From positions 124,001 to 188,000 of the forward strand of contig JAGAAX010000052.1 of assembly GCA_017614995.1 (NCBI GenBank): a DNA stretch of 64,000 nt. Direction: 5' to 3'. The stretch is from Spirochaetaceae bacterium. Its GTDB lineage: Bacteria; Spirochaetota; Spirochaetia; Treponematales; Treponemataceae. Each line of letters begins with the position of its first letter. The stretch's first letter is position 1. The position numbers were made by a program, and so were the translations under genes. Under the pieces are notes generated by a model. It made no database searches and was not told where the DNA came from. It saw only the letters and a program-made list of their open reading frames with translations. This document shows positions 1 through 64,000 of the stretch, piece after piece.

Positions 1-2
1 AG

Positions 3-548
3 GCTGTGCTTGCAAACTTGGGCATGAAAGGCACAGTGTTTGATGCAGGGCTTTCGATTAAGCCGCAGACCGGCGGTGTTCAGCGCTGCGGCCCTTATGG
101 CGTTGACAACATCGAGTTTATGATAAGCGCAAATCCGGGTTCTCCGCTCCGTCCGCTGGCAAAAATTGCTTCAGGCGGTGAACTTTCGCGTGTAATGCTT
201 GCTTTTAAAACGATTCTGGCTGATACTGATACTACACCGACTTTAATATTTGACGAGATTGATACAGGCATAGGCGGCGAGGTTGCTGTTGCTATCGGCG
301 ACCATATCAAAAAACTTGCCGCAAAACATCAGATATTGTGCATTTCACATCTAGCGAATATTGCAGTTTGTGCCGATACTCATATAAAGATAGAAAAATC
401 TGTAAATCATGAAAAGACGACAACATCAGTCCGCGTAATAACAGGTCAGGACAGAATAACTGAAATTGCGCGGATGCTTGCCGGTGACAGTGCAAGTGCT
501 GCGTCTTTGGAGCATGCAAGAGTTTTACTTTCCAAATATGGAGGATAA
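3..548 (+). CDS. recN: DNA repair protein RecN, C-terminal part (5' truncated by window edge)
   Basis: RecN is an SMC-like ATPase that acts at DNA double-strand breaks in recombinational repair. Only about the last 180 residues are here; the reading frame is open to the left edge, so the true start lies outside the window. What remains is the C-terminal half of the ABC ATPase head: the signature motif ASGGELSRVM (around residues 56-65 of the fragment), Walker B LIFDEIDTGIGG, and the switch histidine in CISHLA. The end MLAGD..SAASLEHARVLL is the usual RecN C-terminus. The next gene starts 8 bp after the stop, so the two are probably co-transcribed. Identification is secure from the motifs. Confidence 0.95.
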   Translation, partial: AVLANLGMKGTVFDAGLSIKPQTGGVQRCGPYGVDNIEFMISANPGSPLRPLAKIASGGELSRVMLAFKTILADTDTTPTLIFDEIDTGIGGEVAVAIGDHIKKLAAKHQILCISHLANIAVCADTHIKIEKSVNHEKTTTSVRVITGQDRITEIARMLAGDSASAASLEHARVLLSKYGG

Positions 549-556
549 TTGTAGTT

Positions 557-1363
557 ATGGCAAAGATTACCGCCGAGAGCAGGGAAGCTTTTACACAGGA
601 AAGTGCAAAATACAAAGAGCTTATCAAGGGCGTTTTTGCAAAAGAAAAAGAGATAAAAGCCGAACTTCAAAAAGATAAAACAGACGAAGCTGCAAAAACA
701 CTTCAGCTTGCAGATTTAATGCTTTATGCAGTTACGCTTTATATTACGATTAACAATCTCTCCGTAGAAATGCTTGGGGTTAAAAATGAAGAAAACCTCA
801 ACGAAGGCCGCAAGACAATTTATAAGGCAATAATCTATCTTGAAGAGCTTGTATCAAATATAATTGATACCACAGCTGATGATTTGAAAGACCGCTGGGC
901 AAAACTCGAAGGAATTCCTATTGATAAGAGATATTATCTTTCTCGCAAGCTTGGTCTTGCAATTGAACTTATAATGGACGCTTACGGCGACAACACAAAA
1001 TGGAAATGGTCATTTGTTGAGCTTCAGGGCCGCTTTATTACTGTTGCCAAAAACATGCTTGATATGACAGAAGCTTCAAAAGACTATTTTGACGGACGAG
1101 CAGAGAATCACGATGTTTCAGTCTATTATATGCGTATGCTTAAGACACGCCTTTTGAAGTCAGCCGAAGGTTACCGCGACCGTTATGAGCTTTCTACACG
1201 CCGCGCAGACGATATGCGAAGCGGTATTCAGTATCTGCTTGCTTACAGAAGACTGCTGATAATTCTTGGCGATGCAAACGAAGCAGAAGAAGTCAAGAAA
1301 AAGGCACAGGTCTGGAAAGACAAGATGGAAGCCGACATCAAGAAAGAAAAACAGAAAGCGTAA
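557..1363 (+). CDS. Conserved protein of unknown function, helical, downstream of recN
   Basis: 268 residues with no signal peptide or membrane segment. The composition is highly charged and helical (many K, E, A, R), with a lysine-rich C-terminus, so it is probably cytoplasmic. I do not recognise a catalytic motif. The start at 557 is preceded by GGAGG, which overlaps the recN stop region with a rather long 12-nt spacer; coupling with recN is plausible. A hairpin terminator follows at about 1379-1408. I believe treponemes keep an unknown gene next to recN, but I cannot verify that here, and no function is proposed. Confidence 0.75.
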   Translation: MAKITAESREAFTQESAKYKELIKGVFAKEKEIKAELQKDKTDEAAKTLQLADLMLYAVTLYITINNLSVEMLGVKNEENLNEGRKTIYKAIIYLEELVSNIIDTTADDLKDRWAKLEGIPIDKRYYLSRKLGLAIELIMDAYGDNTKWKWSFVELQGRFITVAKNMLDMTEASKDYFDGRAENHDVSVYYMRMLKTRLLKSAEGYRDRYELSTRRADDMRSGIQYLLAYRRLLIILGDANEAEEVKKKAQVWKDKMEADIKKEKQKA

Positions 1364-1378
1364 AAAGCTTGGCAATAT

Positions 1379-1408
1379 AAAAGCAGGTTGAATCAGCCTG
1401 CTTTTTTT
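1379..1408 (+). terminator. Rho-independent terminator after the recN-distal gene
   Basis: The stem AAGCAGG (1381-1387) pairs with CCTGCTT (1397-1403) around a short loop and runs into seven T residues. It lies 16 bp after the stop at 1363. Confidence 0.85.
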
Positions 1409-1486
1409 GTGCCCGCATTAGCTTTAGATTGAATAAATCTCCAATTTGTCATAGTATTAGGCAACTTTTGTTGCAAGGACACTGAA

Positions 1487-2716
1487 ATGGTCAATAAAGC
1501 ACTCGCGCTTAAAATCTTTGAAGGTTTTTCAATTGAAAGATGGAACGATTTAGTCCGTCCATTTGATTTAATCGAGATGGATAAATCCGCCGAAAAGATG
1601 GTCTTGGTTTACATCATCGGCAAATTTGAAGAGCAGCGCGGAAACAAGGTTGACTGGGAATGGCTTATCTACGCTTCTTTTTTTGAGCTTTTGCGGAAAA
1701 TTGCTTTGTGCGACATAAAGTCGCCGGTGCAGCGCATGATACGTAAGCAGTACCCGGAAGAGTATGCAAAGCTGAACAAGTGGGTCTTGGAGCAGTACAA
1801 AGGTCTTATTACAGACGAATGGCTTATAAAGAAGTTTCAGGCTTATATAGACGAGTCTTCTTCAAGTGAAAAAGCTTCTGGCAAAGAAGCGTCTTTAGAG
1901 ATGCGCATTTTCCGCGCTGCGCACAAATTTTCGACAATGCGCGAATTTGAGATGATTGCCCCTGTAAACGAGCGCTCAAGGTTGCAGCGCATTGAAAAAG
2001 AATTAAACGAAGACATCGGCGAATATCTTGACTTGCGCGGGCTTCAGATGCTTGTTACAAAGCAGCGCCCTTATGAATTCCTGCTTATAATTGAAAAGCT
2101 CCGCTTTCAGACGCGGTGGAACCAGACACCGCGCGTGCCAAAGACAAGCGTTTTAGGTCATTCGTTTTTTGTAGCTGTGCTTACGCTGCTTCTCAGCCGA
2201 GATTCAGGTGCTAAGATGTGCCCTGAACGGCTTTTCAACAACTATTTTTCAGCCTTGTTCCACGATTTACCAGAAGCAGTTACGCGCGACATTATTTCGC
2301 CGGTAAAGCAGGCTACGTCAGGGCTTCCGTCTATTGTCAAAGATATTGAAGATACAATCGTTAAGAATGAGCTTCTGCCTTTGATGGAAGACTTTTATGC
2401 TGACGAGCTTTTGTATTTTACAAGCGATGAATTTGAAAACCGCATCCGTTTTGCGGATGTAGACATTAGGCATGTGTCTTTTGACGACTTGAACAAAAAA
2501 TTCAACGAAGGAAAGTATGCGCCTGTTGACGGCAGGCTTGTCCGCGTTTCTGACCATATTGCGGCATTTCTTGAAGCAGACAGCTCAATCAATTACGGTA
2601 TAACCTCAAAGCATTTGCGTGACGGCAGGCGAAACCTTGTAAGGCTTTACCCAGACGGTCAGACTATCAACGGTTTTGACGTTGCCGCTTTCTTCAAAGA
2701 ATTTGAAACGCAATAA
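1487..2716 (+). CDS. HD-domain phosphohydrolase, YfbR-like core
   Basis: 409 residues. The centre carries an HD metal-dependent phosphohydrolase core: LGHSFFVAV (first His), FHDLPEA (the HD pair, about residue 260) and a downstream FADVD. The HDLPEA form and the flanking DIISPVK resemble YfbR-type 5'-deoxynucleotidases, which dephosphorylate dNMPs. The protein is about twice as long as YfbR, with an extra N-terminal half I do not recognise, so the substrate is uncertain. AAGGA precedes the ATG by 7 nt. It is a single gene bounded by a terminator on each side. Confidence 0.8.
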   Translation: MVNKALALKIFEGFSIERWNDLVRPFDLIEMDKSAEKMVLVYIIGKFEEQRGNKVDWEWLIYASFFELLRKIALCDIKSPVQRMIRKQYPEEYAKLNKWVLEQYKGLITDEWLIKKFQAYIDESSSSEKASGKEASLEMRIFRAAHKFSTMREFEMIAPVNERSRLQRIEKELNEDIGEYLDLRGLQMLVTKQRPYEFLLIIEKLRFQTRWNQTPRVPKTSVLGHSFFVAVLTLLLSRDSGAKMCPERLFNNYFSALFHDLPEAVTRDIISPVKQATSGLPSIVKDIEDTIVKNELLPLMEDFYADELLYFTSDEFENRIRFADVDIRHVSFDDLNKKFNEGKYAPVDGRLVRVSDHIAAFLEADSSINYGITSKHLRDGRRNLVRLYPDGQTINGFDVAAFFKEFETQ

Positions 2717-2748
2717 AAAAGCAGAAAACTGTTATGCTTTCTGCTTTT
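2717..2748. terminator. Bidirectional terminator between the HD gene and tmRNA
   Basis: AAAAAGCAGAAA pairs with TTTCTGCTTTTT around a short loop. It has A/T runs on both sides, so it can serve both the plus-strand HD gene and the convergent minus-strand tmRNA. Confidence 0.8.
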
Positions 2749-3098
2749 TGGAGATGGGGAGAATTGAACTCCCGTCCGAGTGAGCGGACCAAGAGCGTCT
2801 ACAAGTTTAGCAGTGCGAGGTGGTTGTCGGGAAACGGTAGCAGCACCGCAAGCGTCGTCTCCGTATTCTGGTAAATGTCCTTGAAGCGTACCAGACACCG
2901 TTTCAAGCAAGCTCTGTTTAGCGTCGGGCTTTCAGACCGCTCAGAGCAGTGCAGTCTGAAGCCCGCGATTATGCAGCAAGTGCGTAGTCGTAAGAATTGT
3001 CAGAATTGGCAATTATAGTTTTTGTCTGTTCAGAGGACAGGCAGCCTCACTTGCAGCCCAAGGCCACGAATCACACCCGTCGAAACCAGTGCACCCCC
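2749..3098 (-). ncRNA. ssrA: tmRNA (ssrA), proteolysis tag ANSDNSYDYALAA
   Basis: Transfer-messenger RNA rescues stalled ribosomes and adds a degradation tag. On the minus strand the 5' end GGGGGTGCACTGGTTTCGACGG and the 3' end with T-arm GGAGTTCAATTCTCC and acceptor CATCTCC form the tRNA-like domain; GGGGGUG pairs with CAUCUCC including G-U pairs. CCA is not encoded. The tag frame runs from 3010 down to 2972 and encodes ANSDNSYDYALAA, followed by TAA at 2971-2969. The ALAA end is the standard ClpXP/ClpAP-type degron. The tag resembles treponemal tags from memory. Both a promoter and a terminator are visible. Confidence 0.96.
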
Positions 3099-3126
3099 GA
3101 AAGAGTTTGTGCCCTTAGACGGGGGT

Positions 3127-3155
3127 AGAATAAGGGCAAAACTAAAAAATGTCAA
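3127..3155 (-). promoter_or_regulatory. Promoter of tmRNA
   Basis: On the minus strand TTGACA (3155-3150) and TATTCT (3132-3127) are separated by exactly 17 bp. This predicts a start about 25-30 nt before mature tmRNA position 1 at 3098, so a 5' leader would be trimmed off. Confidence 0.8.
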
Positions 3156-3175
3156 GCATTTTGCGCAAACTTAGC

Positions 3176-3256
3176 AAAGGCTGCCGGTTTTGCTTGGCAA
3201 AAGCGGCACTTTTCGCAGATTAATCTTCATCTGAAGTATAACTGATGCGAAAAGAA
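3176..3256. repeat. Dispersed two-hairpin repeat, family A, copy 1
   Basis: A GCTGCCGGTTTTGC arm pairs with GCAAAAGCGGC, and a second GCACTTTTCGC arm pairs with GCGAAAAG at about 3248. The same module recurs at about 7815, 8018, 8194, 23935, 26665 (reverse orientation) and 55005. It fills the gap between tmRNA and the HD gene. Confidence 0.7.
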
Positions 3257-3258
3257 AA

Positions 3259-3849
3259 TTAGCGTGTCCATTCGCAGATTATGTTCTTAAAAAGCTTGTA
3301 GACGCTTTTGCCGAGAATGCGGTTAATCTCGTCCTTCACTTTAAGATATTCCTGCCAAGACTCAAAAACGTGAATATTTGATTCATTCCGTATACCAGAT
3401 TCAATAAGCCGTACCTCTACAACCATCGGACCGTAAGGCGAAGCCATAACGTCAGAAAGCTGCACAATCTTGTCCTCGATTGTGTTCGGGTGCTGCATTA
3501 CAAAAGACTGAAGAAAATCCAAGTCTGCGCCTGAAATGTCAAAGCTTGTGTGCTCAATAATGCGGTTGCCCGGAAAAACGTGCGTAATGCAGTATCTTGC
3601 ACATTCTTCTTCGCCAAGCTCACACAAGTAGCGGTAGCCGTCAAGCGTGTGCCTTATCTTGTGCTTTCCGCGGATGCGCCCGATGTCATGCAGCAGCGCA
3701 TACATCTCGCATTTTTCGGCATCAACGCCCTTTATGTGAGATGCAATTGTATATGCTATGTTTCCGGCTGTAATGCTGTGCTCTTTCCATAAACCGGGAT
3801 TCTTCTCGTAAGCTTCATCTAAAAGTGCAAGTGCCTTTTCTTTTGTCAT
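3259..3849 (-). CDS. HD-domain protein (HDIG-type phosphohydrolase)
   Basis: 196 residues, cytoplasmic. HD motifs are WKEHSITAGNIAYTIA (first His), YALLHDIGRI (HDIG, about residue 80) and HTLDGYRYL. Such stand-alone HD proteins hydrolyse phosphate esters or nucleotides; the substrate here is unknown. AGGA lies 8 nt before the ATG. It follows thyX on the same strand after a 191-bp gap, so it may have its own promoter. It is unrelated in length to the other HD gene at 1487. Confidence 0.8.
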   Translation of the reverse strand: MTKEKALALLDEAYEKNPGLWKEHSITAGNIAYTIASHIKGVDAEKCEMYALLHDIGRIRGKHKIRHTLDGYRYLCELGEEECARYCITHVFPGNRIIEHTSFDISGADLDFLQSFVMQHPNTIEDKIVQLSDVMASPYGPMVVEVRLIESGIRNESNIHVFESWQEYLKVKDEINRILGKSVYKLFKNIICEWTR

Positions 3850-4040
3850 GTTGTCCGTCCTGTATGTAAAATGTTTTCACTGTATGCAAAAACATTATCA
3901 ACTGATTTTTCAAACAATGCAAGAAAATATGTCTATTTTCCGAAGAGAAAAGTGCGAATAAAAAGTGTTGCATAAAATGCAGTGGGCAAGATTGCACAAG
4001 TGATAACGGAACAAAGTTAGATGCGCCAGAGTTTTGTCGC

Positions 4041-4712
4041 TTATTCTTCTTTTTTGGGCATACGGCCGCAGGATTTTTTTTCGGTGCAGAAGCCTGAAAG
4101 TTCGCATTTGGGCATAAAAAGCATGTCTACGAGCGTTTTCCATTCGTCGGAATAGTCGGCAAGTGCTTTTGAAAGTTCTGCGAAAAGTTTGCGGTATTCC
4201 CAGAAAGCGCGTGTACACATTCTCTGGTGAGACATGTCAACTAAGCTTCTTAGATTGCGCTTGTCTACGATTTTGGTCGTCATGCCGAGCGGAAGCAGCA
4301 TTGCAGAATCTTCGCGCGGCACGCCGGCTTCTTCTAAGAGTTTGAGCGTGTCTTTGATTTTGGCGATAGTTTCAGAAACTGCAGCTTCCGCTTCTTTTCC
4401 GGCTTTTGCCACAGACGGCGGAACTACAATGTCGAAAGTCTTGTAATTGATATAGCGCGTAGAAGCCTGAAGCCTTGTAGGCGCGCCGCCTATGTGCGTG
4501 TACCATTCGCGGATTACGCGGGCAGAGTAGCCGTCGATTATCATCTCGACATTTACATATTCCATTACGCGGCCATGACCGGACTTGATGCAGTCTAAGC
4601 CGCGGTTATAGTTCTTCTCGTTGTCGGCGGTGTCCGCGCCCCAGCAGACACCGGCGCGCGCTCCCATAAGAGTAATCGGATTTTTTGTAGTTTCTTCGAG
4701 TATTGTAATCAT
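4041..4712 (-). CDS. thyX: Flavin-dependent thymidylate synthase ThyX (variant signature motif)
   Basis: ThyX makes dTMP from dUMP using FAD, NADPH and methylenetetrahydrofolate. At 223 residues it has a normal length for the family. In place of the classical RHR-x7-S signature it reads REWYTHIGGAPTRLQASTRY (around residues 68-87). The downstream NLRSLVDMSHQRMCTRAFWEYR block matches the dUMP/FAD-binding region of ThyX. The C-terminus is cysteine-rich (CELSGFCTEKKSCGRMP), which may bind metal. The gene begins 18 bp after ffh and is probably the last gene of the ndk-gpsA-ffh-thyX run. No thyA is visible in the window. Confidence 0.9.
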   Translation of the reverse strand: MITILEETTKNPITLMGARAGVCWGADTADNEKNYNRGLDCIKSGHGRVMEYVNVEMIIDGYSARVIREWYTHIGGAPTRLQASTRYINYKTFDIVVPPSVAKAGKEAEAAVSETIAKIKDTLKLLEEAGVPREDSAMLLPLGMTTKIVDKRNLRSLVDMSHQRMCTRAFWEYRKLFAELSKALADYSDEWKTLVDMLFMPKCELSGFCTEKKSCGRMPKKEE

Positions 4713-4730
4713 TCCGGCTGTTTTAGCGCA

Positions 4731-6086
4731 TTAAAAACCCGGAAAACCGCCCGGCAAGTTTCCGCCGAACTGCTTCATGAGTTTTTGCTGCATTCCCTTG
4801 TTTTTAGTCATTTTTTTCATGGCAAGGCGTGTTTTTTCAAACTGCTTGATAAGCCTGTTTACCTCTGCAACAGAAGTGCCCGAACCTTTTGCGATTCTCT
4901 TTCTGCGGCTTGGCCCGATGATAAGGTGATTTGCACGCTCTTTTTTTGTCATTGACTGAATAATCGCTTCCTGGTGCTTGAGGTCTGCCTTGTCAAGCAT
5001 ACTCTCGTCAATCTGACCGGCAAGACCCGGCATCATGTCGAGAATCTGCTGCATTGAGCCCATCTTTTTCATCTGCTGCATCTGTTCAAGCATGTCTTCA
5101 AGCGTGAAAGTCTCGCTTGCCATTTTCTTTTCGAGCTTGGCAGCCTGTTCCATGTCCATTGTTTCCTGTGCTTTTTCAACAAGAGAAACAATGTCGCCCA
5201 TGCCTAAAATGCGGCTTGCAATTCGGTCTGGGTAGAAAGGCTCAAAGTCCTCGATTTTTTCACCTGTACCGGCAAAGAGAATAGGCTTGCCTGTTACAGA
5301 CTTTAATGAAAGGGCAGCACCGCCGCGTGCGTCAGAATCGAATTTGGTTAAGATAACACCGGTAAGGTTTAGGCGCTCATCAAAAGTCTTTGCAACATCA
5401 ACTGCGCTCTGACCTGTCATTGAATCTGCAACAAGCAGAACTTCGTCTGGCGAAACCGTCTTTTTGATTGATTCAATTTCCTGCATCATAGAGTCGTCAA
5501 TCTGGAGACGGCCGGCAGTATCAACAATCAATGTATCAAACGAATTCTTTTTGGCATAAGCAAGTGCGTTTTTTGCAACTTTTACGGCATCTTTTGTATC
5601 TTCTTTGTAGACTTCAATTCCGGTTTTTTCGCCAAGAACAGAAAGCTGCTCAACAGCGGCAGGGCGCACAAGGTCACATGCTGCAAGAAGCGGTTTTCTT
5701 CCTTCTTTTTTAAGACGTGCGGCAAGCTTAACGGCTGTTGTAGTTTTACCTGCACCCTGGAGTCCGAGAAAAAGAATAACAGACTGTGTATCTGGGCCTT
5801 TGAGCTTTAAGTCCTGCTTTTCGTCGCCGAGAAGTGCAACAATCTTGTCGTGTACAATCTTTACAAACTGCTGACCCGGGTTTACAGAGCGGAGAACTTT
5901 TTCGCCTTTTGCTTCTTCAATCGTGCTGTTTACAAAGCGGCGTACAACGCGCAGGTTTACGTCGGCATCAAGCAGCGCAATCTTAATTTTTTCAACGTAT
6001 TCGTCAATGTTCTTTTCTGAAATTGTAGATTTGCCCGAGACTGTGCGGACTACGTCTGTAATTGTGTTTGTAATTTTCTCAAGCAT
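4731..6086 (-). CDS. ffh: Signal recognition particle protein Ffh
   Basis: Ffh is the SRP54 GTPase that targets nascent membrane and secreted proteins together with 4.5S RNA and FtsY. At 451 residues it has full length. N domain, then G domain with P-loop GLQGAGKTTTAVKLA (about 108), DTAGRLQ, TKFDSDARGGAALS and GTGEKIEDFEPF. It ends in a methionine-rich M domain (MLEQMQQMKKMGSMQQ, GPSRRKRIAKGSG) that binds signal peptides and SRP RNA. Its ATG directly abuts the gpsA stop codon (TAA-ATG), suggesting translational coupling. Confidence 0.98.
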   Translation of the reverse strand: MLEKITNTITDVVRTVSGKSTISEKNIDEYVEKIKIALLDADVNLRVVRRFVNSTIEEAKGEKVLRSVNPGQQFVKIVHDKIVALLGDEKQDLKLKGPDTQSVILFLGLQGAGKTTTAVKLAARLKKEGRKPLLAACDLVRPAAVEQLSVLGEKTGIEVYKEDTKDAVKVAKNALAYAKKNSFDTLIVDTAGRLQIDDSMMQEIESIKKTVSPDEVLLVADSMTGQSAVDVAKTFDERLNLTGVILTKFDSDARGGAALSLKSVTGKPILFAGTGEKIEDFEPFYPDRIASRILGMGDIVSLVEKAQETMDMEQAAKLEKKMASETFTLEDMLEQMQQMKKMGSMQQILDMMPGLAGQIDESMLDKADLKHQEAIIQSMTKKERANHLIIGPSRRKRIAKGSGTSVAEVNRLIKQFEKTRLAMKKMTKNKGMQQKLMKQFGGNLPGGFPGF

Positions 6087-7151
6087 TTATCTGTTTTCTC
6101 CTAAAAGCTCGTTCAGCAGATCCTGCGGCTCAATTTCTCTGTTAAGCACACGGTAAAGTCCTGTTGAAATAGGCAGCTTCAAATTGTGTTTTTCTACGAT
6201 TTCATGCACATATTTACAGGCGACAGCGCCTTCCGGCAGATAGCCGATTTCGCTGATTCTTGAAATTAAGTCGTCAATTGAAGTGAATTTCTTGAGAATG
6301 TTCTTTGTGATGATTTCCTGACCGAAACGGCGGTTTCTTCCGTATTTTGAACGGCATGTAACGTCAAGGTCGCCTACGCCAGAAATTGAAGTGAAAGTCT
6401 CGGCGTGTGTTGCGCCCATTGCGCGGCCTAAAGTCTGAATTTCGTTCAAGCCAGCGGCAAGAAGCAGCGACTCTGTATTGTCGCCGAACAGGTCAGATTT
6501 TTCTGCAACAGCGTCAAGACAGCCGAAAACAACTGCAATTACGTTTTTGGCTGCCGCGCAAATCTGAACGCCGATAACGTCAAAGCTTGAATAAACAAGC
6601 AGAGACTTTCCGTTTAAAAGGTCGCGGAATCTGATTGTGTTTTTCGGGTTTTCACTTGCGGCAATAAGACCTGTGATTTTGCCCATTGCAACTTCTTCTG
6701 CGTGGCTTGGACCTGCGATATACACAAGGTTCTTTGCGTAGCATTCAGGCAGAGCCGATTCCATTTCTTCAAGAATAAGGCGCGGACCGTTGTTTGAAGG
6801 TACAAAGCCTTTTGTAAGTGCGCCGATGCAAGTTGTTCCGTTCTTGATTTCGGGCACGTCTGCAATTTTTCGGATTGTAGATGCAAGATAAAGCGACGGA
6901 CTTGCAAAAATGAGGAATTCTTTGCCCGAAGCAACTTTATTGATGTCAGAGCTTGCCTTCAAATTCGGCGAAAGCGGAAAGCCTTTAAGGTAGCGCTCGT
7001 TTGTATGTTGTTCATTAATAGAAGAAACAACGTCTTCTTCTAATGCCCAGATTTCAACTTCATTATTTTCTTTTGCAAGAGCGTGTGCCATTGCAGTGCC
7101 CCATGCACCTGCGCCGATAACGCCGACTTTCTTTGTTTGTTTAGATTCCAT
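6087..7151 (-). CDS. gpsA: Glycerol-3-phosphate dehydrogenase [NAD(P)+]
   Basis: GpsA reduces dihydroxyacetone phosphate to sn-glycerol 3-phosphate for phospholipid synthesis. The Rossmann motif GVIGAGAWGTAMAHALA lies at the N-terminus, followed by the substrate region KNVIAVVFG with the catalytic lysine and SGVGDLDVTCRSKYGRNRRFG. I chose the ATG at 7151, giving 354 residues, because AAGGGG lies 7 nt upstream; an in-frame start at 7172 would lack a proper ribosome site. The upstream ndk stop lies 10 bp before it. Operon with ndk and ffh. Confidence 0.95.
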   Translation of the reverse strand: MESKQTKKVGVIGAGAWGTAMAHALAKENNEVEIWALEEDVVSSINEQHTNERYLKGFPLSPNLKASSDINKVASGKEFLIFASPSLYLASTIRKIADVPEIKNGTTCIGALTKGFVPSNNGPRLILEEMESALPECYAKNLVYIAGPSHAEEVAMGKITGLIAASENPKNTIRFRDLLNGKSLLVYSSFDVIGVQICAAAKNVIAVVFGCLDAVAEKSDLFGDNTESLLLAAGLNEIQTLGRAMGATHAETFTSISGVGDLDVTCRSKYGRNRRFGQEIITKNILKKFTSIDDLISRISEIGYLPEGAVACKYVHEIVEKHNLKLPISTGLYRVLNREIEPQDLLNELLGENR

Positions 7152-7162
7152 AATTTTGCCCC

Positions 7163-7606
7163 TTAAAACCAATGGGCTGATTCGTCAGTCCAAGAAATTA
7201 TTTCATCAGGTGAAAAGAATAATGCTATTTCACGTTCTGCTGCTTCAACTGAATCAGAAGCATGAATGATGTTGTGCTGTGTGTGCAGACAGTAGTCGCC
7301 GCGGATTGTGCCCGGAAGCGAGTCTTTGATGTTTGTTGCACCGGCTGTTTTTCTAATCTGCATTACAGCCTCGTCGCCTTCCCAAACCATGGCGATAACT
7401 GGCGCTGATGTTGTGTAGTCAATCAGACTTGGGTAAAAAGACTTGCCTTCGTGTTCTCTATAATGAATTTGTGCTTTTTCTTTTGAGATTTTCATAAGTT
7501 TTAGGGCTACAAGATTGAGCCCGCGTTTTTCAAGGCGCGAAATAACCTCACCGCAAATGCGGCGGTTTAACACGCCCGGTTTAAGCATAACAAAACTTCG
7601 TTCCAT
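7163..7606 (-). CDS. ndk: Nucleoside diphosphate kinase
   Basis: Ndk moves the gamma phosphate between NTPs and NDPs through a phosphohistidine. 147 residues, typical of the family: start MERSFVMLKPGVLNRR, the ATP/ribose region AGATNIKDSLPGTIRGDY, and the active-site histidine in HNIIHASDS. It is the first gene of the minus-strand run ndk-gpsA-ffh-thyX. Upstream lies the repeat array, so its promoter must sit close to 7620-7660. Confidence 0.97.
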   Translation of the reverse strand: MERSFVMLKPGVLNRRICGEVISRLEKRGLNLVALKLMKISKEKAQIHYREHEGKSFYPSLIDYTTSAPVIAMVWEGDEAVMQIRKTAGATNIKDSLPGTIRGDYCLHTQHNIIHASDSVEAAEREIALFFSPDEIISWTDESAHWF

Positions 7607-8309
7607 AAGTCATAAGAATAAACGTAATTGCTGAAAAATTCAATGGGCGTTTCGCCTTGGGATTAATCTTCTGTTTGGGATTTATCTCGCGAAACGGCCA
7701 AGTTTTGCTTCGCAAAACTTGTAATGGGTGCACAAGGATGCATTTTGGAGCTGATGCGCAAAGACTGCTTTTGGGGCTGATACGCAAGAGCGAGAGGGCG
7801 CGGTGTACACAAGCTGTCGGTTTTGCGCAAGCAAAAGCGGCGCTTTTCGCTGATTGGGCTTTATGCGTAGATTAGGCTACCGCGAAAAGAGCGAAACGGC
7901 CAAGTTTTGCTTCGCGAAAACTGGTAACGGGTGCACAAGGATGCATTTTGGAGCTGATGCACAAAGACTGCTTTTGGGGCTGATGCGCAAGAGCGATAGG
8001 GCGCGGTGTACACAAGCTGTCGGTTTTGCGCAAGCAAAAGCGGCGCTTTTCGCTGATTGGGTTTTATGCGTAGATTAGGCTACCGCGAAAAGAGCAAAAC
8101 GCCCAGTTTCCGCTTCGCGAAAACTGGTAACGGGTGCACAAGGTGTGGTTTGGGGCTGATGCGCAAGAGCGAGATGGCGCGGTGTACACAAGCTGTCGGT
8201 TTTGCGCAAGCAAAAGCGACGCTTTTCGCTGATTGAACTTTGTACGTAGATTTGGCTACCGCGAAAAGAGCGAAACGGCCAAGTTGCTGCACTAGGAAAC
8301 CCACAGGAT
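7607..8309. repeat. Intergenic tandem array of about 200-bp units (family A modules)
   Basis: Units starting at GCGAAACGGCC begin at 7689, 7891, 8094 (variant GCAAAACGCCC) and 8270 (partial), giving periods of about 203, 203 and 176 bp. The third unit lacks about 27 bp. Each unit holds the hairpin CAAGTTTTGC/GCAAAACTTG, then GGTGCACAA, then GCTGTCGGTTTTGC/GCAAAAGCGGC, then GCGCTTTTCGC/GCGAAAAGAGC. The period is not always a multiple of three, and open frames across it simply repeat the DNA repeat, so I treat it as noncoding. About 80 bp on the ndk side (7607-7688) has weaker similarity. Confidence 0.9.
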
Positions 8310-9281
8310 TTACTGATAGAACTTATTTTTTGATTCGGTTTTGTCACAAACCTTTTCTTCGGCAAGCTGCTGTACTATTTCTATCGGAAGTCCAGTACAA
8401 TCAGATATATCTTCAAATGAGAGCAGATGCTTTTCTATAAGTTTCCGAGCTGCTTCAAGTTTAGCGCGTTCTTCACCCCTTGTTTCTCCGATGGCGATAC
8501 CTTCAGATTTGGCAGCGCTTAAGCCTGAACGGTAGTCGCGTTCAAACATTTCTTGTCTGAACTGCTCAACCCATAAGTCTTGGTTTGCACTTATCGAAGA
8601 AAGTGACTGTTTTGCGTTCATAAGTCCTGCCTCCGTTTCAGTTAGTTTCTCAATGACCTTTGTTTTCTTAGGATTATCAGCTTCTTTCAAGAAAATCGCC
8701 CAGTTCTCTAAAGCTGTGTTCTTCTCAATGCTTTTCTCAAGCTTGGTGACTTTGGGTAGCTCAATAAAAATGATATTGAGCGTATCAGAAAGCTCTCGAT
8801 TGTCAGTCGTGCGCATCGCATAGCGGCTGACCGCATCATTTGTGCTTTTGTCAAACACAAAATCTAACACCGTAATCTGATAAACTTTCGGAGCTTTTTC
8901 CCAAGTATCGCCTTTCTTGAGATAAGTCGTTTCTAGCCTTGCAACCTGATATTCGGCTCTTTTTCCATAATCATAAAATTGATTAAACGCCATCATTTCA
9001 AGATTTGCAGGCTGTCCGTCGTCAAAAATGCACAGAATATCATAGCTCACACCGCGCTGCTTTTCAAAAGCTATGGGTGCTTCATTCGCTGTTAGCTCTA
9101 CTGACTTAATCTTCCGCTCTGTGGCAGCTTCCAAAAACGAGTGCAGTGCGTTCCGCGATTCCGCTGTCGGCTGTGTGAATAGTGCCTTAAAAGTCGAATC
9201 TATGCGCGGATTAAGCAGCGCACCCTGTTTCATCTGTGCAAGATATTCTTCTTCGCTTAAGAATTTGTTGTTCTGTTTCAT
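8310..9281 (-). CDS. Rpn-family PD-(D/E)XK nuclease / putative transposase
   Basis: The family (RpnA-like, PDDEXK) contains recombination-promoting nucleases often annotated as transposases. Recognisable parts are LLNPRIDSTFKALF near the N-terminus, the nuclease core GVSYDILCIFDDGQPANLEMM, the YQVARLETTY helix, and the C-terminal tail GIAIGETRGEERAKLEAARKL typical of these proteins. The usual E-x-Q/K of the core reads E-M-M here, so activity is uncertain. I take the ATG at 9281; a TTG at 9308 is possible but its AGGA lies only 2 nt away. No terminal inverted repeats flank the gene. The tandem repeat array lies just past its 3' end. Confidence 0.85.
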   Translation of the reverse strand: MKQNNKFLSEEEYLAQMKQGALLNPRIDSTFKALFTQPTAESRNALHSFLEAATERKIKSVELTANEAPIAFEKQRGVSYDILCIFDDGQPANLEMMAFNQFYDYGKRAEYQVARLETTYLKKGDTWEKAPKVYQITVLDFVFDKSTNDAVSRYAMRTTDNRELSDTLNIIFIELPKVTKLEKSIEKNTALENWAIFLKEADNPKKTKVIEKLTETEAGLMNAKQSLSSISANQDLWVEQFRQEMFERDYRSGLSAAKSEGIAIGETRGEERAKLEAARKLIEKHLLSFEDISDCTGLPIEIVQQLAEEKVCDKTESKNKFYQ

Positions 9282-9369
9282 ATTATAATATATTGATTCA
9301 GAATGCAAATTCCTGTACCAATTTGCGAATTTTCTTACAGATTTTACAAAATTTACAGAAATTAAAAAC

Positions 9370-9490
9370 TTGGGGACAGCAACCGCTCTACTTCGGAAGC
9401 GGCGGTTTCTTTCCCCAAACCCCTTTTTTCCTCAGCACCGTTCAAGGCAGATTTTTTAACGTTAAAAAATCTGCCCCTTGAAAATCCCCA
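9370..9490. repeat. Two adjacent long hairpins, second one a perfect 26-bp palindrome
   Basis: TTGGGGA (9370-9376) pairs with TCCCCAA (9412-9418) around an inner AACCGCT/AGCGG stem. Next, TTCAAGG-CAGATTTTTTAAC and its mirror form a perfect palindrome at 9448-9473, with TTCAAGG/CCTTGAA outer arms (9441-9447 and 9476-9482) and a 2-nt bulge. It sits between the Rpn gene start and the 3' end of the gene at 9546. It could terminate transcription or be a mobile remnant. Confidence 0.7.
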
Positions 9491-9545
9491 GATAATTACA
9501 TTGTCTTTATCGGTTTTGAAAACTATACGTTATGTGCTGCTATTT

Positions 9546-10436
9546 CTATTCAGTTTTATTAGTAATTACCGCTTGTATACAAGTATCATCCCATTTTTCA
9601 CCTTTATAAACTTCTTTTATTGTAAATCGAACTTTACCAACTTTTTCCGGTAATTGTATTTCTGAAAAATGAACATAATCTTCAAAAGTATATTCAAATT
9701 CAAAAGGATGCGCTTTATCCAGTGATGTTATTACTGCTGTTTTTACACGATTATTATATTTATATAAATGCCGTTTTTCTAAATCTACATATCCATTCAA
9801 AACTACAAGATTATCAGAAGGTTCATTAAATGTTATTTCTAGATATTCTCCTATACCTGATGATTTTTTTTCTTTTCCAGGTACCCATGGAGCCTTGATA
9901 TACAAATAAAAATTTTCATAATCTTCTTTTTTCAAATATTGAAGATATGAACTTTTATATTCAGTTGTATTATTCTCTACATAATATGAAGATGATTTTA
10001 TTTCTTTTATTCTAAAATTTGTAATATATTCATATTCCCATTCTCTTACAGAATTATTTTTTTTATATTTTTCCAGAACATTTTCAAAATTAGATACTCT
10101 AGTTATCTGTATAATAGAAAATGGATTTTTAGCATTTTCTGAATAAGTCCAACAAATATTATTACTTCGTAGAAGATATAATTTGTCACCAGAAATATCA
10201 AAATACTGATACTTATTTTCATCTTGTTTTATATTTTTAATATTTAATTCTATTTCTTTTTTTATAAAACGACGAGATATATCATCAAAAAAATTATTAG
10301 AAATTTTTATAGAATCATTTGTTTGAATTATTTGCGCGAGTTCATTCTTAAATACAATTTTTTCATTTTGATTTTGTGAAAATATTAAACCTATATTTGT
10401 AAGTAAAAATACAATAATTATCTTTCTTTTCATCAT
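9546..10436 (-). CDS. AT-rich secreted protein, possible discoidin-like C-terminal domain
   Basis: 296 residues beginning with a signal peptide, MMKRKIIIVFLLTNIGLIFSQ, so it is probably exported. The C-terminal half has the pattern LVVLNGYVDLEKRHLYKYNNRVKT followed by a beta-rich VGKVRFTIKEVYKGEKWDDT. That resembles the discoidin-like glycan-binding module found on some spirochaete surface proteins (often named NADase-type glycan-binding); this is a tentative match from memory. The coding sequence is much more AT-rich than neighbours such as sbcD, which suggests acquisition. GGGGA lies just before two successive ATG codons, so the start may be the second one. Confidence 0.6.
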   Translation of the reverse strand: MMKRKIIIVFLLTNIGLIFSQNQNEKIVFKNELAQIIQTNDSIKISNNFFDDISRRFIKKEIELNIKNIKQDENKYQYFDISGDKLYLLRSNNICWTYSENAKNPFSIIQITRVSNFENVLEKYKKNNSVREWEYEYITNFRIKEIKSSSYYVENNTTEYKSSYLQYLKKEDYENFYLYIKAPWVPGKEKKSSGIGEYLEITFNEPSDNLVVLNGYVDLEKRHLYKYNNRVKTAVITSLDKAHPFEFEYTFEDYVHFSEIQLPEKVGKVRFTIKEVYKGEKWDDTCIQAVITNKTE

Positions 10437-10545
10437 TTCCCCGCGCGCCTCAGTGTGAGCTGTTCGCCTACCATATTCTATAACAATTTTTAGAATTTAC
10501 CAATGTTCTATATACAGTTTTGCAAAAGTAACGTAAAGTTAAAGC

Positions 10546-11781
10546 ATGAAATTTTTGCAGACAGGCGATTTACATCTTGGTAAATTCTTTTACGAATATC
10601 CGCTTTTGGAAGACCAGAAACACGTTTTGCGGCAGCTTTTTGAAGAGCTAAAAACAGAGCAGGACGCAGGCGCGCCTTATGATGCTCTTGTTATAGCCGG
10701 AGACGTCTACGACCGCTCGCTGCCGCCGGCAGAAGCTGTTCAGGTCTTTTCTGATTTTCTTGCCGAAATCCAAAGGACTTTTGCAGAGCTTTATATTCTG
10801 ATTATTCCCGGCAACCATGATTCTGCTGTCAGGCTGTCTTATGCGCAAAAAATACTTGAGCAGCAGCGCATTCACATAAGAACAGATTTGTCTCGGATTG
10901 ACGAGCCTGTAATTGTTAAGGACGCTGCGTTTTATCTTATGCCGTTTCTGCAGCCGGCAAGCCTTTCTGTAATTGCAGGCGCAAGTGCCGAAAGCACCAC
11001 GCCGGATAGCAGCGGCGAAAAACAGGAAACAGCCTTTCTTATGAGCCAGTCTGCTTTGGCAGAAGAAGCTATAAAAAGAATAAACCTCGCTAAAAACGAA
11101 GATGCCGTAAACGTGCTTGTGGCGCACCTTTTTGCAGCCGGTTCACTTGAAAGCGATTCGGAGCGCATAATTTGGGGCACAGCGGAACAGGTTGACGGCT
11201 CGCTTTTTGACGGATTTGCTTATACGGCGCTGGGGCATCTTCACCGTTACCAAAAAGCTGCAAAACACGCGTTTTATTCAGGCTCGCCTTTAGCCTATTC
11301 TTTTGGCGAAGCAGGCGGAATTGACGGAACAGGCGCGGACAAAGTGTTTCTGCGTGTTGAGCTTGAAAAGGGCGCAGAGCCGAAAGTTACCGCGCTTCCG
11401 GTTAAGCCGCTCCACAAGGTTGTTTCGTTAAAAGGCACTTTCGACGAGTTTTTCAGTTCAAATAAATATGATGAGTACAAAGACTGCTTTTTAGAAATTG
11501 AAAGCACCGAGGCTTCGATTATAGAAAATCCTGTCGTGCTTTTGCGCAAAAAGTTTCCGTATCTGCTTTCGTTTAAGCAGGAAAAGGCTTTTGAGCAGCT
11601 TTCTTCGGCTGAAATGGCAGACCGGCGTGCGACAATCTCCAATAATGAGTTTTCTATAAACAGCCAGTTTGAGCTTTTTATAAAAGAGATTTACGGCGCG
11701 GACTGTGCTTTTGACGGAGAAAAAGCACTTTTTGACGAACTTTTTGCAAAAATGAAAGAGGAAAATCATGAAGCCGAATAA
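10546..11781 (+). CDS. sbcD: Exonuclease SbcCD subunit D (Mre11-like nuclease)
   Basis: SbcD is the Mn-dependent nuclease of the SbcCD complex, which opens DNA hairpins and trims blocked ends. Phosphoesterase motifs are in order: TGDLHLGK (residue 7 on), IAGDVYDR (about 55), IPGNHDS (about 88), VAHLF and ALGHLHRYQ. 411 residues is normal for the family. The last 14 bp overlap sbcC, indicating translational coupling. The complex may be relevant to the many palindromic repeats in this window, because SbcCD cleaves cruciforms; that link is inference. Confidence 0.96.
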   Translation: MKFLQTGDLHLGKFFYEYPLLEDQKHVLRQLFEELKTEQDAGAPYDALVIAGDVYDRSLPPAEAVQVFSDFLAEIQRTFAELYILIIPGNHDSAVRLSYAQKILEQQRIHIRTDLSRIDEPVIVKDAAFYLMPFLQPASLSVIAGASAESTTPDSSGEKQETAFLMSQSALAEEAIKRINLAKNEDAVNVLVAHLFAAGSLESDSERIIWGTAEQVDGSLFDGFAYTALGHLHRYQKAAKHAFYSGSPLAYSFGEAGGIDGTGADKVFLRVELEKGAEPKVTALPVKPLHKVVSLKGTFDEFFSSNKYDEYKDCFLEIESTEASIIENPVVLLRKKFPYLLSFKQEKAFEQLSSAEMADRRATISNNEFSINSQFELFIKEIYGADCAFDGEKALFDELFAKMKEENHEAE

Positions 11782-14700
11782 ACTTGTGCTTGAAAATATC
11801 GGACCTTTTACAGACGAAACTGTCATAGATTTTTCAGAGCTTGGCAGCATGTTCCTCATTTGCGGCGACACAGGCGCGGGCAAAACCACGATACTCGATT
11901 CTATCTGCTATGCGCTTTACGGCTCTCTGCCGGGTTCGCACCCAAGAATGGCGAGAAATCTGCGCTCTGATTTTGCGCCAAAAGACGCGCCAGCCAAAGT
12001 CATTTTTGATTTTTCGATAAACGGAGAGCGCTACAAAATTGAGCGTAACCCGCCTAAGCCGTACACCGACCGCAACGGCAGAGAATCTGAAAAACCGGCT
12101 GAAGTTGTTCTTTATAAATGGAACGGCGCTGCCGGCACATGGAATGTGCTTTTCAACAAGACGCAGGAAGCTGATGCCGCAATAAGCAGCCTGATTGGGC
12201 TTTCGATAAAGGAATTCTCCAAAATTGTTCTTTTGCCGCAGGGTGACTTTGCCGAATTCTTGCGTCTTTCTTCAAACGAAAGAAAGAACGCGCTTGCAAA
12301 GCTTTTCCCGATTGACGATTACAGGCTTATAACTGAATTTGCCAAAACAAAGGCTGATGAATTTTTTGCAAGCCAGAAGCAGATAACCGCCCAGATTGAG
12401 AACCTGCAAAAAACTTTTGATTTTGAGCACGCAGAAGAGCAGATTCAAAAGCTTACTGAAACAGAAGAAAGCTTCAATGCCGAACTTGCTGAAATCAACA
12501 AGTTGCAGATGCAGCTTGCAGCCCAGCTTGAAAACGCGCGCGCCCTAAACCAAAAATTTGACGATTTGGAGCAGTTAAACGAAGAAAATACCGCGGTTCT
12601 TGCTCAAAAAGGCTTTATTGAAAGCCTTGACTTAAAGCTTGAGCAGAACCGCAGGGCTTTTCTTGTAAAGCCTGTGTACGAAAGCTACAAAGATTTGGAA
12701 AACCGTCTCGGAACTTCGGTTGTAAGTCTTGAAGAAACTGAAAAAAGCCTTGCCGAAGCCCAAGCCGAAAAAGCCAGGCTTGAGAATGACAAGCCGCTTT
12801 TTGAAGAAAAGAAAGCTCATCTTGCGGAGCTTCCGTCTTTGATACACGAGCTTGAAAGGGCAGTTGCCGTAGAAAAAGACATGGTTGAGCTTAGAGAAAC
12901 TTGCGCCGTAGAAGCACAGCGCAAAGACAGCCTGACCGAAAAGCTTGAGAAAACTGGCGCTTTTCTTGATTCACTTAAGAAAGAAGCTGCTGCGCTTGAG
13001 GCGGCTATTCTTCCGCAGGAAGAGCTTGACCGCGCTTTTGAAGAGGCGAACAAAGCCTGCGATGACGCGCAGAACAAGAAGAAATATCTTGAGGAATATC
13101 AGAAGCTTGAAAAAAATGTGCAGCTTGATAAAGAAGGGCTTGATTCAAGCTGTGCGCGCTATGAGAACGCAAAGAAAAATCTTGAGCTTCTAAAAGTTGA
13201 GATTGCCGAGCTTGAAAAAGAGCAGAATGTCTATAACCAGAACGAAAAAGCTTTTTCTCTTGCCAAAGACTTAAAAGAGGGCGAGCCTTGCCCTGTCTGT
13301 GGTTCTGTGCACCACCCGAAACTTGCGGATTTTTTAAGCGGAGATTTTTCTATTGAGGAGCGTCTGAACCAGAAAAAGGCAAATCTGCCTGAAGCCGAAT
13401 CTGTTGAAAGAGAAACATTCGGCATTTATTCGGGTGTAAAAAGCCGCTACGAGGATATTCTAAAAAGATTTGAGAGCGCCGAGAAGCCTTGCTTTGATGC
13501 CGCAGAAGTGCTAAGCCTTGCAATCAAAAACAAGAACGAGGCAACCTCAAAGCGCGAGAAAAACCGGCAGAACAGCAACAAGCTCAACGACAACCGCCGC
13601 AGACAGGACAATCTTATAAAAGACCGCGACTTGATTCAGAACGAGCTGAACACAATCTTGCAGAATTATACCGCGCTAAACACAAAGTTTGAGAATCTTA
13701 AGGGCAACTTTGATCTTCTTACAAAAGACAGACTGAAATCCGGCGAAACTGCCGCCACAGCAATCGAAAACTTTAAGTTTGAGCTTAATAATCTGCAAAA
13801 TGAAACTGCCGCCTACGAAGAACAGTGCGGAGCTGTTGCAAAGCTTATAAACGAATATTCCGCCACAAAAGAGCTTATCTCTGACCAGACTGAAGGGCTG
13901 AAAAAAGAGCTTGCTGATTCAGAAAGCAGTTTGCAGAAAGAGCTTTCAGCGCATGGCTTTGATTCAATTGAAACACTGAAAACTTCGTTTCTGCCGGAAG
14001 AGGAGCGCATTTCATTTGAAAAACAGTCGGACGAATGGAAGGTGCGGAAAGAGCAGCTTGCCGGCATGATAGAAAAGCTTGGTTCTGAAATAGAGGGCTT
14101 GTCTAGACCTGATATTGCCGCGCTTGAAGAGCAGTCGCAGAATGCTGCCGGTGAATATCAGCAGAAAACAAAAGAGCTTAACGAAGTTGTGCTTAAAAAG
14201 CACGAAGTTAAGGAAAATCTAAGACGCTGGCAGGAGCTTAATAAGGAGCGGCAGAACCTCGAAGAAAAAAGCCGTGAGTACGTTGCGCTTTCAAAAGACC
14301 TTGCCGGTGACAACGCCAAGAAAATCAGCTTTGAATCTTGGATTCTGGGCGTTTATCTTGAAGAAATTGCCGTACACGCAAGCCGCCGCCTTTCAAGAAT
14401 CTCTGACGGGCGTTATTCACTTCATTTAAAGACTGACAGGGCAAGCGGCCACCAGCGTTATGCCGGTCTTGATCTTGAAATCTTTGACGCAAACACCGGC
14501 AAAAAACGCCCCTGCGACACGCTTTCTGGCGGTGAAACCTTCTTTGTTTCGATAAGCCTCGCGCTTGCCCTTACCGACGTTGTGCAGAGCCGTAGCGGCG
14601 GCGTTCAGCTTGATTCGCTCTTTATAGACGAAGGCTTCGGCTCGCTAGACGACGTTACGCTCGAAAAAGCCTTGACTGTCTTGGACGAAATCCGCGAAAA

Positions 14701-14812
14701 CCGCATGATTGGCATAATCTCCCATGTCGGCGAACTTAAAAACCGCATTCACCGCCGCATCGAAGTAACCAAAAACCAAAACGGTTCAACTCTTACCACC
14801 TACGGGGAGTAG
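11768..14812 (+). CDS. sbcC: Exonuclease SbcCD subunit C (Rad50-like ATPase)
   Basis: The partner of SbcD. 1014 residues: N-terminal Walker A CGDTGAGKTTILDS (about 36-49), a long coiled coil of roughly residues 190-820, a central zinc hook CPVCG (about 507), and the C-terminal signature LSGGETFFVSISLALAL with Walker B SLFIDEGFGSLD. All key ATPase motifs are intact. It starts inside the end of sbcD and is followed 19 bp later by a small secreted protein gene. Confidence 0.97.
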   Translation: MKPNKLVLENIGPFTDETVIDFSELGSMFLICGDTGAGKTTILDSICYALYGSLPGSHPRMARNLRSDFAPKDAPAKVIFDFSINGERYKIERNPPKPYTDRNGRESEKPAEVVLYKWNGAAGTWNVLFNKTQEADAAISSLIGLSIKEFSKIVLLPQGDFAEFLRLSSNERKNALAKLFPIDDYRLITEFAKTKADEFFASQKQITAQIENLQKTFDFEHAEEQIQKLTETEESFNAELAEINKLQMQLAAQLENARALNQKFDDLEQLNEENTAVLAQKGFIESLDLKLEQNRRAFLVKPVYESYKDLENRLGTSVVSLEETEKSLAEAQAEKARLENDKPLFEEKKAHLAELPSLIHELERAVAVEKDMVELRETCAVEAQRKDSLTEKLEKTGAFLDSLKKEAAALEAAILPQEELDRAFEEANKACDDAQNKKKYLEEYQKLEKNVQLDKEGLDSSCARYENAKKNLELLKVEIAELEKEQNVYNQNEKAFSLAKDLKEGEPCPVCGSVHHPKLADFLSGDFSIEERLNQKKANLPEAESVERETFGIYSGVKSRYEDILKRFESAEKPCFDAAEVLSLAIKNKNEATSKREKNRQNSNKLNDNRRRQDNLIKDRDLIQNELNTILQNYTALNTKFENLKGNFDLLTKDRLKSGETAATAIENFKFELNNLQNETAAYEEQCGAVAKLINEYSATKELISDQTEGLKKELADSESSLQKELSAHGFDSIETLKTSFLPEEERISFEKQSDEWKVRKEQLAGMIEKLGSEIEGLSRPDIAALEEQSQNAAGEYQQKTKELNEVVLKKHEVKENLRRWQELNKERQNLEEKSREYVALSKDLAGDNAKKISFESWILGVYLEEIAVHASRRLSRISDGRYSLHLKTDRASGHQRYAGLDLEIFDANTGKKRPCDTLSGGETFFVSISLALALTDVVQSRSGGVQLDSLFIDEGFGSLDDVTLEKALTVLDEIRENRMIGIISHVGELKNRIHRRIEVTKNQNGSTLTTYGE

Positions 14813-14831
14813 CCGGAAGAAGGAGATCCTA

Positions 14832-15467
14832 ATGTCAGGAAAAATAAACCGTTTTTTGCTTTTTATGCTGTTCATGTTTATATGCAATGCGGCTTTTGCA
14901 AAAGGTGCAGCAGAGATTTGTAGAGCAATTTATAGAGATAATCATTCAGAGGAATGGATACGAGAAGCTGTTCTAGCACATCCTAATGTGAAAGAAATTG
15001 TGAAAATGATTAAAACGACAGATAGTCCGCAATATAGAATGTACATTCTTATGAAAGATGAAACTAAGGTTATTCTTAGTGGTGTTAGAATCCTTGATGA
15101 CAATTCTATTATAGGTTTTAGTGTGCGCATTGGCGATTATACAGCACCGAGAATGCTAGTGTATGATACAAACATAGAAAGATATTTATATTCAAATATT
15201 AGTGCTGGATATGATAATGAAAAATATCAAGAATATATTGACACAATGGATTTAAATTTTCTTTTGAACAACTTTAAAGAAATTGAAGAGTTTTTTTCTT
15301 CGCTGCCCTGTTTAACAAAAGAAGAGACAGATCTTCTATATGAACGCAGAGAAAAAGAAATAAAAATTTTGCAAAACGTAGATTGGGAAAAAGTAAAAAA
15401 AAATTACAGTTATTATGTGGTCTTAAAAGCTGATGATTTTAGCTGGAGTCAATGGAAAGTCGAATAA
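14832..15467 (+). CDS. Small secreted protein of unknown function
   Basis: 211 residues with an N-terminal signal peptide (about residues 1-23: basic start, LLFMLFMFICNAAFA), so probably periplasmic. I recognise no domain in the rest, which mixes helices and strands with several tyrosines. GGAG lies before the ATG, in the string GGAAGAAGGAGATCCT. The gene is AT-rich compared with sbcC just upstream, so it may be an acquired passenger even though it follows the operon closely. A repeat-rich gap follows it. Confidence 0.65.
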   Translation: MSGKINRFLLFMLFMFICNAAFAKGAAEICRAIYRDNHSEEWIREAVLAHPNVKEIVKMIKTTDSPQYRMYILMKDETKVILSGVRILDDNSIIGFSVRIGDYTAPRMLVYDTNIERYLYSNISAGYDNEKYQEYIDTMDLNFLLNNFKEIEEFFSSLPCLTKEETDLLYERREKEIKILQNVDWEKVKKNYSYYVVLKADDFSWSQWKVE

Positions 15468-15794
15468 GAGCTTTTCAAAGATTGCCGGGTTTGCGATTGG
15501 GCTTTATCTACAAACTAAGCTCAATCGGCAAACCCTGCAAGATTCCGCTTCGCGTAATCTTGTAACTTATGCACAATGGGTGCTTGTTTTGGGCTGATGC
15601 ACAAAGGCTGAGGGCGCGGAGTGCGGTTCAAAAACATTTTGTTTGTTGCGTCGCGAAGCGACAAGTATATAGTTTCCATGCAACAAACAACATGTAGCGC
15701 ATTATTGCGCGGTTTTGAACCGTGCTTCGCAACCGAAAGCATATGTACATGAACCCGGTTTGCTAATCTAAAGCTTTTATGCTATATTCACCAC
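15468..15794. repeat. Repeat-filled gap: hairpin modules plus family B palindrome, copy 1
   Basis: From the left: a long hairpin GGGTTTGCGATTG/CAATCGGCAAACCC (about 15488-15535), the hairpin CAAGATT/AATCTTG followed by TAAC, then at 15621-15725 a nested palindrome. The palindrome has an outer GGTTCAAAA/TTTTGAACC, a middle TTTGTTG/CAACAAA, and inner hairpins GTCGC-GAA-GCGAC and GCGCA-TTAT-TGCGC. No protein gene is credible here. The pncB start follows. Confidence 0.85.
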
Positions 15795-17249
15795 ATGAAC
15801 AACTTGCCCCTCAGCGCACTTTTCACAGACTATTACGAACTCACCATGGCTCAAGGCTTCTGGAAACAGAACAAAGACACAGCTGCTGTCTTCGACATGT
15901 TTTTTCGCCGTCAGCCTTTCGGCGGCGGTTTTTCAATATTTGCAGGACTGGACAATCTGCTGGAAACGCTTACAAACTTCAGCTTTTCGGCAGAAGACAT
16001 AGACTACCTTAAAAAGCAGAACATCTTTGACGGCGCATTTCTAGAATACTTAAAAGACTTTAAATTTTCGGGCGACATCTACACCATGCAGGAAGGTTCG
16101 GTTATTTTTCCGGAAGAGCCGGTCTTGCGCGTGCATGGCAATATTGTAGAAGCCCAAATCATTGAGGGAATTGTGCTTAACCAGCTCAATTTTCAAAGCC
16201 TTATAGCTACAAAGGCGGCGCGCGTGTGGCTTGCGTCTAAAAAAGGCTCAATAATGGAATTCGGGCTTAGGCGGGCACAGGGCGTAGACGGTGCGTTGAG
16301 CGCTTCAAGGGCAGCTTATATAGGCGGTGCGTCATCTACAAGCAACGTGCTTGCGGGCAGAATCTACGGTATTCCGGTTGCAGGCACAATGGCACATTCT
16401 TGGGTCATGTCTTTTGATTCAGAGCTTGAGGCTTTCCGCGCTTATGCGGAGATTTACCCCGAAAAGTCGGTTTTTCTCATTGACACTTATGACACGCTCA
16501 ATTCTGGAATAAATAACGCAATAATTGCCGGCAGAGAGCTTAAAGAGAAGGGCTGCAATTTCGGTGTGCGCCTTGATTCGGGCGACATTCATTATCTTTC
16601 AAAGGAAGTACGGAAGCGGCTGGACGAGGCGGGGCTTGAAAAAGCCTTTATTACCGTTTCAAATGAACTTACAGAAGAGATAATCGGAGCGCTTGTAAAG
16701 CAGAATGCGCCTGTAGACAGTTGGGGTGTTGGCACGCACATGGTAACAGGCGGAAGCGAAGCTTCGTTTACCGGCGTTTACAAGCTTGCAGCGCGGCAGA
16801 ACGCCGCCGGTGAAATGACCGCCACAATGAAGATTTCTGACAACATAAAGAAAACTACAAATCCGGGCATAAAAAACGTGTGGCGGCTTTTTGACGAAAA
16901 GGGCATGGCTTGCTGTGACATTATTGCTCTTGAAGGCGAGACCGTTGAGGCTGGCAAAGAATCGCGCTTCTATCATCCGTCGGGCGATTTCAGACAGTTT
17001 TCGTTTAAGCCTGCTTCGGTTAGAGAGATGCTCACTCTTCAGATGAAGGGCGGAGAGCGTATAGACAAAAACACGCCAGAGGCGGCGATTAAAAAGGCTA
17101 GGGCGGTGGCGTCAAGTCAGCTTGAATATCTTGATGCGTCTTATAAGCGAATTTTGAATCCGCACATTTATAAGGTTTCTATAACAGAGGAGCTTAAAGA
17201 ATTCAAAATGTCTTTTATAAAGGACAATATTGACCAGACCCAAAAATAG
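15795..17249 (+). CDS. pncB: Nicotinate phosphoribosyltransferase
   Basis: PncB converts nicotinate and PRPP to nicotinate mononucleotide in NAD salvage. 484 residues. Recognisable blocks are LPLSALFTDYYELTMAQGFW at the N-terminus, EFGLRRAQGVDGALSASRAAYIGGASSTSNV, GTMAHSWVMSFDSE with the phosphorylated-histidine region, FGVRLDSGDI and SWGVGTHMVTGG. These are the standard PRPP- and nicotinate-binding segments. The start lacks a clear ribosome site. The gene is monocistronic and converges on the regulator gene at 17252, with only 2 bp between stops. Confidence 0.95.
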   Translation: MNNLPLSALFTDYYELTMAQGFWKQNKDTAAVFDMFFRRQPFGGGFSIFAGLDNLLETLTNFSFSAEDIDYLKKQNIFDGAFLEYLKDFKFSGDIYTMQEGSVIFPEEPVLRVHGNIVEAQIIEGIVLNQLNFQSLIATKAARVWLASKKGSIMEFGLRRAQGVDGALSASRAAYIGGASSTSNVLAGRIYGIPVAGTMAHSWVMSFDSELEAFRAYAEIYPEKSVFLIDTYDTLNSGINNAIIAGRELKEKGCNFGVRLDSGDIHYLSKEVRKRLDEAGLEKAFITVSNELTEEIIGALVKQNAPVDSWGVGTHMVTGGSEASFTGVYKLAARQNAAGEMTATMKISDNIKKTTNPGIKNVWRLFDEKGMACCDIIALEGETVEAGKESRFYHPSGDFRQFSFKPASVREMLTLQMKGGERIDKNTPEAAIKKARAVASSQLEYLDASYKRILNPHIYKVSITEELKEFKMSFIKDNIDQTQK

Positions 17250-17251
17250 CA

Positions 17252-18478
17252 CTAATAGACTACTTTGAGGCAAGTCTCAAAAAGTGTCTTAAAAGGCGTT
17301 TCTTTTGCAAAGAAATTGTCTACAAGCGCTCTTTCAATTACAAGAAGCTTTGCATCTTTTGTAACCGTAAAACTTGCGCCTTCAGATTCGCGCTTAAAAA
17401 GCGGAATAAAAATGTTTCCGGGCAGATATTCGATTTTCTTGCTGTTCGGAAACGTGCCCGTTATTGCGCCGTCAATTAAGAAGGCAAGCTTTTCTGGCGA
17501 ACTGCCTTCAATATTGAGTGTCTCGCCCTGTTTAAAGTTATCAATTTTCAGGTCTTTTTCAGTAAATTCCGGGGCATTTGGCGAATTTCCGATTGTAAAA
17601 TAAACTTCGTTGCCTTTCTCGTTATAGGCAAGACGCTTTACCATGCGCTCGGTCATCTTAATGCCCATGCCATGCAGATCAGGCTGAATATCTTTTTCAA
17701 GCATTGCGCGCCAGTCAAATCCGATTCCTTCGTCTTTTATGCAGAAACTGGTCTCTTTTTCGCAGGCATTGTAGTCAATCGTAATTTTTTTGGAATTTAT
17801 CTCCGGCTGGCGGTTTCTGTTTGCAATAAGCTCCAGAATGTCGTGGCCGGACTCAAGCCAGCGCGATTTTTCGTCATAAGTTATTCCGCAGTTGCCATGC
17901 TCAAGCGCGTTGAGAAGCATTTCCATTAGAGACGTCTGCAAAAGGAATTTGCCGTCCATGTCAATCCGGCTTGTATTTGTAAGATAGGTCACAAGCATGT
18001 CGGCATAAATTACAATGTCGGCTGAATCGTTGTCGCAGACAAAAGTGCCCGCACCGTTTATGCCCAGATGATATTGCAGAAGCTTGTTGTATAAAAACTG
18101 AACATTCTGGCTGAAAATCTTGAAATATCTTGTGCAGTTGCGCAAAAATTCACGCTCGTTGACGCATAAAAGCAGGTTGGGGCAGAGTTCCATTTCTAGA
18201 GCCATGCGTTCCCCTTCGTCTGCAACAATTACGAGAATGTTTAAATACTTTAAAGTGGTGTCTGTTTTCAGTCTGTTGTAAAGATCCTCGCAGCGCAAGT
18301 CAGTAGAAGTAAAGTCAAGTATAACAAGCTCGCAGTTGTTGTTTCTTATAAACGAATCAATTTCTTCTGGGGAACTGAACAGCTTGATTACAAAAGAGCC
18401 TTTCATGTCATTTGTCATAACATCAAGAGCATGGTTTATTGCCTCTGTTGTTGATAAAACTGGTACTGTAATCATCAA
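17252..18478 (-). CDS. Regulatory protein: receiver-like domain, histidine-kinase-type ATPase, C-terminal CNB-like domain
   Basis: 408 residues, no membrane segment. Residues 1-120 resemble a response-regulator receiver, with the likely phospho-aspartate in ELVILDF (about 55-57). A GHKL ATPase domain follows: N box LLNALEHGN, G1 box IKDEGIGFDW and G2 box LHGMGIKM. There is no obvious histidine phosphoacceptor, so it looks more like an anti-sigma-factor-type ATPase. The last about 100 residues (FKQGETLNIEGSSPEKLAFLIDGAITG) resemble a cyclic-nucleotide-binding fold. It overlaps ttcA by 4 bp (ATGA) and is co-transcribed with it. The output target is unknown. Confidence 0.7.
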   Translation of the reverse strand: MMITVPVLSTTEAINHALDVMTNDMKGSFVIKLFSSPEEIDSFIRNNNCELVILDFTSTDLRCEDLYNRLKTDTTLKYLNILVIVADEGERMALEMELCPNLLLCVNEREFLRNCTRYFKIFSQNVQFLYNKLLQYHLGINGAGTFVCDNDSADIVIYADMLVTYLTNTSRIDMDGKFLLQTSLMEMLLNALEHGNCGITYDEKSRWLESGHDILELIANRNRQPEINSKKITIDYNACEKETSFCIKDEGIGFDWRAMLEKDIQPDLHGMGIKMTERMVKRLAYNEKGNEVYFTIGNSPNAPEFTEKDLKIDNFKQGETLNIEGSSPEKLAFLIDGAITGTFPNSKKIEYLPGNIFIPLFKRESEGASFTVTKDAKLLVIERALVDNFFAKETPFKTLFETCLKVVY

Positions 18479-19209
18479 TCAGCTCCTTTGTCAGTATAAG
18501 GATATGTTAAATATTCCATGCGCACGTTCCGAAGCGCGTTAAAAAGTCTCTGTTTTTCGGCAATATTGCCGTTTGTTAATGCCTCAAGCCTTTTCCGTGC
18601 TTCTTTCCGCCCTGAATTGTCCTGATAGGAGCATGTACACGTCGAGGCAATGTAGCCCTGCTGTGCCGCATGTTCCTGAATCATTGTAACCGGCGCCATG
18701 CAAAGAGGGCGTATAACCGTAACAGGATACTTGTTGTAGGCAAGCCGCGGTGGCATTGTTGAAAGCTGACCCTTGTTCAGCGCATTCATCAGCAGGGTTT
18801 CAAGAATGTCGTCAAGATGATGCCCGAGCGCTATCTTGTTAAAGCCGTTTGCAATGGCATAGTTGTTCAATTCTGTACGCCGCTGCGTTGAGCACCACCA
18901 GCAGTTCATTGTCCTGCCGGGTTTCAGCCTGTCTAAAACCGAAATTGTCAAAGTCTTAAACGGAATCTCCCATTTTGCAAATACTTCTATAAGTTCTTTG
19001 CTGAAAGGCGGTGCAATTTCTGTAGCGATGTTCAGTGCTGTAACAGAAAAATTTTCCCGCTTTTGTTTCAGTCTGTATGCAAAATATTCAATTAAAGCTG
19101 TTGAATCTTTGCCACCAGACGCGCCAACTAAAATGTTATCTCCTTCTTCGATAAGGCGGTAATCAAATACCGCGCGGTCTATAACACTGAAAAGTTTTGG
19201 CTGCGGCAT
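18475..19209 (-). CDS. ttcA: TtcA-like tRNA 2-thiocytidine synthetase (PP-loop ATPase)
   Basis: TtcA thiolates C32 of certain tRNAs using ATP and an Fe-S cluster. 244 residues. The PP-loop SGGKDST is at about 32-37. The cluster-binding cysteines are in TMNCWWCSTQRR (CxxC, about 106-109) and in the later STCTCSY pair. The LGHHLDDILETLLMN block is the family's typical sequence. The C-terminus RLFNALRNVRMEYL is also typical. It heads a two-gene unit with the regulator at 17252. Confidence 0.85.
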   Translation of the reverse strand: MPQPKLFSVIDRAVFDYRLIEEGDNILVGASGGKDSTALIEYFAYRLKQKRENFSVTALNIATEIAPPFSKELIEVFAKWEIPFKTLTISVLDRLKPGRTMNCWWCSTQRRTELNNYAIANGFNKIALGHHLDDILETLLMNALNKGQLSTMPPRLAYNKYPVTVIRPLCMAPVTMIQEHAAQQGYIASTCTCSYQDNSGRKEARKRLEALTNGNIAEKQRLFNALRNVRMEYLTYPYTDKGAD

Positions 19210-19267
19210 ACAAACAAGTATAACACGAGATTTTACAAATGCGTAGTTTTTTATTTTGTAAATTAAG

Positions 19268-19296
19268 TTGACAGCAGAATCAGAATCAGTTATATT
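19268..19296 (+). promoter_or_regulatory. Promoter of the type III antitoxin RNA
   Basis: TTGACA (19268-19273) and TATATT (19291-19296) are separated by exactly 17 bp. The start should be about 19303, the first base of the predicted pseudoknot. It lies between the divergent ttcA start (19209) and the toxin. Confidence 0.8.
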
Positions 19297-19302
19297 CTAG
19301 CT

Positions 19303-19374
19303 AAAGGATATCGCGCCTTTGACTGCGAAATTTATACGGCCGGAGCAGTTTTTACTGTTCCGGCGCTTTTTTTT
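19303..19374 (+). ncRNA. Predicted type III antitoxin RNA (ToxI-like), single pseudoknot unit plus terminator
   Basis: The unit folds as an H-type pseudoknot. Stem 1 is AAAGG (19303-19307) with CCTTT (19316-19320). The loop bases TCGC (19311-19314) pair with GCGA (19325-19328). AAATTT (19328-19333) follows. That is the layout I recall for the 36-nt ToxI repeat of Pectobacterium, where ToxN cuts in the AAAU stretch. Only one unit, about 36 nt, fits before the terminator; studied loci usually carry several. The terminator stem is 19339-19348 with 19355-19364, then T8. The fold is read by eye. Confidence 0.7.
19339..19374 (+). terminator. Terminator between antitoxin RNA and toxin
   Basis: A 10-bp stem GCCGGAGCAG/CTGTTCCGGC with a 6-nt loop and eight T residues ending at 19374. 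The toxin ATG is at 19375. In type III systems this terminator limits readthrough and sets the RNA:toxin ratio. Confidence 0.9.
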
Positions 19375-19878
19375 ATGGAAATATTAGGTCTTTACGAAAT
19401 AGATTCCTCTTATATAAACTTTCTCGCAAGTTTTGAACAACATTTATTCAGAAACAAAAAGGTTACGCAGATATTTTCAAGAAAGTATGTAGGAATTGTT
19501 CTCAAAATTAATGATTTTGATTATTTTGCTCCGCTTTCTTCATTTAAAGAAAAACATAAGCGATTAACTGAAACTGTAGATTTTATTAAACTTGGTACAT
19601 ATTCTGTAATAAATTTGAACAATATGTTTCCTGCTCCTATTTCTATTTGTAAACAGGTTGATATATTGAATTTGCAAGATGTTCACTACAAAAATCTTGT
19701 CCGCGCAGAATATCGTATAATCCGACAGAAATCACAATTGATAGTGGAAAATGCGAAATCTGTTTATCATCACAAATTGGTAAATGACGGTAAATCAAAA
19801 TTAAGCCAGCGCTGTAATGATTTTAAATTGCTGGAAGAAAAATGCAGCGAATGGATTAAAACGAGAAAAAAAAGCTGA
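19375..19878 (+). CDS. toxN: Type III toxin, ToxN/AbiQ-family endoribonuclease
   Basis: 167 residues, the usual length for the family. Segments that match ToxN from memory: KYVGIVLKINDFDYFAPLSS (residues 37-56) with the catalytic-region SSFKEKH (S55, S56, K58; ToxN has T-S-x-K), VINLNNMFPAP, a long basic helix YKNLVRAEYRIIRQKS, and the end FKLLEEKCSEW. The enzyme cuts RNA and is held inactive by the pseudoknot RNA; such loci act in phage abortive infection and maintenance. The ATG sits directly on the terminator U-tract with no ribosome site, which should keep expression very low. AT-rich, suggesting transfer. Confidence 0.85.
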   Translation: MEILGLYEIDSSYINFLASFEQHLFRNKKVTQIFSRKYVGIVLKINDFDYFAPLSSFKEKHKRLTETVDFIKLGTYSVINLNNMFPAPISICKQVDILNLQDVHYKNLVRAEYRIIRQKSQLIVENAKSVYHHKLVNDGKSKLSQRCNDFKLLEEKCSEWIKTRKKS

Positions 19879-19904
19879 ATACACACTATTAAGAAGAAGT
19901 AAGT

Positions 19905-20522
19905 CTAAAGCTTCATAATATCCTTGCTGCCTTTTCTGAATAGGAAAAGTCTTGCGAGGTTGAGGATTCCTACCACAATAAGCACAACTGACAATGTGTC
20001 AGAAAAGACGTGGACGATTGTGCTTATATAGCCTTTCTTGAAAAGAATTGCACCAACACAAATAAGGATGATGCCCGCCGGAATTAAGAGCAGAAGGCGT
20101 TTTGCGCGTATCTCTTTTTCGCGGCGTTTTTCTTCAGAAGTTTCGTTGATTCCTGTGAAGAAATTGGCTATCCAATTGAATACACGTCTTATAAAGCTTG
20201 GGTTCTTCAGTTTTTCAAGTTCTGTGTAGCCTGCAATAAGCTCTTCTTGAGAAAAATCTGCGCGCTGGGTGTTCTCTTCAAGTTCCATTTCAAGAAGCGT
20301 AATCTTGTCTGAAACCGAAACAACCTGCGCGTCAATTGTAGTCCAGCCGAGAGCTTTGGCTGCTTCAAGCCGTCTGTGACCGGCAATAAGTTCGTAACGC
20401 TCGTTTATCGTAATCGGGTTCAAAAGCCCGTAAAGGCGCAGGCTCTCTTTGAGAGAATCCAAGTCGCCCATGTCTTTTCTAACGCGCTTTTTGATTTTGA
20501 TATTATCAACATTAACAAGCAT
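19905..20522 (-). CDS. ParB N-terminal-domain protein with two membrane segments
   Basis: 205 residues. Residues 1-100 form a ParB/Srx-type CTP-binding domain: LYGLLNPITINERYELIAGHRRLEAAKALG (the GHRR box corresponds to ParB GERR) and LEENTQRADFSQEEL. There is no helix-turn-helix DNA-binding domain. Instead, residues about 140-165 (LLLLIPAGIILICVGAILF) and 172-192 (LSVVLIVVGILNLARLFLF) are membrane segments. Whether it binds CTP, acts as a nuclease or is only structural cannot be told. It lies convergent to the toxin gene (26 bp apart) and ends upstream at a family C repeat. Confidence 0.75.
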   Translation of the reverse strand: MLVNVDNIKIKKRVRKDMGDLDSLKESLRLYGLLNPITINERYELIAGHRRLEAAKALGWTTIDAQVVSVSDKITLLEMELEENTQRADFSQEELIAGYTELEKLKNPSFIRRVFNWIANFFTGINETSEEKRREKEIRAKRLLLLIPAGIILICVGAILFKKGYISTIVHVFSDTLSVVLIVVGILNLARLFLFRKGSKDIMKL

Positions 20523-20559
20523 TACGGCTCCTTACGCTTTAACGGCGTTGTATGGTTGC

Positions 20560-20630
20560 AAATGTCATTATCGGGCTCGACCCGATAATCTATGGGAAAG
20601 TTTGCCGTGTCACGCACGGCAATGACATTT
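20560..20630. repeat. Three-stem palindromic repeat, family C, copy 1
   Basis: Outer arms AAATGTCATT/AATGACATTT enclose the hairpins TATCGGGC-tcga-CCCGATA and TGCCGTG-tcacg-CACGGCA. A near-identical copy is at 42511-42581 and a partial one at 36978-37010. It sits between the starts of the ParB-like gene and the end of the PBP gene. Confidence 0.9.
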
Positions 20631-20636
20631 GATCTA

Positions 20637-23309
20637 TTAGTCAAACAAAAAGTTCTCCGGCTGATCAGATTTTTCCTGTTCCGGCTGACTGTTCATACCG
20701 AACGGGTCTAAATCACTGTTTTCTGTATTCTCAGGTTCGTTCTGGGCTTCCTGCTCCTTGTTCTTTTTGTTGCCGAACGAGAACAGGCTGCTCCAAGAGA
20801 ATGACTCTTTTTCTTCTTGCTGTTCTTCTTCAGAACCATAATTATCATCAAGGAATGATAAATCGGCTTTAAGGTCAGAATCATCAATTATGGCTGCCTG
20901 TGACATTACACCTGACATATAGCGCTCGTTTTCAAGGCGTTTTTTTGCCAGAATCTTTGCAGCTTCTCTGTTTTTGTGGTACTCGCAGACGGTTGTAGGC
21001 TGTGTACCTTCAAGATAATACTTTGTTGTTGTGTGGTCGCCGCATTCTGCTGTAAGAAGCTTGCCCGAAACAGAACATACTGTAGCTTTTACAAGCCCGG
21101 TCTGCGGAATCGGGAACTCTTTGTAAGGCATGTCCTCGTTGGCAATGCGCATAAAGTCACCCCATGCAGGACCGGCAAGTGTAGAACCAGTAAGTTCAAG
21201 ACCGAGCGACTGACCCGGCTGGTCAAAGCCGAACCAGAGTGCGGCAGTATAATACGGTGTGTAGCCGACTGCCCATGCGTTAGTCCAGTTCTGTGTAGTA
21301 CCGGTCTTACCTGCGGCAGGCATCTGGTAGCGGTCGCCGTTAGAATTTTTGTACTGAAGCTTTGCACCCCACTGAACACCATAGGCAAGCGTACCCATGC
21401 GGACAGAGTTTGTAAGAATATCCGTCATAATATAGGCTGTCTGCGGAGAAATAACCTGAATGTCAGAGCCGAGTTTTTTCTGCTCTGAGCGGATTCTTGC
21501 TTCTGGGTTTTCAAAAATTTTGCCGTTTCTGTCTTCAACTGAACGGATCGCAAAAGGCGTTACAGCTTTTCCCTGATTAGCAAAAATAGCAAATGCGCGC
21601 GCAAGCTCAATCGGTCTGATTGAACAGATGCCGAGAGCTGACGGATAAACGCGGTCAAAATGGCGGGCATTAAGCTCTTCTTTTGGAATGCCGAGCAGGG
21701 CAGAGGCGCGCTCAAACGCCGCGTCAAAGCCTACGCCGTCAAAAATCTTGAGAGACGGAATGTTCATAGACTTTGCAAGCGCATACCAGAGCTGAACCGT
21801 ACCGAGCCATTCACCTTTAAAGTTATTCGGAATATATGGAATATTGTCTTCATTATAGAAGATAACAGGCGAGTCGTCGATTTGGGTTGTAGCCGTAAAT
21901 TTCTTTGAGTCAATTGCAGCCGAATAATAAAGAGGCTTGAACGTACTTCCGGGCTGAACAAGTGCCTGTGTTGCGCGGATAAACTGGTTTTCTGCATCGA
22001 ATTTGCTGCCGCCGACGAGCGCAGTGATGTAGCCTGTCTCATTTTCAAGCGAGATAAAAGCGCCTTCGATTGTGGTCTTGCTTGAATCCTGCTTCTGCTT
22101 GGCGTTAGTCCTGTTGATAACTTCGGTTTTAAGGCTGTCTATGCCGCAAATCAAAGAGAAAATGTCAAGAATAGGGTTAATCTGGTCTTCATAAGTGCTG
22201 CGCGTTACAAGCTCTGTGCGCTCCTGTCCGACCTTGAGTTTTGGAATATCAAACAAAAGCGAGAGCATTTCAACCATTGGAATGTATGTCGAAACTGCGT
22301 CAGAACTGCGCGAGCCGCTTGACTTGCGGTAAGTGTTGTTTGCATATTCAAGCGTTCTTGCCATAATGTCCTGGGCGGCAAGCTGATGCTTGAGGTTCAT
22401 CGTTGTGTTTACGGTAAAGCCGCCTGTGTAAATGTCCGCCTTGCCGTAAATAAGCGAATTAAGCTCGCGCAGAACGTATTCGCTGAACCATGGCGCTTTG
22501 TCTTCACGCATAAAGTAGACTGAAGTGCCTGTACGCGTATAGTCGAATGTTGCCCAATAATCGTCAAAAGATTCTGTGGCTTCTTCTTTTGTAAGAAAGC
22601 CGAGCGATACCATCTCGTCGAGGACATACTGCTGTCTGTTCTGCGCTACTGAAGGGTGCTCAAACGGATTGTAAGCCGCCGGGTTTGAAAGCTGAATAAC
22701 AAGTATCGCGGCTTCTGCCGGTGATATTTCCGAAGCCGGATGTCCGAAATAGTATTTTGATGCAGCGTTTACACCATAAGTTCCGCCGCCGAGGTAAATC
22801 TTGTTGAGATAAATCTCAAGAATGTCATTTTTTGAATAGCGGCGCTCCATCTGGATTGCCCACCAAAGCTCTTTAATCTTTCGCTTAATTGATTTTTCAG
22901 AGCGGTCGCAATAGAGCGTACCCGCAATCTGCTGTGTAAGCGTTGAGCCGCCGCCTAAGTCTTTGCCGGCAAGCTGACCGCCTACGGCGCGGACAAGAGC
23001 CTTTATGCTGTAGCCGCGGTGTCTGTAGAATGTGCGGTCTTCGCGTGTAAGCAGCGCGTTTAGCATGTGCTGCGGCAGTCTGTCTATTGTAATAAGCTCG
23101 CGTTTTTCGTCTGAAGAAAATTCGGTGATAAGCTCGCCGTTTATGTCAAGAAGCCTTGTCGGCAGGGCTGTTGTGAATTCGGTAAAGTTTTCAATATTTT
23201 TTGTATTAACAGTATTTGCAAGCAGCAGTCCGAGCGCAATGCCAAAGACCCCCGCACAAAAAAACATAAGAAGAGAAAATAAAATAAAGCTTTGCTTAAA
23301 TTTACGCAT
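20637..23309 (-). CDS. Class A penicillin-binding protein (PBP1A type)
   Basis: A bifunctional peptidoglycan synthase of 890 residues. It has one N-terminal membrane anchor (FILFSLLMFFCAGVFGIALGLLLA), then a GT51 glycosyltransferase domain (TREDRTFYRHRGYS, GGSTLTQQIAGTL). The transpeptidase domain has the active serine in QPGSTFKP (SxxK), a KTGTT box near PAAGKTGTTQNWTNAWAVGY, and AKSMN as SxN. The C-terminal about 150 residues are acidic, low complexity and disordered, ending FLFD. Length and order fit MrcA/PonA proteins. A long repeat-filled gap lies upstream. Confidence 0.95.
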   Translation of the reverse strand: MRKFKQSFILFSLLMFFCAGVFGIALGLLLANTVNTKNIENFTEFTTALPTRLLDINGELITEFSSDEKRELITIDRLPQHMLNALLTREDRTFYRHRGYSIKALVRAVGGQLAGKDLGGGSTLTQQIAGTLYCDRSEKSIKRKIKELWWAIQMERRYSKNDILEIYLNKIYLGGGTYGVNAASKYYFGHPASEISPAEAAILVIQLSNPAAYNPFEHPSVAQNRQQYVLDEMVSLGFLTKEEATESFDDYWATFDYTRTGTSVYFMREDKAPWFSEYVLRELNSLIYGKADIYTGGFTVNTTMNLKHQLAAQDIMARTLEYANNTYRKSSGSRSSDAVSTYIPMVEMLSLLFDIPKLKVGQERTELVTRSTYEDQINPILDIFSLICGIDSLKTEVINRTNAKQKQDSSKTTIEGAFISLENETGYITALVGGSKFDAENQFIRATQALVQPGSTFKPLYYSAAIDSKKFTATTQIDDSPVIFYNEDNIPYIPNNFKGEWLGTVQLWYALAKSMNIPSLKIFDGVGFDAAFERASALLGIPKEELNARHFDRVYPSALGICSIRPIELARAFAIFANQGKAVTPFAIRSVEDRNGKIFENPEARIRSEQKKLGSDIQVISPQTAYIMTDILTNSVRMGTLAYGVQWGAKLQYKNSNGDRYQMPAAGKTGTTQNWTNAWAVGYTPYYTAALWFGFDQPGQSLGLELTGSTLAGPAWGDFMRIANEDMPYKEFPIPQTGLVKATVCSVSGKLLTAECGDHTTTKYYLEGTQPTTVCEYHKNREAAKILAKKRLENERYMSGVMSQAAIIDDSDLKADLSFLDDNYGSEEEQQEEKESFSWSSLFSFGNKKNKEQEAQNEPENTENSDLDPFGMNSQPEQEKSDQPENFLFD

Positions 23310-24184
23310 GATACTCTATGTTATTAAAGGTCAACAATTTAGTCAACCGGGGGCGCGTTTGGGTTTTGGAAAAAATTTTAAGATTCTTATGCGCCCCCTG
23401 CAAGTTTCCTTTCAGGAAACTTGTAAATTATGTACAATGTCCGCTCACTGCGAGCGTGCAAGGCGCCCCCTACAAGTTTCGGGGTTGCGATTGGGATAAA
23501 TCTACAGACTTAGCTTAATCGGCAACCCCTGCAACTTTCGCGCTTACGCGCAAAACTTTTAACTGGTGCACAAATGTTGCTTTTTGGGGTGTATGTACAA
23601 AGGCGCAAGGGAGTTGAATGGGGTTCGAAAATGCTCTGTTTGTTGTGTCGCAAAGCGACATGTCTATAGTTTCCATACAACAAACAGTGCATAGCGCATT
23701 ATTGCGCGGTTTTGAACCCCGTTCAGCGACCGGGAGCATCTGTACGTGAACTTCGAAGCAAGATTTTCGTGTCAAGTATGCGAATGACACAAAGGCTGAA
23801 ATGCTCCGCAACCGCGTTTCGCCTTTGGTTTTATCTACGGTTTAGAGTTAATCTAGCGAAACGGCCAAGTTTCCGCTGCGCGAAAACTTGAAAGACTTGT
23901 ACATCGTCTGCTTTTGTGTGCGTATGTACATTAGCTGCCGGTTTTTGTGTAAACAAAAAGCGGCGCTTTTCGCCGATTGGACTTTGTTCATGGATTGGGC
24001 TATTGCGAAAAGAAAAAGAAAAGGCCGGTTACGCACCGGCCATGCCCATCAGGCAGTCGGACAAACAATGGGTGGGAGGGGATTTGTTTGTCCGACAAAT
24101 TTATTATCGGCCGAAACAGCAAATTCCTTTACCATTGTTTTTTTCACATTGTTGATTGTTTATGCTTTCTAAGCAGACTATGTA
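23310..24184. repeat. Repeat-rich gap between PBP and the LRR lipoprotein
   Basis: From the left: GGGGGCGC/GCGCCCCC arms near 23349 and 23390, the hairpin CAAGTTTCCT/AGGAAACTTG (about 23400-23423), a long GGGGTTGCGATT/AATCGGCAACCCC hairpin (about 23470-23530), family B palindrome copy 2 (23619-23721), a family A copy (about 23935-24012), the hairpin GGCCGGT/ACCGGCC (24023-24041), and a 13-bp-arm inverted repeat at 24056-24096. Open frames here track the repeats and are not credible genes. Confidence 0.85.
24056..24096. repeat. Perfect 13-bp inverted repeat with G-rich loop
   Basis: GTCGGACAAACAA (24056-24068) and TTGTTTGTCCGAC (24084-24096) are exact reverse complements around a 15-nt loop with runs GGG, GGG and GGGG. 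It could be a termination or regulatory structure upstream of the lipoprotein promoter. Confidence 0.85.
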
Positions 24185-24212
24185 TTGACAAGTAGAAAAT
24201 TTGTAATATATT
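24185..24212 (+). promoter_or_regulatory. Promoter of the LRR lipoprotein gene
   Basis: TTGACA (24185-24190) and TATATT (24207-24212) are 16 bp apart, about 43 bp before the TTG start. The segment is very AT-rich. Confidence 0.6.
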
Positions 24213-24254
24213 TATTATATCATTAATTATTGTAAAGTATTATAAGGAAAGATT

Positions 24255-26579
24255 TTGAAAAAAGCTGCTTTATTATTTATATGTTTAATACCGATTATTG
24301 CTGTTGCTGTTTCTTGCGGCGGCGGAGGAGGAGGCGGCGGCGGTGCTGTTTCATTTCAGGACAGCGGCGCGAAGTACCACAACGGCGGCGGCAACAGCGG
24401 CTGGGGCAACGGCGGTGGCGGATTTTCAAGCAGTGGTTCAGACGATCTTCTTTTTGAAACAATTCCTTCGTTTTTCTCTCCTATTGACCACATAGATATA
24501 ACACTTACGGTAAACGGTTCTACTGTTGAACTTAACGGTCTTGATATTTCTGCAAAAAAAGATGTGCTTGGCGTAAGCAATGGCGATAAAGTTTCCGGCA
24601 CAGCAGTAATTACGCTTGCAGATGGTTCTACACGCGATGCAACGCTTGCACAGACAACAATAGGAATCAGCAACAAGCTTTCGTTTGCTGTTACCTACAA
24701 GTATATTCTTCAAGACGATGCTGGAACTGCTGCTGATGTAGAAGGAACATACACAACAGCAGGCGGAATTGATGTTTCTGGTGTTACATGGACGCGCACA
24801 AGCGGTGCAAATGTTGATTCTGTAGAATGCTGGCGGAGCGCTTCGGGTACATCTTATGCAGCCGGCGGTATAATAAGCGGCATATCTGGTGATGTAGTGC
24901 TTACTGCACTTTACCCGGCACTTTATACATATACGCTTATTGATGGTTCTGGGCACGCTTCAAATATAACTGGAACATACACTTTTGCAAGCGGAATTGA
25001 TGTTTCTGCTGCTTCGTCATGGACGAGCGACGGTACACCGACAGGTGCTGCTATTTCTGGCTGGAAATCTGATACTGGCACAGTCTACACACCGAACGCA
25101 AGCGGAAAAATAACCGGCATAACCGGAGATATAGCACTTACAGCCCGCTATCCGCTTAACGTTTACACGATTAACCCAACTACGCTTTACCGCTATGGTT
25201 CATCTTCTTTGACTAGTTCTACATCTTACGGTGTTTCAGGCGGAACTGCACCGTACAGCGCAGTAGCTACAAGCGGGGCAGTAGATGTAACAGTATCTGG
25301 TACAAGCGTTGATATTTCAATAAATCCAACTTACGGTTCTGCTATAGGTGAGACCGTTACAGGTACAGCTACAGCCCTTGGCGCGCAGATTACAATAACA
25401 ATCAGTGATACAGCAGGATCTGAGACCGATGTAACAGTGCGCCTTGTTGACTGCATTGAAAACACAAGTACCGGCATAAAGTTGAACACTGCAAATACTA
25501 CAGCAGCTGCAACTGATTCGCTTGATATACCGACAAGTGGTATAGTAAACGGTGCATCAATAGGAGATTCTATTCCAGGCGATGCATTCCGAAACAGTTC
25601 AGGTCTTGGAAATATAACTTTGCCGAATGCAATAACTACAATCAGCAATGGAAATTTCTATGCAGCTACAATAGATGATATGGCAACTAATGGTGCATTC
25701 AGCGGTTCTTCTATTACAGGATTGACAGCACCAGGATTGCGTACAATCGGAAACGGTGCGTTTGCAAATACTTCGATTTCTAGCATTGACTTGAGCAGTG
25801 TGAGAATTATTGGTAAGGGAGCGTTTGCAAACTGTTCAAGTCTTGCAATGGCAAATCTTTCTTCGGTAACAACATTGCAGGAATATGCATTTGCAAATTG
25901 TACAGGTCTTTCAAATATTACATGGTATACAGGCACGTCTTCTGTTCCTAAGTATGCATTCTACAATACAGGAATCACGAATCTTGTTCTGCCGTCTACT
26001 ATTACATCTGTAGGAATTGAGTCTTTTGCAAATTGTACATCACTGTCAAAGGTTACATTTAATGGTGATGTAACGCTAAATACTTGTGCATTTAAAAACT
26101 GTACGAGTTTGAGCGAAATAGTACTGCCTGACAGTTCTACTTTCATAATGCCAGTAACCGCTTTAGAAGGCTGTTCTGGATTACAGAAGTTAACAGCAAC
26201 AGGTGCAACATTTAATGGTCTGCGGCTTAGAGATTCTGTAAATACATTTAGTGATTGTACCGCACTTAATACTTTAGATTTGCTTACATGTTCTACTGTT
26301 TCAATACCTACGGGAATGTTATATCAGGCAACTGGAACTGTTTCTATAAAATTAGGCTCAAGCTTGTCATCTTTTAGGCTTGCATTTGATAGTTCATGCT
26401 TTTTACAGAATCTGCCTACAATGACTTATGAGGGTACGTCTGCTCAATTTAAAACAGCCCTTAATGCCTCTAATGCTACAAGTATAGAAGCAGGTTATGC
26501 TACATACTGGGGTGGTGCACCTACTGTAACATGTTCAGATGGTGTTACTGTTACTTGGAACGGCAGCTCATGGAATTGA
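24255..26579 (+). CDS. Poly-glycine lipoprotein with BspA-type leucine-rich repeats
   Basis: 774 residues. The lipoprotein signal ends in AVAVSC, and nine glycines follow the lipidated cysteine, with more Gly/Ser/Asn linker after. Two similar beta modules (about residues 150-220 and 225-295) share the pattern G-x-I-x-GI(S/T)GD(V/I)xLTA. The C-terminal half is a BspA-type LRR array with units such as GAFANCSSLAMANLSS and FANCTSLSKVTFNGD, typical of surface adhesion proteins. The start is TTG with AAGGAAA 6 nt upstream. The membrane-bound, surface-exposed placement is inferred from the lipobox. Confidence 0.85.
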   Translation: MKKAALLFICLIPIIAVAVSCGGGGGGGGGAVSFQDSGAKYHNGGGNSGWGNGGGGFSSSGSDDLLFETIPSFFSPIDHIDITLTVNGSTVELNGLDISAKKDVLGVSNGDKVSGTAVITLADGSTRDATLAQTTIGISNKLSFAVTYKYILQDDAGTAADVEGTYTTAGGIDVSGVTWTRTSGANVDSVECWRSASGTSYAAGGIISGISGDVVLTALYPALYTYTLIDGSGHASNITGTYTFASGIDVSAASSWTSDGTPTGAAISGWKSDTGTVYTPNASGKITGITGDIALTARYPLNVYTINPTTLYRYGSSSLTSSTSYGVSGGTAPYSAVATSGAVDVTVSGTSVDISINPTYGSAIGETVTGTATALGAQITITISDTAGSETDVTVRLVDCIENTSTGIKLNTANTTAAATDSLDIPTSGIVNGASIGDSIPGDAFRNSSGLGNITLPNAITTISNGNFYAATIDDMATNGAFSGSSITGLTAPGLRTIGNGAFANTSISSIDLSSVRIIGKGAFANCSSLAMANLSSVTTLQEYAFANCTGLSNITWYTGTSSVPKYAFYNTGITNLVLPSTITSVGIESFANCTSLSKVTFNGDVTLNTCAFKNCTSLSEIVLPDSSTFIMPVTALEGCSGLQKLTATGATFNGLRLRDSVNTFSDCTALNTLDLLTCSTVSIPTGMLYQATGTVSIKLGSSLSSFRLAFDSSCFLQNLPTMTYEGTSAQFKTALNASNATSIEAGYATYWGGAPTVTCSDGVTVTWNGSSWN

Positions 26580-26912
26580 TGGGCTTATAGCTTTTCGGGT
26601 GCGCAATGCAGGCTCTTTTTGGCTTGTGCACAGCGTTCCCGGATTGCTTCTTTTTGCAATCTTTTCGCATCAGCCTAATCTACGGATAAAGTCTATTCGG
26701 CGAAAAGCGTCGCTTTTGCTTACGCAAAACCGGCAGTTTATGTACAGGGGCTGCTCTGTTGGAGATTACTGTGTCGAAAGGGCGGTGGAGTGCGGTTCAA
26801 AAATGCCCTGTTTGTTGCCGTCGCGAAAGCGACGTATTTATAGTTTCCATACAACAAACAGTGCATAGCGCATTATTGCGCGGTTTTGAACTGTGCTCCG
26901 CAACCGTTAGAC
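26580..26912. repeat. Repeat gap: inverted family A copy and family B palindrome, copy 3
   Basis: At about 26663-26745 a family A module lies in reverse orientation (TTTTCGC, then CGAAAAGCG and TTTTGC/GCAAAAC). At 26790-26895 is the third family B palindrome, sharing with the other copies the block ATACAACAAACAGTGCATAG and the GCGCATTATTGCGC hairpin. It separates the convergent LRR lipoprotein and PEGA genes; the family B copy could act as terminator for either. Confidence 0.8.
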
Positions 26913-27944
26913 CTAAGGAGTCTCTGTCACCTGCACGTCAAAAGAAACAGAAATATTGTAGGTCTTGCCGTTTATGGCGGTAACGGCTTTTGAAACTTCG
27001 TAGTCGCCGATAACGAATTTGACGGTATGCTCGCCGGGCTGAACGGTTATGGGCTTTTCGCCCCAAGAAGTAGGCACGCCGTCTATAAAGACAGAGGCAT
27101 TTTCAGGCGCGGTAATTACAAGAGAAGGTGAGGTATCTCTAAGCTGCACTTCAAGCTTTGTGGTTTTTGCCTGGTCAATTGCAAAAGTGCGCACCTCTGT
27201 GCGGTAGTGTTCCGAAGTTACCGCCAGATAGTGCATTCCTGCGGCAAGCTTAATCGGCTTTTCGTAGTTGGTAACCGGCTTTTCGTCTATAAAAACCGCA
27301 ATGCCCTTGTGCTCTTTATCGGGGTAGATAAGCGACAAATCGAAGACGCCTTCGTCTGAAAACAAAGGCTTTACAGAAACTTCAAAAACAAGATCCTCAA
27401 CATTTTCAGGCAGCAGCTTTGTTATAGGCTGAAGCCGCAGAAAAACTGTGCTGGTGCCTTCAACAATTGAATAAGGCATCAGCGTTGCGTACGGAGTTTC
27501 CTCTATAGAATGATTTGCTGAAAACGGAATCTGCAAAACCATGCTTAGGCGCGCGGGCAGAGTATTGATGTAAATGCGCTTGCCGGTAAAGTCAAAAGTG
27601 TTCTCGTCCGGTGCAGGCGAAATATTCGTATAAAACGAAAAACCGATGCAGTGCTTATAGACAAGCATATCAGACGGCAGCTTGAATTCAAGCTCAATTC
27701 CCTTTAAGAACTGGGTTTCGTCCGGCAGAGTTATTGCAAGTGCATCGTTAAAGCCGAGCGGTGCAGTGTGAGCAGAAACTTCTTTGCGCATGTCTGCAAC
27801 GTGCGTCTGCCTTACGCGGAATGATTCTGCGCCGGCAGTGTTCAGCGACAATAAAAAAGCCGCCGCAAAAAGGCAGGTCATGCTGCGTTTTGAGAAAAAT
27901 CTTGAAATGTCATGCCACAAGCCTGTGGTAGTTAATGCTCTCAT
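26913..27944 (-). CDS. Secreted PEGA-domain protein
   Basis: 343 residues. An N-terminal membrane/signal segment (MTCLFAAAFLLSLNTAGAES) lies about 30 residues in, so the true start may be an internal ATG nearby. The middle is beta-rich with no family I know. The C-terminal third holds one or two PEGA modules (GIAVFIDEKPVTNYEKPIKLAAGMHYLAV and VFIDGVPTSWGEKPITVQPGEHTV), which are surface or S-layer-associated folds. The end of the M23 peptidase gene overlaps its start by 4 bp (ATGA), so the two are coupled, perhaps acting at the cell wall. Confidence 0.8.
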   Translation of the reverse strand: MRALTTTGLWHDISRFFSKRSMTCLFAAAFLLSLNTAGAESFRVRQTHVADMRKEVSAHTAPLGFNDALAITLPDETQFLKGIELEFKLPSDMLVYKHCIGFSFYTNISPAPDENTFDFTGKRIYINTLPARLSMVLQIPFSANHSIEETPYATLMPYSIVEGTSTVFLRLQPITKLLPENVEDLVFEVSVKPLFSDEGVFDLSLIYPDKEHKGIAVFIDEKPVTNYEKPIKLAAGMHYLAVTSEHYRTEVRTFAIDQAKTTKLEVQLRDTSPSLVITAPENASVFIDGVPTSWGEKPITVQPGEHTVKFVIGDYEVSKAVTAINGKTYNISVSFDVQVTETP

Positions 27945-28900
27945 TTTTTTGTAAACAGCGAGTTCGGCGGCTGCTGTGCCCTTCCGCCTATTCTCATCTC
28001 AAAGTGAAGATGTGGCCCTGTTGACCAGCCTGTTGTGCCAACCTTGCCGATTGTATTGCCTTTTTCAACGCGCATACCCATCTTTACGTCTATTGCGCTA
28101 AGATGAGCGTATAAGCTTTGTGTATTGTTGTCGTGCTTTAACACGATGTAATTGCCGTAAACGCGGTCTGTTCCCGTTGTTTCAACGATTCCGCCTCTTG
28201 CTGCAAGAACCGGCGTGCCGATTGGTGCTGCAAGGTCTACACCCTGATGGAATTTTTCCATGCCTGTAATAGGGCTAATTCTCATGCCGAAAGACGATGT
28301 AAGCACGCCCTGTGGCAGCGGCGAAGATAGGGCTGTGTCAAGATAAAAAGCCCGTTCTGTCGGTTCAAAGCGTTCGCCGCACAAAAAGAAGAACTGTTCG
28401 TCATTGATAGTGTAACACGGAGTTTCGTCTTCTTTAAAGTTTTTTTTGGAAAGAATAATCTCTAAAGTTGTTTCTGGTGTTGTCGGAATAAAAAGCCCCG
28501 GAGCTGTCGGCAGAATAATCTCAACGTCTTCAAGCTGAGCGTCAGAAGACGAAAATCTGTTGAGCGTGGCAATTGTCTCCTGCGGAATGTTGCACCTTGC
28601 GGAAACCGTCATTATTGAGTCGCCTTTTACGCCTGTGTATGTGTAAAGCCCGATAAACGGCGTCTTTCCCTGTGCTATAAGCTTGTAAGACTGTTCGACG
28701 TCCTGCTGATATTGCTTGAACATCGGGTTTCTGGATTGCAGTTCTTGAATGTGAGGGTAGCAGCCTCTTGAATTTGCGCTTAGTTTTACGTTGTTTGCGC
28801 CAAATGAAAAAACTAATAACAGTAGAAAAAACTTACTGAATGCCGCCTGAGTCTTTAGTGCTGTCCTGTGTTTTTGCTGTTCTAAATGCAAGAATTCCAT
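27941..28900 (-). CDS. M23 metallopeptidase with LysM-like region
   Basis: 319 residues. A hydrophobic signal segment (FFLLLLVFSFGANNV) is about residues 24-38. A LysM-like peptidoglycan-binding region follows (YTGVKGDSIMTVSARCNIPQ, LNRFSSSDAQLEDVEIILP). The C-terminal M23 (LytM) domain has SSFGMRISPITGMEKFHQGVDLAAPIGTPV with the zinc His and Asp, and the HLHFEMR box. The likely role is peptidoglycan endopeptidase in the envelope. Its start overlaps the upstream membrane protein gene by 68 bp, so a later start is possible, though I see no better one. Confidence 0.9.
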   Translation of the reverse strand: MEFLHLEQQKHRTALKTQAAFSKFFLLLLVFSFGANNVKLSANSRGCYPHIQELQSRNPMFKQYQQDVEQSYKLIAQGKTPFIGLYTYTGVKGDSIMTVSARCNIPQETIATLNRFSSSDAQLEDVEIILPTAPGLFIPTTPETTLEIILSKKNFKEDETPCYTINDEQFFFLCGERFEPTERAFYLDTALSSPLPQGVLTSSFGMRISPITGMEKFHQGVDLAAPIGTPVLAARGGIVETTGTDRVYGNYIVLKHDNNTQSLYAHLSAIDVKMGMRVEKGNTIGKVGTTGWSTGPHLHFEMRIGGRAQQPPNSLFTKK

Positions 28901-29285
28901 AAAGTAATACCATCAGAATAATTGATGCCAGGGCAAAGAACAGCTTTTCTTTGTATAAAAATATGAATGCCGAAATAATGCCGGAAAGCAGAACAAGACA
29001 TTTCAGTGTATTTTTAAGTGTTGTCTTTAAAAGAATCTTTTTTTGCTGTGCTGTACCTGCAAGTTTTATCCTATTTAATAATCGGAAAAAAAGCAGAATA
29101 ACAAGAGCTATAACACATGTATAAATTATAAATAAACTGTATTGGTCAGGGAATGTGACCGCAAATTTCCATAATGGAAAGACGAAAACAAAGGCAATGC
29201 CTGCGCAGATGCAGAGCAGAAATATAGTTTTGATTAAGATAGAAAGAAGTGCGGCATAACCGCGGAAAATATCACGGATCATCAT
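28833..29285 (-). CDS. Small four-span membrane protein of unknown function
   Basis: 150 residues with about four membrane segments (IKTIFLLCICAGIAFVFVF, LFIIYTCVIALVILLFF, LVLLSGIISAFIFLY, LFFALASIILMVLLYGILAF). No recognised family. It is the first gene of a run with the M23 peptidase and PEGA genes, so an envelope role is plausible but unproven. Two successive ATG codons open the frame; either could be used. Confidence 0.65.
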   Translation of the reverse strand: MMIRDIFRGYAALLSILIKTIFLLCICAGIAFVFVFPLWKFAVTFPDQYSLFIIYTCVIALVILLFFRLLNRIKLAGTAQQKKILLKTTLKNTLKCLVLLSGIISAFIFLYKEKLFFALASIILMVLLYGILAFRTAKTQDSTKDSGGIQ

Positions 29286-29287
29286 TG

Positions 29288-29325
29288 AATAAAAAAAAGA
29301 CCGAAGCTTGCACTCCGGTCTTCTG
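29288..29325 (-). terminator. Terminator after the ferredoxin gene
   Basis: On the minus strand AAGACCGGAGTGCAAGCTTCGGTCTT is followed by a run of T. It lies between the ferredoxin stop (29337) and the next gene start (29285). Confidence 0.8.
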
Positions 29326-29336
29326 AAATAAAGTTA

Positions 29337-29507
29337 TTAGTCTTCTACGATTGCTGAAGTTGGGCATGCTGAAGCGCATGTACCGCAACCTGCGCATGTA
29401 CCTGCGTCAATTTCGCGTTTTCCGTTCTGTTCGCTGATTGCTCCAACAGGACATTCACCTTCACATGCGCCGCAGTTTACACAAGCATCTGTTACCTTAT
29501 AAGCCAT
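29337..29507 (-). CDS. 2[4Fe-4S] ferredoxin
   Basis: 56 residues if the ATG at 29507 is used, which I prefer because GAGAGG lies 8 nt before it; a longer frame to 29549 adds an implausible leader. Two clusters are clear: VNCGACEGECPVG and AGCGTCASACPTS, each CxxCxxCxxxCP. It is a small electron carrier of anaerobic metabolism, acting in the cytoplasm. It is divergent from deoC with a 78-bp shared promoter region. Confidence 0.95.
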   Translation of the reverse strand: MAYKVTDACVNCGACEGECPVGAISEQNGKREIDAGTCAGCGTCASACPTSAIVED

Positions 29508-29585
29508 TGTAAAACCTCTCTTAGAGTAATATAATATGAAGCATATCATAGAATTAATCTAAATACAAGATATATTGGAGAAATT

Positions 29586-30329
29586 ATGATTCCAAAAACA
29601 AAAGCGGAACTTGCCGCAATGATAGACCACACTCAATTAAAGGCTGCCGCTACAGAAGCAGATATTCTCAAGCTTTGCAACGAGGCTGTTGAGAATTCTT
29701 TCGCCTCTGTCTGCGTTAATCCTGTTTGGGTGCCTTTTGCCTTTTCTAAGCTTAACGGCACTGGCGTAAAAGTCTGCACAGTAATCGGCTTTCCTCTTGG
29801 GGCAAACGCTTCTTATATAAAGGCTGAAGAAGCAAAGCACGCCGTTCTTCAGGGTGCAGAAGAAGTTGATATGGTTATCAACGTAGGTTTTGCAAAAGCC
29901 CATAATTACAAGGCTGTTCAAGAAGATATAGAAGCTGTTGTAAAAGCCGCCCACGACGCCGAAAGAACGCAGGGCTATAAAGCTTTGGTAAAAGTAATTA
30001 TCGAGACATGCTATCTTACAGACGAGGAAAAAGTCGCTGTATGCAAGGCTGCCAAAAAAGCCGGTGCAGATTTCGTCAAGACTTCTACCGGCTTCGGCAC
30101 ACCGGGCAAGAACGCCGACGGCAGTGCAATTCCTAACGGCGCAACCGTCCACGATGTTGCTCTTATGCGCAAGACTGTGGACGAAGCTGAACCGGCCGGT
30201 GTTCACGTTTTTGTAAAGGCTTCCGGCGGCATACGTGACACAAAGACTGCTCTCGACATGGTTGCAGCCGGTGCAGACCGCCTCGGCGTTTCAGCCGGCA
30301 TCGCCATCGTCACCGGCTTTGAACAGTAG
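29586..30329 (+). CDS. deoC: Deoxyribose-phosphate aldolase
   Basis: DeoC splits 2-deoxyribose 5-phosphate into glyceraldehyde 3-phosphate and acetaldehyde. 247 residues. Motifs: [16 protein letters not shown] at the start, [31 protein letters not shown] and the Schiff-base lysine in [11 protein letters not shown], with [14 protein letters not shown] near the end. GGAG precedes the ATG by 6 nt. Acetaldehyde from this reaction could feed the dehydrogenases at 47.7-50.3 kb; that link is inference. Confidence 0.97.
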
Positions 30330-30346
30330 CGCCGCAAACCCGCTGA

Positions 30347-30376
30347 TTGACATTTGCTGCCGTAAATAATTATAAT
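30347..30376 (+). promoter_or_regulatory. Promoter of the TPP-riboswitch/thiC transcript
   Basis: TTGACA (30347-30352) and TATAAT (30371-30376) are both perfect consensus, spaced 18 bp. The riboswitch begins just downstream. Confidence 0.85.
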
Positions 30377-30385
30377 CGCAAGACG

Positions 30386-30471
30386 AAAAGGGGAGCTGGT
30401 GTAAGCCGGCTGAGAGTAGGAGTTTCCTTTACCCGTAGAACCTGTTTGGATAATTCCAGCGTAGGGATATA
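30386..30471 (+). promoter_or_regulatory. TPP riboswitch (THI element)
   Basis: The conserved blocks are present: GGGGAGCTGG, GCTGAGAGTAGG, ACCCGTAGAACCTG and GGATAATTCCAGCGTAGGGA. They form the aptamer that binds thiamine pyrophosphate and turns thiC off when thiamine is plentiful. It lies about 60 bp before the thiC start. Confidence 0.95.
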
Positions 30472-30532
30472 AATAATTACTTTCTTGTAATTTTTGTACG
30501 ACTTTTGACGCGGAATTTACAAGGAAGAAAAA

Positions 30533-31840
30533 GTGAATTACACAACTCAAATGGATGCCGCACGCAAAGGCATCATCACACCTCAAATGAAAGTAGTAGC
30601 ACAGAAGGAATACATGGACGAAGAAAAGCTCCGCGACCTTGTAGCGCGCGGGCAGGTTGCCATCTGTGCTAACAAAAAACACAAATGCCTTAATCCAGAA
30701 GGCGTGGGCAGCATGCTCAAGACGAAAATCAACGCAAATATCGGAATAAGCCGCGACTGCAAAGATTACGACATTGAAATGCAGAAAGTCTTGAGCGCCG
30801 TCAGGCTCGGTGCGGACGCAATTATGGATCTTTCTAGCCACGGCAACACCGAGCCTTTCCGCAAAAAGCTTGTCGAAGAATGTCCCTGCATGATTGGAAC
30901 AGTTCCTGTTTACGATTCAGTCATTCATTATCAGAGAGACCTTGCGACACTTACCGCAAAAGATTTTGTTGATGTTGTCCGGCTTCATGCTGAAAACGGC
31001 GTAGACTTTGTTACGCTTCACTGCGGAATTACGCGCAAGACAATTGAGCAGATTAAGAGCCAGAAGCGCAAAATGAACATTGTAAGCCGCGGCGGAAGCC
31101 TTGTTTTTGCGTGGATGAGCATGACCGGCAATGAGAACCCGTTTTACGAGCATTACGACGAGATTCTTGACATTTGCGAAGAATATGACGTTACAATCTC
31201 GCTCGGCGACGCATGCCGCCCGGGCTGTCTTGCCGATGCAACTGACGTCTGTCAGATTGAAGAGCTTGTGCGGCTTGGTGAGCTTACTGAACGCGCATGG
31301 GCGCATAATGTTCAGGTTATGGTAGAAGGTCCCGGACACGTTCCGCTGAACCAGGTTGCCGCAAACATGGAAGTGCAGAAAACTTTGTGTAAGGGCGCGC
31401 CGTTTTATGTGCTTGGCCCGCTTGTAACAGACATTGCGCCCGGCTACGACCACATAACAGCCGCAATCGGCGGTGCTGTTGCAGCTATGAGCGGTGCAAG
31501 CTTTTTGTGCTATGTAACTCCAGCAGAACATCTCGCGCTGCCAAATGTAGAGGACGTAAAGCAGGGCATAATTGCTTCAAAAATTGCGGCTCATGCGGCA
31601 GATATTGCCAAAGGCATTCCCCATGCGCGCGATATAGACGACAAAATGGCTGATGCGCGCCGCAGCCTTGACTGGGAAAAGCAGTTTGAGTGCGCGCTCG
31701 ACGCCGAAACTGCAAGACGCATCCGCGACAGCCGCAAGCCTGAAGACGACCACAGCGACACATGCAGCATGTGCGGCAAATTCTGCGCCGTCCGCAGCAT
31801 GAACAAAGCCCTCAACAGCGAATACATCGATATTCTGTGA
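30533..31840 (+). CDS. thiC: Phosphomethylpyrimidine synthase ThiC
   Basis: A radical SAM enzyme turning aminoimidazole ribotide into the HMP pyrimidine of thiamine. 435 residues, the short bacterial form. The start is GTG with AAGGAAG 6 nt upstream. Motifs include [52 protein letters not shown], and the C-terminal cluster motif [11 protein letters not shown]. Thiamine genes usually group; here thiC is alone behind its riboswitch, so the rest of the pathway must lie elsewhere or be missing. Confidence 0.97.
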
Positions 31841-31854
31841 TTGGGGTTAAAAAG

Positions 31855-31900
31855 AACTGCTATTTTTCAGTTTTTCTGAAAATAGCTGTTCTTCTGATAG
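31855..31900. terminator. Terminator after thiC, possibly bidirectional
   Basis: GAACTGCTATTTTTCAG pairs with CTGAAAATAGCTGTTC around a T-rich loop. It lies between the thiC stop and the convergent gene at 31912. Confidence 0.7.
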
Positions 31901-31911
31901 GTGATTTGTCT

Positions 31912-32697
31912 TTAGAACCAAATTAAATCATATAGCACAATGTTTTCAGGCGTATAATACTTTGGTCCGCCTCGTTCAACACTTGTATATCCGCCAAAAA
32001 TCCAGCCATATTTATTAGGTGCGTATTCTATTTTAAGCCAGTGATCAGTCAATCCGTCAATTTTCTCTGTTTCTTCTGTAGTTGCAAGGATTGTATAAAA
32101 TTCTCCTGGAGAGCCTGTTTCATAATCATGCAATAGAAATATTTTCTTGCCGCCAAGCCCTGGTTTATCTCTGACGTTAAGTCTCTCCCAAACGGCTACT
32201 AAACCACCAAGCTTCCTTATAGTCCATTTTTTGCCGGCACTTTCGATTATCTCAAGAATTTCATAATCATTATCATCGTAAGGTACCATTTGGTATGGGT
32301 TCTGAGTTAATGTTTTAGAATCCATATTTACACAAATCCAACCAATTGCTTCTTCATATTGAATTTTGTACCATATTTCTCCGCGGAAATTTGTACCTTT
32401 TATCTTTGGTTTATCAAGATACTCATGAGTACATGTCTGTAAAACTTTTATTTTATCATTATCTTTTAAATTTCCAATGGGTTTTGAAAAATTATAGTTC
32501 TCATAAATTGTACGGTATTGGTCATACAATAGATTTCCAATTATAACGTCATCGATTTCGCACTTTCTGATAGTTGTTCTTATTCCGTCTTTTTCTGAAA
32601 CAGATACAATTGTTCCATTACCGTTATTGTAGTTCGGACTAGAAAATAATAACTGGCAAAATATAATAAAAATGGAAATCAGAAAGACTTTTTTCAT
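31912..32697 (-). CDS. Secreted SH3-domain protein
   Basis: 261 residues from the preferred ATG at 32697, where AAGGT lies upstream; the longer frame to 32757 adds an unlikely leader. It has a signal peptide KKVFLISIFIIFCQLLFSS. Two bacterial-SH3-like segments are visible: WYKIQYEEAIGWICVN (about 110) and LNVRDKPGLGGKKIF followed by HWLKIEYAPNKYGWIFGGY near the end. SH3 modules in secreted bacterial proteins often bind cell wall or sugars. It is AT-rich, like the genes that follow on the same strand. Confidence 0.7.
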   Translation of the reverse strand: MKKVFLISIFIIFCQLLFSSPNYNNGNGTIVSVSEKDGIRTTIRKCEIDDVIIGNLLYDQYRTIYENYNFSKPIGNLKDNDKIKVLQTCTHEYLDKPKIKGTNFRGEIWYKIQYEEAIGWICVNMDSKTLTQNPYQMVPYDDNDYEILEIIESAGKKWTIRKLGGLVAVWERLNVRDKPGLGGKKIFLLHDYETGSPGEFYTILATTEETEKIDGLTDHWLKIEYAPNKYGWIFGGYTSVERGGPKYYTPENIVLYDLIWF

Positions 32698-32833
32698 TTT
32701 GTACCGACCTTTTGTTTGATGATACTTAAGTTTAAACTGTAAAACGCCTTTGCGCAAGACTTAATATGTACAATATGCAGGTTCTTGACTAATGCAGTTT
32801 AAGCATTATTTTTGGTGTTCAAGTAGTTAAATC

Positions 32834-33253
32834 TTAAAATTTTTTCAAAAGCTTGAGGACGCCTTCTTTTGCAGGTTGCCAATAGCTTTTTATAAACCGA
32901 ATCAGCGTAAAAGTATATGCTGATACGGCTAAAACTGAAACAATGATTGTGATTGTCTGATAAAGCGTCTTTTTTTCAGCCTGGTATGAATCAGCAAAAA
33001 TTATACAAAACGCTAGAAGCAGCGCGATAACAAGCAGATTTAGAAAAGCAAACGAAAGCTTGTACCGCATTTTGACCGGTACGCCTGTTACAAGCACAAG
33101 AATATTGAAGCCCCAGAACGTCCACATAAACGCAATAACCGGAAATGCAAGCAGCGCCGCATGAAACAGCGAAACCGCAAGTACAAACCCTGCAACCGAG
33201 AAAACTGCAAATTGAATTAAGCTTATGATTAGTGCCTTTATTCTGACCGACAT
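32834..33253 (-). CDS. Small membrane protein of unknown function
   Basis: 139 residues with about four membrane segments (AVFSVAGFVLAVSLFHAALLAFPVIAFM, LLVIALLLAFCIIF, ITIIVSVLAVSAYTFTLI). AAGGGA precedes the ATG. No family recognised. GC content is closer to the housekeeping genes than to its immediate neighbours. Confidence 0.6.
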   Translation of the reverse strand: MSVRIKALIISLIQFAVFSVAGFVLAVSLFHAALLAFPVIAFMWTFWGFNILVLVTGVPVKMRYKLSFAFLNLLVIALLLAFCIIFADSYQAEKKTLYQTITIIVSVLAVSAYTFTLIRFIKSYWQPAKEGVLKLLKKF

Positions 33254-33304
33254 TTTATTCCCTTGTGTGCTAGTGGAAATTCTTAGTTGAAAAGACAGCC
33301 TGTA

Positions 33305-33871
33305 TTATATATCAAAGACTATATCTTCATTTGCTGACTTTACAATAATTTTATCCATTGCAAAATATGTATCTTTATGTACGTTTATTTTGCTCAATAT
33401 ATTGTTTTCAACGATTTTTGGGATTCGCTTTTCAAAAAAATCAAAATCATAATTGTTCATTCTACATTCAAGTTGCATCAAAGATTTTTCTTCTGATTTC
33501 TGACCGTCAAAAATAAAAAAGAAATTGCCATGAAGTTTTTCGTCTTTGATAATAAAATATTCAGTTTCGCCGTCTTTGAATTTTCCGCATTCATTTTGAA
33601 ATTCATTTTTTGCCTTTTGTATAAAATTGTTCCAGCATTCTTGATTCTCTTCTGTTATGCCGATTTCAAAATCCTTATCTTTGTGAAAGTCATTACAAGG
33701 CAAAAGCAGAATCTTTAGACCGAACAGATTGACCTGATAACCGTTGATTCTTTCATCTGTCTGGTCTGTAATTTCCATAGCTTTAAATTCTATTTGATTA
33801 TTTCTACACTTGTTAAGAAAAGCTTCTATACGCCCGTTTTCCAAAAAAAGGCTTATGCAATAAAGGATCAA
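33305..33871 (-). CDS. AT-rich protein of unknown function
   Basis: 188 residues, soluble, acidic in the middle (EEKS, DGETEYF, KDKDFE). No signal peptide beyond a weak start (MILYCISLFLE), and no domain I recognise. It follows the acyltransferase gene by 9 bp, so the two are one transcript. The low GC content, shared with the acyltransferase, suggests both came together by transfer. Confidence 0.55.
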   Translation of the reverse strand: MILYCISLFLENGRIEAFLNKCRNNQIEFKAMEITDQTDERINGYQVNLFGLKILLLPCNDFHKDKDFEIGITEENQECWNNFIQKAKNEFQNECGKFKDGETEYFIIKDEKLHGNFFFIFDGQKSEEKSLMQLECRMNNYDFDFFEKRIPKIVENNILSKINVHKDTYFAMDKIIVKSANEDIVFDI

Positions 33872-33880
33872 TTTGTTCTC

Positions 33881-34960
33881 CTATTTGGAAAATCTTTTTA
33901 TCAACATCTCTTGTATGTTTTCCATTAAATAGCCAATCAATATTGATAATAGAATAACCATGCTTAATGTCATAGCCCAAATACAAATTTCTCTCTGTGT
34001 GACGACGGCTAATGTACAATTAATGATAAGCTGATGGAAGCAGTATATGCCAAAACTATGAACACCAATAAAAGAGAAGGGCTTCAATATGTTTTTTTCA
34101 AAAAAGAATCTTATAGACCAAGTAAATAAGAATAACCATGAAAAAATTAAACCCGCAATAAATGAATTGGTTAAGAAGCGTTTATCAAGATGCAGTATAA
34201 TAAAAAACATTGTGATACAAATAATTGTTATTCCAAAAATTAGTAAATATTTCCATATATATATATACTTATCATCAAGCTTTTTTATCAAATAAAATAG
34301 GGTAATTCCCATCATAATTACTGGAAGCTGATGAATAAAAACGAATGTATCAAAATACATCTGTATTAAGAGATTTTCACTTGCCATAAACTTGTTGTAG
34401 ATTACAAGTGTCAATGATGAAAGAATTACAGAACAACATAATATAAATACACTATGCTTAAGATTGTTTGCTATTTTCCATAATAATGGAGTAAGCATAT
34501 AAAAGATGGCTAAATCTGCAATATACCACTCTATTCCCATAATAGTGTTTGCCCATAGTGGATTGATTCCATTGAGAAAGAAAATGTGACTAAGCCAATT
34601 CCATAGACTTATATCTGGCATTTTAAATCTAGGAATTATAGAGTTCAGTATAATTGCAATGTAGAAAAGCGGTGCTATTCTAATAAATCTTTTTATATAA
34701 AATTTCTTCCAGTTTGTGCCGTTTTTCTCAAGAGCTGTCCATGTAAGATATGCTGAAATAATAAAAAAGAGTTGCGGACATTTAGCCCCAACTGCATTTA
34801 GCTTTGAGAGAATGTTAATTGGTGAAGGCCATATATTATTAAAATGAACTAATATTACACCAATCATGGCAAGTGCCTTGAGAATATCAAGCCACTGAAG
34901 TCTTTGGCTGTAAATCAGACTATGAGAATCTGTATGATTATTGGTATTTTCATTATTCAT
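33881..34960 (-). CDS. Acyltransferase-3 family membrane protein
   Basis: 359 residues with about ten membrane segments. It begins QRLQWLDILKALAMIGVILVHF, the classical start of the acyltransferase-3 (OafA/WecH-like) family, in which the conserved His of VHF is catalytic. These enzymes transfer O-acetyl or related groups to surface polysaccharides or other envelope molecules. The AT-rich coding region and a following unknown gene make an accessory pair. The exact acceptor cannot be predicted. Confidence 0.85.
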   Translation of the reverse strand: MNNENTNNHTDSHSLIYSQRLQWLDILKALAMIGVILVHFNNIWPSPINILSKLNAVGAKCPQLFFIISAYLTWTALEKNGTNWKKFYIKRFIRIAPLFYIAIILNSIIPRFKMPDISLWNWLSHIFFLNGINPLWANTIMGIEWYIADLAIFYMLTPLLWKIANNLKHSVFILCCSVILSSLTLVIYNKFMASENLLIQMYFDTFVFIHQLPVIMMGITLFYLIKKLDDKYIYIWKYLLIFGITIICITMFFIILHLDKRFLTNSFIAGLIFSWLFLFTWSIRFFFEKNILKPFSFIGVHSFGIYCFHQLIINCTLAVVTQREICIWAMTLSMVILLSILIGYLMENIQEMLIKRFSK

Positions 34961-35110
34961 ATTTTTGTTTCATTGATATTTCTGTATTATTCTGCTTATG
35001 CTGTCAGTTTATACTGTAAAAAAAAATTGTGCAACTATGGCGTGGGCAGCCGGGGCATATTGAGGAAAAAAATACGCTTTGTCCTGCCGTTTTAGGCTGT
35101 CTATTGATGC

Positions 35111-36838
35111 TCAAATAAGCTTTGCGGCTTCTTCCAGGGGCATAGGACGCCCCCAGTAATAGCCTTGAATATAGTCGCAGCCGGCATTTTGCAGAGTTTC
35201 AAGCTGTTCCGGCATTTCAACACCTTCAGAGATAACCTTAAAATTTAAGACGTGCCCGATAGAGATAATTGATGCAACATACTGCTTTGATGAATCGCTG
35301 GAATTCATAGCATCAATAAACGATTTGTCAATCTTAAGAGAATCAGCAGGAATTTTGTTGAGATAGCTTAAAGAAGAATATCCTGTGCCGAAATCATCAA
35401 TCGCAATTTTCATGCCCATTTTCTTAATTTCGTTTATGCGTCCAAGCGCTTTTTCTGCTGAATCAATCATAATCGATTCGGTAATTTCAATTTCAAAATG
35501 ATTTGCAGGAATTCCGCTTGTATTTATGACATTCTTTATTTCAGCAATAAAGCTGTTTTTCATAAGATGCCTTACAGAAACATTGATGCTCATAATAATG
35601 TCTTTTTCTGAAGTTTTCAGAATGTCTTTTAGAAAAGCGGCTGCTTTTTTGAAAACCTGAATATCAACAAGGTCAATCAAGTCTGCTTTTTCTGCAACCG
35701 GAATAAACTCAACCGGGCTGATAAATGAGCCGTCTGTATCTTGCAGCCTTGCAAGTGCTTCAAAGCCGCGCAGATTATGCGATGCATCATATTGCGGCTG
35801 AAGATAGCAGAGAATCATGTCATTGTTCAAAGCGGCGCGGATTTTCCGTTCTATCTCAAGATTCTGCTCTGTTTTCAAAAGGTCAGAAGAGAAGTGCAGA
35901 ATGCTGTTGCTGCTGTTCTGGCGTTTAATTTCGTGCAGAGCCGCGTCAGCGCAAGAAAACAGGGCATCAACATTGTGCGCGTCACTTGGAAATTGCGCGC
36001 AGCCGAAACATGCGCTCATGAAATAGTCACAGTCGTCAATAGTAATTGGCTTTTCAAGTTCTTCTTTATATGAATTGATTGTGTCAATAATGTCATTGGT
36101 GTCCTGAAAAGCCATAATTACAAGAGCAAATTCGTCACCGCCAAGGCGCGCCACAAAATCGCCGGTCTGTGTCTGCTTTGAATCAGCAAGAGCCTTCCAG
36201 CGTGCGGCAATTTCTATAAGCACTTTGTCGCCTATTTCGTGCCCCATTATGTCGTTTATGTTCTTAAAGTTGTTAAGGTCAATAGATACAATTGCAAAAT
36301 CTACGCCGCTTTTGATAAAGACACGCATAAACTCTTTGCAGGCAAAGCGGTTCGGCAGTCCGGTAAGACTGTCTGTTACAGCCTGATAACGGAATTTTCC
36401 CTGATATTTTTCGATTACGCTTTTGTTTACGCAGATAATGATGCAGGCGATAACCGTGAGAAGATTTGAAAAAAGCCCTGAAATGCTTGCGCTGTTATGA
36501 TTGGCAATAAACTGGAATATTAGAATTGGAAACTGAAGTAAAAGAATTGCCAGGGCGGTTATCAAGCCGGTTTTTCTAAAAAATACAACCAGAAAAATAA
36601 TGCAGATATTCGCAAGTGAAGAAAAAACGCCTGCAAAAGTTGAAACCGGAACGGTGCTTCCGAATAAGGTTATGACATTATGGCTTCTTGCTGCTTTTGT
36701 TAGAAAAAACGAAACAAGAATGTAGAACAGAATAATGGCTGTAAATATCCATTTTGGAGTTTCCCGGTTGAAATAAAGATTGGTCAATGATTTGTCCAGG
36801 TTTTTACTGAAGCTGGGAAAAAACTTGAATTTTTTCAT
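35111..36838 (-). CDS. Membrane-bound GGDEF-EAL protein (cyclic di-GMP)
   Basis: 575 residues. N-terminal about four or five membrane segments (FTAIILFYILVSFFLTKAA onward), then GGDEF (GARLGGDEFALV; intact, about residues 233-237), then EAL (GFEALARLQ; E at about 359) with DDFGTGYSSL and SLKIDKSFI. Both catalytic sites look intact, so it may make and/or break cyclic di-GMP. I prefer the ATG at 36838, with AAGGAGGG upstream and an 8-nt spacer; an alternative GTG 9 bp earlier would overlap that site. No partner sits close by. Confidence 0.93.
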   Translation of the reverse strand: MKKFKFFPSFSKNLDKSLTNLYFNRETPKWIFTAIILFYILVSFFLTKAARSHNVITLFGSTVPVSTFAGVFSSLANICIIFLVVFFRKTGLITALAILLLQFPILIFQFIANHNSASISGLFSNLLTVIACIIICVNKSVIEKYQGKFRYQAVTDSLTGLPNRFACKEFMRVFIKSGVDFAIVSIDLNNFKNINDIMGHEIGDKVLIEIAARWKALADSKQTQTGDFVARLGGDEFALVIMAFQDTNDIIDTINSYKEELEKPITIDDCDYFMSACFGCAQFPSDAHNVDALFSCADAALHEIKRQNSSNSILHFSSDLLKTEQNLEIERKIRAALNNDMILCYLQPQYDASHNLRGFEALARLQDTDGSFISPVEFIPVAEKADLIDLVDIQVFKKAAAFLKDILKTSEKDIIMSINVSVRHLMKNSFIAEIKNVINTSGIPANHFEIEITESIMIDSAEKALGRINEIKKMGMKIAIDDFGTGYSSLSYLNKIPADSLKIDKSFIDAMNSSDSSKQYVASIISIGHVLNFKVISEGVEMPEQLETLQNAGCDYIQGYYWGRPMPLEEAAKLI

Positions 36839-37213
36839 GTTCCACACCCTCCTTGTTAAACCGAAGAAAAGCCTTGCCGTTCAACGGTAACACATTTTCT
36901 AGTATAACACATAAAAGTTTTATTGTGTCAAAAATCTCTAATTTTATTGAAAATATTCTGTTTTTTTCCTCAAAAGATTGTCATTATCGGGCGTGACCCG
37001 ATAATCTTTTCCAATTATTATGGCTTCGACTACGCTCAGCCACCGGATTGATTTTTCTAAAAAAATGACAAAAATTCTATAAAAAAATGCATTTTTGTGC
37101 GTTAACGCACTAAATTTTAGTGCGTTTACCCCACCATCAGCTTTAAAAAATGTGATAGCTTTAATTCGTGCAGCGTGCTGCACAGTACGGCTTATGTTGA
37201 TGAAGGAAATAGA
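36839..37213. other. Intergenic region with partial family C repeat and operator-like palindromes
   Basis: A partial family C repeat (TTGTCATTATCGGGC...GACCCGATAATC) lies at about 36978-37010. Further on, 37097-37126 holds overlapping palindromes next to the gene at 37214. The rest is AT-rich with no gene seen. Confidence 0.7.
37097..37126. promoter_or_regulatory. Operator-like overlapping palindromes (three GTGCGTT half-sites)
   Basis: GTGCGTTAACGCAC at 37097-37110 is a perfect 14-bp palindrome. AACGCACTAAA at 37104-37114 and TTTAGTGCGTT at 37116-37126 form 11-bp arms around one central T. The two overlap, giving three half-sites just upstream of the gene at 37214. The regulator is not known. 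Confidence 0.5.
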
Positions 37214-37648
37214 ATGAGCATTACAGAGTGTTTTACAAATGAATTGCCCAAATGCAAAAGGCAGCTCACTATAAGAAAGAACATGCCTTCTTATGATTAT
37301 CTGGACAGCGTAAAAACCTATTATATAGAAATTTGTGAGGATGAAGATTGTGACGGCACTGAAAATTATATGTGGTCGCTTGTGAACCCTCATTCAAACG
37401 GCTTTTGCCCGGTGCATGAAAAGCCTGTTTCAATGAACAACCCGAAAGTGACCCTCGCTCCGAGCTTTAACACAAGAGCCTGCTCTGTCACTGTAGATCC
37501 GGGCAGCCTTTTCCGCACAGCAAGCTCTATTACAGTTTATGTGTGGAATGCATGTGATCCGGCTGAAATGTATGATTTTGAGGGTGGTGCTGAAGAGCGC
37601 CAAACTTCAAAAATCAGTGTTTCTGAAATTTATGTGTTCAAAAAATGA
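37214..37648 (+). CDS. Unknown protein with cysteine-rich N-terminal half
   Basis: 144 residues from the ATG at 37214, with AAGGAA 6 nt before it; a longer frame from 37175 is less likely. The cysteines are concentrated in CTNELPKCKRQ, CEDEDCDG and FCPVH. The last could suggest metal binding. No signal peptide and no recognised family. It lies downstream of the palindromes at 37097 and may be regulated by them. Confidence 0.55.
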   Translation: MSITECFTNELPKCKRQLTIRKNMPSYDYLDSVKTYYIEICEDEDCDGTENYMWSLVNPHSNGFCPVHEKPVSMNNPKVTLAPSFNTRACSVTVDPGSLFRTASSITVYVWNACDPAEMYDFEGGAEERQTSKISVSEIYVFKK

Positions 37649-37781
37649 GTTGACTTTTTTGCTTAAAAAATGTCATTGCTTCGCATTCGGCTTGCAATGA
37701 CGGCGGCCTGTTTGTAACAGCTCTGTTGCAAGTTTTGATATTTGTGATAATATCTTAGACAAGGTAATAAAGGATTTGATT

Positions 37782-38405
37782 ATGAATTTTGAAAAGAACA
37801 AATTACTCCGGCTTTGCATTGTTTTTATAGCCGCAGAAGCAATAAATTATATCTGCGCGTTTTTATTCTGCAAGTTCGGGCATATTCCGCTGTTTTTAGA
37901 CACAATCGGCACTGTTGCTGCGGTATTCTATGCAGGTTTTTGCCCGGGCGTTATTGTAGCCGCGCTCTATAATGTTATTTGGGTATTGCTGGCAGTTGTC
38001 TTTTCAAAAGCGCCGTTCTATCCATGGGATATGATTTATGCGCTGTGCGGTATTGCAATAGCTGTTACAACATGGCTTTTTGCCCGCAAAAAGGAAAACT
38101 TTCAGATGGGCAGACTGATTACTGTGCTTTATCTTGTGCTGATTGCGCTTGTGTCCGCGTTTGCTTCAAGCCTTATAGGCGGCTTAATTGAAACGGTAAA
38201 CCGCATACATTTGGGAAGCCCTGTGTATGAGTCCAGTGTGCTTGATAATTTTTTGAAGGCTTTTCTCGGCGAGAATTTTGGAACTTTGGTTTCATGCGTT
38301 GCCGTCCGCATTCCAATTACAGTGCTTGACAGGCTGATCTGCACTTTTGCAGGTTTCGGGCTGTACAGGCTGCTGCCGTCTGTAAAAGAGGAATATGATG
38401 CCTGA
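37782..38405 (+). CDS. Integral membrane protein, ECF-S-like, first gene of a two-component operon
   Basis: 207 residues from the ATG at 37782, with AAGGA 7 nt upstream. About five or six membrane segments (LCIVFIAAEAINYICAF, LDTIGTVAAVFYAGFCPGVIVAALYNVIW, LITVLYLVLIALVSAFASSL and others). The arrangement resembles the S-component of ECF transporters or a related sensor module, but no ECF ATPase is nearby. The histidine kinase gene overlaps its end by 11 bp, so I infer it is the sensing partner. Confidence 0.65.
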   Translation: MNFEKNKLLRLCIVFIAAEAINYICAFLFCKFGHIPLFLDTIGTVAAVFYAGFCPGVIVAALYNVIWVLLAVVFSKAPFYPWDMIYALCGIAIAVTTWLFARKKENFQMGRLITVLYLVLIALVSAFASSLIGGLIETVNRIHLGSPVYESSVLDNFLKAFLGENFGTLVSCVAVRIPITVLDRLICTFAGFGLYRLLPSVKEEYDA

Positions 38406-39219
38406 CATGACAGTGCTGCCAGCATATATTGACTCACCTGAAGAAATGCTGAATCTGCTTCACACATTTATTTCTTTTTTCTTTTTGCTTGGCATTTTCA
38501 GTTTTATTGTTCTCATTGCAGTAATTGTCACTCTTATTTTGCTTTTAAAATCTAAGGCACGCGAAAAAGAAACTGGAAAATATATCTACCATGTTATTCA
38601 GGCTCAGGAAGAAGAACGCGCGCGCATTTCATCAGAACTGCATGACACAGTGGCTCAAGATTTGCGCGCAGCTCTTTCTACAACAAAAGACGAAAATACA
38701 GCCGGAATAATCCGGAGCTGCATAAGCTCTATACGCTCGTTGTGCTATAATCTTGCGCCGCCTGATATAGATGTGCAGAATCTGTCTTCTGCAATACAAG
38801 ATTTGTGCATCAGTTTCCGCGACGAATCTAACCTTGATGTTTCTCTTGCTATAAGAAGCGAGGCTGTAGACATTCTGAATTCGCCGGTGCTGCCTAATGC
38901 ACAAAAACTCAACATTTACCGCATAGTTCAGGAATCATTGTTTAATGTGCAGAAGCACGCGCACGCAGAAGAAGTTTCTGTTATTATCAGGCGCGAAGTC
39001 CGGCAGGAAACGCAGGGGCTTTATATCTGCATTGTAGATAATGGTCATGGTTTTGACGCAGGGCATGTTGCCGCACCGAATAAAGCCGGAAACTTCGGCA
39101 TTAAGGGCATGAAGCAGAGAGCCACGCTTCTCAACGGAACACTTACAGTTCAGTCGGACATAGATTTTGGTTCAACTGTAACGCTCTTTGTTCCGCTCAG
39201 CACATTCAGCCAGGCATAA
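38395..39219 (+). CDS. Sensor histidine kinase, NarX/DegS class
   Basis: 274 residues. One membrane segment (FFFLLGIFSFIVLIAVIVTLILLL, about residues 25-48). The HisKA_3 box is QEEERARISSELHDTVAQDLR with the phosphorylated His of LHDT. The ATPase domain has ESLFNVQKHAHAEEV, DNGHGFD and NFGIKGMKQRATLL. It has no sizeable extracellular domain, so the upstream membrane protein probably supplies sensing. The response regulator gene starts 15 bp later. Confidence 0.92.
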   Translation: MMPDMTVLPAYIDSPEEMLNLLHTFISFFFLLGIFSFIVLIAVIVTLILLLKSKAREKETGKYIYHVIQAQEEERARISSELHDTVAQDLRAALSTTKDENTAGIIRSCISSIRSLCYNLAPPDIDVQNLSSAIQDLCISFRDESNLDVSLAIRSEAVDILNSPVLPNAQKLNIYRIVQESLFNVQKHAHAEEVSVIIRREVRQETQGLYICIVDNGHGFDAGHVAAPNKAGNFGIKGMKQRATLLNGTLTVQSDIDFGSTVTLFVPLSTFSQA

Positions 39220-39234
39220 AAGGAACAAATTATT

Positions 39235-39861
39235 ATGGCAAAGTCATTTTTTCTTGTTGAGGATCATTCGTTGATGAGGCAGGGTATTGTAACTTATCTT
39301 GCAAAGAACAGCGAATTTACTTGTGCTGGCGTTGCAGCTTCACCGCAGGAATTTCTTATAGCAATGTCTGAGGGCGGGGCATCTTGTCAGCCCGATGTTC
39401 TTATAACGGATCTAAATCTTGAAGGCAGCATGAACGACGGAATTCAGCTTATTCAGACATGCCGCAGAAAGTTTCCTGCTCTAAAAATTGTTGTATACTC
39501 TATGTATGCTGCCGCCAGCGTGGTCAGCACCGCAATGAATTCTGGCGCAGATGCATATATTTCAAAGCTCAGCAATGAAGAAGAACTTGTTATTGCGTTA
39601 AAGCGTGTTGTTGCTGGTCAGACCTACATTGATTCGGCAATTTCTTCTCAGATGGTAGATTATGAGCGCAAGCTGTCAATCTTTACGCGCAGAGAACTTG
39701 AAATATTGAATTTTATCCTTATGGGAAATTCAAATTCTGTTATTTCTGAAACACTTGATGTCAGCAAACGCTCTGTAGAGAACTATATAAGCCGCATCTA
39801 CGACAAAACGGGCTTCTCTTCAAAAGATGAGCTGATAGCCCATTTTGGCCGCATAGACTGA
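39235..39861 (+). CDS. Response regulator, NarL/LuxR type
   Basis: 208 residues. Receiver domain: VEDHSL (acidic pair), phospho-Asp in DVLITDLNL, VYSMYA and SKLS (Lys). A C-terminal LuxR helix-turn-helix follows: FTRRELEILNFILMGNSNSVISETLDVSKRSVENYISRIYDKTG. It is the output of the operon with the kinase at 38395. A repeated short element (TCGTTGCGAGGAGCAGCGCG...) follows its stop at about 39877. Confidence 0.95.
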   Translation: MAKSFFLVEDHSLMRQGIVTYLAKNSEFTCAGVAASPQEFLIAMSEGGASCQPDVLITDLNLEGSMNDGIQLIQTCRRKFPALKIVVYSMYAAASVVSTAMNSGADAYISKLSNEEELVIALKRVVAGQTYIDSAISSQMVDYERKLSIFTRRELEILNFILMGNSNSVISETLDVSKRSVENYISRIYDKTGFSSKDELIAHFGRID

Positions 39862-39937
39862 TGCGGCTGGTAAATACTCGTCGTTGCGAGGAGCAGCGCG
39901 ACGAAGCAATCTGGGTTTGCGGCTTGTAAAGCGGCTT

Positions 39938-40678
39938 TTAACCGAAAATTGTACAATAATATTGCGTTATGCTTTTTACTTTGCCGTTGCTCCAATATTC
40001 GTATTCATAGAAATCTTCGTATTCTGCCTCTGAAGTAGTTTCAATGCGGTAAAGCAGTCTGCCGTCTTTAGTATAAGCATACTCAACCGTAGTTCCGTCA
40101 GAATAGCGCTCGCCTATAAGATTGCCGGCAGCATCATAAGTATAGTCTACAGCAGCTCCAGTATCAGGTTCCATGTGGATTTTGCGGTTCTGCTCATCGT
40201 AGAAATACCATTGTATTGCTATTATTGCATCACCTTCAATGTCGTGCTCTTCATATTTGGTTAAATTTCCGTTTTCGTCATAGAAATAATGATTTTCACG
40301 AAAGTTGTTGTTTTTTTCAACCAAAAGCCTGCCTTTTTCATCATAAGAAAACCATTTTTCATAGCCTTCGCTGTCTTTTGTATGAATCAGATTTCCTTTT
40401 TTGTCATATTCATAGCTTATTTCAAAATCATAGGAATTTTCTAAAAGAATTAGTCTGCCTTTTTTGTCGTATTTATAGGTTTCTTCTGGGCCTCTTGCGG
40501 TATCTGCGCTTATAATTCTTCCGTTTTTATCGTATTTTTCTATTCTCTGTACCTCTACATCTCTTGTAAGCGTGCCTTTTCCCGGAATGTCAAAGCTCAT
40601 TTCGTAGGCTGAAAGGAATAATGCTGCGCTTATCCAAAGAAAAGCAAAAGCTGCTGTTTTTTTCTGAAAATTAATCAT
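39938..40678 (-). CDS. Small secreted YD-repeat (RHS-like) protein
   Basis: 246 residues with a signal peptide (KKTAAFAFLWISAALFLSA). About eight YD repeats follow: units such as YDKNGRIISAD, YDKKGRLILLE, YDEKGRLLVEK, YDAAGNLIGER, each about 20-25 residues. YD repeats form the shells of RHS and tripartite toxins, but this protein has no toxin C-terminal domain and is far smaller. It may be a surface or envelope protein. AAGGAG lies about 11 nt before the ATG. Confidence 0.8.
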   Translation of the reverse strand: MINFQKKTAAFAFLWISAALFLSAYEMSFDIPGKGTLTRDVEVQRIEKYDKNGRIISADTARGPEETYKYDKKGRLILLENSYDFEISYEYDKKGNLIHTKDSEGYEKWFSYDEKGRLLVEKNNNFRENHYFYDENGNLTKYEEHDIEGDAIIAIQWYFYDEQNRKIHMEPDTGAAVDYTYDAAGNLIGERYSDGTTVEYAYTKDGRLLYRIETTSEAEYEDFYEYEYWSNGKVKSITQYYCTIFG

Positions 40679-40713
40679 AAGTCTAAAACTCCTTAGTTTA
40701 TGTATTTATGCGG

Positions 40714-41610
40714 TTATCCGCGGATATTATCAAAAAGCGGCAGTAAAAGCATTATCAAAGCAACAAGTCCGAGTATAAATGCAGGAATCATGAACAAAAT
40801 CCACAAGCCGAGACTGACATAGCTTTGTATGTAGCTTTCTTGCAGCTTTGATTGCTGCGTATGGCTTAAGTATTTGACAAGGGCTTTTTTACCGCCTCTT
40901 ACGGCTATTACGTTGTTGCCTTCAAAAACGTTCAGGCTTGCTTTGCCGCCGCCAATGCGCGCCGCAAAAGTTGCTGTGTCGCCTTTCCGCATAAACAGAA
41001 ATTTGTAGCGCGAATTCATCTGCTGTGTACTCTTAAGCACATTCTTTTTTAATTTTTCGCCCAGTTTTTTGGTGTCAATCTTGTACACGCCGTCCGGGTA
41101 ATAGCGCGCCATAAAGAAATTTTCCTGTTTATCCGGGTTTATATCGCTTTTTTTGAGCATTGACTCATCGACAAGAGAAAATTCAAAGCGCGCGCCTTCT
41201 GGCATTTCAAGCTCTGTACCGTCTGCAAATTGAAGGCTGCCTGCATGGCTTTCGTAAGATTCGCTCTGCCAGACGGCGTTTCTGTAGCGGTTGCTGTAGG
41301 CATAGTTTACCGTATAAGTTTCTTTGGCTGTTCCGATGTAAAGATATTCGCCGTTAAGAATGTTCATCGCTGTGTCGCGGACAGTTTGACCTCTGTTGAA
41401 CGCATAATTCTCAACAAGATAGTTTTTCGGCTCGCCCTGCAAGGCTGCGGTAATTTCTCCGGCTGTTCTAAGCACAGGCAGCGTGCTCAATATCTTGCGC
41501 CATTCTTTTCCGGCTGAAAAAAATGCGCTTATCTTGCTGAACCCGACCGCAAGCACACAGCCAGAACATAAAAGTAAAAGTATTAAAAGTATTAAGCTGG
41601 ACACTTTCAT
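40714..41610 (-). CDS. Envelope protein with N- and C-terminal membrane segments
   Basis: 298 residues from the preferred ATG at 41610, with GGGAGA upstream. One N-terminal segment (SSLILLILLLLCSGCVLAVGF) and one or two C-terminal ones (LGLWILFMIPAFILGLVALIMLLLPLF) flank a soluble middle of about 230 residues. The arrangement suggests the middle is outside the cytoplasm. I do not recognise a family. It converges with no partner and is followed at its 3' end by the YD-repeat gene. Confidence 0.6.
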   Translation of the reverse strand: MKVSSLILLILLLLCSGCVLAVGFSKISAFFSAGKEWRKILSTLPVLRTAGEITAALQGEPKNYLVENYAFNRGQTVRDTAMNILNGEYLYIGTAKETYTVNYAYSNRYRNAVWQSESYESHAGSLQFADGTELEMPEGARFEFSLVDESMLKKSDINPDKQENFFMARYYPDGVYKIDTKKLGEKLKKNVLKSTQQMNSRYKFLFMRKGDTATFAARIGGGKASLNVFEGNNVIAVRGGKKALVKYLSHTQQSKLQESYIQSYVSLGLWILFMIPAFILGLVALIMLLLPLFDNIRG

Positions 41611-41715
41611 GTTTTCTCCCATGTAAAAACTATAAATGAGATTCTGCATTTCCGCAACTTATACAAGCGGGGCTGCACTTGCAAGTTTGTGCGATGCGCA
41701 ATAAAATGCTTCATC

Positions 41716-42501
41716 ATGCTTGCAAATTACCATACACACACACCGCGCTGCAATCATGCACAGGGAAGTGAGCGCGAATATATTGAAAGGGCAATTGAAT
41801 GCGGCTTTAAAGTGCTTGGGTTTTCTGACCATACGCCGCAGCCTTATCCAAAAGATTATGTTTCTACAATCCGCATGGGAATGGACGAAATTGAAGATTA
41901 TACCGGCACGCTTGCCGCCCTCCGCGAAGAATACAAAGACAAAATAAAGATTCTAATCGGCTACGAAGTTGAATATACGCACAAGTATTTTGACAGGCTT
42001 ATAACTGAGCTTAAGAAATTTCCGCTTGACTATATAATTCAGGGGCAGCATTTTGCGCCGGACGAGGTGAGCGGAGCTTATATGGGCTTTAAAAGTGACG
42101 ACGAAGACCGCCTTAAAGCTTATGTAGATTTGACAATTGAAGGAATGAAGACCGGCTTGTTTTCATATCTTGCGCACCCTGATTTGATAAACTTTACCGG
42201 CGATGATGAAACTTATCAAAAGCACATGCGCCGCATTGTAGAGGCGTCGCTTGAGTGCGGTCTGCCTCTTGAAGTGAATATGCTCGGCTTTGTAGGCGGC
42301 CGCAATTATCCCTGCGACCGCTTTTTCAAGATGGCGTCTGAAATGGGTGCGCAGTTTGTAATCGGCTGTGATGCACATGCGCCTGAAGCTATAATGCAGC
42401 CGCAAGATGCCGCCGGTTTTACGGCTTTTCTTGAGCGCAACGGCATTTCAACCGGCGACAATCTGATTGAGCTGCGCGATATTGTAAAACTAACAGAATA
42501 A
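41716..42501 (+). CDS. PHP-family histidinol-phosphatase-like protein
   Basis: 261 residues from the ATG at 41716. The PHP metal-site residues are in order: NYHTHTPRCNHA (first), GFSDHTPQ, GYEVEYT, GQHF, AHPDLINF, and GCDAHAPE (last). The family member HisK (HisJ-type) removes phosphate from histidinol phosphate; with no other his gene nearby, a different phosphate substrate is also possible. No clear ribosome site. Confidence 0.85.
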   Translation: MLANYHTHTPRCNHAQGSEREYIERAIECGFKVLGFSDHTPQPYPKDYVSTIRMGMDEIEDYTGTLAALREEYKDKIKILIGYEVEYTHKYFDRLITELKKFPLDYIIQGQHFAPDEVSGAYMGFKSDDEDRLKAYVDLTIEGMKTGLFSYLAHPDLINFTGDDETYQKHMRRIVEASLECGLPLEVNMLGFVGGRNYPCDRFFKMASEMGAQFVIGCDAHAPEAIMQPQDAAGFTAFLERNGISTGDNLIELRDIVKLTE

Positions 42502-42510
42502 GCGGCACTC

Positions 42511-42581
42511 AAAGTGTCATTATCGGGCTAGACCCGATAATCTTGGGCGAGATTGCCGTGTCAAGCACGGCAATGACATTT
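42511..42581. repeat. Three-stem palindromic repeat, family C, copy 2
   Basis: GTGTCATTATCGGGC-taga-CCCGATAATC and TGCCGTG-tcaag-CACGGCAATGACATTT match the copy at 20560-20630, with differences mainly in the loops and linker. It sits between the convergent ends of the PHP and DUF3021-like genes. Confidence 0.9.
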
Positions 42582-42602
42582 GCTTCCAACTACTTATGAG
42601 CT

Positions 42603-43037
42603 TTAGCGCGCCGGGCTGTTGCGGTCGTGCAGCTTTTTGTTCATTTTATCTGCCGCACCGGAATCAAGCTTGTAAAAGATGAGCATTACAATCAGATAGA
42701 CCACAATGATTACGCCTTCAAATGCAATGAACGAAAGCTTGTCTTGAAAGCAGAACCATGAGAGAAAATAGCCTGTAACAAGCGTGACCGTATTAATCAC
42801 AAGAAAATATGCAATCTGCATTGCAAGCATCTGTGCCTTTGAAAAGTTCTTGTCTCCCAGCAGCGGAATATAGCAGACAGCTGAAACAAGCCCAATCATT
42901 AGAATAAAGATGATGTCATACAGCTTGAACGTTGCAGAAAGCCCCACAAAACAGGCTAAATATATGGAAGTAAAAACAAAAATTGCAGATACAACTCTTG
43001 TAAAAATCGAAATCAAAATATTTATCTCGTCTTTCAT
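42603..43037 (-). CDS. DUF3021-like four-span membrane protein
   Basis: 144 residues with four membrane segments (FTRVVSAIFVFTSIYLACFVGL, IIFILMIGLVSAVCYIPLL, AYFLVINTVTLVTGYFLSWFCF, FEGVIIVVYLIVMLIFY). Its size, topology and position directly after a LytTR gene fit the DUF3021 partners of LytTR regulatory systems, where the membrane protein holds the regulator inactive. It starts 18 bp after the LytTR stop. Confidence 0.75.
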   Translation of the reverse strand: MKDEINILISIFTRVVSAIFVFTSIYLACFVGLSATFKLYDIIFILMIGLVSAVCYIPLLGDKNFSKAQMLAMQIAYFLVINTVTLVTGYFLSWFCFQDKLSFIAFEGVIIVVYLIVMLIFYKLDSGAADKMNKKLHDRNSPAR

Positions 43038-43055
43038 AAAATCCCCGGTGTCAAT

Positions 43056-43493
43056 CTAAATTTCAAGAATCTCTTTCAGTTTTGGAACATAATTCCGTGA
43101 AATAATAACCTTGTAGCCGTTTTTGAGCACAGCCTCAAAGCGTCCGCTGAATGCCGGCGAAAGGCTTTCGATTTTTCCGACATTCACGATTACGGCTTTG
43201 TTTGCGCGCAGAAAGGTCTGTTCAGGCAGAATCTCCTCAAGTTCGTAAAGCTTGAGCCGCGTTTCAAGCACGTCGTTCTGCGTATATGCAAAAACCTTGT
43301 CGTCTACAGATTCAAAATACAAGATTTCAGACTTTTCAACCAGACGGATCTGGTTGTCCTTGTAAAAGTTCATTTTTGAATTTCCGTTTTTCAACTGGTT
43401 CAAAAGCCTTGTAATGCCTTCGTCCAAAAATTCGCACTTTACAATGATTTCATCTTCTTCGTTCTGCTGTTTGTCTAAAATCGTAATTTTCAT
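43056..43493 (-). CDS. LytTR-family DNA-binding regulator
   Basis: 145 residues. The C-terminal LytTR domain runs from about residue 48: EKSEILYFESVDDKVFAYTQNDVLETRLKLYELEEILPEQTFLRANKAVIVNVGKIESLSPAFSGRFEAVLKNGYKVIIS. There is no receiver domain, as in stand-alone LytTR regulators that pair with a membrane protein. It lies 27 bp after the amide hydrolase gene, suggesting one operon. Confidence 0.9.
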   Translation of the reverse strand: MKITILDKQQNEEDEIIVKCEFLDEGITRLLNQLKNGNSKMNFYKDNQIRLVEKSEILYFESVDDKVFAYTQNDVLETRLKLYELEEILPEQTFLRANKAVIVNVGKIESLSPAFSGRFEAVLKNGYKVIISRNYVPKLKEILEI

Positions 43494-43520
43494 CTGTTAA
43501 TCCGAATTAACCGCTTTTTC

Positions 43521-44618
43521 TTAAAATTCAACTACAATAGGTTTACCATAGTTTTCACGAAAATAATAGGTTATTTTCTTTGAATTTGGCTCAAAAACTG
43601 CGCTCCATGCTGTAAGCTCTTCGCCGCTTGTGCTGTACTGGCTTGCATGTACAGATTTAAGTGCATCGCGGACGCTTTCTGCATTCATTGCACCTTGTGC
43701 ATTGTCATAAGTTTGTTTCAGCTTTGCAAAGCGCAGCTTTGAGTTTTCTTCAATGTTTTCTGCTCCTGTCCCTTTTTTTGGAGAATCAGCAGTGTAGTGG
43801 TTTGTAAGAATTTTTGTCTCGCTCACATACATCTGATTGTCAGCCCATTCAACTACAACGCTTCTGCCTGTATTGTCGCAGAGTGCAAAATGGTGTGCAG
43901 CACCGATTACAGAATGCATGTCGTGGTTCTCTAAAATTGCTATGGCTTCATCAACTGTTGCAGCCTTATCAAGCACCAGCCTGATTGCGTCAGTTGTGGT
44001 TACGCTGATTTTGCCGCGCTCCTGTGCGGTTGCTTCTCTGTCGCCTGCCATTAAGTCTGCAATGTAAAGTCCTTTTTCATTCATTCCGTCCATAGGAACG
44101 TAGATGAGCCCGAGTGCGGCGGCATCTGCCGGAAATTTGTTTGCCGGTTTCCAGCCGCGGTCAAGCCCCATGTGGCTAAGACAGCATGTAGAAACTGATT
44201 CATAGCCGTTATCCGGCTTAGTGTGAATAATCATTATGGCGCAGTCGTTCCAGTCGTAGTTGCGTCCAAAAATCATGCCGCCGCATGGTGCGGTGTTTCT
44301 TGCGGCAATTGAACTACAGCCAAAGTCGCCCAATGTGATTTTCAAGTCGGGCATTGTCTTTATTTTTGGAGAAGTCCATGTGCCTTTTTTCAAAGACTTT
44401 GTGATGAAGTTGCGCAAGTCGTCAACAGATTTGCCGCCGCCGTTTGCAAGATATTCGTCAAGACGGTAGTCGCCTTCAAATTCCATGAAGAAGACGCCGT
44501 CATCAAGCTGTTTGATTGATTTTGCAGTTTTTGATTCTTCAGACCATGCACCAAAGCTGATTGCAAATGCACTGATTGCTGTAAGAATAAGAACTAATGT
44601 AATGCTTAATTTTTTCAT
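43521..44618 (-). CDS. Linear amide C-N hydrolase (choloylglycine-hydrolase-like), secreted
   Basis: 365 residues with a signal peptide (KLSITLVLILTAISAFA). The Ntn-hydrolase nucleophile is probably the cysteine in DFGCSSIAARN (about residue 100), followed by CGGMIFGRNYDWNDCA, similar to the GRNMD box of bile-salt and penicillin-V hydrolases. The pre-peptide before it would be removed on maturation. The substrate could be a bile salt or an acyl-amide signal. It is the first gene of the cluster with LytTR and DUF3021-like genes. Confidence 0.85.
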   Translation of the reverse strand: MKKLSITLVLILTAISAFAISFGAWSEESKTAKSIKQLDDGVFFMEFEGDYRLDEYLANGGGKSVDDLRNFITKSLKKGTWTSPKIKTMPDLKITLGDFGCSSIAARNTAPCGGMIFGRNYDWNDCAIMIIHTKPDNGYESVSTCCLSHMGLDRGWKPANKFPADAAALGLIYVPMDGMNEKGLYIADLMAGDREATAQERGKISVTTTDAIRLVLDKAATVDEAIAILENHDMHSVIGAAHHFALCDNTGRSVVVEWADNQMYVSETKILTNHYTADSPKKGTGAENIEENSKLRFAKLKQTYDNAQGAMNAESVRDALKSVHASQYSTSGEELTAWSAVFEPNSKKITYYFRENYGKPIVVEF

Positions 44619-44689
44619 GTTTCACCTCTTGTGTTGTTTATGAGGTGATTCTAAGATTGCGCGGACAATTCCACAACCGGCAAAACGGC

Positions 44690-44722
44690 AAGATGCATTT
44701 TTGCCGGTGTAAGATACATTTT
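44690..44722 (-). promoter_or_regulatory. Direct repeats, candidate LytTR binding sites
   Basis: AAGATGCATTTT (44690-44701) and AAGATACATTTT (44711-44722) are direct repeats with starts 21 bp apart, about two helical turns. LytTR regulators bind such paired repeats. On the minus strand they lie upstream of a possible promoter (TTGTGG, 17 bp, TAGAAT) of the amide hydrolase gene. Confidence 0.45.
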
Positions 44723-44768
44723 GAAACTGCTGAAATTTTATAAGGAATGCCGCTTCTGCGGTGCAGGG

Positions 44769-45170
44769 CTACTTTTGGAGCTTCATTCCGTTTATTGTAA
44801 CGTACGCAATTTTTGTTCCGGCATCGTCTGTGACATTTACAGCATAAAGGCAGGTAGTTTTTCCGTCTTTTATTAAGCTTGATTCTGCAATAACCTTGCT
44901 GCCTTTTGCCATGCCGAGAAAAGCTATCTGGCTTGCAGTTGAAACAGTCTGCGGCTGATTAAAGTTTGACGAAACCGCAAAAGTAAAATCTGCAAGAGTA
45001 AAAATTGCGCCGCCCATTACGCCGCCGTAAGCGTTTTTGTGGTTTTCGCCTATTTCAAAAGAACATTTTGCGTAATGCTCGCCGACTGCCTCTATTACAA
45101 TGTCTGTAGCTTTTGAAGCATACAAGTCTTTGCTAAAAATTTCGCGCGCTTTTTCCAAATCTGTGTTCAT
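44769..45170 (-). CDS. Hotdog-fold thioesterase, PaaI-like
   Basis: 133 residues from the ATG at 45170, with AAGGAAA 6 nt upstream. The hotdog core is CSFEIGENHKNAYGGVMGGAIFTLADFTFAV, with the GG and D typical of PaaI-type acyl-CoA thioesterases. The enzyme hydrolyses an acyl-CoA; the substrate is unknown. It lies upstream of the direct repeats that precede the amide hydrolase, on the same strand. Confidence 0.9.
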   Translation of the reverse strand: MNTDLEKAREIFSKDLYASKATDIVIEAVGEHYAKCSFEIGENHKNAYGGVMGGAIFTLADFTFAVSSNFNQPQTVSTASQIAFLGMAKGSKVIAESSLIKDGKTTCLYAVNVTDDAGTKIAYVTINGMKLQK

Positions 45171-45267
45171 GCTGGTTTCCTTTTGCAAGATTATACAATA
45201 AAAGTGCTAAAAATGAGAATAGAAAAGCTGAAATTGGAGGAAAATTAGATATATTGGAGATTTTTAC

Positions 45268-45296
45268 TTGACAATTATGCTGAATATGGAGATAAT
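45268..45296 (+). promoter_or_regulatory. Promoter of the C-type-lectin lipoprotein
   Basis: TTGACA (45268-45273) and GATAAT (45291-45296) are 17 bp apart, about 40 bp before the ATG at 45335. Confidence 0.75.
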
Positions 45297-45334
45297 ATAG
45301 TCAGGTTGGGAAATAAACTGACAAGGATGTTGGT

Positions 45335-47680
45335 ATGAAAAGATTTTCAATAATATCGTATTTATTCCTTTTTGTTGGTCTTACCCTCATAACTTCTTGC
45401 GGCGGCGGAGGAGGCGGCGGTGGTGGAGCCGCGGCTGGACCTTCAGCATCTGCCGAAGATGTCAGCTCATCTGACTCTGTATCTGATTCTTCGTCTTCTG
45501 CTTCAGCGCCTGTTTTATCTGCCGAAGCAGAAATCCTTACATTTGAATTCAAGAAAGACTCTAATCAAGCCGCTTTTGAAGGCGACTCAACCATAAATAC
45601 AGACAATGTTTCTTCTGATTTGGTCGGCATTATCGACAGCGCAAATGCTACAGTAGTTGTTAAATATCCGTTTGATACATTGCCTGATAAGTCAGCTCTT
45701 ATACCCGAAATTACAGTTTCTGCTAATGCATCTGTTTCTCCTGAATCTGGCGCTGCACAGGATTTCAGCGTGCCTGTTACATACAGTGTAACCGTGCAGA
45801 ACGGTGCTGTAAAACGGTGGACGGTCACTTTTGAACAGCTTGCCGCAGGCGAACATAACATAGCATATCATATTGAAGACGATACCAGCGGCTTTAGACA
45901 TTCTTTCAACGAAGGTGAGACTGTTACCCTGGCTGTCCGCAGAGAAGTGACAAAGCAGAATTACTGCTTTGCTGGCTGGTACGAAGACGAGAACTGCACC
46001 GGTTCTCCAATAGAGGGCTGGTATCCTCACGAGAAGACTGCCGATGTTGAGCTTTGGCCGAAATGGCTGCCTGCACCTAGAGTAGATACATCAAATCATA
46101 CTGTCTACACAAACGGTCTGTCTGTTATCGTTAAAGATTCAGGAATGGGCACAAGTGTTTATTACGACGTGAACAACGACGGCGCTTTTGATTCTGGCGA
46201 TGTCAATCTTTCTGATATAGATCCTGTTCATACGCCGGATTTTACTAAATGGAACATTAAGGTAAGCACCCATCCTAATACGAATTATCCTCCTCTGCCG
46301 AATGCAAAAATTGCAATAACAGGCGGTATGCTTAATAATGTAGAAGCTTCTGCAACAACAAATGTATTGCTTTCAGGTAATCCTATTGTTGGTGATAAAA
46401 ATCAGCATGGTATACGGCTTGCAACTTGCCCGGGTAATGTCGTAAAGATTAAAGACGATATTAACACCTTGTCTGGAAATATTACGCTTATTGCAGCCGG
46501 TTCTTTGTCAGACGGCGATGCTGTCGCAAAATCTGAGGGCGGAAATTATGCAAATGCTGACAAGTTTGTCTTAAGAAATAAAGATTGTAATGATTTTTAT
46601 GACATAAATGTACTTAACTCTGATGTTGTTGTATTCGGTACAGTAGGTCTGCCGAATGAACCTTACACACAGGGTGTTGATGCTAACGGCGCATTCTTTA
46701 CTCTTGGCGGCGGTCACGTCAGCGCAAAAGGCACTATTTTCAGCGTATTTGTTGACGGAACAAATGCATTCTTTATTCTGCCGTCTACAACAATTGATGG
46801 CGGAACTTTTGACATGGCTGTTCCTTATGATGCTGGCGGTGCTGTAAATTATGTTGAGAATGCTTCAGAAATAAACGGAAAAAAATTGCAGTATGTTCAG
46901 TTCAAGTCTGAGGCCGGCAATTTGTCGCCTAAGAAGGTGTCTGAATATTTCGGCAATATTAAATTCTACGGAACTAATGTCAGGGTCAGCATAAATTTGC
47001 AGACCGTTCCGTTTAGTGCTATAAACGGTTATACATACTTTAATGGAAGTTTCTACAAGATTATCAAGAAGAATGCGCAAATTTCTTGGACTGAAGCATA
47101 TAACGATGCTAAAACACAAGATTTTGACGGTCTGAATGGTTATCTTGTAACTATAACTTCAAGTGTTGAGAACCGCTTTATTTATGACAGACTGCTGCAA
47201 AATGATTCTTATTATGGAAGCGTTGAACCGCAGCTTGCTACGACATGGCTTGGCGGTACTATAAGCGGTAATGACTGGATATGGGCATGCGGTCCTGAAG
47301 AAGGCAAGAAATTCTATATAGGCAGGACGTGGACTGGCAGATTCCAAATTGAAAAGGGCACTGTAGTCAAGACAAATCAGCGTGTACATGGAATGTTTGC
47401 ATCATGGGATAATGATGAAGAACGTGATTTGAATCATCTGGGATTTGCAATGAAAAATGGTAAAGAGGCACATTGGACAGAACCAAATAACGGTGAGAGT
47501 GAGCTATACTGTCAGTATTCTGGACTTTATGTTTGGAACAATTTGAAAGATAAACCTGGCGGAGATAAAAATCCTAAGTCTTATATCGTCGAGTTTACAG
47601 CATACGGTCAGCATATTCCAAATCATCCGGCGTTAAAGGCTGACAGGAGCTATTCTAATTCCAGCGCATCTGTAAAGTGA
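45335..47680 (+). CDS. Poly-glycine lipoprotein with InlB-type repeat and C-type lectin domain
   Basis: 781 residues. The lipoprotein signal ends TLITSC, followed by nine glycines, then a Ser/Ala-rich linker. Next is a bacterial Ig-like part (VTYSVTVQNGAVKRWTVTF), an InlB B-repeat-like segment (YHIEDDTSGFRHSFNEGETVTL, CFAGWYEDENCTG), a long middle region I do not recognise, and a C-terminal C-type-lectin fold: SWTEAYNDAK, NGYLVTITSSVENRFI, TWLGG, HWTEPNNGESELYCQY. The EPN motif in that fold usually means mannose-type sugar binding. A surface adhesin is likely. AAGGA precedes the ATG. Confidence 0.85.
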   Translation: MKRFSIISYLFLFVGLTLITSCGGGGGGGGGAAAGPSASAEDVSSSDSVSDSSSSASAPVLSAEAEILTFEFKKDSNQAAFEGDSTINTDNVSSDLVGIIDSANATVVVKYPFDTLPDKSALIPEITVSANASVSPESGAAQDFSVPVTYSVTVQNGAVKRWTVTFEQLAAGEHNIAYHIEDDTSGFRHSFNEGETVTLAVRREVTKQNYCFAGWYEDENCTGSPIEGWYPHEKTADVELWPKWLPAPRVDTSNHTVYTNGLSVIVKDSGMGTSVYYDVNNDGAFDSGDVNLSDIDPVHTPDFTKWNIKVSTHPNTNYPPLPNAKIAITGGMLNNVEASATTNVLLSGNPIVGDKNQHGIRLATCPGNVVKIKDDINTLSGNITLIAAGSLSDGDAVAKSEGGNYANADKFVLRNKDCNDFYDINVLNSDVVVFGTVGLPNEPYTQGVDANGAFFTLGGGHVSAKGTIFSVFVDGTNAFFILPSTTIDGGTFDMAVPYDAGGAVNYVENASEINGKKLQYVQFKSEAGNLSPKKVSEYFGNIKFYGTNVRVSINLQTVPFSAINGYTYFNGSFYKIIKKNAQISWTEAYNDAKTQDFDGLNGYLVTITSSVENRFIYDRLLQNDSYYGSVEPQLATTWLGGTISGNDWIWACGPEEGKKFYIGRTWTGRFQIEKGTVVKTNQRVHGMFASWDNDEERDLNHLGFAMKNGKEAHWTEPNNGESELYCQYSGLYVWNNLKDKPGGDKNPKSYIVEFTAYGQHIPNHPALKADRSYSNSSASVK

Positions 47681-47702
47681 ACCGCTTTTTAACAAAAACT
47701 AC

Positions 47703-47742
47703 AGTCTGCAAGAAGTACACAACCTCTTGCAGATTTTTTTTT
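47703..47742 (+). terminator. Terminator after the C-type-lectin lipoprotein
   Basis: TCTGCAAGA pairs with TCTTGCAGA around a short loop and continues into a run of T. It lies just before the end of the ALDH gene at 47741. Confidence 0.85.
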
Positions 47743-49120
47743 ATTTCATGAACATTCTTAGCAGGAACTCGTTGAGCTTGGTGTACGGCTGATAGCGCAT
47801 CGACACGTCAATCCAATTCTTTTTGTTGACTATGCTTTTTTCATGGCTGAACGTGTCAAAGCCGTATTTTCCATGGTAAGCACCCATGCCGCTTTCGCCG
47901 ACACCACCGAAACCCATGTTGTTTGTCGCAAGGTGAACGATTGTGTCATTTATGCAGCCGCCGCCAAAAGAGCACATGCCTGTAACTTTCTTTGCAAGCT
48001 TTTTGTCACGTGTAAAAATGTACAGAGCAAGCGGCTTGCTGCGGCTGTTCACTGTGTCAAAGATTTCTTCTTCAGTTTTGTAGGTAAGAATTGGCAGAAC
48101 CGGCCCGAAAACTTCCTGCTGCATAACGGCGTCATTCCATGTAATGTTGTCCATTACAGTCGGCTCAATCTTGAGTTTTGCGGCGTCTGTTTTTCCGCCA
48201 TGAACTACTTTTGCGCCGTCAATAAGAGAACAAACTCTTTCAAAATGCTTCTGGTTTATTATCTTTCCATAAGAGGCATTTGAAATCGGGTCTTTGCCGT
48301 ACTGCTTTTCAATCTGCTTTTTGAGTTCAGCAATCAGCTTGTCCTTAACAGCTTCGTGGCAGAGAATATAGTCCGGCGCAACGCAGGTCTGACCGCAGTT
48401 CAAGAATTTTCCCCATACAATGCGTGTAGCCGTAAGCGCAATATTTGCAGTTTTATCTACAATACATGGTGATTTTCCGCCGAGTTCAAGTGTTACAGGC
48501 GTAAGATTTTCGGCTGCCTTCCGCATAACTTCGTGACCGACAGTCTGGCTGCCTGTAAAGAAGATATAGTCAAATTTCTGCTCTAAAAGGCATGTGTTTT
48601 CGGCGCGTCCGCCTGTTACAACGGCTGCGTGTTCCGGCTCAAAACAACCGCCTATAATTTTTTCGATAACTGCGCTTGTGTTTGGTGAATATGCGCTAGG
48701 CTTTGCAACAACTGTGTTGCCTGCCGCAATTGCGTCTACACGCGGTTCAATTGTCAGCATAAACGGATAGTTCCACGGGCTCATAATAAGAACTGTTCCG
48801 TACGGAGATTTTTTCACATAAGTGCTTGCAACATAATTGGTTATGCTTGTCAGCCGCTTTTTATCTCTTGCGAATTTTCTTATATGTTTGAGCATATATG
48901 TGATTTCGCTTAAGACAAGACCGACTTCGCACATATAGCCTTCAAATGAACTTTTGCCGAGGTCTGCTGTAAGTGCTCCGGTTATTTCACTTTCATGATT
49001 TTTGATGTATGCGTAAAGCTTTTTAAGAGCTTTGATTCTTGTGTCAACAGGCAGTGTTGCGCCAGTTCTAAAATATTTCTGCTGTTTTTCCAAAAGCGCT
49101 TTAATTTCAGTCTGTGTCAT
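47741..49120 (-). CDS. Aldehyde dehydrogenase, ALDH3-like
   Basis: 459 residues without membrane anchor. The active-site cysteine is in NCGQTCVAPDY, the general-base glutamate in VTLELGGKSP, and the nucleotide region is FTGSQTVGHEVMRKAAENL. Family 3-like dehydrogenases oxidise medium- or long-chain aldehydes. It follows an iron-alcohol dehydrogenase gene by 2 bp, so alcohol and aldehyde steps are likely linked in one operon. AAAGAGG precedes its ATG. Confidence 0.93.
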   Translation of the reverse strand: MTQTEIKALLEKQQKYFRTGATLPVDTRIKALKKLYAYIKNHESEITGALTADLGKSSFEGYMCEVGLVLSEITYMLKHIRKFARDKKRLTSITNYVASTYVKKSPYGTVLIMSPWNYPFMLTIEPRVDAIAAGNTVVAKPSAYSPNTSAVIEKIIGGCFEPEHAAVVTGGRAENTCLLEQKFDYIFFTGSQTVGHEVMRKAAENLTPVTLELGGKSPCIVDKTANIALTATRIVWGKFLNCGQTCVAPDYILCHEAVKDKLIAELKKQIEKQYGKDPISNASYGKIINQKHFERVCSLIDGAKVVHGGKTDAAKLKIEPTVMDNITWNDAVMQQEVFGPVLPILTYKTEEEIFDTVNSRSKPLALYIFTRDKKLAKKVTGMCSFGGGCINDTIVHLATNNMGFGGVGESGMGAYHGKYGFDTFSHEKSIVNKKNWIDVSMRYQPYTKLNEFLLRMFMK

Positions 49121-49122
49121 TA

Positions 49123-50325
49123 TTATGCCTCTTTTTCCATTACGTCATAATAAAAGTGTTCAAGTTCTTTTGCATTCCATAAAACTGGAACAGGGTAGAT
49201 CGGGTTGGCTTCTTTATCTGCCCGCCGCGCAAGTTCCGGAATATCGTCTTCTTTTATGCCTTTCAGTGTATTTGGAATTCCCATTGCGGCATTCAGGCGG
49301 TAAATTTCTGCAATGAGTTTTTCTGCTGCAACTTGTGCGGAATCTGTTTTATATGCAATGCCGCCTTCAACAGCAAGAATGCTCAGCTTTTTCCATGCTT
49401 TTTTGCCGTAGCTTTTCAGAACAACCGGCAGCAGAACAGAATTTGCAAGTCCGTGCGGAATATTGTATGCGCCGCCAAGAGAGTGCGCTATAGCATGAAT
49501 GTAGCCTACATAAGAGCGTGAGAATGCGCTGCCGGCAAGATTTGCTGCTACAAGCATATTTTTGCGTGCTGCTTCATCATAGCCGTTCTTATATGCAATT
49601 TCTATGTTGGCAAGTATAAGCTGCACAGCTTTTATGGCGTATGCCCGCGATGTTTTTGTTGTTGAGCCGCCGATAAAAGCTTCTATTGCGTGCGTCAGTG
49701 CGTCCATGCCTGTTGTTGCGGTAAGACTTGCGGGCATGGTGAATGTAACTTTCGGGTCAAGAACGGCAATCCGCGGAATGAGCGGAAAATCACTTATAGG
49801 ATATTTATAGTGCGTTTCATCGTCTGTAATTATTGTTGCAACAGTTGTCTCACTGCCTGTTCCTGCTGTCGTAGGAATTGCGGCAAGAAGCGGAAGTTTG
49901 CGGTGAACTTTAAGAATTCCCTTCATCTGTGCAAGCGATTTGCGCGGGCAGGCGGCTCTTGCACCTACAGCCTTTGCACAGTCTATTGAAGAACCGCCTC
50001 CGAACGCGATTATAGCCTGGCATTTTTCAGCGTTATATATTTTCAGCGCTTCTTCAATGTTTGCAACCGTTGGATTCGGTTTTGTTTTGTCATAGACAAC
50101 ACATTCAATTCCGGCTTCGGGCAGCAGTTTTTCAAGATTTTCAGCAAGCTTTCTGATTGTAGAATCTGTTATAAGAAATACTTTGTTTATTCCCTGACTT
50201 TTAAATTCAGCCGGAAGTTCTTCAATTGAGTGGAGTATTTTCGGATCTCTATAGGGTAAAATAGGAATTGCAATATGAAAGCACGCTTGAAAAATTCTGC
50301 AATAGATTTTCTTAAAAATATTCAT
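49123..50325 (-). CDS. Iron-containing alcohol dehydrogenase
   Basis: 400 residues. Motifs: AFGGGSSIDCAKAVGA (NAD site), PTTAGTGSETT, and the metal site GMDALTHAIEAFIGG and VGYIHAIAHSLGGAYNIPHGLANSVLLP. It interconverts an alcohol and an aldehyde. It is the first gene of the pair with the aldehyde dehydrogenase. DeoC at 29586 produces acetaldehyde, a possible substrate, though this is only a suggestion. Confidence 0.95.
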   Translation of the reverse strand: MNIFKKIYCRIFQACFHIAIPILPYRDPKILHSIEELPAEFKSQGINKVFLITDSTIRKLAENLEKLLPEAGIECVVYDKTKPNPTVANIEEALKIYNAEKCQAIIAFGGGSSIDCAKAVGARAACPRKSLAQMKGILKVHRKLPLLAAIPTTAGTGSETTVATIITDDETHYKYPISDFPLIPRIAVLDPKVTFTMPASLTATTGMDALTHAIEAFIGGSTTKTSRAYAIKAVQLILANIEIAYKNGYDEAARKNMLVAANLAGSAFSRSYVGYIHAIAHSLGGAYNIPHGLANSVLLPVVLKSYGKKAWKKLSILAVEGGIAYKTDSAQVAAEKLIAEIYRLNAAMGIPNTLKGIKEDDIPELARRADKEANPIYPVPVLWNAKELEHFYYDVMEKEA

Positions 50326-50430
50326 AATATCCTTCTTGATATTTTGAGTTTTGTGGAGATTTTTTATATTTTTAATGTTTACAGTATGGCATATAGAAAT
50401 GATATTATCAAGTATTTTGTAATGTTCGTT

Positions 50431-50474
50431 TAAAAAAATAAAGGGCTTGTCCTCTGATTTTATGACAGCCCTTT
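50431..50474 (-). terminator. Terminator of the small gene at 50505
   Basis: AAAGGGCT (50440-50447) pairs with AGCCCTTT (50467-50474), and on the minus strand the stem runs into a T tract (50439-50432). The rest of the gap 50326-50430 is AT-rich, with nothing seen. Confidence 0.75.
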
Positions 50475-50504
50475 AGAAATATACACCTGCATAAAGCTTT
50501 TCAT

Positions 50505-50723
50505 TTAAGCAGTTGCAACAAGTGATTGTGTTGCTTCAACTTTTGTCAAGTATCCGGTTCGCACACAAGTATCAAACAGCTCTTTAGACATGAATTCATT
50601 TGTGATTTCATTATAGCCGTCTTTGTCACGAACGATTCTGATGACAAAACCCTCATCTGTCTCTCTCAAAAGTGTTATAAAGTCGTTCGATCCGTTCAGT
50701 GTACGCAATGAATAAGTTTCCAC
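50505..50723 (-). CDS. Small conserved-looking protein, 72 residues, unknown function
   Basis: A GTG start at 50723 is preferred because AAAGGAGG lies 5 nt before it; this gives a 72-residue soluble protein rather than 87. The centre ITLLRETDEGFVIRIVRDKDGYNEITNEFMSKELFD looks like a small alpha/beta fold. I do not recognise a family. The strong ribosome site and own terminator support a real gene. Confidence 0.65.
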   Translation of the reverse strand: METYSLRTLNGSNDFITLLRETDEGFVIRIVRDKDGYNEITNEFMSKELFDTCVRTGYLTKVEATQSLVATA

Positions 50724-50901
50724 ATCGGCCTCCTTTAGTGCTTGCCCAGACTCCCACCTCACAAACACATATTAATTTTCGGCATTAAAAAAGCCGACTT
50801 AAGCAATTTAACTTTTTTTTACAAAGACTGAAAAAAATGCCTTCTTGTATAAGGCTATCAGGGTAACCCTTTCAATGACATAAATGAAGACTTTACGCCA
50901 T

Positions 50902-50930
50902 TTGACATTGATTTGTTTTTTTGATATAGT
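50902..50930 (+). promoter_or_regulatory. Promoter of tRNA-Arg
   Basis: TTGACA (50902-50907) and TATAGT (50925-50930), spaced 17 bp, lie 12 bp before the tRNA. Confidence 0.8.
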
Positions 50931-50942
50931 GTTTTCCATTCA

Positions 50943-51016
50943 GGGATTGTAGCTCATCTGGATAGAGCAACTGCCTTCTAAGCAGTAGGTAGGGGGTTCG
51001 AGTCCCTCCAGTCCCG
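50943..51016 (+). tRNA. tRNA-Arg (TCT)
   Basis: 74 nt with a cloverleaf: acceptor GGGATTG with CAGTCCC, anticodon loop CTTCTAA (anticodon TCT), T-arm GGGGGTTCGAGTCCCTC. CCA is not encoded. A terminator (stem CCGGC/GCCGG then T run) follows at about 51036-51060. Confidence 0.95.
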
Positions 51017-51035
51017 AAATTGCATTTCTTGAAGA

Positions 51036-51060
51036 AGCCGGCTTGTGTGCCGGTTTTTTG
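51036..51060 (+). terminator. Terminator after tRNA-Arg
   Basis: The stem GCCGGC and GCCGG with a short loop runs into TTTTTT. Confidence 0.75.
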
Positions 51061-51136
51061 TTTTTTCGGCACTTCCGGCTGTTCATTCACTTTATAAAGT
51101 ATTTGCTTAAAAATCGAAAAACAGCTTTTCTTTTAT

Positions 51137-51148
51137 GTGAAATTTCAC
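51137..51148. promoter_or_regulatory. Perfect palindrome before the ABC importer operon
   Basis: GTGAAATTTCAC is a perfect 12-bp palindrome lying 4 bp before the substrate-binding-protein ATG. It may be an operator; the cognate regulator is unknown. Confidence 0.4.
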
Positions 51149-51152
51149 TAAT

Positions 51153-52175
51153 ATGGATATTATGAGAAGTATCAATAAAGTTTTAGGTCTGATTTTATTA
51201 TTGGCTGTAACTGCAATTGTTTTTGGCGGCTGCTCAAAAAAAGCAGAGCAAAAAGAATTGAAAGTTTATTCTATTATACATGAAGAAGAAACTGTCGCGC
51301 TTACAAAGCTTTTCACTGAAAAGACGGGCATTCCGGTTTCGTTTTTGCGCGCTTCTACAGGCGAGCTTGTAAACCGCGTAATAACTGAAAAAGACAATCC
51401 GCAGGCTGATGTTCTGCTAGGCGGTGCATCTTCTTACCATATTCAGGCTGCAAAAGAAGGCGCGCTTGAAGTGTACAGATCTGCCGCTGCCGCAAACCTG
51501 CCTGATTATGCTGTAGCACAAGACGGAACATGGACAGGCTTCTGTGTTTTAACGCTCGGCATCGGCATAAACGAGGAACGCTATGCCAAGAAGTTTGCAG
51601 GTATTCCAGAACCAAAAACTTGGGAAGATTTGCTTAACCCGGCTTATAAAGGCGAGATTGTGCTTACAAATCCTGTGGCGTCGTCTACGGCTTATTTGTT
51701 TGTGCAGGACCAGCTTCAGCGCCTTGGCTACGAGGACGGCTGGAAATATCTTCTGACTCTTGCACCGCTTGTTGGTCAGTTTCCTGACAGCGGAAGCGCG
51801 CCTGCAAAACTTATCGGAACAGGCGAATATGCGCTCGGTGTTTCTTATATTCATGCGCTTGCAAAGTATAAGGCCGAAGGCTTCAATGTAAAGATGATTG
51901 CACCGCCGCAGACCGTAGGCGATGTTGACTGCATTTCAATTATGAAAAATACGCAGAATCTTGACGCTGCTAAAAAATTTGTTGATTTTATGCTTTCAAA
52001 AGAAGCGCAGGAATTGATGAGTTCCATCGATTTTACAATTCCGGTTAATCCGGAAGCAAAGGGCGCGGAAGGTTCAGTTCCTGTTACCGATTTGGATTTA
52101 ATTAAATATGATGTTCAGAAAGCTTCAGAGCAGAAGGATGAAGTTCTCAAGAGATGGGCGGCAGAAGTAAAATAG
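51153..52175 (+). CDS. ABC importer substrate-binding lipoprotein (FbpA/AfuA type)
   Basis: 340 residues. The lipoprotein signal ends AIVFGGC, followed by SKKAEQKELKVYS. The fold is a type II binding protein: ELVNRVITEKDNPQADVLLGG, WEDLLNPAYKGEIVLTNP and VPVTDLDLIKYD fit the ferric-iron/AfuA family. The substrate may be iron(III), a sugar phosphate or a phosphonate. The following two genes overlap or abut it, so this is one operon. There is no clear ribosome site; M4 at 51162 is an alternative start. Confidence 0.85.
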   Translation: MDIMRSINKVLGLILLLAVTAIVFGGCSKKAEQKELKVYSIIHEEETVALTKLFTEKTGIPVSFLRASTGELVNRVITEKDNPQADVLLGGASSYHIQAAKEGALEVYRSAAAANLPDYAVAQDGTWTGFCVLTLGIGINEERYAKKFAGIPEPKTWEDLLNPAYKGEIVLTNPVASSTAYLFVQDQLQRLGYEDGWKYLLTLAPLVGQFPDSGSAPAKLIGTGEYALGVSYIHALAKYKAEGFNVKMIAPPQTVGDVDCISIMKNTQNLDAAKKFVDFMLSKEAQELMSSIDFTIPVNPEAKGAEGSVPVTDLDLIKYDVQKASEQKDEVLKRWAAEVK

Positions 52176-53770
52176 CAAAAGCAGGCATTTCATCGCTGAC
52201 GGTAGTTTTTGCTGTGATTTGCCTTGCCTTGACTTGCTGTATAATTTTTCCTCTTTTTTGTGTTTTCTTAACACCGAAAATTTCAGACTTTATACAGGTT
52301 GCTTCTTCTTCTGTATGGAAAAAGGCCGCGCTTAACACGCTTATAGAATGTGTCTGCTCAACCGCGGCTTCTGTCTTAATTGGCTACGTTTACGCTTATG
52401 CCGTTATAAACGGCGGTATTCCGTTCAGGCGTTTTTTCGGCTTTATTCCGCTGCTGCACCTTGTAACACCGCCTTTTGTCGGCGGGCTTGCGTTTATTCT
52501 GCTGCTTGGCAGGCAGGGCTTTATTACACACACTGTGCTCGGGCTTGATGTTTCGCTTTACGGCTTCTGGGGTCTGCTTATAGCGCAGACGCTCTGCTTT
52601 TTTCCAATGGCTTATATGATTTGTGCGCAGACTTTGCAGAACATAAACCCTGTTCTTGAGCAGGCTGCAAAATCGCTTGGGGCAGGGCGCTTCAAGGCGT
52701 TTTTTAGCGTTATTCTGCCTCTTTCTGCACCCGGCATTTTGTCGGCCGTTCTCTTTATAGCGGTTTCTGTTATGAGCGACTTTGGCAACCCGATGATTGT
52801 TGCAGGGCGCTATAAGGTTCTTGCCGTAGAGATTTATACGCAGCTTACAGGCTGGGTAAACAGCGGCACAAGCGCAGTCTTGGGCATTCTGCTTGTGGTT
52901 CCGTCTTTGGTGCTGTTTGTGCTTCAGAATAAGCTGACCAAAAACGCCATGCTTAAAATAGCTACAATAGGCGGAAATTCACACACAGCTTCAAATAATA
53001 GACCGAATCTTGCGGTGCGGCTTTTGTTGACGCTGTTCTGCCTGTTTATAAGCCTCTGTGTTTTTGCGCAGTTTGCGGCAATTATAGCCGGAAGTTTCCA
53101 GAAGCTTTGGGGCGTAAACACAAACTTTACGCTTAGCCACATAAAGAACCTTGCAAGGTGCTCGCTTGAGCTTTGCAACAGCCTGCGCTTTGCTTTTGAA
53201 GCCGCAGTTATAAGCACAATTTTTGCCGCTATAGCCGCTTTTATTGTTTACAGAACCGAATATCCGCTTAAAAAATACATAGATTCTGTAATTCAGCTTC
53301 CGGCGGCTGTGCCCGGCACATTATTCGGTCTTGCGTTTTCGCTTGCAGCCGCAAAGCTTAATTTTCATAATTCAAAGGTACTGATTGTAATTGCCATAGT
53401 TGTCGGCTTTGTTCCGTTTGCTTACCGCACTTTGGCATCTGCCTATATGCAGATAAAGCCCACTTTAGACGACGGCGCGCGTTCGCTCGGCGCATCAAGA
53501 ATGCGGCTGCTTTTTTCTGTTATTTTGCCAAATGCAAAGACAGGGCTGTTCAATTCGTTTATATACAGCTTTGTCCGCGGCGTCGGCACAATGAGCGCGG
53601 TTATTTTTCTTGTTTCGTTTAATACGCCGCTGGCGTCTGTCAAAATTCTTAATCTTGCGGAGCAGGGCTTTTGGGGCGACGCGGCGGCTCTTGCGCTGCT
53701 TCTGACGCTGATAACTTTTGCCGTAATTGCGGCAGGCAGCATTATAATCAACTGGAGAAAGAAAATATGA
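52154..53770 (+). CDS. ABC importer permease, fused two-domain (FbpB-like)
   Basis: 538 residues with about twelve membrane segments in two homologous halves. Each half has the EAA-type loop: LEQAAKSLGAGRFKAFFSVILPLSAPG in the first and LDDGARSLGASRMRLLFSVILPNAKTG in the second. Fused permeases of this layout serve ferric-type importers. Its start overlaps the substrate-binding gene by 22 bp, and the stop overlaps the ATPase ATG. Confidence 0.92.
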   Translation: MGGRSKIAKAGISSLTVVFAVICLALTCCIIFPLFCVFLTPKISDFIQVASSSVWKKAALNTLIECVCSTAASVLIGYVYAYAVINGGIPFRRFFGFIPLLHLVTPPFVGGLAFILLLGRQGFITHTVLGLDVSLYGFWGLLIAQTLCFFPMAYMICAQTLQNINPVLEQAAKSLGAGRFKAFFSVILPLSAPGILSAVLFIAVSVMSDFGNPMIVAGRYKVLAVEIYTQLTGWVNSGTSAVLGILLVVPSLVLFVLQNKLTKNAMLKIATIGGNSHTASNNRPNLAVRLLLTLFCLFISLCVFAQFAAIIAGSFQKLWGVNTNFTLSHIKNLARCSLELCNSLRFAFEAAVISTIFAAIAAFIVYRTEYPLKKYIDSVIQLPAAVPGTLFGLAFSLAAAKLNFHNSKVLIVIAIVVGFVPFAYRTLASAYMQIKPTLDDGARSLGASRMRLLFSVILPNAKTGLFNSFIYSFVRGVGTMSAVIFLVSFNTPLASVKILNLAEQGFWGDAAALALLLTLITFAVIAAGSIIINWRKKI

Positions 53771-54783
53771 CTGAAAACAGAATTGCTTTAAGCCTAAAAG
53801 AAATTTCATACTCATATAAAGAAAATAATGTGCCTGTTATAAAAGATTTTTCTCTCGACGTAACAAAGGGAAGCTTCACAACGCTGCTAGGCCCAAGCGG
53901 CTGCGGAAAAACCACGCTGCTCAGGCTTATTTCGGGGTTTCTTGTGCCTTCAAACGGTACAATTGAATTAAACGGAATCAGCCAGAAAGGCATTGAGCCT
54001 GATAAACGCAAAATCGGCATGGTTTTTCAGGATTACGCGCTTTTTCCGCACATGTCTGTAAAGCAGAACATTCTTTTCGGTTTAAAACTGAAGCGTGACA
54101 AAGCTTCTGGCAAAAAGCTTTCAAAAGACTTGCAGGAAGAAAAAGCCGCCAAAATTGCGGCAAATCTTGATTTGCAGAATCTTCTCGACCGCTTTCCGAA
54201 TGAGCTTTCTGGCGGTCAGCAGCAGCGCGTTGCTTTGGCGCGTGCCCTTGTGCTTGACCCCGAAATTCTATTGATGGACGAGCCGCTTTCAAGCCTTGAC
54301 ACTAAGCTCCGCGAAAAAGTGCGCGAAGAGCTTAAGATAATTCAGCAGAAACTGAAAATTACAACCGTTTATGTGACGCACGACCAGGAAGAAGCTTTGT
54401 CGCTGTCAGATAAAATTGCGGTTATAAACGACGGTTCTTTGCTTCAGTATGGTACGCCGCGCGAGCTTTATTTTAAGCCGCAGAATGATTTTACGGCAGA
54501 TTTTGTCGGCAGGGCCAATTTTGTCAATTTAGAAGGCGAAACCTACATAATAAGACCAGAGTGGTTTGAGCTTAACAAAACTGAAAAGCAGGGTATTGTT
54601 GAGGGCAGGGTGATTTCGGCAAGCTTTTTGGGCGACAGAACCCGCTTTGTAATTGCCGCCTCAAAAATAGAAGGCAGTGCGTGCAGTGTATCAATAACAG
54701 CAGACCTTCCGACTCTAGAAACCAATTTTCTTGAAAAAGACGGCTCGGTTTCGCTTAATGTTTCGCATAAATGGAAAATCTGA
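53767..54783 (+). CDS. ABC importer ATPase (FbpC-like)
   Basis: 338 residues from the ATG at 53767, chosen because GGAGA lies upstream and the ATG overlaps the permease stop (ATGA). Walker A GPSGCGKTTLLR, Q-loop VFQDYALFPHMSV, signature LSGGQQQRVALARAL, Walker B ILLMDEPLSSLD and switch VTHDQEEALSL are complete. The C-terminal part (about residues 250-338) is a MOI/TOBE-like regulatory region. It completes the three-gene importer. Confidence 0.95.
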   Translation: MTENRIALSLKEISYSYKENNVPVIKDFSLDVTKGSFTTLLGPSGCGKTTLLRLISGFLVPSNGTIELNGISQKGIEPDKRKIGMVFQDYALFPHMSVKQNILFGLKLKRDKASGKKLSKDLQEEKAAKIAANLDLQNLLDRFPNELSGGQQQRVALARALVLDPEILLMDEPLSSLDTKLREKVREELKIIQQKLKITTVYVTHDQEEALSLSDKIAVINDGSLLQYGTPRELYFKPQNDFTADFVGRANFVNLEGETYIIRPEWFELNKTEKQGIVEGRVISASFLGDRTRFVIAASKIEGSACSVSITADLPTLETNFLEKDGSVSLNVSHKWKI

Positions 54784-54819
54784 AAAACAAGCTTTTGTGC
54801 AAAAAAAACTGCCTATGTA

Positions 54820-54848
54820 TTGACAAAAAATTATTTAGCGTGTATCTT
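54820..54848 (+). promoter_or_regulatory. Promoter of tRNA-Val copy 1
   Basis: TTGACA (54820-54825) and TATCTT (54843-54848), spaced 17 bp, 12 bp before the tRNA. Confidence 0.75.
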
Positions 54849-54860
54849 ATTAACACTTAC

Positions 54861-54933
54861 GGGCGATTAGCTCAGCTGGGAGAGCACCTGGTTTACACCC
54901 AGGTTGTCGGGGGTTCGATCCCCTCATCGCCCA
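54861..54933 (+). tRNA. tRNA-Val (TAC), copy 1
   Basis: 73 nt: acceptor GGGCGAT with ATCGCCC, D-arm GCTCAGCTGGGAGAGC, anticodon loop TTTACAC (TAC), T-arm GGGGGTTCGATCCCCTC. CCA is not encoded. A hairpin terminator with AAAGACCATCT/AGATGGTCTTT follows at 54934-54966. Confidence 0.97.
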
Positions 54934-54966
54934 AAAGACCATCTGAAAACAGATGGTCTTTTTTTG
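54934..54966 (+). terminator. Terminator after tRNA-Val copy 1
   Basis: The stem AAAGACCATCTG/CAGATGGTCTTT is followed by T residues. A nearly identical one follows copy 2. Confidence 0.9.
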
Positions 54967-55003
54967 CCCCGCCAGCTTGATAAAGCTATTGCGAAAAGAG
55001 GGC

Positions 55004-55080
55004 TGCCGGTTTTGCTCTGCAAAAGTGGCACTTTTCGCCGAATAAACTCAAGTCGTAGATTGGACTATTGCGAAAAGAAA
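55004..55080. repeat. Family A repeat between the two tRNA-Val genes
   Basis: GGCTGCCGGTTTTGC...GCAAAAGTGGC and CACTTTTCGCC...TTGCGAAAAG repeat the family A module. Copy 2 of the tRNA promoter (TTGACA at 55086) begins directly after it. Confidence 0.75.
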
Positions 55081-55085
55081 AAAGC

Positions 55086-55114
55086 TTGACACTTTTTGCG
55101 AAAGTCTGTATAGT
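55086..55114 (+). promoter_or_regulatory. Promoter of tRNA-Val copy 2
   Basis: TTGACA (55086-55091) and TATAGT (55109-55114), spaced 17 bp, 12 bp before the tRNA. Confidence 0.8.
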
Positions 55115-55126
55115 AATCAGCGTTAC

Positions 55127-55199
55127 GGGCGATTAGCTCAGCTGGGAGAGCACCTGGTTTACACCCAGGTTGTCGGGGGTTCGATCCCCTCATCGCCCA
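55127..55199 (+). tRNA. tRNA-Val (TAC), copy 2
   Basis: The 73-nt sequence is identical to copy 1 at 54861. Promoter and terminator are similar but not identical, so this is a duplicated transcription unit 266 bp away. Confidence 0.97.
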
Positions 55200-55231
55200 A
55201 AAGACCATCTAGAAACAGATGGTCTTTTTTG
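55200..55231 (+). terminator. Terminator after tRNA-Val copy 2
   Basis: AAGACCATCT-agaaac-AGATGGTCTT followed by TTTT. Confidence 0.9.
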
Positions 55232-55292
55232 TTTTAAACCTGCCTTGTTCTATTTTTCAGTATTACTCAGTATCAGATTTTTTCACATTTTG

Positions 55293-55400
55293 TTGTTTTT
55301 TTAAAATTAATAATTTATAATATTATGCATCTGATAAATCTCGAAGGGCAAAAGCCGCATGAGATTTTGAATGTTCCAAATAGCTGTAGGAGGCTGTAAA
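55293..55400 (+). promoter_or_regulatory. Promoter and structured leader of the purine permease gene
   Basis: TTGTTT (55293-55298) and TATAAT (55316-55321) are 17 bp apart. The leader contains the hairpin AAATCTC/GAGATTT with an inner GGC-AAAA-GCC, before AGGAGG and the ATG. It does not match the purine riboswitch consensus I know, so no class is assigned. Confidence 0.45.
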
Positions 55401-55402
55401 AA

Positions 55403-56824
55403 ATGGAGAAGTTGTTTAAATTAAAGGAGAACGGCACAACTGTAAAAACAGAAGTCGTCGCAGGTCTCACAACTTTTATGACAATGGCTTATATCATTGC
55501 CTTGAACCCGAATCTTTTGACAGGATTTGACGTAGGTTCAAGTTTGTGGAATGGTATTTTCCTTGCTACCTGTATCGCATCTGCAATCGGTATGTTTGTT
55601 ATGGCTTTTGCTGCCAACAAGCCTTTTGCAATGGCACCTGGAATGGGCTTGAACTCATTCTTTGCGTTTGTAATTGCGCAGATTGTTTCTATCACAGGTT
55701 TGTCTTATGTGGAATCTTTCCAGGCCGGATTAATCATTATTTTGATTGAAGGTCTTATCTTTATCATCCTTTCAATTTTCAATATCCGCGACAAAATCGT
55801 AGACGCTATTCCGCTTGGTGTACGCCTCGGTATCGGCCCTGCTATCGGTCTTATGCTTATGAACATTGGTCTTGGCTCTAACTGCGGCATTTATTCAGAT
55901 AAGGGCGGCCCTTTCTATGTAATGAGAGACTTCTTCGGTGCGCTTACAGCCGGTTTTGCAAAGACAAACATCGGTTCAGGCTATGGAATGATGGTTTTGA
56001 CTGTAGTGACAATGTTCATCGGTCTTTTCGTAATCATTGCTTTGACTCACAAAGGCGTTAAAGGTTCGGTTATTCTTGGAATGCTCGTCGCATCAATCAT
56101 TTACTGGATTGGTGAGGCTGTTTTCTTCAATATAAATCCGTTTGCAGCTCTTGCTTCTGCTTCTTGGGTTCCACCTTTCGGTGACATGGCTTCTACAACA
56201 TTGTTCAAGTTCAATTTTGCTGCTCTGCCGCAGATCGGCTGGTTCACAATCATTACATTGATTATCACTTTCTGTATCATCGATATGTTTGATACAATCG
56301 GTACTTTGGTTGGCACAGCTTCTAAAGCAAACATGCTCGACAAAGACGGAAACATGCCTAACATGAGAGAAGCACTTCTCGCTGATGCTGTCGGTACTGT
56401 AGCAGGTGCTTGTACAGGTACTTCAACTGTTACAACATTTGTTGAATCTGCTTCAGGTGTTGAAGCCGGCGGACGCACAGGTCTTACAGCTCTTACAACA
56501 GGCATTATCTTCCTGCTTTGTATCTTCATTTCACCAATTGCGGCAATTATTCCGTCAGCAGCAACATCAGCCGCATTGATTTACGTCGGTATCTTGATGC
56601 TCTCTAATCTCAAGAAAATCGATTTTGAGGATATTACTCAGGCTGCACCTGTATTCATCATGCTTCTTGCAATGCCTATTTCAGGCTCAATCGGTCATGG
56701 AATTGGTCTTGCCTTGATTACATATACAGTTATCAAGATTGCAACAGGCAATGCAAAGGACGTATCTGTTCTTACATTTGTTCTTTCAGCAATCTTCCTT
56801 GTAAAATTTTTCTTGGCAGTTTAA
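55403..56824 (+). CDS. NCS2 family purine permease (AzgA-type)
   Basis: 473 residues with about twelve to fourteen membrane segments. Family blocks: VVAGLTTFMTMAYIIALNP at the start, ANKPFAMAPGMGLNSFFAF, and GTVAGACTGTSTVTTFVESASGVEAGGRTGLTA in the second half. AzgA-type transporters take up guanine, hypoxanthine or adenine with protons. AGGAGG precedes the ATG by 10 nt. It is a single gene with its own leader and terminator. Confidence 0.95.
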   Translation: MEKLFKLKENGTTVKTEVVAGLTTFMTMAYIIALNPNLLTGFDVGSSLWNGIFLATCIASAIGMFVMAFAANKPFAMAPGMGLNSFFAFVIAQIVSITGLSYVESFQAGLIIILIEGLIFIILSIFNIRDKIVDAIPLGVRLGIGPAIGLMLMNIGLGSNCGIYSDKGGPFYVMRDFFGALTAGFAKTNIGSGYGMMVLTVVTMFIGLFVIIALTHKGVKGSVILGMLVASIIYWIGEAVFFNINPFAALASASWVPPFGDMASTTLFKFNFAALPQIGWFTIITLIITFCIIDMFDTIGTLVGTASKANMLDKDGNMPNMREALLADAVGTVAGACTGTSTVTTFVESASGVEAGGRTGLTALTTGIIFLLCIFISPIAAIIPSAATSAALIYVGILMLSNLKKIDFEDITQAAPVFIMLLAMPISGSIGHGIGLALITYTVIKIATGNAKDVSVLTFVLSAIFLVKFFLAV

Positions 56825-56847
56825 TTAATCTTTAGTTGAACTGAAGA

Positions 56848-56892
56848 GCGGCTGATATTCGGACAAACCTGAATGTCAGCCGTTTTTTTTGT
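56848..56892 (+). terminator. Terminator after the purine permease
   Basis: CGGCTGATATTC pairs with GAATGTCAGCCG around a short loop, then eight T residues. Confidence 0.85.
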
Positions 56893-56938
56893 GCTTTTTT
56901 GGGGAAAAACTTGAAGATTTTACAAAAAAAATACGGAT

Positions 56939-59065
56939 TTATTCTTCTGGCGGGAGGACGCGGCGGTAATAGTCTTTGTCGAGGATAAGAGCTGAGTAGT
57001 GCACTTCGTCTTGAAGCTGTTTCTTTATCTTTGCAACTTCTTCATCGCTTACGCTTCCGCCGTCTAGTGTTACGGCTTTGTTTGTGTCGCTTCTGTATTT
57101 GATTTTGTCTGTGATTACGTTGGCGCTTTTCAGCACAACAAACGGCGGTGTATCGCTGAAAATGTCATGCCCCATAAGCAGGCGCGAATCATATTCAAGC
57201 CCGAAAAGGTTGGAAAGCGTCGGAACAATGTCCATGTTCGAGCAGATTTTGTCAATCTGACAGGGTTCCTGCGACGGATTAAAAAGAATCAGGCTGTTTC
57301 TGTAAAGCTCAAACGTAACGTCAACATGGCTTTTCATAAGCATTCTGTGCTGTGCAAGCTCAAGCCCGTAAGGGTAGTGGTCTGCTGCTAACACAATTAC
57401 GGTGTCCTCGGCTTTGCCCCTTTTGTTAAGTTCCTCAAGCAAAAAGGCAAGTGCGCGGTCAAGCTCAATATTGCATGCAAAGAAAGCTTTTACAGCTTCA
57501 TCTTTGTAAGGCAGATTTTCAACCAAGTCTTTGTTTTTTATTGCCATTGCGTTTGCCCAAAAATTATAGGGCAGGTGACCGCTTATGGTCATGTAATAAA
57601 CGTGAAAATTGTCCTCATCGATGTAGTCTTTTATTGTTTCCTGCATCATCTCAAGGTCAGAGTCAGGCCATTTGTCAGTCTTGCGGTAGCCGTCGCCCAT
57701 TGAAACAAACTGGTAGCCGAGGTGAGGGTGCGTAATGTTTCTGTCGTAGTAGCTTCCAAGATAATTGTGGTATGCCATTGTTTTGTAGCCCAATTTTTTA
57801 AACTGATTGCCGAGTGCAAACGGCAGGTAGTTTTTTACAGCGTCTTTAAGACTGTATGTGCCGGATTTTGGAATAAGACCGAGACAGTTTACATATTCGC
57901 CGTCTGTTGTTGAAACTTCCCAGTAAGGCGTGTAGAAATTCGTAAAATAAAAGCCGTCATGAATCATGTGATAGAGCGTCGGCGTTATTTCAGGGTCGGC
58001 GGCAAAAGAAGCGAAGCTTTCAGCTGTTATATAGATGAGATTTTTGCCCTTAAAAAGCCCTGTGTATTCGTTCTGCGCGTCAGGCTTTCTGTTCTTAAAG
58101 TACAAGTCCATCTGGTGCGTTGTTTCGTCTGCGCCGTCGGCAAGAAGCTTATCAAAATCTATGTCGAGCACGTTGTACTTTGTCTTGTGCCCGGTTTCTG
58201 CAATAACAGGCGCTTCTATGTGAAGCTCATGGGCTTCAGGTGTTTTTGCATTGTGTGTGCTGTCGAATAAACTGCTGATTTTGCCGAGCACAATTTCTTC
58301 GGCAGTCTTTCTGTCTTTAAGAATAATGCGCTCACCGTCCAGTGTATAAGCATGAAACGCGCCAAGCCCTAAAACAGTTTCGTCTACAGGCTTTTTTTCA
58401 GTAAGAACGGTGAAAAGGCTGCTATTGTCGGGAAGATTTCCGCATATAAAGACTATGGGAAACAGCTTGAACATAATGAGAAGTCCTGCACATATACAGA
58501 TGTTCTTGAAAGTAAGCCGTTCTTCTTTTATAAGATTTGCAAACTGGCGTTTCTGGCTTTTTTTTGCTTTTTTAAGCTTCAACAGCTTTTCTTTGAGCAG
58601 CTTTTTACGCCTTTTTGTGTGGTTTGCGTCAATAAAAAAAGGAATCAGCGCAAAACACAGCGGCAGCAGCGACAAAAGCAGAAAATACCGGTTTTTGTAG
58701 ATTGTGCCAGATACTATCTGCGGAAAATTTGTAAGCGCTTCCGTTCCGTTTAAGATTACGCCCAAAGTGCTGAACGTGGCAAAAACGCCGTAAAAACAGA
58801 TTTGAATGCAGGAAGCAAGCGCAATAAGCACAAGCAGAATCGCCGCCGCTATTTTCGCCAAAGTTTTTGGCAGAAGAAAGCTTATTACGCCGAAACAGAA
58901 TGCGCTGCTCAAAAAAAGCAGCAGTGTTTCGCTTCTGTAAAGTGAAAGTTCGGCTTTTGAAGCCAGAATCAGAAGTCCGTATGCAAAGCAGAATGCAAAC
59001 GCGGCAATTACCGCTGTTACAAAGCTCCGCACTATCCGGGACGGACGCGGATTAAGCGTTTTCAT
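56939..59065 (-). CDS. LtaS-like membrane sulfatase / phosphoglycerol transferase
   Basis: 708 residues with about five N-terminal membrane segments. The external domain is a sulfatase fold: ITAESFASFAADPEITPTLYHM (metal Glu), the nucleophile in STTDGEYV (likely the second Thr), HYPYG and ADHYPYG with later His/Asp. The family includes lipoteichoic-acid synthase and phosphoethanolamine transferases. The ATG overlaps the stop of the upstream gene by 1 bp (TAATG), so the pair is co-translated. The lipid or glycan acceptor is not known. Confidence 0.9.
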   Translation of the reverse strand: MKTLNPRPSRIVRSFVTAVIAAFAFCFAYGLLILASKAELSLYRSETLLLFLSSAFCFGVISFLLPKTLAKIAAAILLVLIALASCIQICFYGVFATFSTLGVILNGTEALTNFPQIVSGTIYKNRYFLLLSLLPLCFALIPFFIDANHTKRRKKLLKEKLLKLKKAKKSQKRQFANLIKEERLTFKNICICAGLLIMFKLFPIVFICGNLPDNSSLFTVLTEKKPVDETVLGLGAFHAYTLDGERIILKDRKTAEEIVLGKISSLFDSTHNAKTPEAHELHIEAPVIAETGHKTKYNVLDIDFDKLLADGADETTHQMDLYFKNRKPDAQNEYTGLFKGKNLIYITAESFASFAADPEITPTLYHMIHDGFYFTNFYTPYWEVSTTDGEYVNCLGLIPKSGTYSLKDAVKNYLPFALGNQFKKLGYKTMAYHNYLGSYYDRNITHPHLGYQFVSMGDGYRKTDKWPDSDLEMMQETIKDYIDEDNFHVYYMTISGHLPYNFWANAMAIKNKDLVENLPYKDEAVKAFFACNIELDRALAFLLEELNKRGKAEDTVIVLAADHYPYGLELAQHRMLMKSHVDVTFELYRNSLILFNPSQEPCQIDKICSNMDIVPTLSNLFGLEYDSRLLMGHDIFSDTPPFVVLKSANVITDKIKYRSDTNKAVTLDGGSVSDEEVAKIKKQLQDEVHYSALILDKDYYRRVLPPEE

Positions 59066-60192
59066 TACATTCCGTAGAGAACTTGATTAGAAGCAGTGTA
59101 TGCAAGCTTTTTGCGTGCCGCGTTGATTGCAGCCCATTCAGATTTTTCAGTTGCTTCAGAAATAATTGTTGTGGCAAAAAGCTCTTTGTTTTGAAGAATG
59201 TGCCTTGCCTTTAGCTCGGCGCGCAAAACTACATGAAAACCTGCATCAGTTTTTTCAACTGTGTCGTATTTGACTGTGCCGTAAATAAGGTATGTTACGC
59301 TTTTGCCGAAAAGCTCGACAGCCGAGCGCTGGACGGCGGCATCATTTTTTGAGACGACTTCGTTTACAAAGTCGCAGTTGCCGATGCGCGTAAAGCCTTT
59401 TTTAATAAGTTCTGTCAATACGGCAGACGAAGTTTCTGAATTTGATGTGATTGGTTTTCCGGCTTTTGTAAAGTCTACAATTGCAATTGAGCCGCCGCTT
59501 GCCTTCATATTTGTGGCGACAAGATAGGGCAGGTCTATAGTCGGTGTGTTTTCAAAGTCTGTGTACACAATTTCAGGCAGGTCAACTTTGAATGTAGCTG
59601 ACGAGCTGATTGCGCCTTGATATGCAGGGCTTGTAAACTCGATTGTTCCGTCTTCTGAAGGCTCAAGAACCTGCGTTGCAGTTGTCTTTTTGCCTTCTGC
59701 GTCAATTATTGGATATGTTACGGTATATTTTAAGTTTTGCGGATTGACCATGCCTGTTTTTGAGACAAGCTTTACAGAAAAAGCTGATTTGAATGCCTTG
59801 CCTTTTGTTGTTGCCGGCGGCACAGATACTTTTTCAAACTGAACGTCATTAAGATATTCGTTTATGGTGTTTTCTATAGTGGAAAAAGCTTCGCTTATGT
59901 CCTCTTTGTTTTCTTCTTCACTGTTTATGTAGTCTTCTGCATTCTGCCAGATTTCAAGCCCGGCAATGTAATCGCGCTCTTCAACTGCTTTGTTGAATGC
60001 TTTAAGCATGGTCTTTGACTTTGAAGGCTTTGCCTTTTTAGGCTGTTCTGCCGTTTTTTCAGTTTCGTTCTGCTGTTCTGCTTCTGCTGCCGGAACATCA
60101 TTTTGTGTGTTTTCAATTGAACCTGAAGCAAAAACAAAAGACGATGCCGCCATAAAAACGGCTAAACTTATAATCGAAAAAATTAACTTCAT
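59065..60192 (-). CDS. Secreted protein of unknown function, paired with the LtaS-like gene
   Basis: 375 residues with a signal peptide (FSIISLAVFMAASSFVFAS). A Glu/Gln/Lys-rich spacer (about residues 25-60) precedes a helical part (MLKAFNKAVEERDYIAGLEIW), and then a beta-rich body containing IVDFTKAG and LIYGTVKYD. I do not recognise a domain. Its stop overlaps the next gene, so it may supply a partner for the LtaS-like enzyme in the envelope; that is inference. Confidence 0.65.
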   Translation of the reverse strand: MKLIFSIISLAVFMAASSFVFASGSIENTQNDVPAAEAEQQNETEKTAEQPKKAKPSKSKTMLKAFNKAVEERDYIAGLEIWQNAEDYINSEEENKEDISEAFSTIENTINEYLNDVQFEKVSVPPATTKGKAFKSAFSVKLVSKTGMVNPQNLKYTVTYPIIDAEGKKTTATQVLEPSEDGTIEFTSPAYQGAISSSATFKVDLPEIVYTDFENTPTIDLPYLVATNMKASGGSIAIVDFTKAGKPITSNSETSSAVLTELIKKGFTRIGNCDFVNEVVSKNDAAVQRSAVELFGKSVTYLIYGTVKYDTVEKTDAGFHVVLRAELKARHILQNKELFATTIISEATEKSEWAAINAARKKLAYTASNQVLYGM

Positions 60193-60328
60193 TCTAATAC
60201 TCCATAGATGTGCACAAACACACTATTATAACTGTCTAACAATATATCAGAAAATAATCATTTATGGAAGATAAAAGCTTTATATAAAAAATCTTGACTC
60301 TGAGAGTCAGCTTCGATACGATTAGCTT

Positions 60329-61486
60329 ATGAGAGCAACACAGGCACATATTCATCTTGATAATCTTAGAAAAAATATAGAAGTCATAAAAGGCTTTGTT
60401 CATAATAATGCGAAAATCTGTATTCCGGTAAAGGCAAATGCTTACGGGCATGGCGCGACACGCGTTGCCATTGCCGCAATAAAGAGCGGTGCAGATTTTC
60501 TTGCAGTAGCTTCTATTCAAGAAGGAATAGAACTCCGCGAAGCTGGCATAGTTGCGCCGATCTTATCGTTGAGTCTGCCTACGCCGGACGAAATTCCTTC
60601 TATTATAGTTCATTCAATAACGCCACTCGTTTTTGACCCTGACTTTATTGCCCAGCTTGCCGAAGCCGCATCTAAAATGCACCGCACAATTCCTGTTCAC
60701 TTAAAAGTTGACACCGGCATGGGGCGCATCGGCTGCTCTTATGAAGAAGCTTGCAAAATTGCAAAGCTTATTGCTTCTAAAAAGTCTCTGTTTCTTGAAG
60801 GCACATGCACACATTTTGCGGCAAGCGACTCTCTTGAAGAATCAGACATTGAGTACACAAAGCTTCAGTTTTCGCGCTTTATGCAGGCTGTTGATTCCAT
60901 TAAAAAAGAAGGCATTAATCCGGGCATTGTGCATTGTGCAAATTCCGGTGCTGTGCTGCTTTATCCTGAAATGCACCTAGACATGGTGCGCCCGGGCATT
61001 ATCGTTTACGGTTATTTCCCTGATGAAGGTTCTGAAAACGAGCAGATACGCGCTTATCTTGAAAAGAAGCACAAGAAAACAATTGAACTTTTCCCTGTAA
61101 TGGAAGTAAAGACGCAGGTAGTAACGATTAAGCGCGTAAAGAAAGGCTCTTCAATCTCTTACGGCAGAACCTGGACGGCAGAAGAAGACACCGATATTGC
61201 GACACTGCCAGTCGGCTATGCAGACGGACTTTTGCGCCGTCTTTCGCCGGGGCTTAACGTGCTTATAAACGGAAAATTGTTCCCTGTTGTGGGAAGAATC
61301 TGCATGGACCAGTGCATGGTCAACCTCGGCACAAACCACAACGTAAAGCTCTGGGACTCTGTTACGGTTTTCGGCCCGAATAAGGACGGACTTTCTGCCG
61401 CAGATTTGGCTCTGAACGCCGGTACAATTCCTTATGAGATTACATGCAACGTCAACAAGCGCGTACCGCGTATCTTTTTTGAATAA
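60329..61486 (+). CDS. alr: Alanine racemase
   Basis: PLP-dependent enzyme giving D-alanine for peptidoglycan. 385 residues. The PLP lysine is in VKANAYGHGA (about residue 33), with the second catalytic Tyr in SISYGRTW (about 273), and HLKVDTGMGRIG and DMVRPGIIVYGY between. It is followed directly by the TatD-like gene, whose ATG overlaps its stop (TAATG). The promoter region 60193-60328 shows a short inverted repeat CTGACTCT...AGAGTCAG near 60295-60312. Confidence 0.97.
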   Translation: MRATQAHIHLDNLRKNIEVIKGFVHNNAKICIPVKANAYGHGATRVAIAAIKSGADFLAVASIQEGIELREAGIVAPILSLSLPTPDEIPSIIVHSITPLVFDPDFIAQLAEAASKMHRTIPVHLKVDTGMGRIGCSYEEACKIAKLIASKKSLFLEGTCTHFAASDSLEESDIEYTKLQFSRFMQAVDSIKKEGINPGIVHCANSGAVLLYPEMHLDMVRPGIIVYGYFPDEGSENEQIRAYLEKKHKKTIELFPVMEVKTQVVTIKRVKKGSSISYGRTWTAEEDTDIATLPVGYADGLLRRLSPGLNVLINGKLFPVVGRICMDQCMVNLGTNHNVKLWDSVTVFGPNKDGLSAADLALNAGTIPYEITCNVNKRVPRIFFE

Positions 61487-62283
61487 TGCTTTTTGCTGAC
61501 TCGCATTTTCATCTGACAGAAGAATTCTGCGCAAAGCCTGAAAATACATCTGCTTTTGCAGGAACAATAAACGTTTCTTCGATTCAAGAGCTTGAAAAAG
61601 CTGAAAAAATCAAAAGCGCATTTGCTCCGCAGAGAATTGCGCTCGCTTTCGGCGCATTCAGTTTTTTTGACAAGCTTGAAGATTCAGAAGCTGTGCTTAG
61701 TTTGGGCAGAAACGCGCTCGATTCGCTTGAAACTGTCTTGCAGCGCAATTCAAAAGCTTTTGACGCAGTGGGCGAGGCTGTTCTTGACGCGGCTTCTCCA
61801 GAACGGCGCAAAACTTTAAATGCACAGACCGAAATATTCAGCCGGCAGCTAAAGCTAGCGGAAAAATACGGCAAATGCCTTGTAGTTCATTGTGTGCGCG
61901 CTATGCCCTTAATTTTTGAGCTTGCGCCTGTGCTTAAAAAACTTCCGGCTGTGGTTTTTCACGGTTGGGGCGGTTCTGTAAACGAAGCAGAAAGCCTTTT
62001 GAAGCGCGGTATAAACTGCTTCTTTTCAATCGGAACACCGCTTATAAACGGAAAAAAAAGCGCAGCCGCCTGTGCAGCCGCGCTTCCATTAGAACGAATT
62101 TTGTTTGAAACAGATTTTCCATACTGCAACGTAAAAGGCGTGCGCCTAAGTCAGCTTGAAACAATCAAGAATGTGTATTCTTTTGCCGTTGCAAAGCGTT
62201 CTGTCAGCATGGAAGATTTAGCTGTTCAAGTTTACTGCAATTTTTCAAGAGCCTTCTTTAATTCGGCAATAAATTCATTGTAG
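61486..62283 (+). CDS. TatD-family metal-dependent hydrolase
   Basis: 265 residues. The TIM-barrel metal ligands are all present: SHFHL (HxH), a Glu region GEAVLD, VHCVRA, FHGWGGS and ETDFPY. Members are deoxyribonuclease-like or other phosphoesterases. The start overlaps the alr stop, so the two are co-transcribed. Its 3' end overlaps the oppositely oriented Hpt gene by 52 bp. Confidence 0.9.
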   Translation: MLFADSHFHLTEEFCAKPENTSAFAGTINVSSIQELEKAEKIKSAFAPQRIALAFGAFSFFDKLEDSEAVLSLGRNALDSLETVLQRNSKAFDAVGEAVLDAASPERRKTLNAQTEIFSRQLKLAEKYGKCLVVHCVRAMPLIFELAPVLKKLPAVVFHGWGGSVNEAESLLKRGINCFFSIGTPLINGKKSAAACAAALPLERILFETDFPYCNVKGVRLSQLETIKNVYSFAVAKRSVSMEDLAVQVYCNFSRAFFNSAINSL

Positions 62284-62582
62284 CGCTTATCGATTTCTGG
62301 CAGCAGCGGCAGCGGGTCGCCTTCGGCTTTGCCTCTGTAAATTGCTTCTGCCTGTGCGCAGATTTCCTGAAGCCGTTCGCCGCCGATTGTTGCGCTTGAG
62401 CCTTTAAGACGATGCACTTTTGATGCAGCAGCATCATAGTCATGGGCGTTTGTAAGCTTTGTCATTTCTTCAACGTCTATTCCGCCGTTTTTCATGAATT
62501 CTTCTATAAGCTCGCGGTAAAGCTCGGCGTCACCACCCATCATTTCGAGTCCGTTTTCGAAGTTAAGTGTCTGTTTTTCCAT
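62232..62582 (-). CDS. Hpt-domain phosphotransfer protein
   Basis: 116 residues. The phosphoaccepting His is in SKVHRLKGSSATIGGERLQ (about residues 54-72), and the rest is a helical bundle. Hpt proteins relay phosphate between a hybrid kinase and a response regulator, but no kinase is next to it. It is convergent with and overlaps the TatD-like gene, so both 3' ends share 52 bp. Confidence 0.92.
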   Translation of the reverse strand: MEKQTLNFENGLEMMGGDAELYRELIEEFMKNGGIDVEEMTKLTNAHDYDAAASKVHRLKGSSATIGGERLQEICAQAEAIYRGKAEGDPLPLLPEIDKRYNEFIAELKKALEKLQ

Positions 62583-62667
62583 AAAATTGAACCTCCCGAT
62601 TCGTAAAAAGTACTCTCCATGCCTTTTTATTCTAGCCTATTTTTTCTATATTTGCTATAATTTTTAT

Positions 62668-64000
62668 ATGAAGCGAATTTTTATTTTTCTTTATGCAACT
62701 GTCATAGCAGCACTTTTGTTTTCGGTTTCATTGTTTACACTGTCTTTTGGCATTGAAATGTGTGCTTTTCCGCTGATGCTTGTTTTTACGGCAATCTTTT
62801 CATTAGTAGCTTTATTAGGTCTGAAAAAACGGCCGTCTTTGCGGCTTGTTTTTGCAACTAGAAAATTCTGCGAATATGCGCCTTTTGTTGCAATTGTCGC
62901 TTTTGTATTACGCCGCGCCGGTGTAAGTGATACAAGCTATACGCTTGATTTTATAAGTGTAGTTTTCTGGGTAATGATTCTTGTGTTTTCGTGCCTTTCG
63001 GTTTTCTTCTTAAAGGAAAAACGGATGCCGTTCAAATTCAAGGAAAAAAAGCAGAAACCTTCAGTTATTAAACGCATTTTCTTTGAACTTGCAGACTGGA
63101 TTGATGCTTTTGTTCAGGCTGCATTTATCGTTTCGTTTGTAAATGTATTTGTTTTTCAGCTTTATGCCATTCCGTCTGAATCAATGGTGCCGCAGTTTTT
63201 GATAGGCGACCGCGTTGCTGTGTTCAAGACTGCATCCGGCCCGACTTTTCCGTTGTCTAAGGTTGCGCTGCCGCGTATTGTGTCTTATAAACGCGGCGAC
63301 ATCGTAGTTTTCAGAAACCCGCATTATGCTTCTGGCAGAAAATACGAGGTAAAGACCTTTGTAAACCAGCTTGTCTACATGCTTTCTTTTACAACTGTAA
63401 ATCTTGCTTATGATGAATCAGGGCAGATGCTTGCAGACCCGCTTGTAAAGCGCGTTACAGGCGTTCCGGGCGAGCAGCTTGTTATGGTTGACGGCGTGCT
63501 TTATGCAAGAACAGCTTCTGACCTTGATTTTAAGCCTGTTGAGCTTGACGCTAAATTTGCCAAATATAATCTTAACGAGCTTGATTCTTCTTTGAAGAGA
63601 AAAGTTCATGATTTTCCTATTACAAATGATGATTTTAAATCTCTTTGTGAAGTAGAAGAAAAGCGCAAGAATCTTGATATTGAAAGTGCAAAGCTTGAGT
63701 GTCTGCGTATTGCCTCTCAGTTCAATATGCTGTGTACAGAGCTCGGCAGTTTCAAGCCGTTTCTGGTCGGCGACTGGCAGACTTTTCTTTCCGGCAAAGA
63801 TTTATGGGTTTATTCGCTGTTCTCTAATATCGATAATCTGACACAGCGGCTTATGACACAGGAAGGCGGAGTAATTTGGTTTAGTACCTTTATGACAGAC
63901 TGGACTAAAAGCTGCCCTTCAGGCAAAACGCCGGTAGCAGATGATCCTTACGAAGACTCAATGTACCGCCTGAACATTCTGATGAAGCTTACAGCCGGAA
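62668..64000 (+). CDS. lepB: Signal peptidase I, long form (3' truncated by window edge)
   Basis: Reading from the ATG at 62668 the frame stays open to the right edge, about 444 codons. About four or five N-terminal membrane segments precede the catalytic part. The serine is in IPSESMVPQ (Ser about 172), and IGDRVAVFK and YKRGDIVVFRNP follow. The general-base lysine is in LVKRVTGVPGE (about residue 261). It removes signal peptides after export. It is longer than typical bacterial enzymes, with an insertion after the catalytic lysine. Confidence 0.92.
   Translation, partial: MKRIFIFLYATVIAALLFSVSLFTLSFGIEMCAFPLMLVFTAIFSLVALLGLKKRPSLRLVFATRKFCEYAPFVAIVAFVLRRAGVSDTSYTLDFISVVFWVMILVFSCLSVFFLKEKRMPFKFKEKKQKPSVIKRIFFELADWIDAFVQAAFIVSFVNVFVFQLYAIPSESMVPQFLIGDRVAVFKTASGPTFPLSKVALPRIVSYKRGDIVVFRNPHYASGRKYEVKTFVNQLVYMLSFTTVNLAYDESGQMLADPLVKRVTGVPGEQLVMVDGVLYARTASDLDFKPVELDAKFAKYNLNELDSSLKRKVHDFPITNDDFKSLCEVEEKRKNLDIESAKLECLRIASQFNMLCTELGSFKPFLVGDWQTFLSGKDLWVYSLFSNIDNLTQRLMTQEGGVIWFSTFMTDWTKSCPSGKTPVADDPYEDSMYRLNILMKLTAG

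Follow-up and report, generated by a model that had tools for sequence, protein, structure and literature searches.

The copies in the window

The window, by which we mean the whole 64,000-nt stretch of DNA analysed here, contains 3 copies of a repeat that share 77-81% pairwise identity over about 137 nt (Table 1). Copy 1 lies between an ORF without identification and a nicotinate phosphoribosyltransferase gene, by which the nearest named relatives are uncultured Spirochaetales/Treponema MAGs. Copy 2, embedded in an array of other hairpin units, has a PBP1-type gene on one side and an LRR gene on the other, and copy 3 is flanked by an LRR gene and a PEGA-domain gene. With copy 1 as the query, copies 3 and 2 were matched at E values of 1e-31 and 2e-27, respectively, and the next-best match elsewhere in the window had an E value of 0.08; because of this gap, the likeness of the 3 copies is not due to chance.

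A sequence-only reading of the window had described these copies as nested palindromes of about 105 bp, located at 15621-15725, 23619-23721 and 26790-26895 and bounded by 9-bp outer arms. We found all 3 copies, with their arms, at these positions, and the nested palindrome is real, but the element delimited by the covariance model is about 137 nt long and its outer arm measures 18 bp. The GGGG/CCCC arm of copy 2, which had been called partly compensated, is a genuine compensation. A hairpin that had been taken to be fixed, GCGCATTATTGCGC, is constant in the 3 window copies but not family-wide: elsewhere the letters differ, being mostly GCGCGTTATCGCGC, GCGCGATATCGCGC, GCGCAATATTGCGC or GCGCGCTAGCGCGC, and all of these still pair.

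Other features observed in the window include a tmRNA gene at 2746-3098 (- strand), a ToxN-type toxin gene of a type III toxin-antitoxin system at 19375-19878 (+ strand) and a TPP riboswitch at 30379-30484 (+ strand).

Table 1. Positions of the element, of its parts in copy 1 and of adjacent family A units in the window
Feature	Position	Strand	Basis
Copy 1	15606-15741	+	covariance-model extent; BLAST and covariance-model matches; fold z -7.6
Copy 2	23602-23738	+	covariance-model extent; BLAST and covariance-model matches; fold
Copy 3	26773-26912	+	covariance-model extent; BLAST and covariance-model matches; fold
Copy 1, P1 outer stem, 5' arm	15616-15633	+	arm match, covariation
Copy 1, P1 outer stem, 3' arm	15713-15730	+	arm match, covariation
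Copy 1, P2 5' arm (TTTGTTTGTTG part)	15634-15648	+	fold, covariation
Copy 1, P2 3' arm (CAACAAACAACATGT)	15681-15695	+	fold, covariation
Copy 1, P3 hairpin GTCGC-GAA-GCGAC	15650-15662	+	sequence; pairs covary family-wide
Copy 1, conserved unpaired block ATAGTTTC	15669-15676	+	alignment
Copy 1, P4 hairpin GCGCATTATTGCGC (insertion hot-spot in other copies)	15697-15710	+	fold, covariation
Family A unit adjoining copy 1	15488-15563	+	sequence match
Family A unit upstream of copy 2	23480-23564	+	sequence match
Family A unit downstream of copy 2	23811-23892	+	sequence match
Inverted family A unit at the close of the copy-2 array	23931-24018	-	sequence match
Family A unit upstream of copy 3	26659-26740	+	sequence match

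Fold and covariation

On the + strand, an 18-bp stem, P1, encloses a long arm P2/P3, an unpaired stretch containing ATAGTTTC and a GCGC hairpin, P4, which in most copies is GCGCnTTAnGCGC. P2 comprises 14 pairs with one mismatch and is capped by hairpin P3; outside P1 the model includes 2 short pairings, GGC/GCA-GCC and GG/CC. RNA folding of this strand of the 3 window copies gave -64 to -67 kcal/mol, with z values of -7.6 to -8.4. The unpaired ATAGTTTC was invariant in an alignment of 14 copies (A1) and nearly invariant across genera.

In alignment A1, 97.2% of the cells were paired, and double changes were observed in 11 of the 43 pairs. Alignment A3, which comprised 77 distinct copies across genera and was fitted to the covariance model, so that its counts lean toward the structure, had standard pairs in 96.7% of its cells and double changes in 33 of 47 pairs. 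The double-changed cells in A3 numbered 373, as compared with 89.5 +/- 10.3 in shuffles, a contrast that is inflated by the relatedness of the sequences, and with 16-41 in slid controls. These alignments show that one predicted fold has been kept across 3 genera by compensatory change, the letters themselves having changed. Most copies retain their arms, and where copies are broken the damage lies mainly at P4, through insertions or module exchange.

Strand preference

Wobble pairs were unevenly distributed between the 2 strands. Among 39 full copies, P1 contained 75 G·T and 5 A·C cells; over all pairs there were 115 G·T and 28 A·C cells in the window's own genus, where a single closing pair of P3 accounted for 14 of the 28 A·C cells. 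In the other genera the counts were 32 G·T and 1 A·C. A tandem wobble, 5'-UG-3'/3'-GU-5', which is a stable motif in RNA, was present in P1 of 25 of the 51 copies scored. The RNA fold energy of the window copies was about -65 kcal/mol on the + strand versus about -50 on the - strand, whereas as DNA the strands were nearly equal (-37/-39 on + and -33/-36 on -). Also, 23 copies were sense and 8 antisense to both neighbouring genes (p 0.011). Because the G·U wobbles are on the + strand, the fold of RNA but not of DNA is much stronger there and the sense orientation is commoner, we infer that the + strand is transcribed, probably for the most part by read-through from flanking genes, and that selection acts to maintain the RNA fold.

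P2 behaved differently from P1 with respect to wobbles. In the 15 positions of its alignment, of which one is normally unpaired, we counted 842 Watson-Crick, 3 G·T and 5 A·C cells. This nearly pure Watson-Crick change may reflect correction of a palindrome at the DNA level as well as it may reflect selection on RNA.

Distribution of the element

The core is 137 nt long, has no coding capacity and is dispersed between genes. BLAST searches of the window's own genome (G000) gave 21 matches, several of them half copies. Covariance-model searches gave 15 matches in G000, 14 in G001, 8 in G003 and 44 in G004; 3 of the matches listed were antisense matches to a place already matched. Four other congeners gave no match. 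Within the family, 71 of 195 genomes, belonging to 3 of 20 genera, carried the element; most of these fell in one large genus (g4) and often had many copies per genome, these copy numbers being lower bounds because at most 16 candidates were scored per genome. The carriers include a rumen Treponema sp. of the water buffalo (L076, JAFZRP010000054.1), in which the letters of the P4 stem differ and the fold is kept.

We obtained no match to the element in phage and plasmid records. Viral contigs gave one exact 20-base match, which lay within an ORF and was without the fold, and which we regard as chance. The suggestion that the element belonged to no known family was upheld, in that no Rfam family was matched at gathering or relaxed thresholds, the matches below the gathering score being at chance level. 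The open-access papers searched on repeats or MITEs in Treponema contained nothing relevant.

Hairpin arrays and insertions at P4

The copies in the window lie in arrays of a second repeat, family A, of which there are about a dozen units in the window, as located by BLAST with many exemplars. Each unit comprises 2 hairpins, the first of which has a conserved loop on a stem that varies, and the units are arranged in inverted pairs. Modules have been exchanged between family A and the 137-nt element.

Several side observations concern family A itself. The stretches occupied by the family reach from 15486 to 15567 beside copy 1 and from 23480 to 24014 around copy 2. Further units lie at 3178-3256 and 54999-55079, and the segment 7643-8285 consists of 3 tandem composite repeats. 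The conserved loop is about TTAATCTACRGAATnnAGCTTAATC, and the stems covary strongly and are subfamily-specific; the inverted pairs surround TGTACA-rich linkers, so that family A resembles a BIME-like system of its own. Another hairpin family was seen in a congener without the 137-nt element, where 3 tandem repeats of about 105 bp (AAAGCCCGCAGTTTTGC..GCAAAACTGTGCGCCGTGCACAGACCAGC) lie upstream of an orthologous gene (G002, L218, 3520-3800).

The P4 loop is a hot-spot for insertion of an insertion sequence (IS) and of other hairpin units. In one copy of G004 (L180, 1384-1700), a complete A..A' pair occupies the P4 loop, and the copy at the same place in G000 (L004) is uninterrupted. An IS with ends AACATCATCAACTTA has 9 of its 11 ends in G000 within P4, with a 9-bp duplication, AGCGC(A/G)TTA; one such insertion is bordered by L184 and L190, and G001 has its orthologous copy (L154) intact. 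The end of this IS was not found in viral contigs. We also noted that the right-hand junctions of L025 and L027 are similar to that of the L180 insertion, and that ends of the P4-targeting IS occur at contig ends of G000 (L019-L023, L026, L028 and L182-L192), where its interior is unassembled.

Polymorphism in the window's genus

Judged by the orthologous places that we looked at, all 3 window copies are absent from close relatives, whose surrounding arrays differ as well, which blurs the exact empty sites. Copy 2 was missing in G001, G002, G003, G004 and G006; at this PBP1 locus G002 is without any array, and short arrays are found in G001, G003 and G004. At the copy-1 locus, G001 and G006 are without an array and the array of G004 holds a fragment of the element but no intact copy. 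Copy 3 was missing in G001, G003 and G006, and at its place in G001 a PDDEXK_2 gene lies between inverted repeats.

The 2 flanks of a given copy show more mutual pairing than swapped flanks do (p 2e-9), often through TGTACA. These flanking repeats are short and variable in the window's genus, the ends of the window copies are not sharp, and no target duplication was found in the flanks of copies in this genus.

Element ends in genus g4

The target duplications that had been proposed as a check, although not found in the window's genus, were present in g4. Here the core of one genome (G146) is contained in 215-bp units with terminal inverted repeats of about 20 bp (20-21 bp), CAGGGCTTCCGCATTATAAAA / TTTTATAATGCGGAAGCCCTG. 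Three of the 16 G146 copies have exact 10-bp target duplications, namely CTTTGTTATA (L302), CCGTGCGGAA (L307) and GCCCACCGCC (L309), and most others have none; a copy in another genome (L326) has an imperfect one. Repeats of the CAGGGCTTCCGCATTATAAAA type were found in G146, G192, G100 and others of the genus. These CAGGG ends and 10-bp duplications recall the ISAs1 family, whose elements have a CAGGG terminus, duplications of 8-10 bp and an ISAs1 transposase.

Other g4 copies carry the same core, its fold retained, between different inverted repeats: AGGGCAAACGCATTATAAAA in L336, GACAATGGTATTATAAA in L317 and L319, AAAAAATCTGATGCGC in L328, and GCACGGAAATCAGTTT in L076, the water buffalo carrier. 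What is conserved is thus the core and not the ends, which differ between genomes. It should be noted that target duplications were seen for the CAGGG-type ends only, and that the repeats of the other types are presumptive ends. As a separate observation, L316, L328 and L337 have an inverted repeat AAAAAATCTGAnG... outside the core; that of L316 encloses an inner, CAGGG-like repeat, which has the look of one mobile element captured by another.

Interpretation

We consider it probable that the element is a non-autonomous mobile repeat of the Treponemataceae, a MITE-like unit whose core of about 137 nt is a structured RNA. The sequence-only reading had left the choice between structured RNA and non-autonomous mobile element, and our observations support both halves together: the first through the double changes and the high proportion of paired cells in A3, the second through the 215-bp units with duplications in another genus and the absence of window copies from orthologous places. 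The core is dispersed between genes in many copies and is polymorphic between relatives; its location between terminal inverted repeats, with target duplications in some copies, was observed in g4 only. In the aggregate, the features expected of a MITE (short, non-coding and multicopy units, terminal inverted repeats and target duplications) were all found in g4, with polymorphism added by the window copies, and the covariation for one fold that is expected of a structured RNA was found with every control far lower.

Movement would occur in trans, by the cut-and-paste or copy-paste action of a DDE transposase, for which terminal repeats and target duplications are expected; this transposase would come from resident insertion sequences. 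The + strand would be transcribed, mostly by read-through, and the fold of the transcript would be under selection. In the window's genus, the core may have lost clear ends and would spread, or be shuffled, as a module inside hairpin arrays, where the P4 loop would be an insertion target.

A bolder form of this proposal, which we hold to be possible though doubtful, is that the RNA is itself the evolving unit: a selfish structured core that has been passed on across genera and has acquired unrelated transposon ends again and again. Possibly, such an RNA acts on the transposition machinery or on a host factor, by recruitment or by regulation.

The covariation, being strong and strand-specific, could also be read as that of a primarily regulatory RNA of untranslated regions, for example a target of RNase III or of an RNA-binding protein that sets mRNA stability, for which dispersal would be secondary. 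The sense bias and the UG/GU tandem wobble of P1 agree with such a role, and the unpaired ATAGTTTC and the P4 loop are putative binding sites. Yet copies occur in every orientation and at every distance to genes, even between convergent genes, their presence differs between close relatives, which is odd for an essential site, and we noticed no common gene function beside them. We judge this explanation unlikely.

The inverted pairs and mosaics of neighbouring family A units, which are as in BIMEs, recall palindromes of the REP/BIME/REPIN type, whose movement as single-stranded DNA depends on a Y1 (RAYT or IS200/IS605-like) transposase, and hairpins of single-stranded DNA also tolerate G·T in their stems. 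However, no Y1 transposase was found in the carriers G000 (95% complete), G001 and G003, and the retrieved flanks of the 2 Y1 genes in G002 and G004 are without a family A unit. The DNA fold differs little between the strands, and the terminal repeats with 10-bp duplications in g4 are unexpected for Y1 transposition; movement of this kind is very improbable.

Nuclease genes of the PD-(D/E)XK type (PDDEXK_2, or Rpn-like), of which there are 16 in G000, including one at 8310-9308 (- strand) of the window, lie beside hairpin arrays and might be supposed to spread them (loci L220-L269). These genes share conserved upstream sequence, and the end of the gene often coincides exactly with a hairpin. 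In G000 and G004 together, 17 of 26 such genes were within 300 bp of a hairpin unit versus 8 of 89 control genes (p 2e-8), the hairpin often begins right at the stop codon, and the gene between inverted repeats at the copy-3 locus of G001 stands where G000 has the element. The nearest units, however, are mostly family A and not the 137-nt element, G002, G005 and G007 have PDDEXK_2 genes and no copy of the element, and shared gene-poor insertion hot-spots would explain the association. Zhong et al. (PMC10327210) argue that Rpn proteins serve in toxin-antitoxin defence and that a transposase role is very unlikely for them. We give this possibility hardly any credence.

Least credible of all is that the repeats are passive palindromes, multiplied as DNA by recombination or replication slippage and with arms kept complementary by template-switch correction and not by selection on RNA. 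This would suit the joint change of the P2 arms, almost free of intermediates, and the free exchange of modules, but leaves unexplained why P1 wobbles are G·U only, why unpaired bases are conserved in 3 genera and why there are terminal repeats with target duplications.

Two further candidates were set aside. A reverse transcriptase (retron or similar) as driver was rejected because a search of G000 for PF00078, in which the controls worked, gave no match. Integron attC sites were weighed on anatomy only, namely the branched fold and the single scattered copies without a cassette array.

Comparison with known systems

The sole bacterial-RNA match overlapping the copy-2 array was a weak one to the TD-2 RNA of Rfam (RF03162), which scored 22 bits (E 1.2) against a gathering score of 48.7 and lies at 23345-23455, off the element. 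Correia/NEMIS and ERIC elements are short, palindromic, transcribed or foldable, intergenic repeats that have inverted repeats with target duplications. The Treponema element resembles them in being short, palindromic, foldable and intergenic, and in being bounded by inverted repeats with target duplications; it differs in sequence, host and terminal repeats, and has a branched core of 4 helices in place of one long hairpin. The BOX elements of Streptococcus pneumoniae are modular mosaic repeats that fold as RNA, from which the present element is set apart, by description, in that modules, ends and host differ.

Intergenic mosaic arrays of hairpins in alternating orientation are a property shared with REPs, REPINs and BIMEs, for which G·T pairs in stems have been noted too (PMC3733652, PMC3116915); unlike these, the element has no associated Y1 transposase, is a larger, branched unit and has target duplications in g4. 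Group A repeats of the Bacillus cereus group, bcr1 among them (Okstad 2004; Kristoffersen 2011), as they are described where PMC2267715 and PMC6542083 cite them, are likewise intergenic, about 100-200 bp long, present in tens of copies per genome, and endowed with features of mobile elements and a conserved stem-loop fold. The bcr repeats move with a TTTAT-type repeat, whereas the Treponema element in g4 has inverted repeats of about 20 bp and 10-bp duplications, and its core is kept between different terminal repeats in 3 genera; the likeness drawn here is one of kind.

The element is of a known kind, the MITE-like repeats, and stands out from those described by keeping a single putative RNA core while the ends around it change. 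With a branched fold, 33 covarying pairs and carriers in 71 of the 195 sampled genomes of the family, it is among the better-supported undescribed RNA folds obtained from sequence alone, and it occurs in Treponema of the gut and rumen, a group in which most of the intergenic DNA has yet to be characterised. P4, as the repeated landing site of an IS, is a natural example of a repeat that acts as a safe haven. The constancy of the core amid changing inverted repeats makes it testable whether the RNA folds of MITEs have a function or whether palindromes merely move easily.
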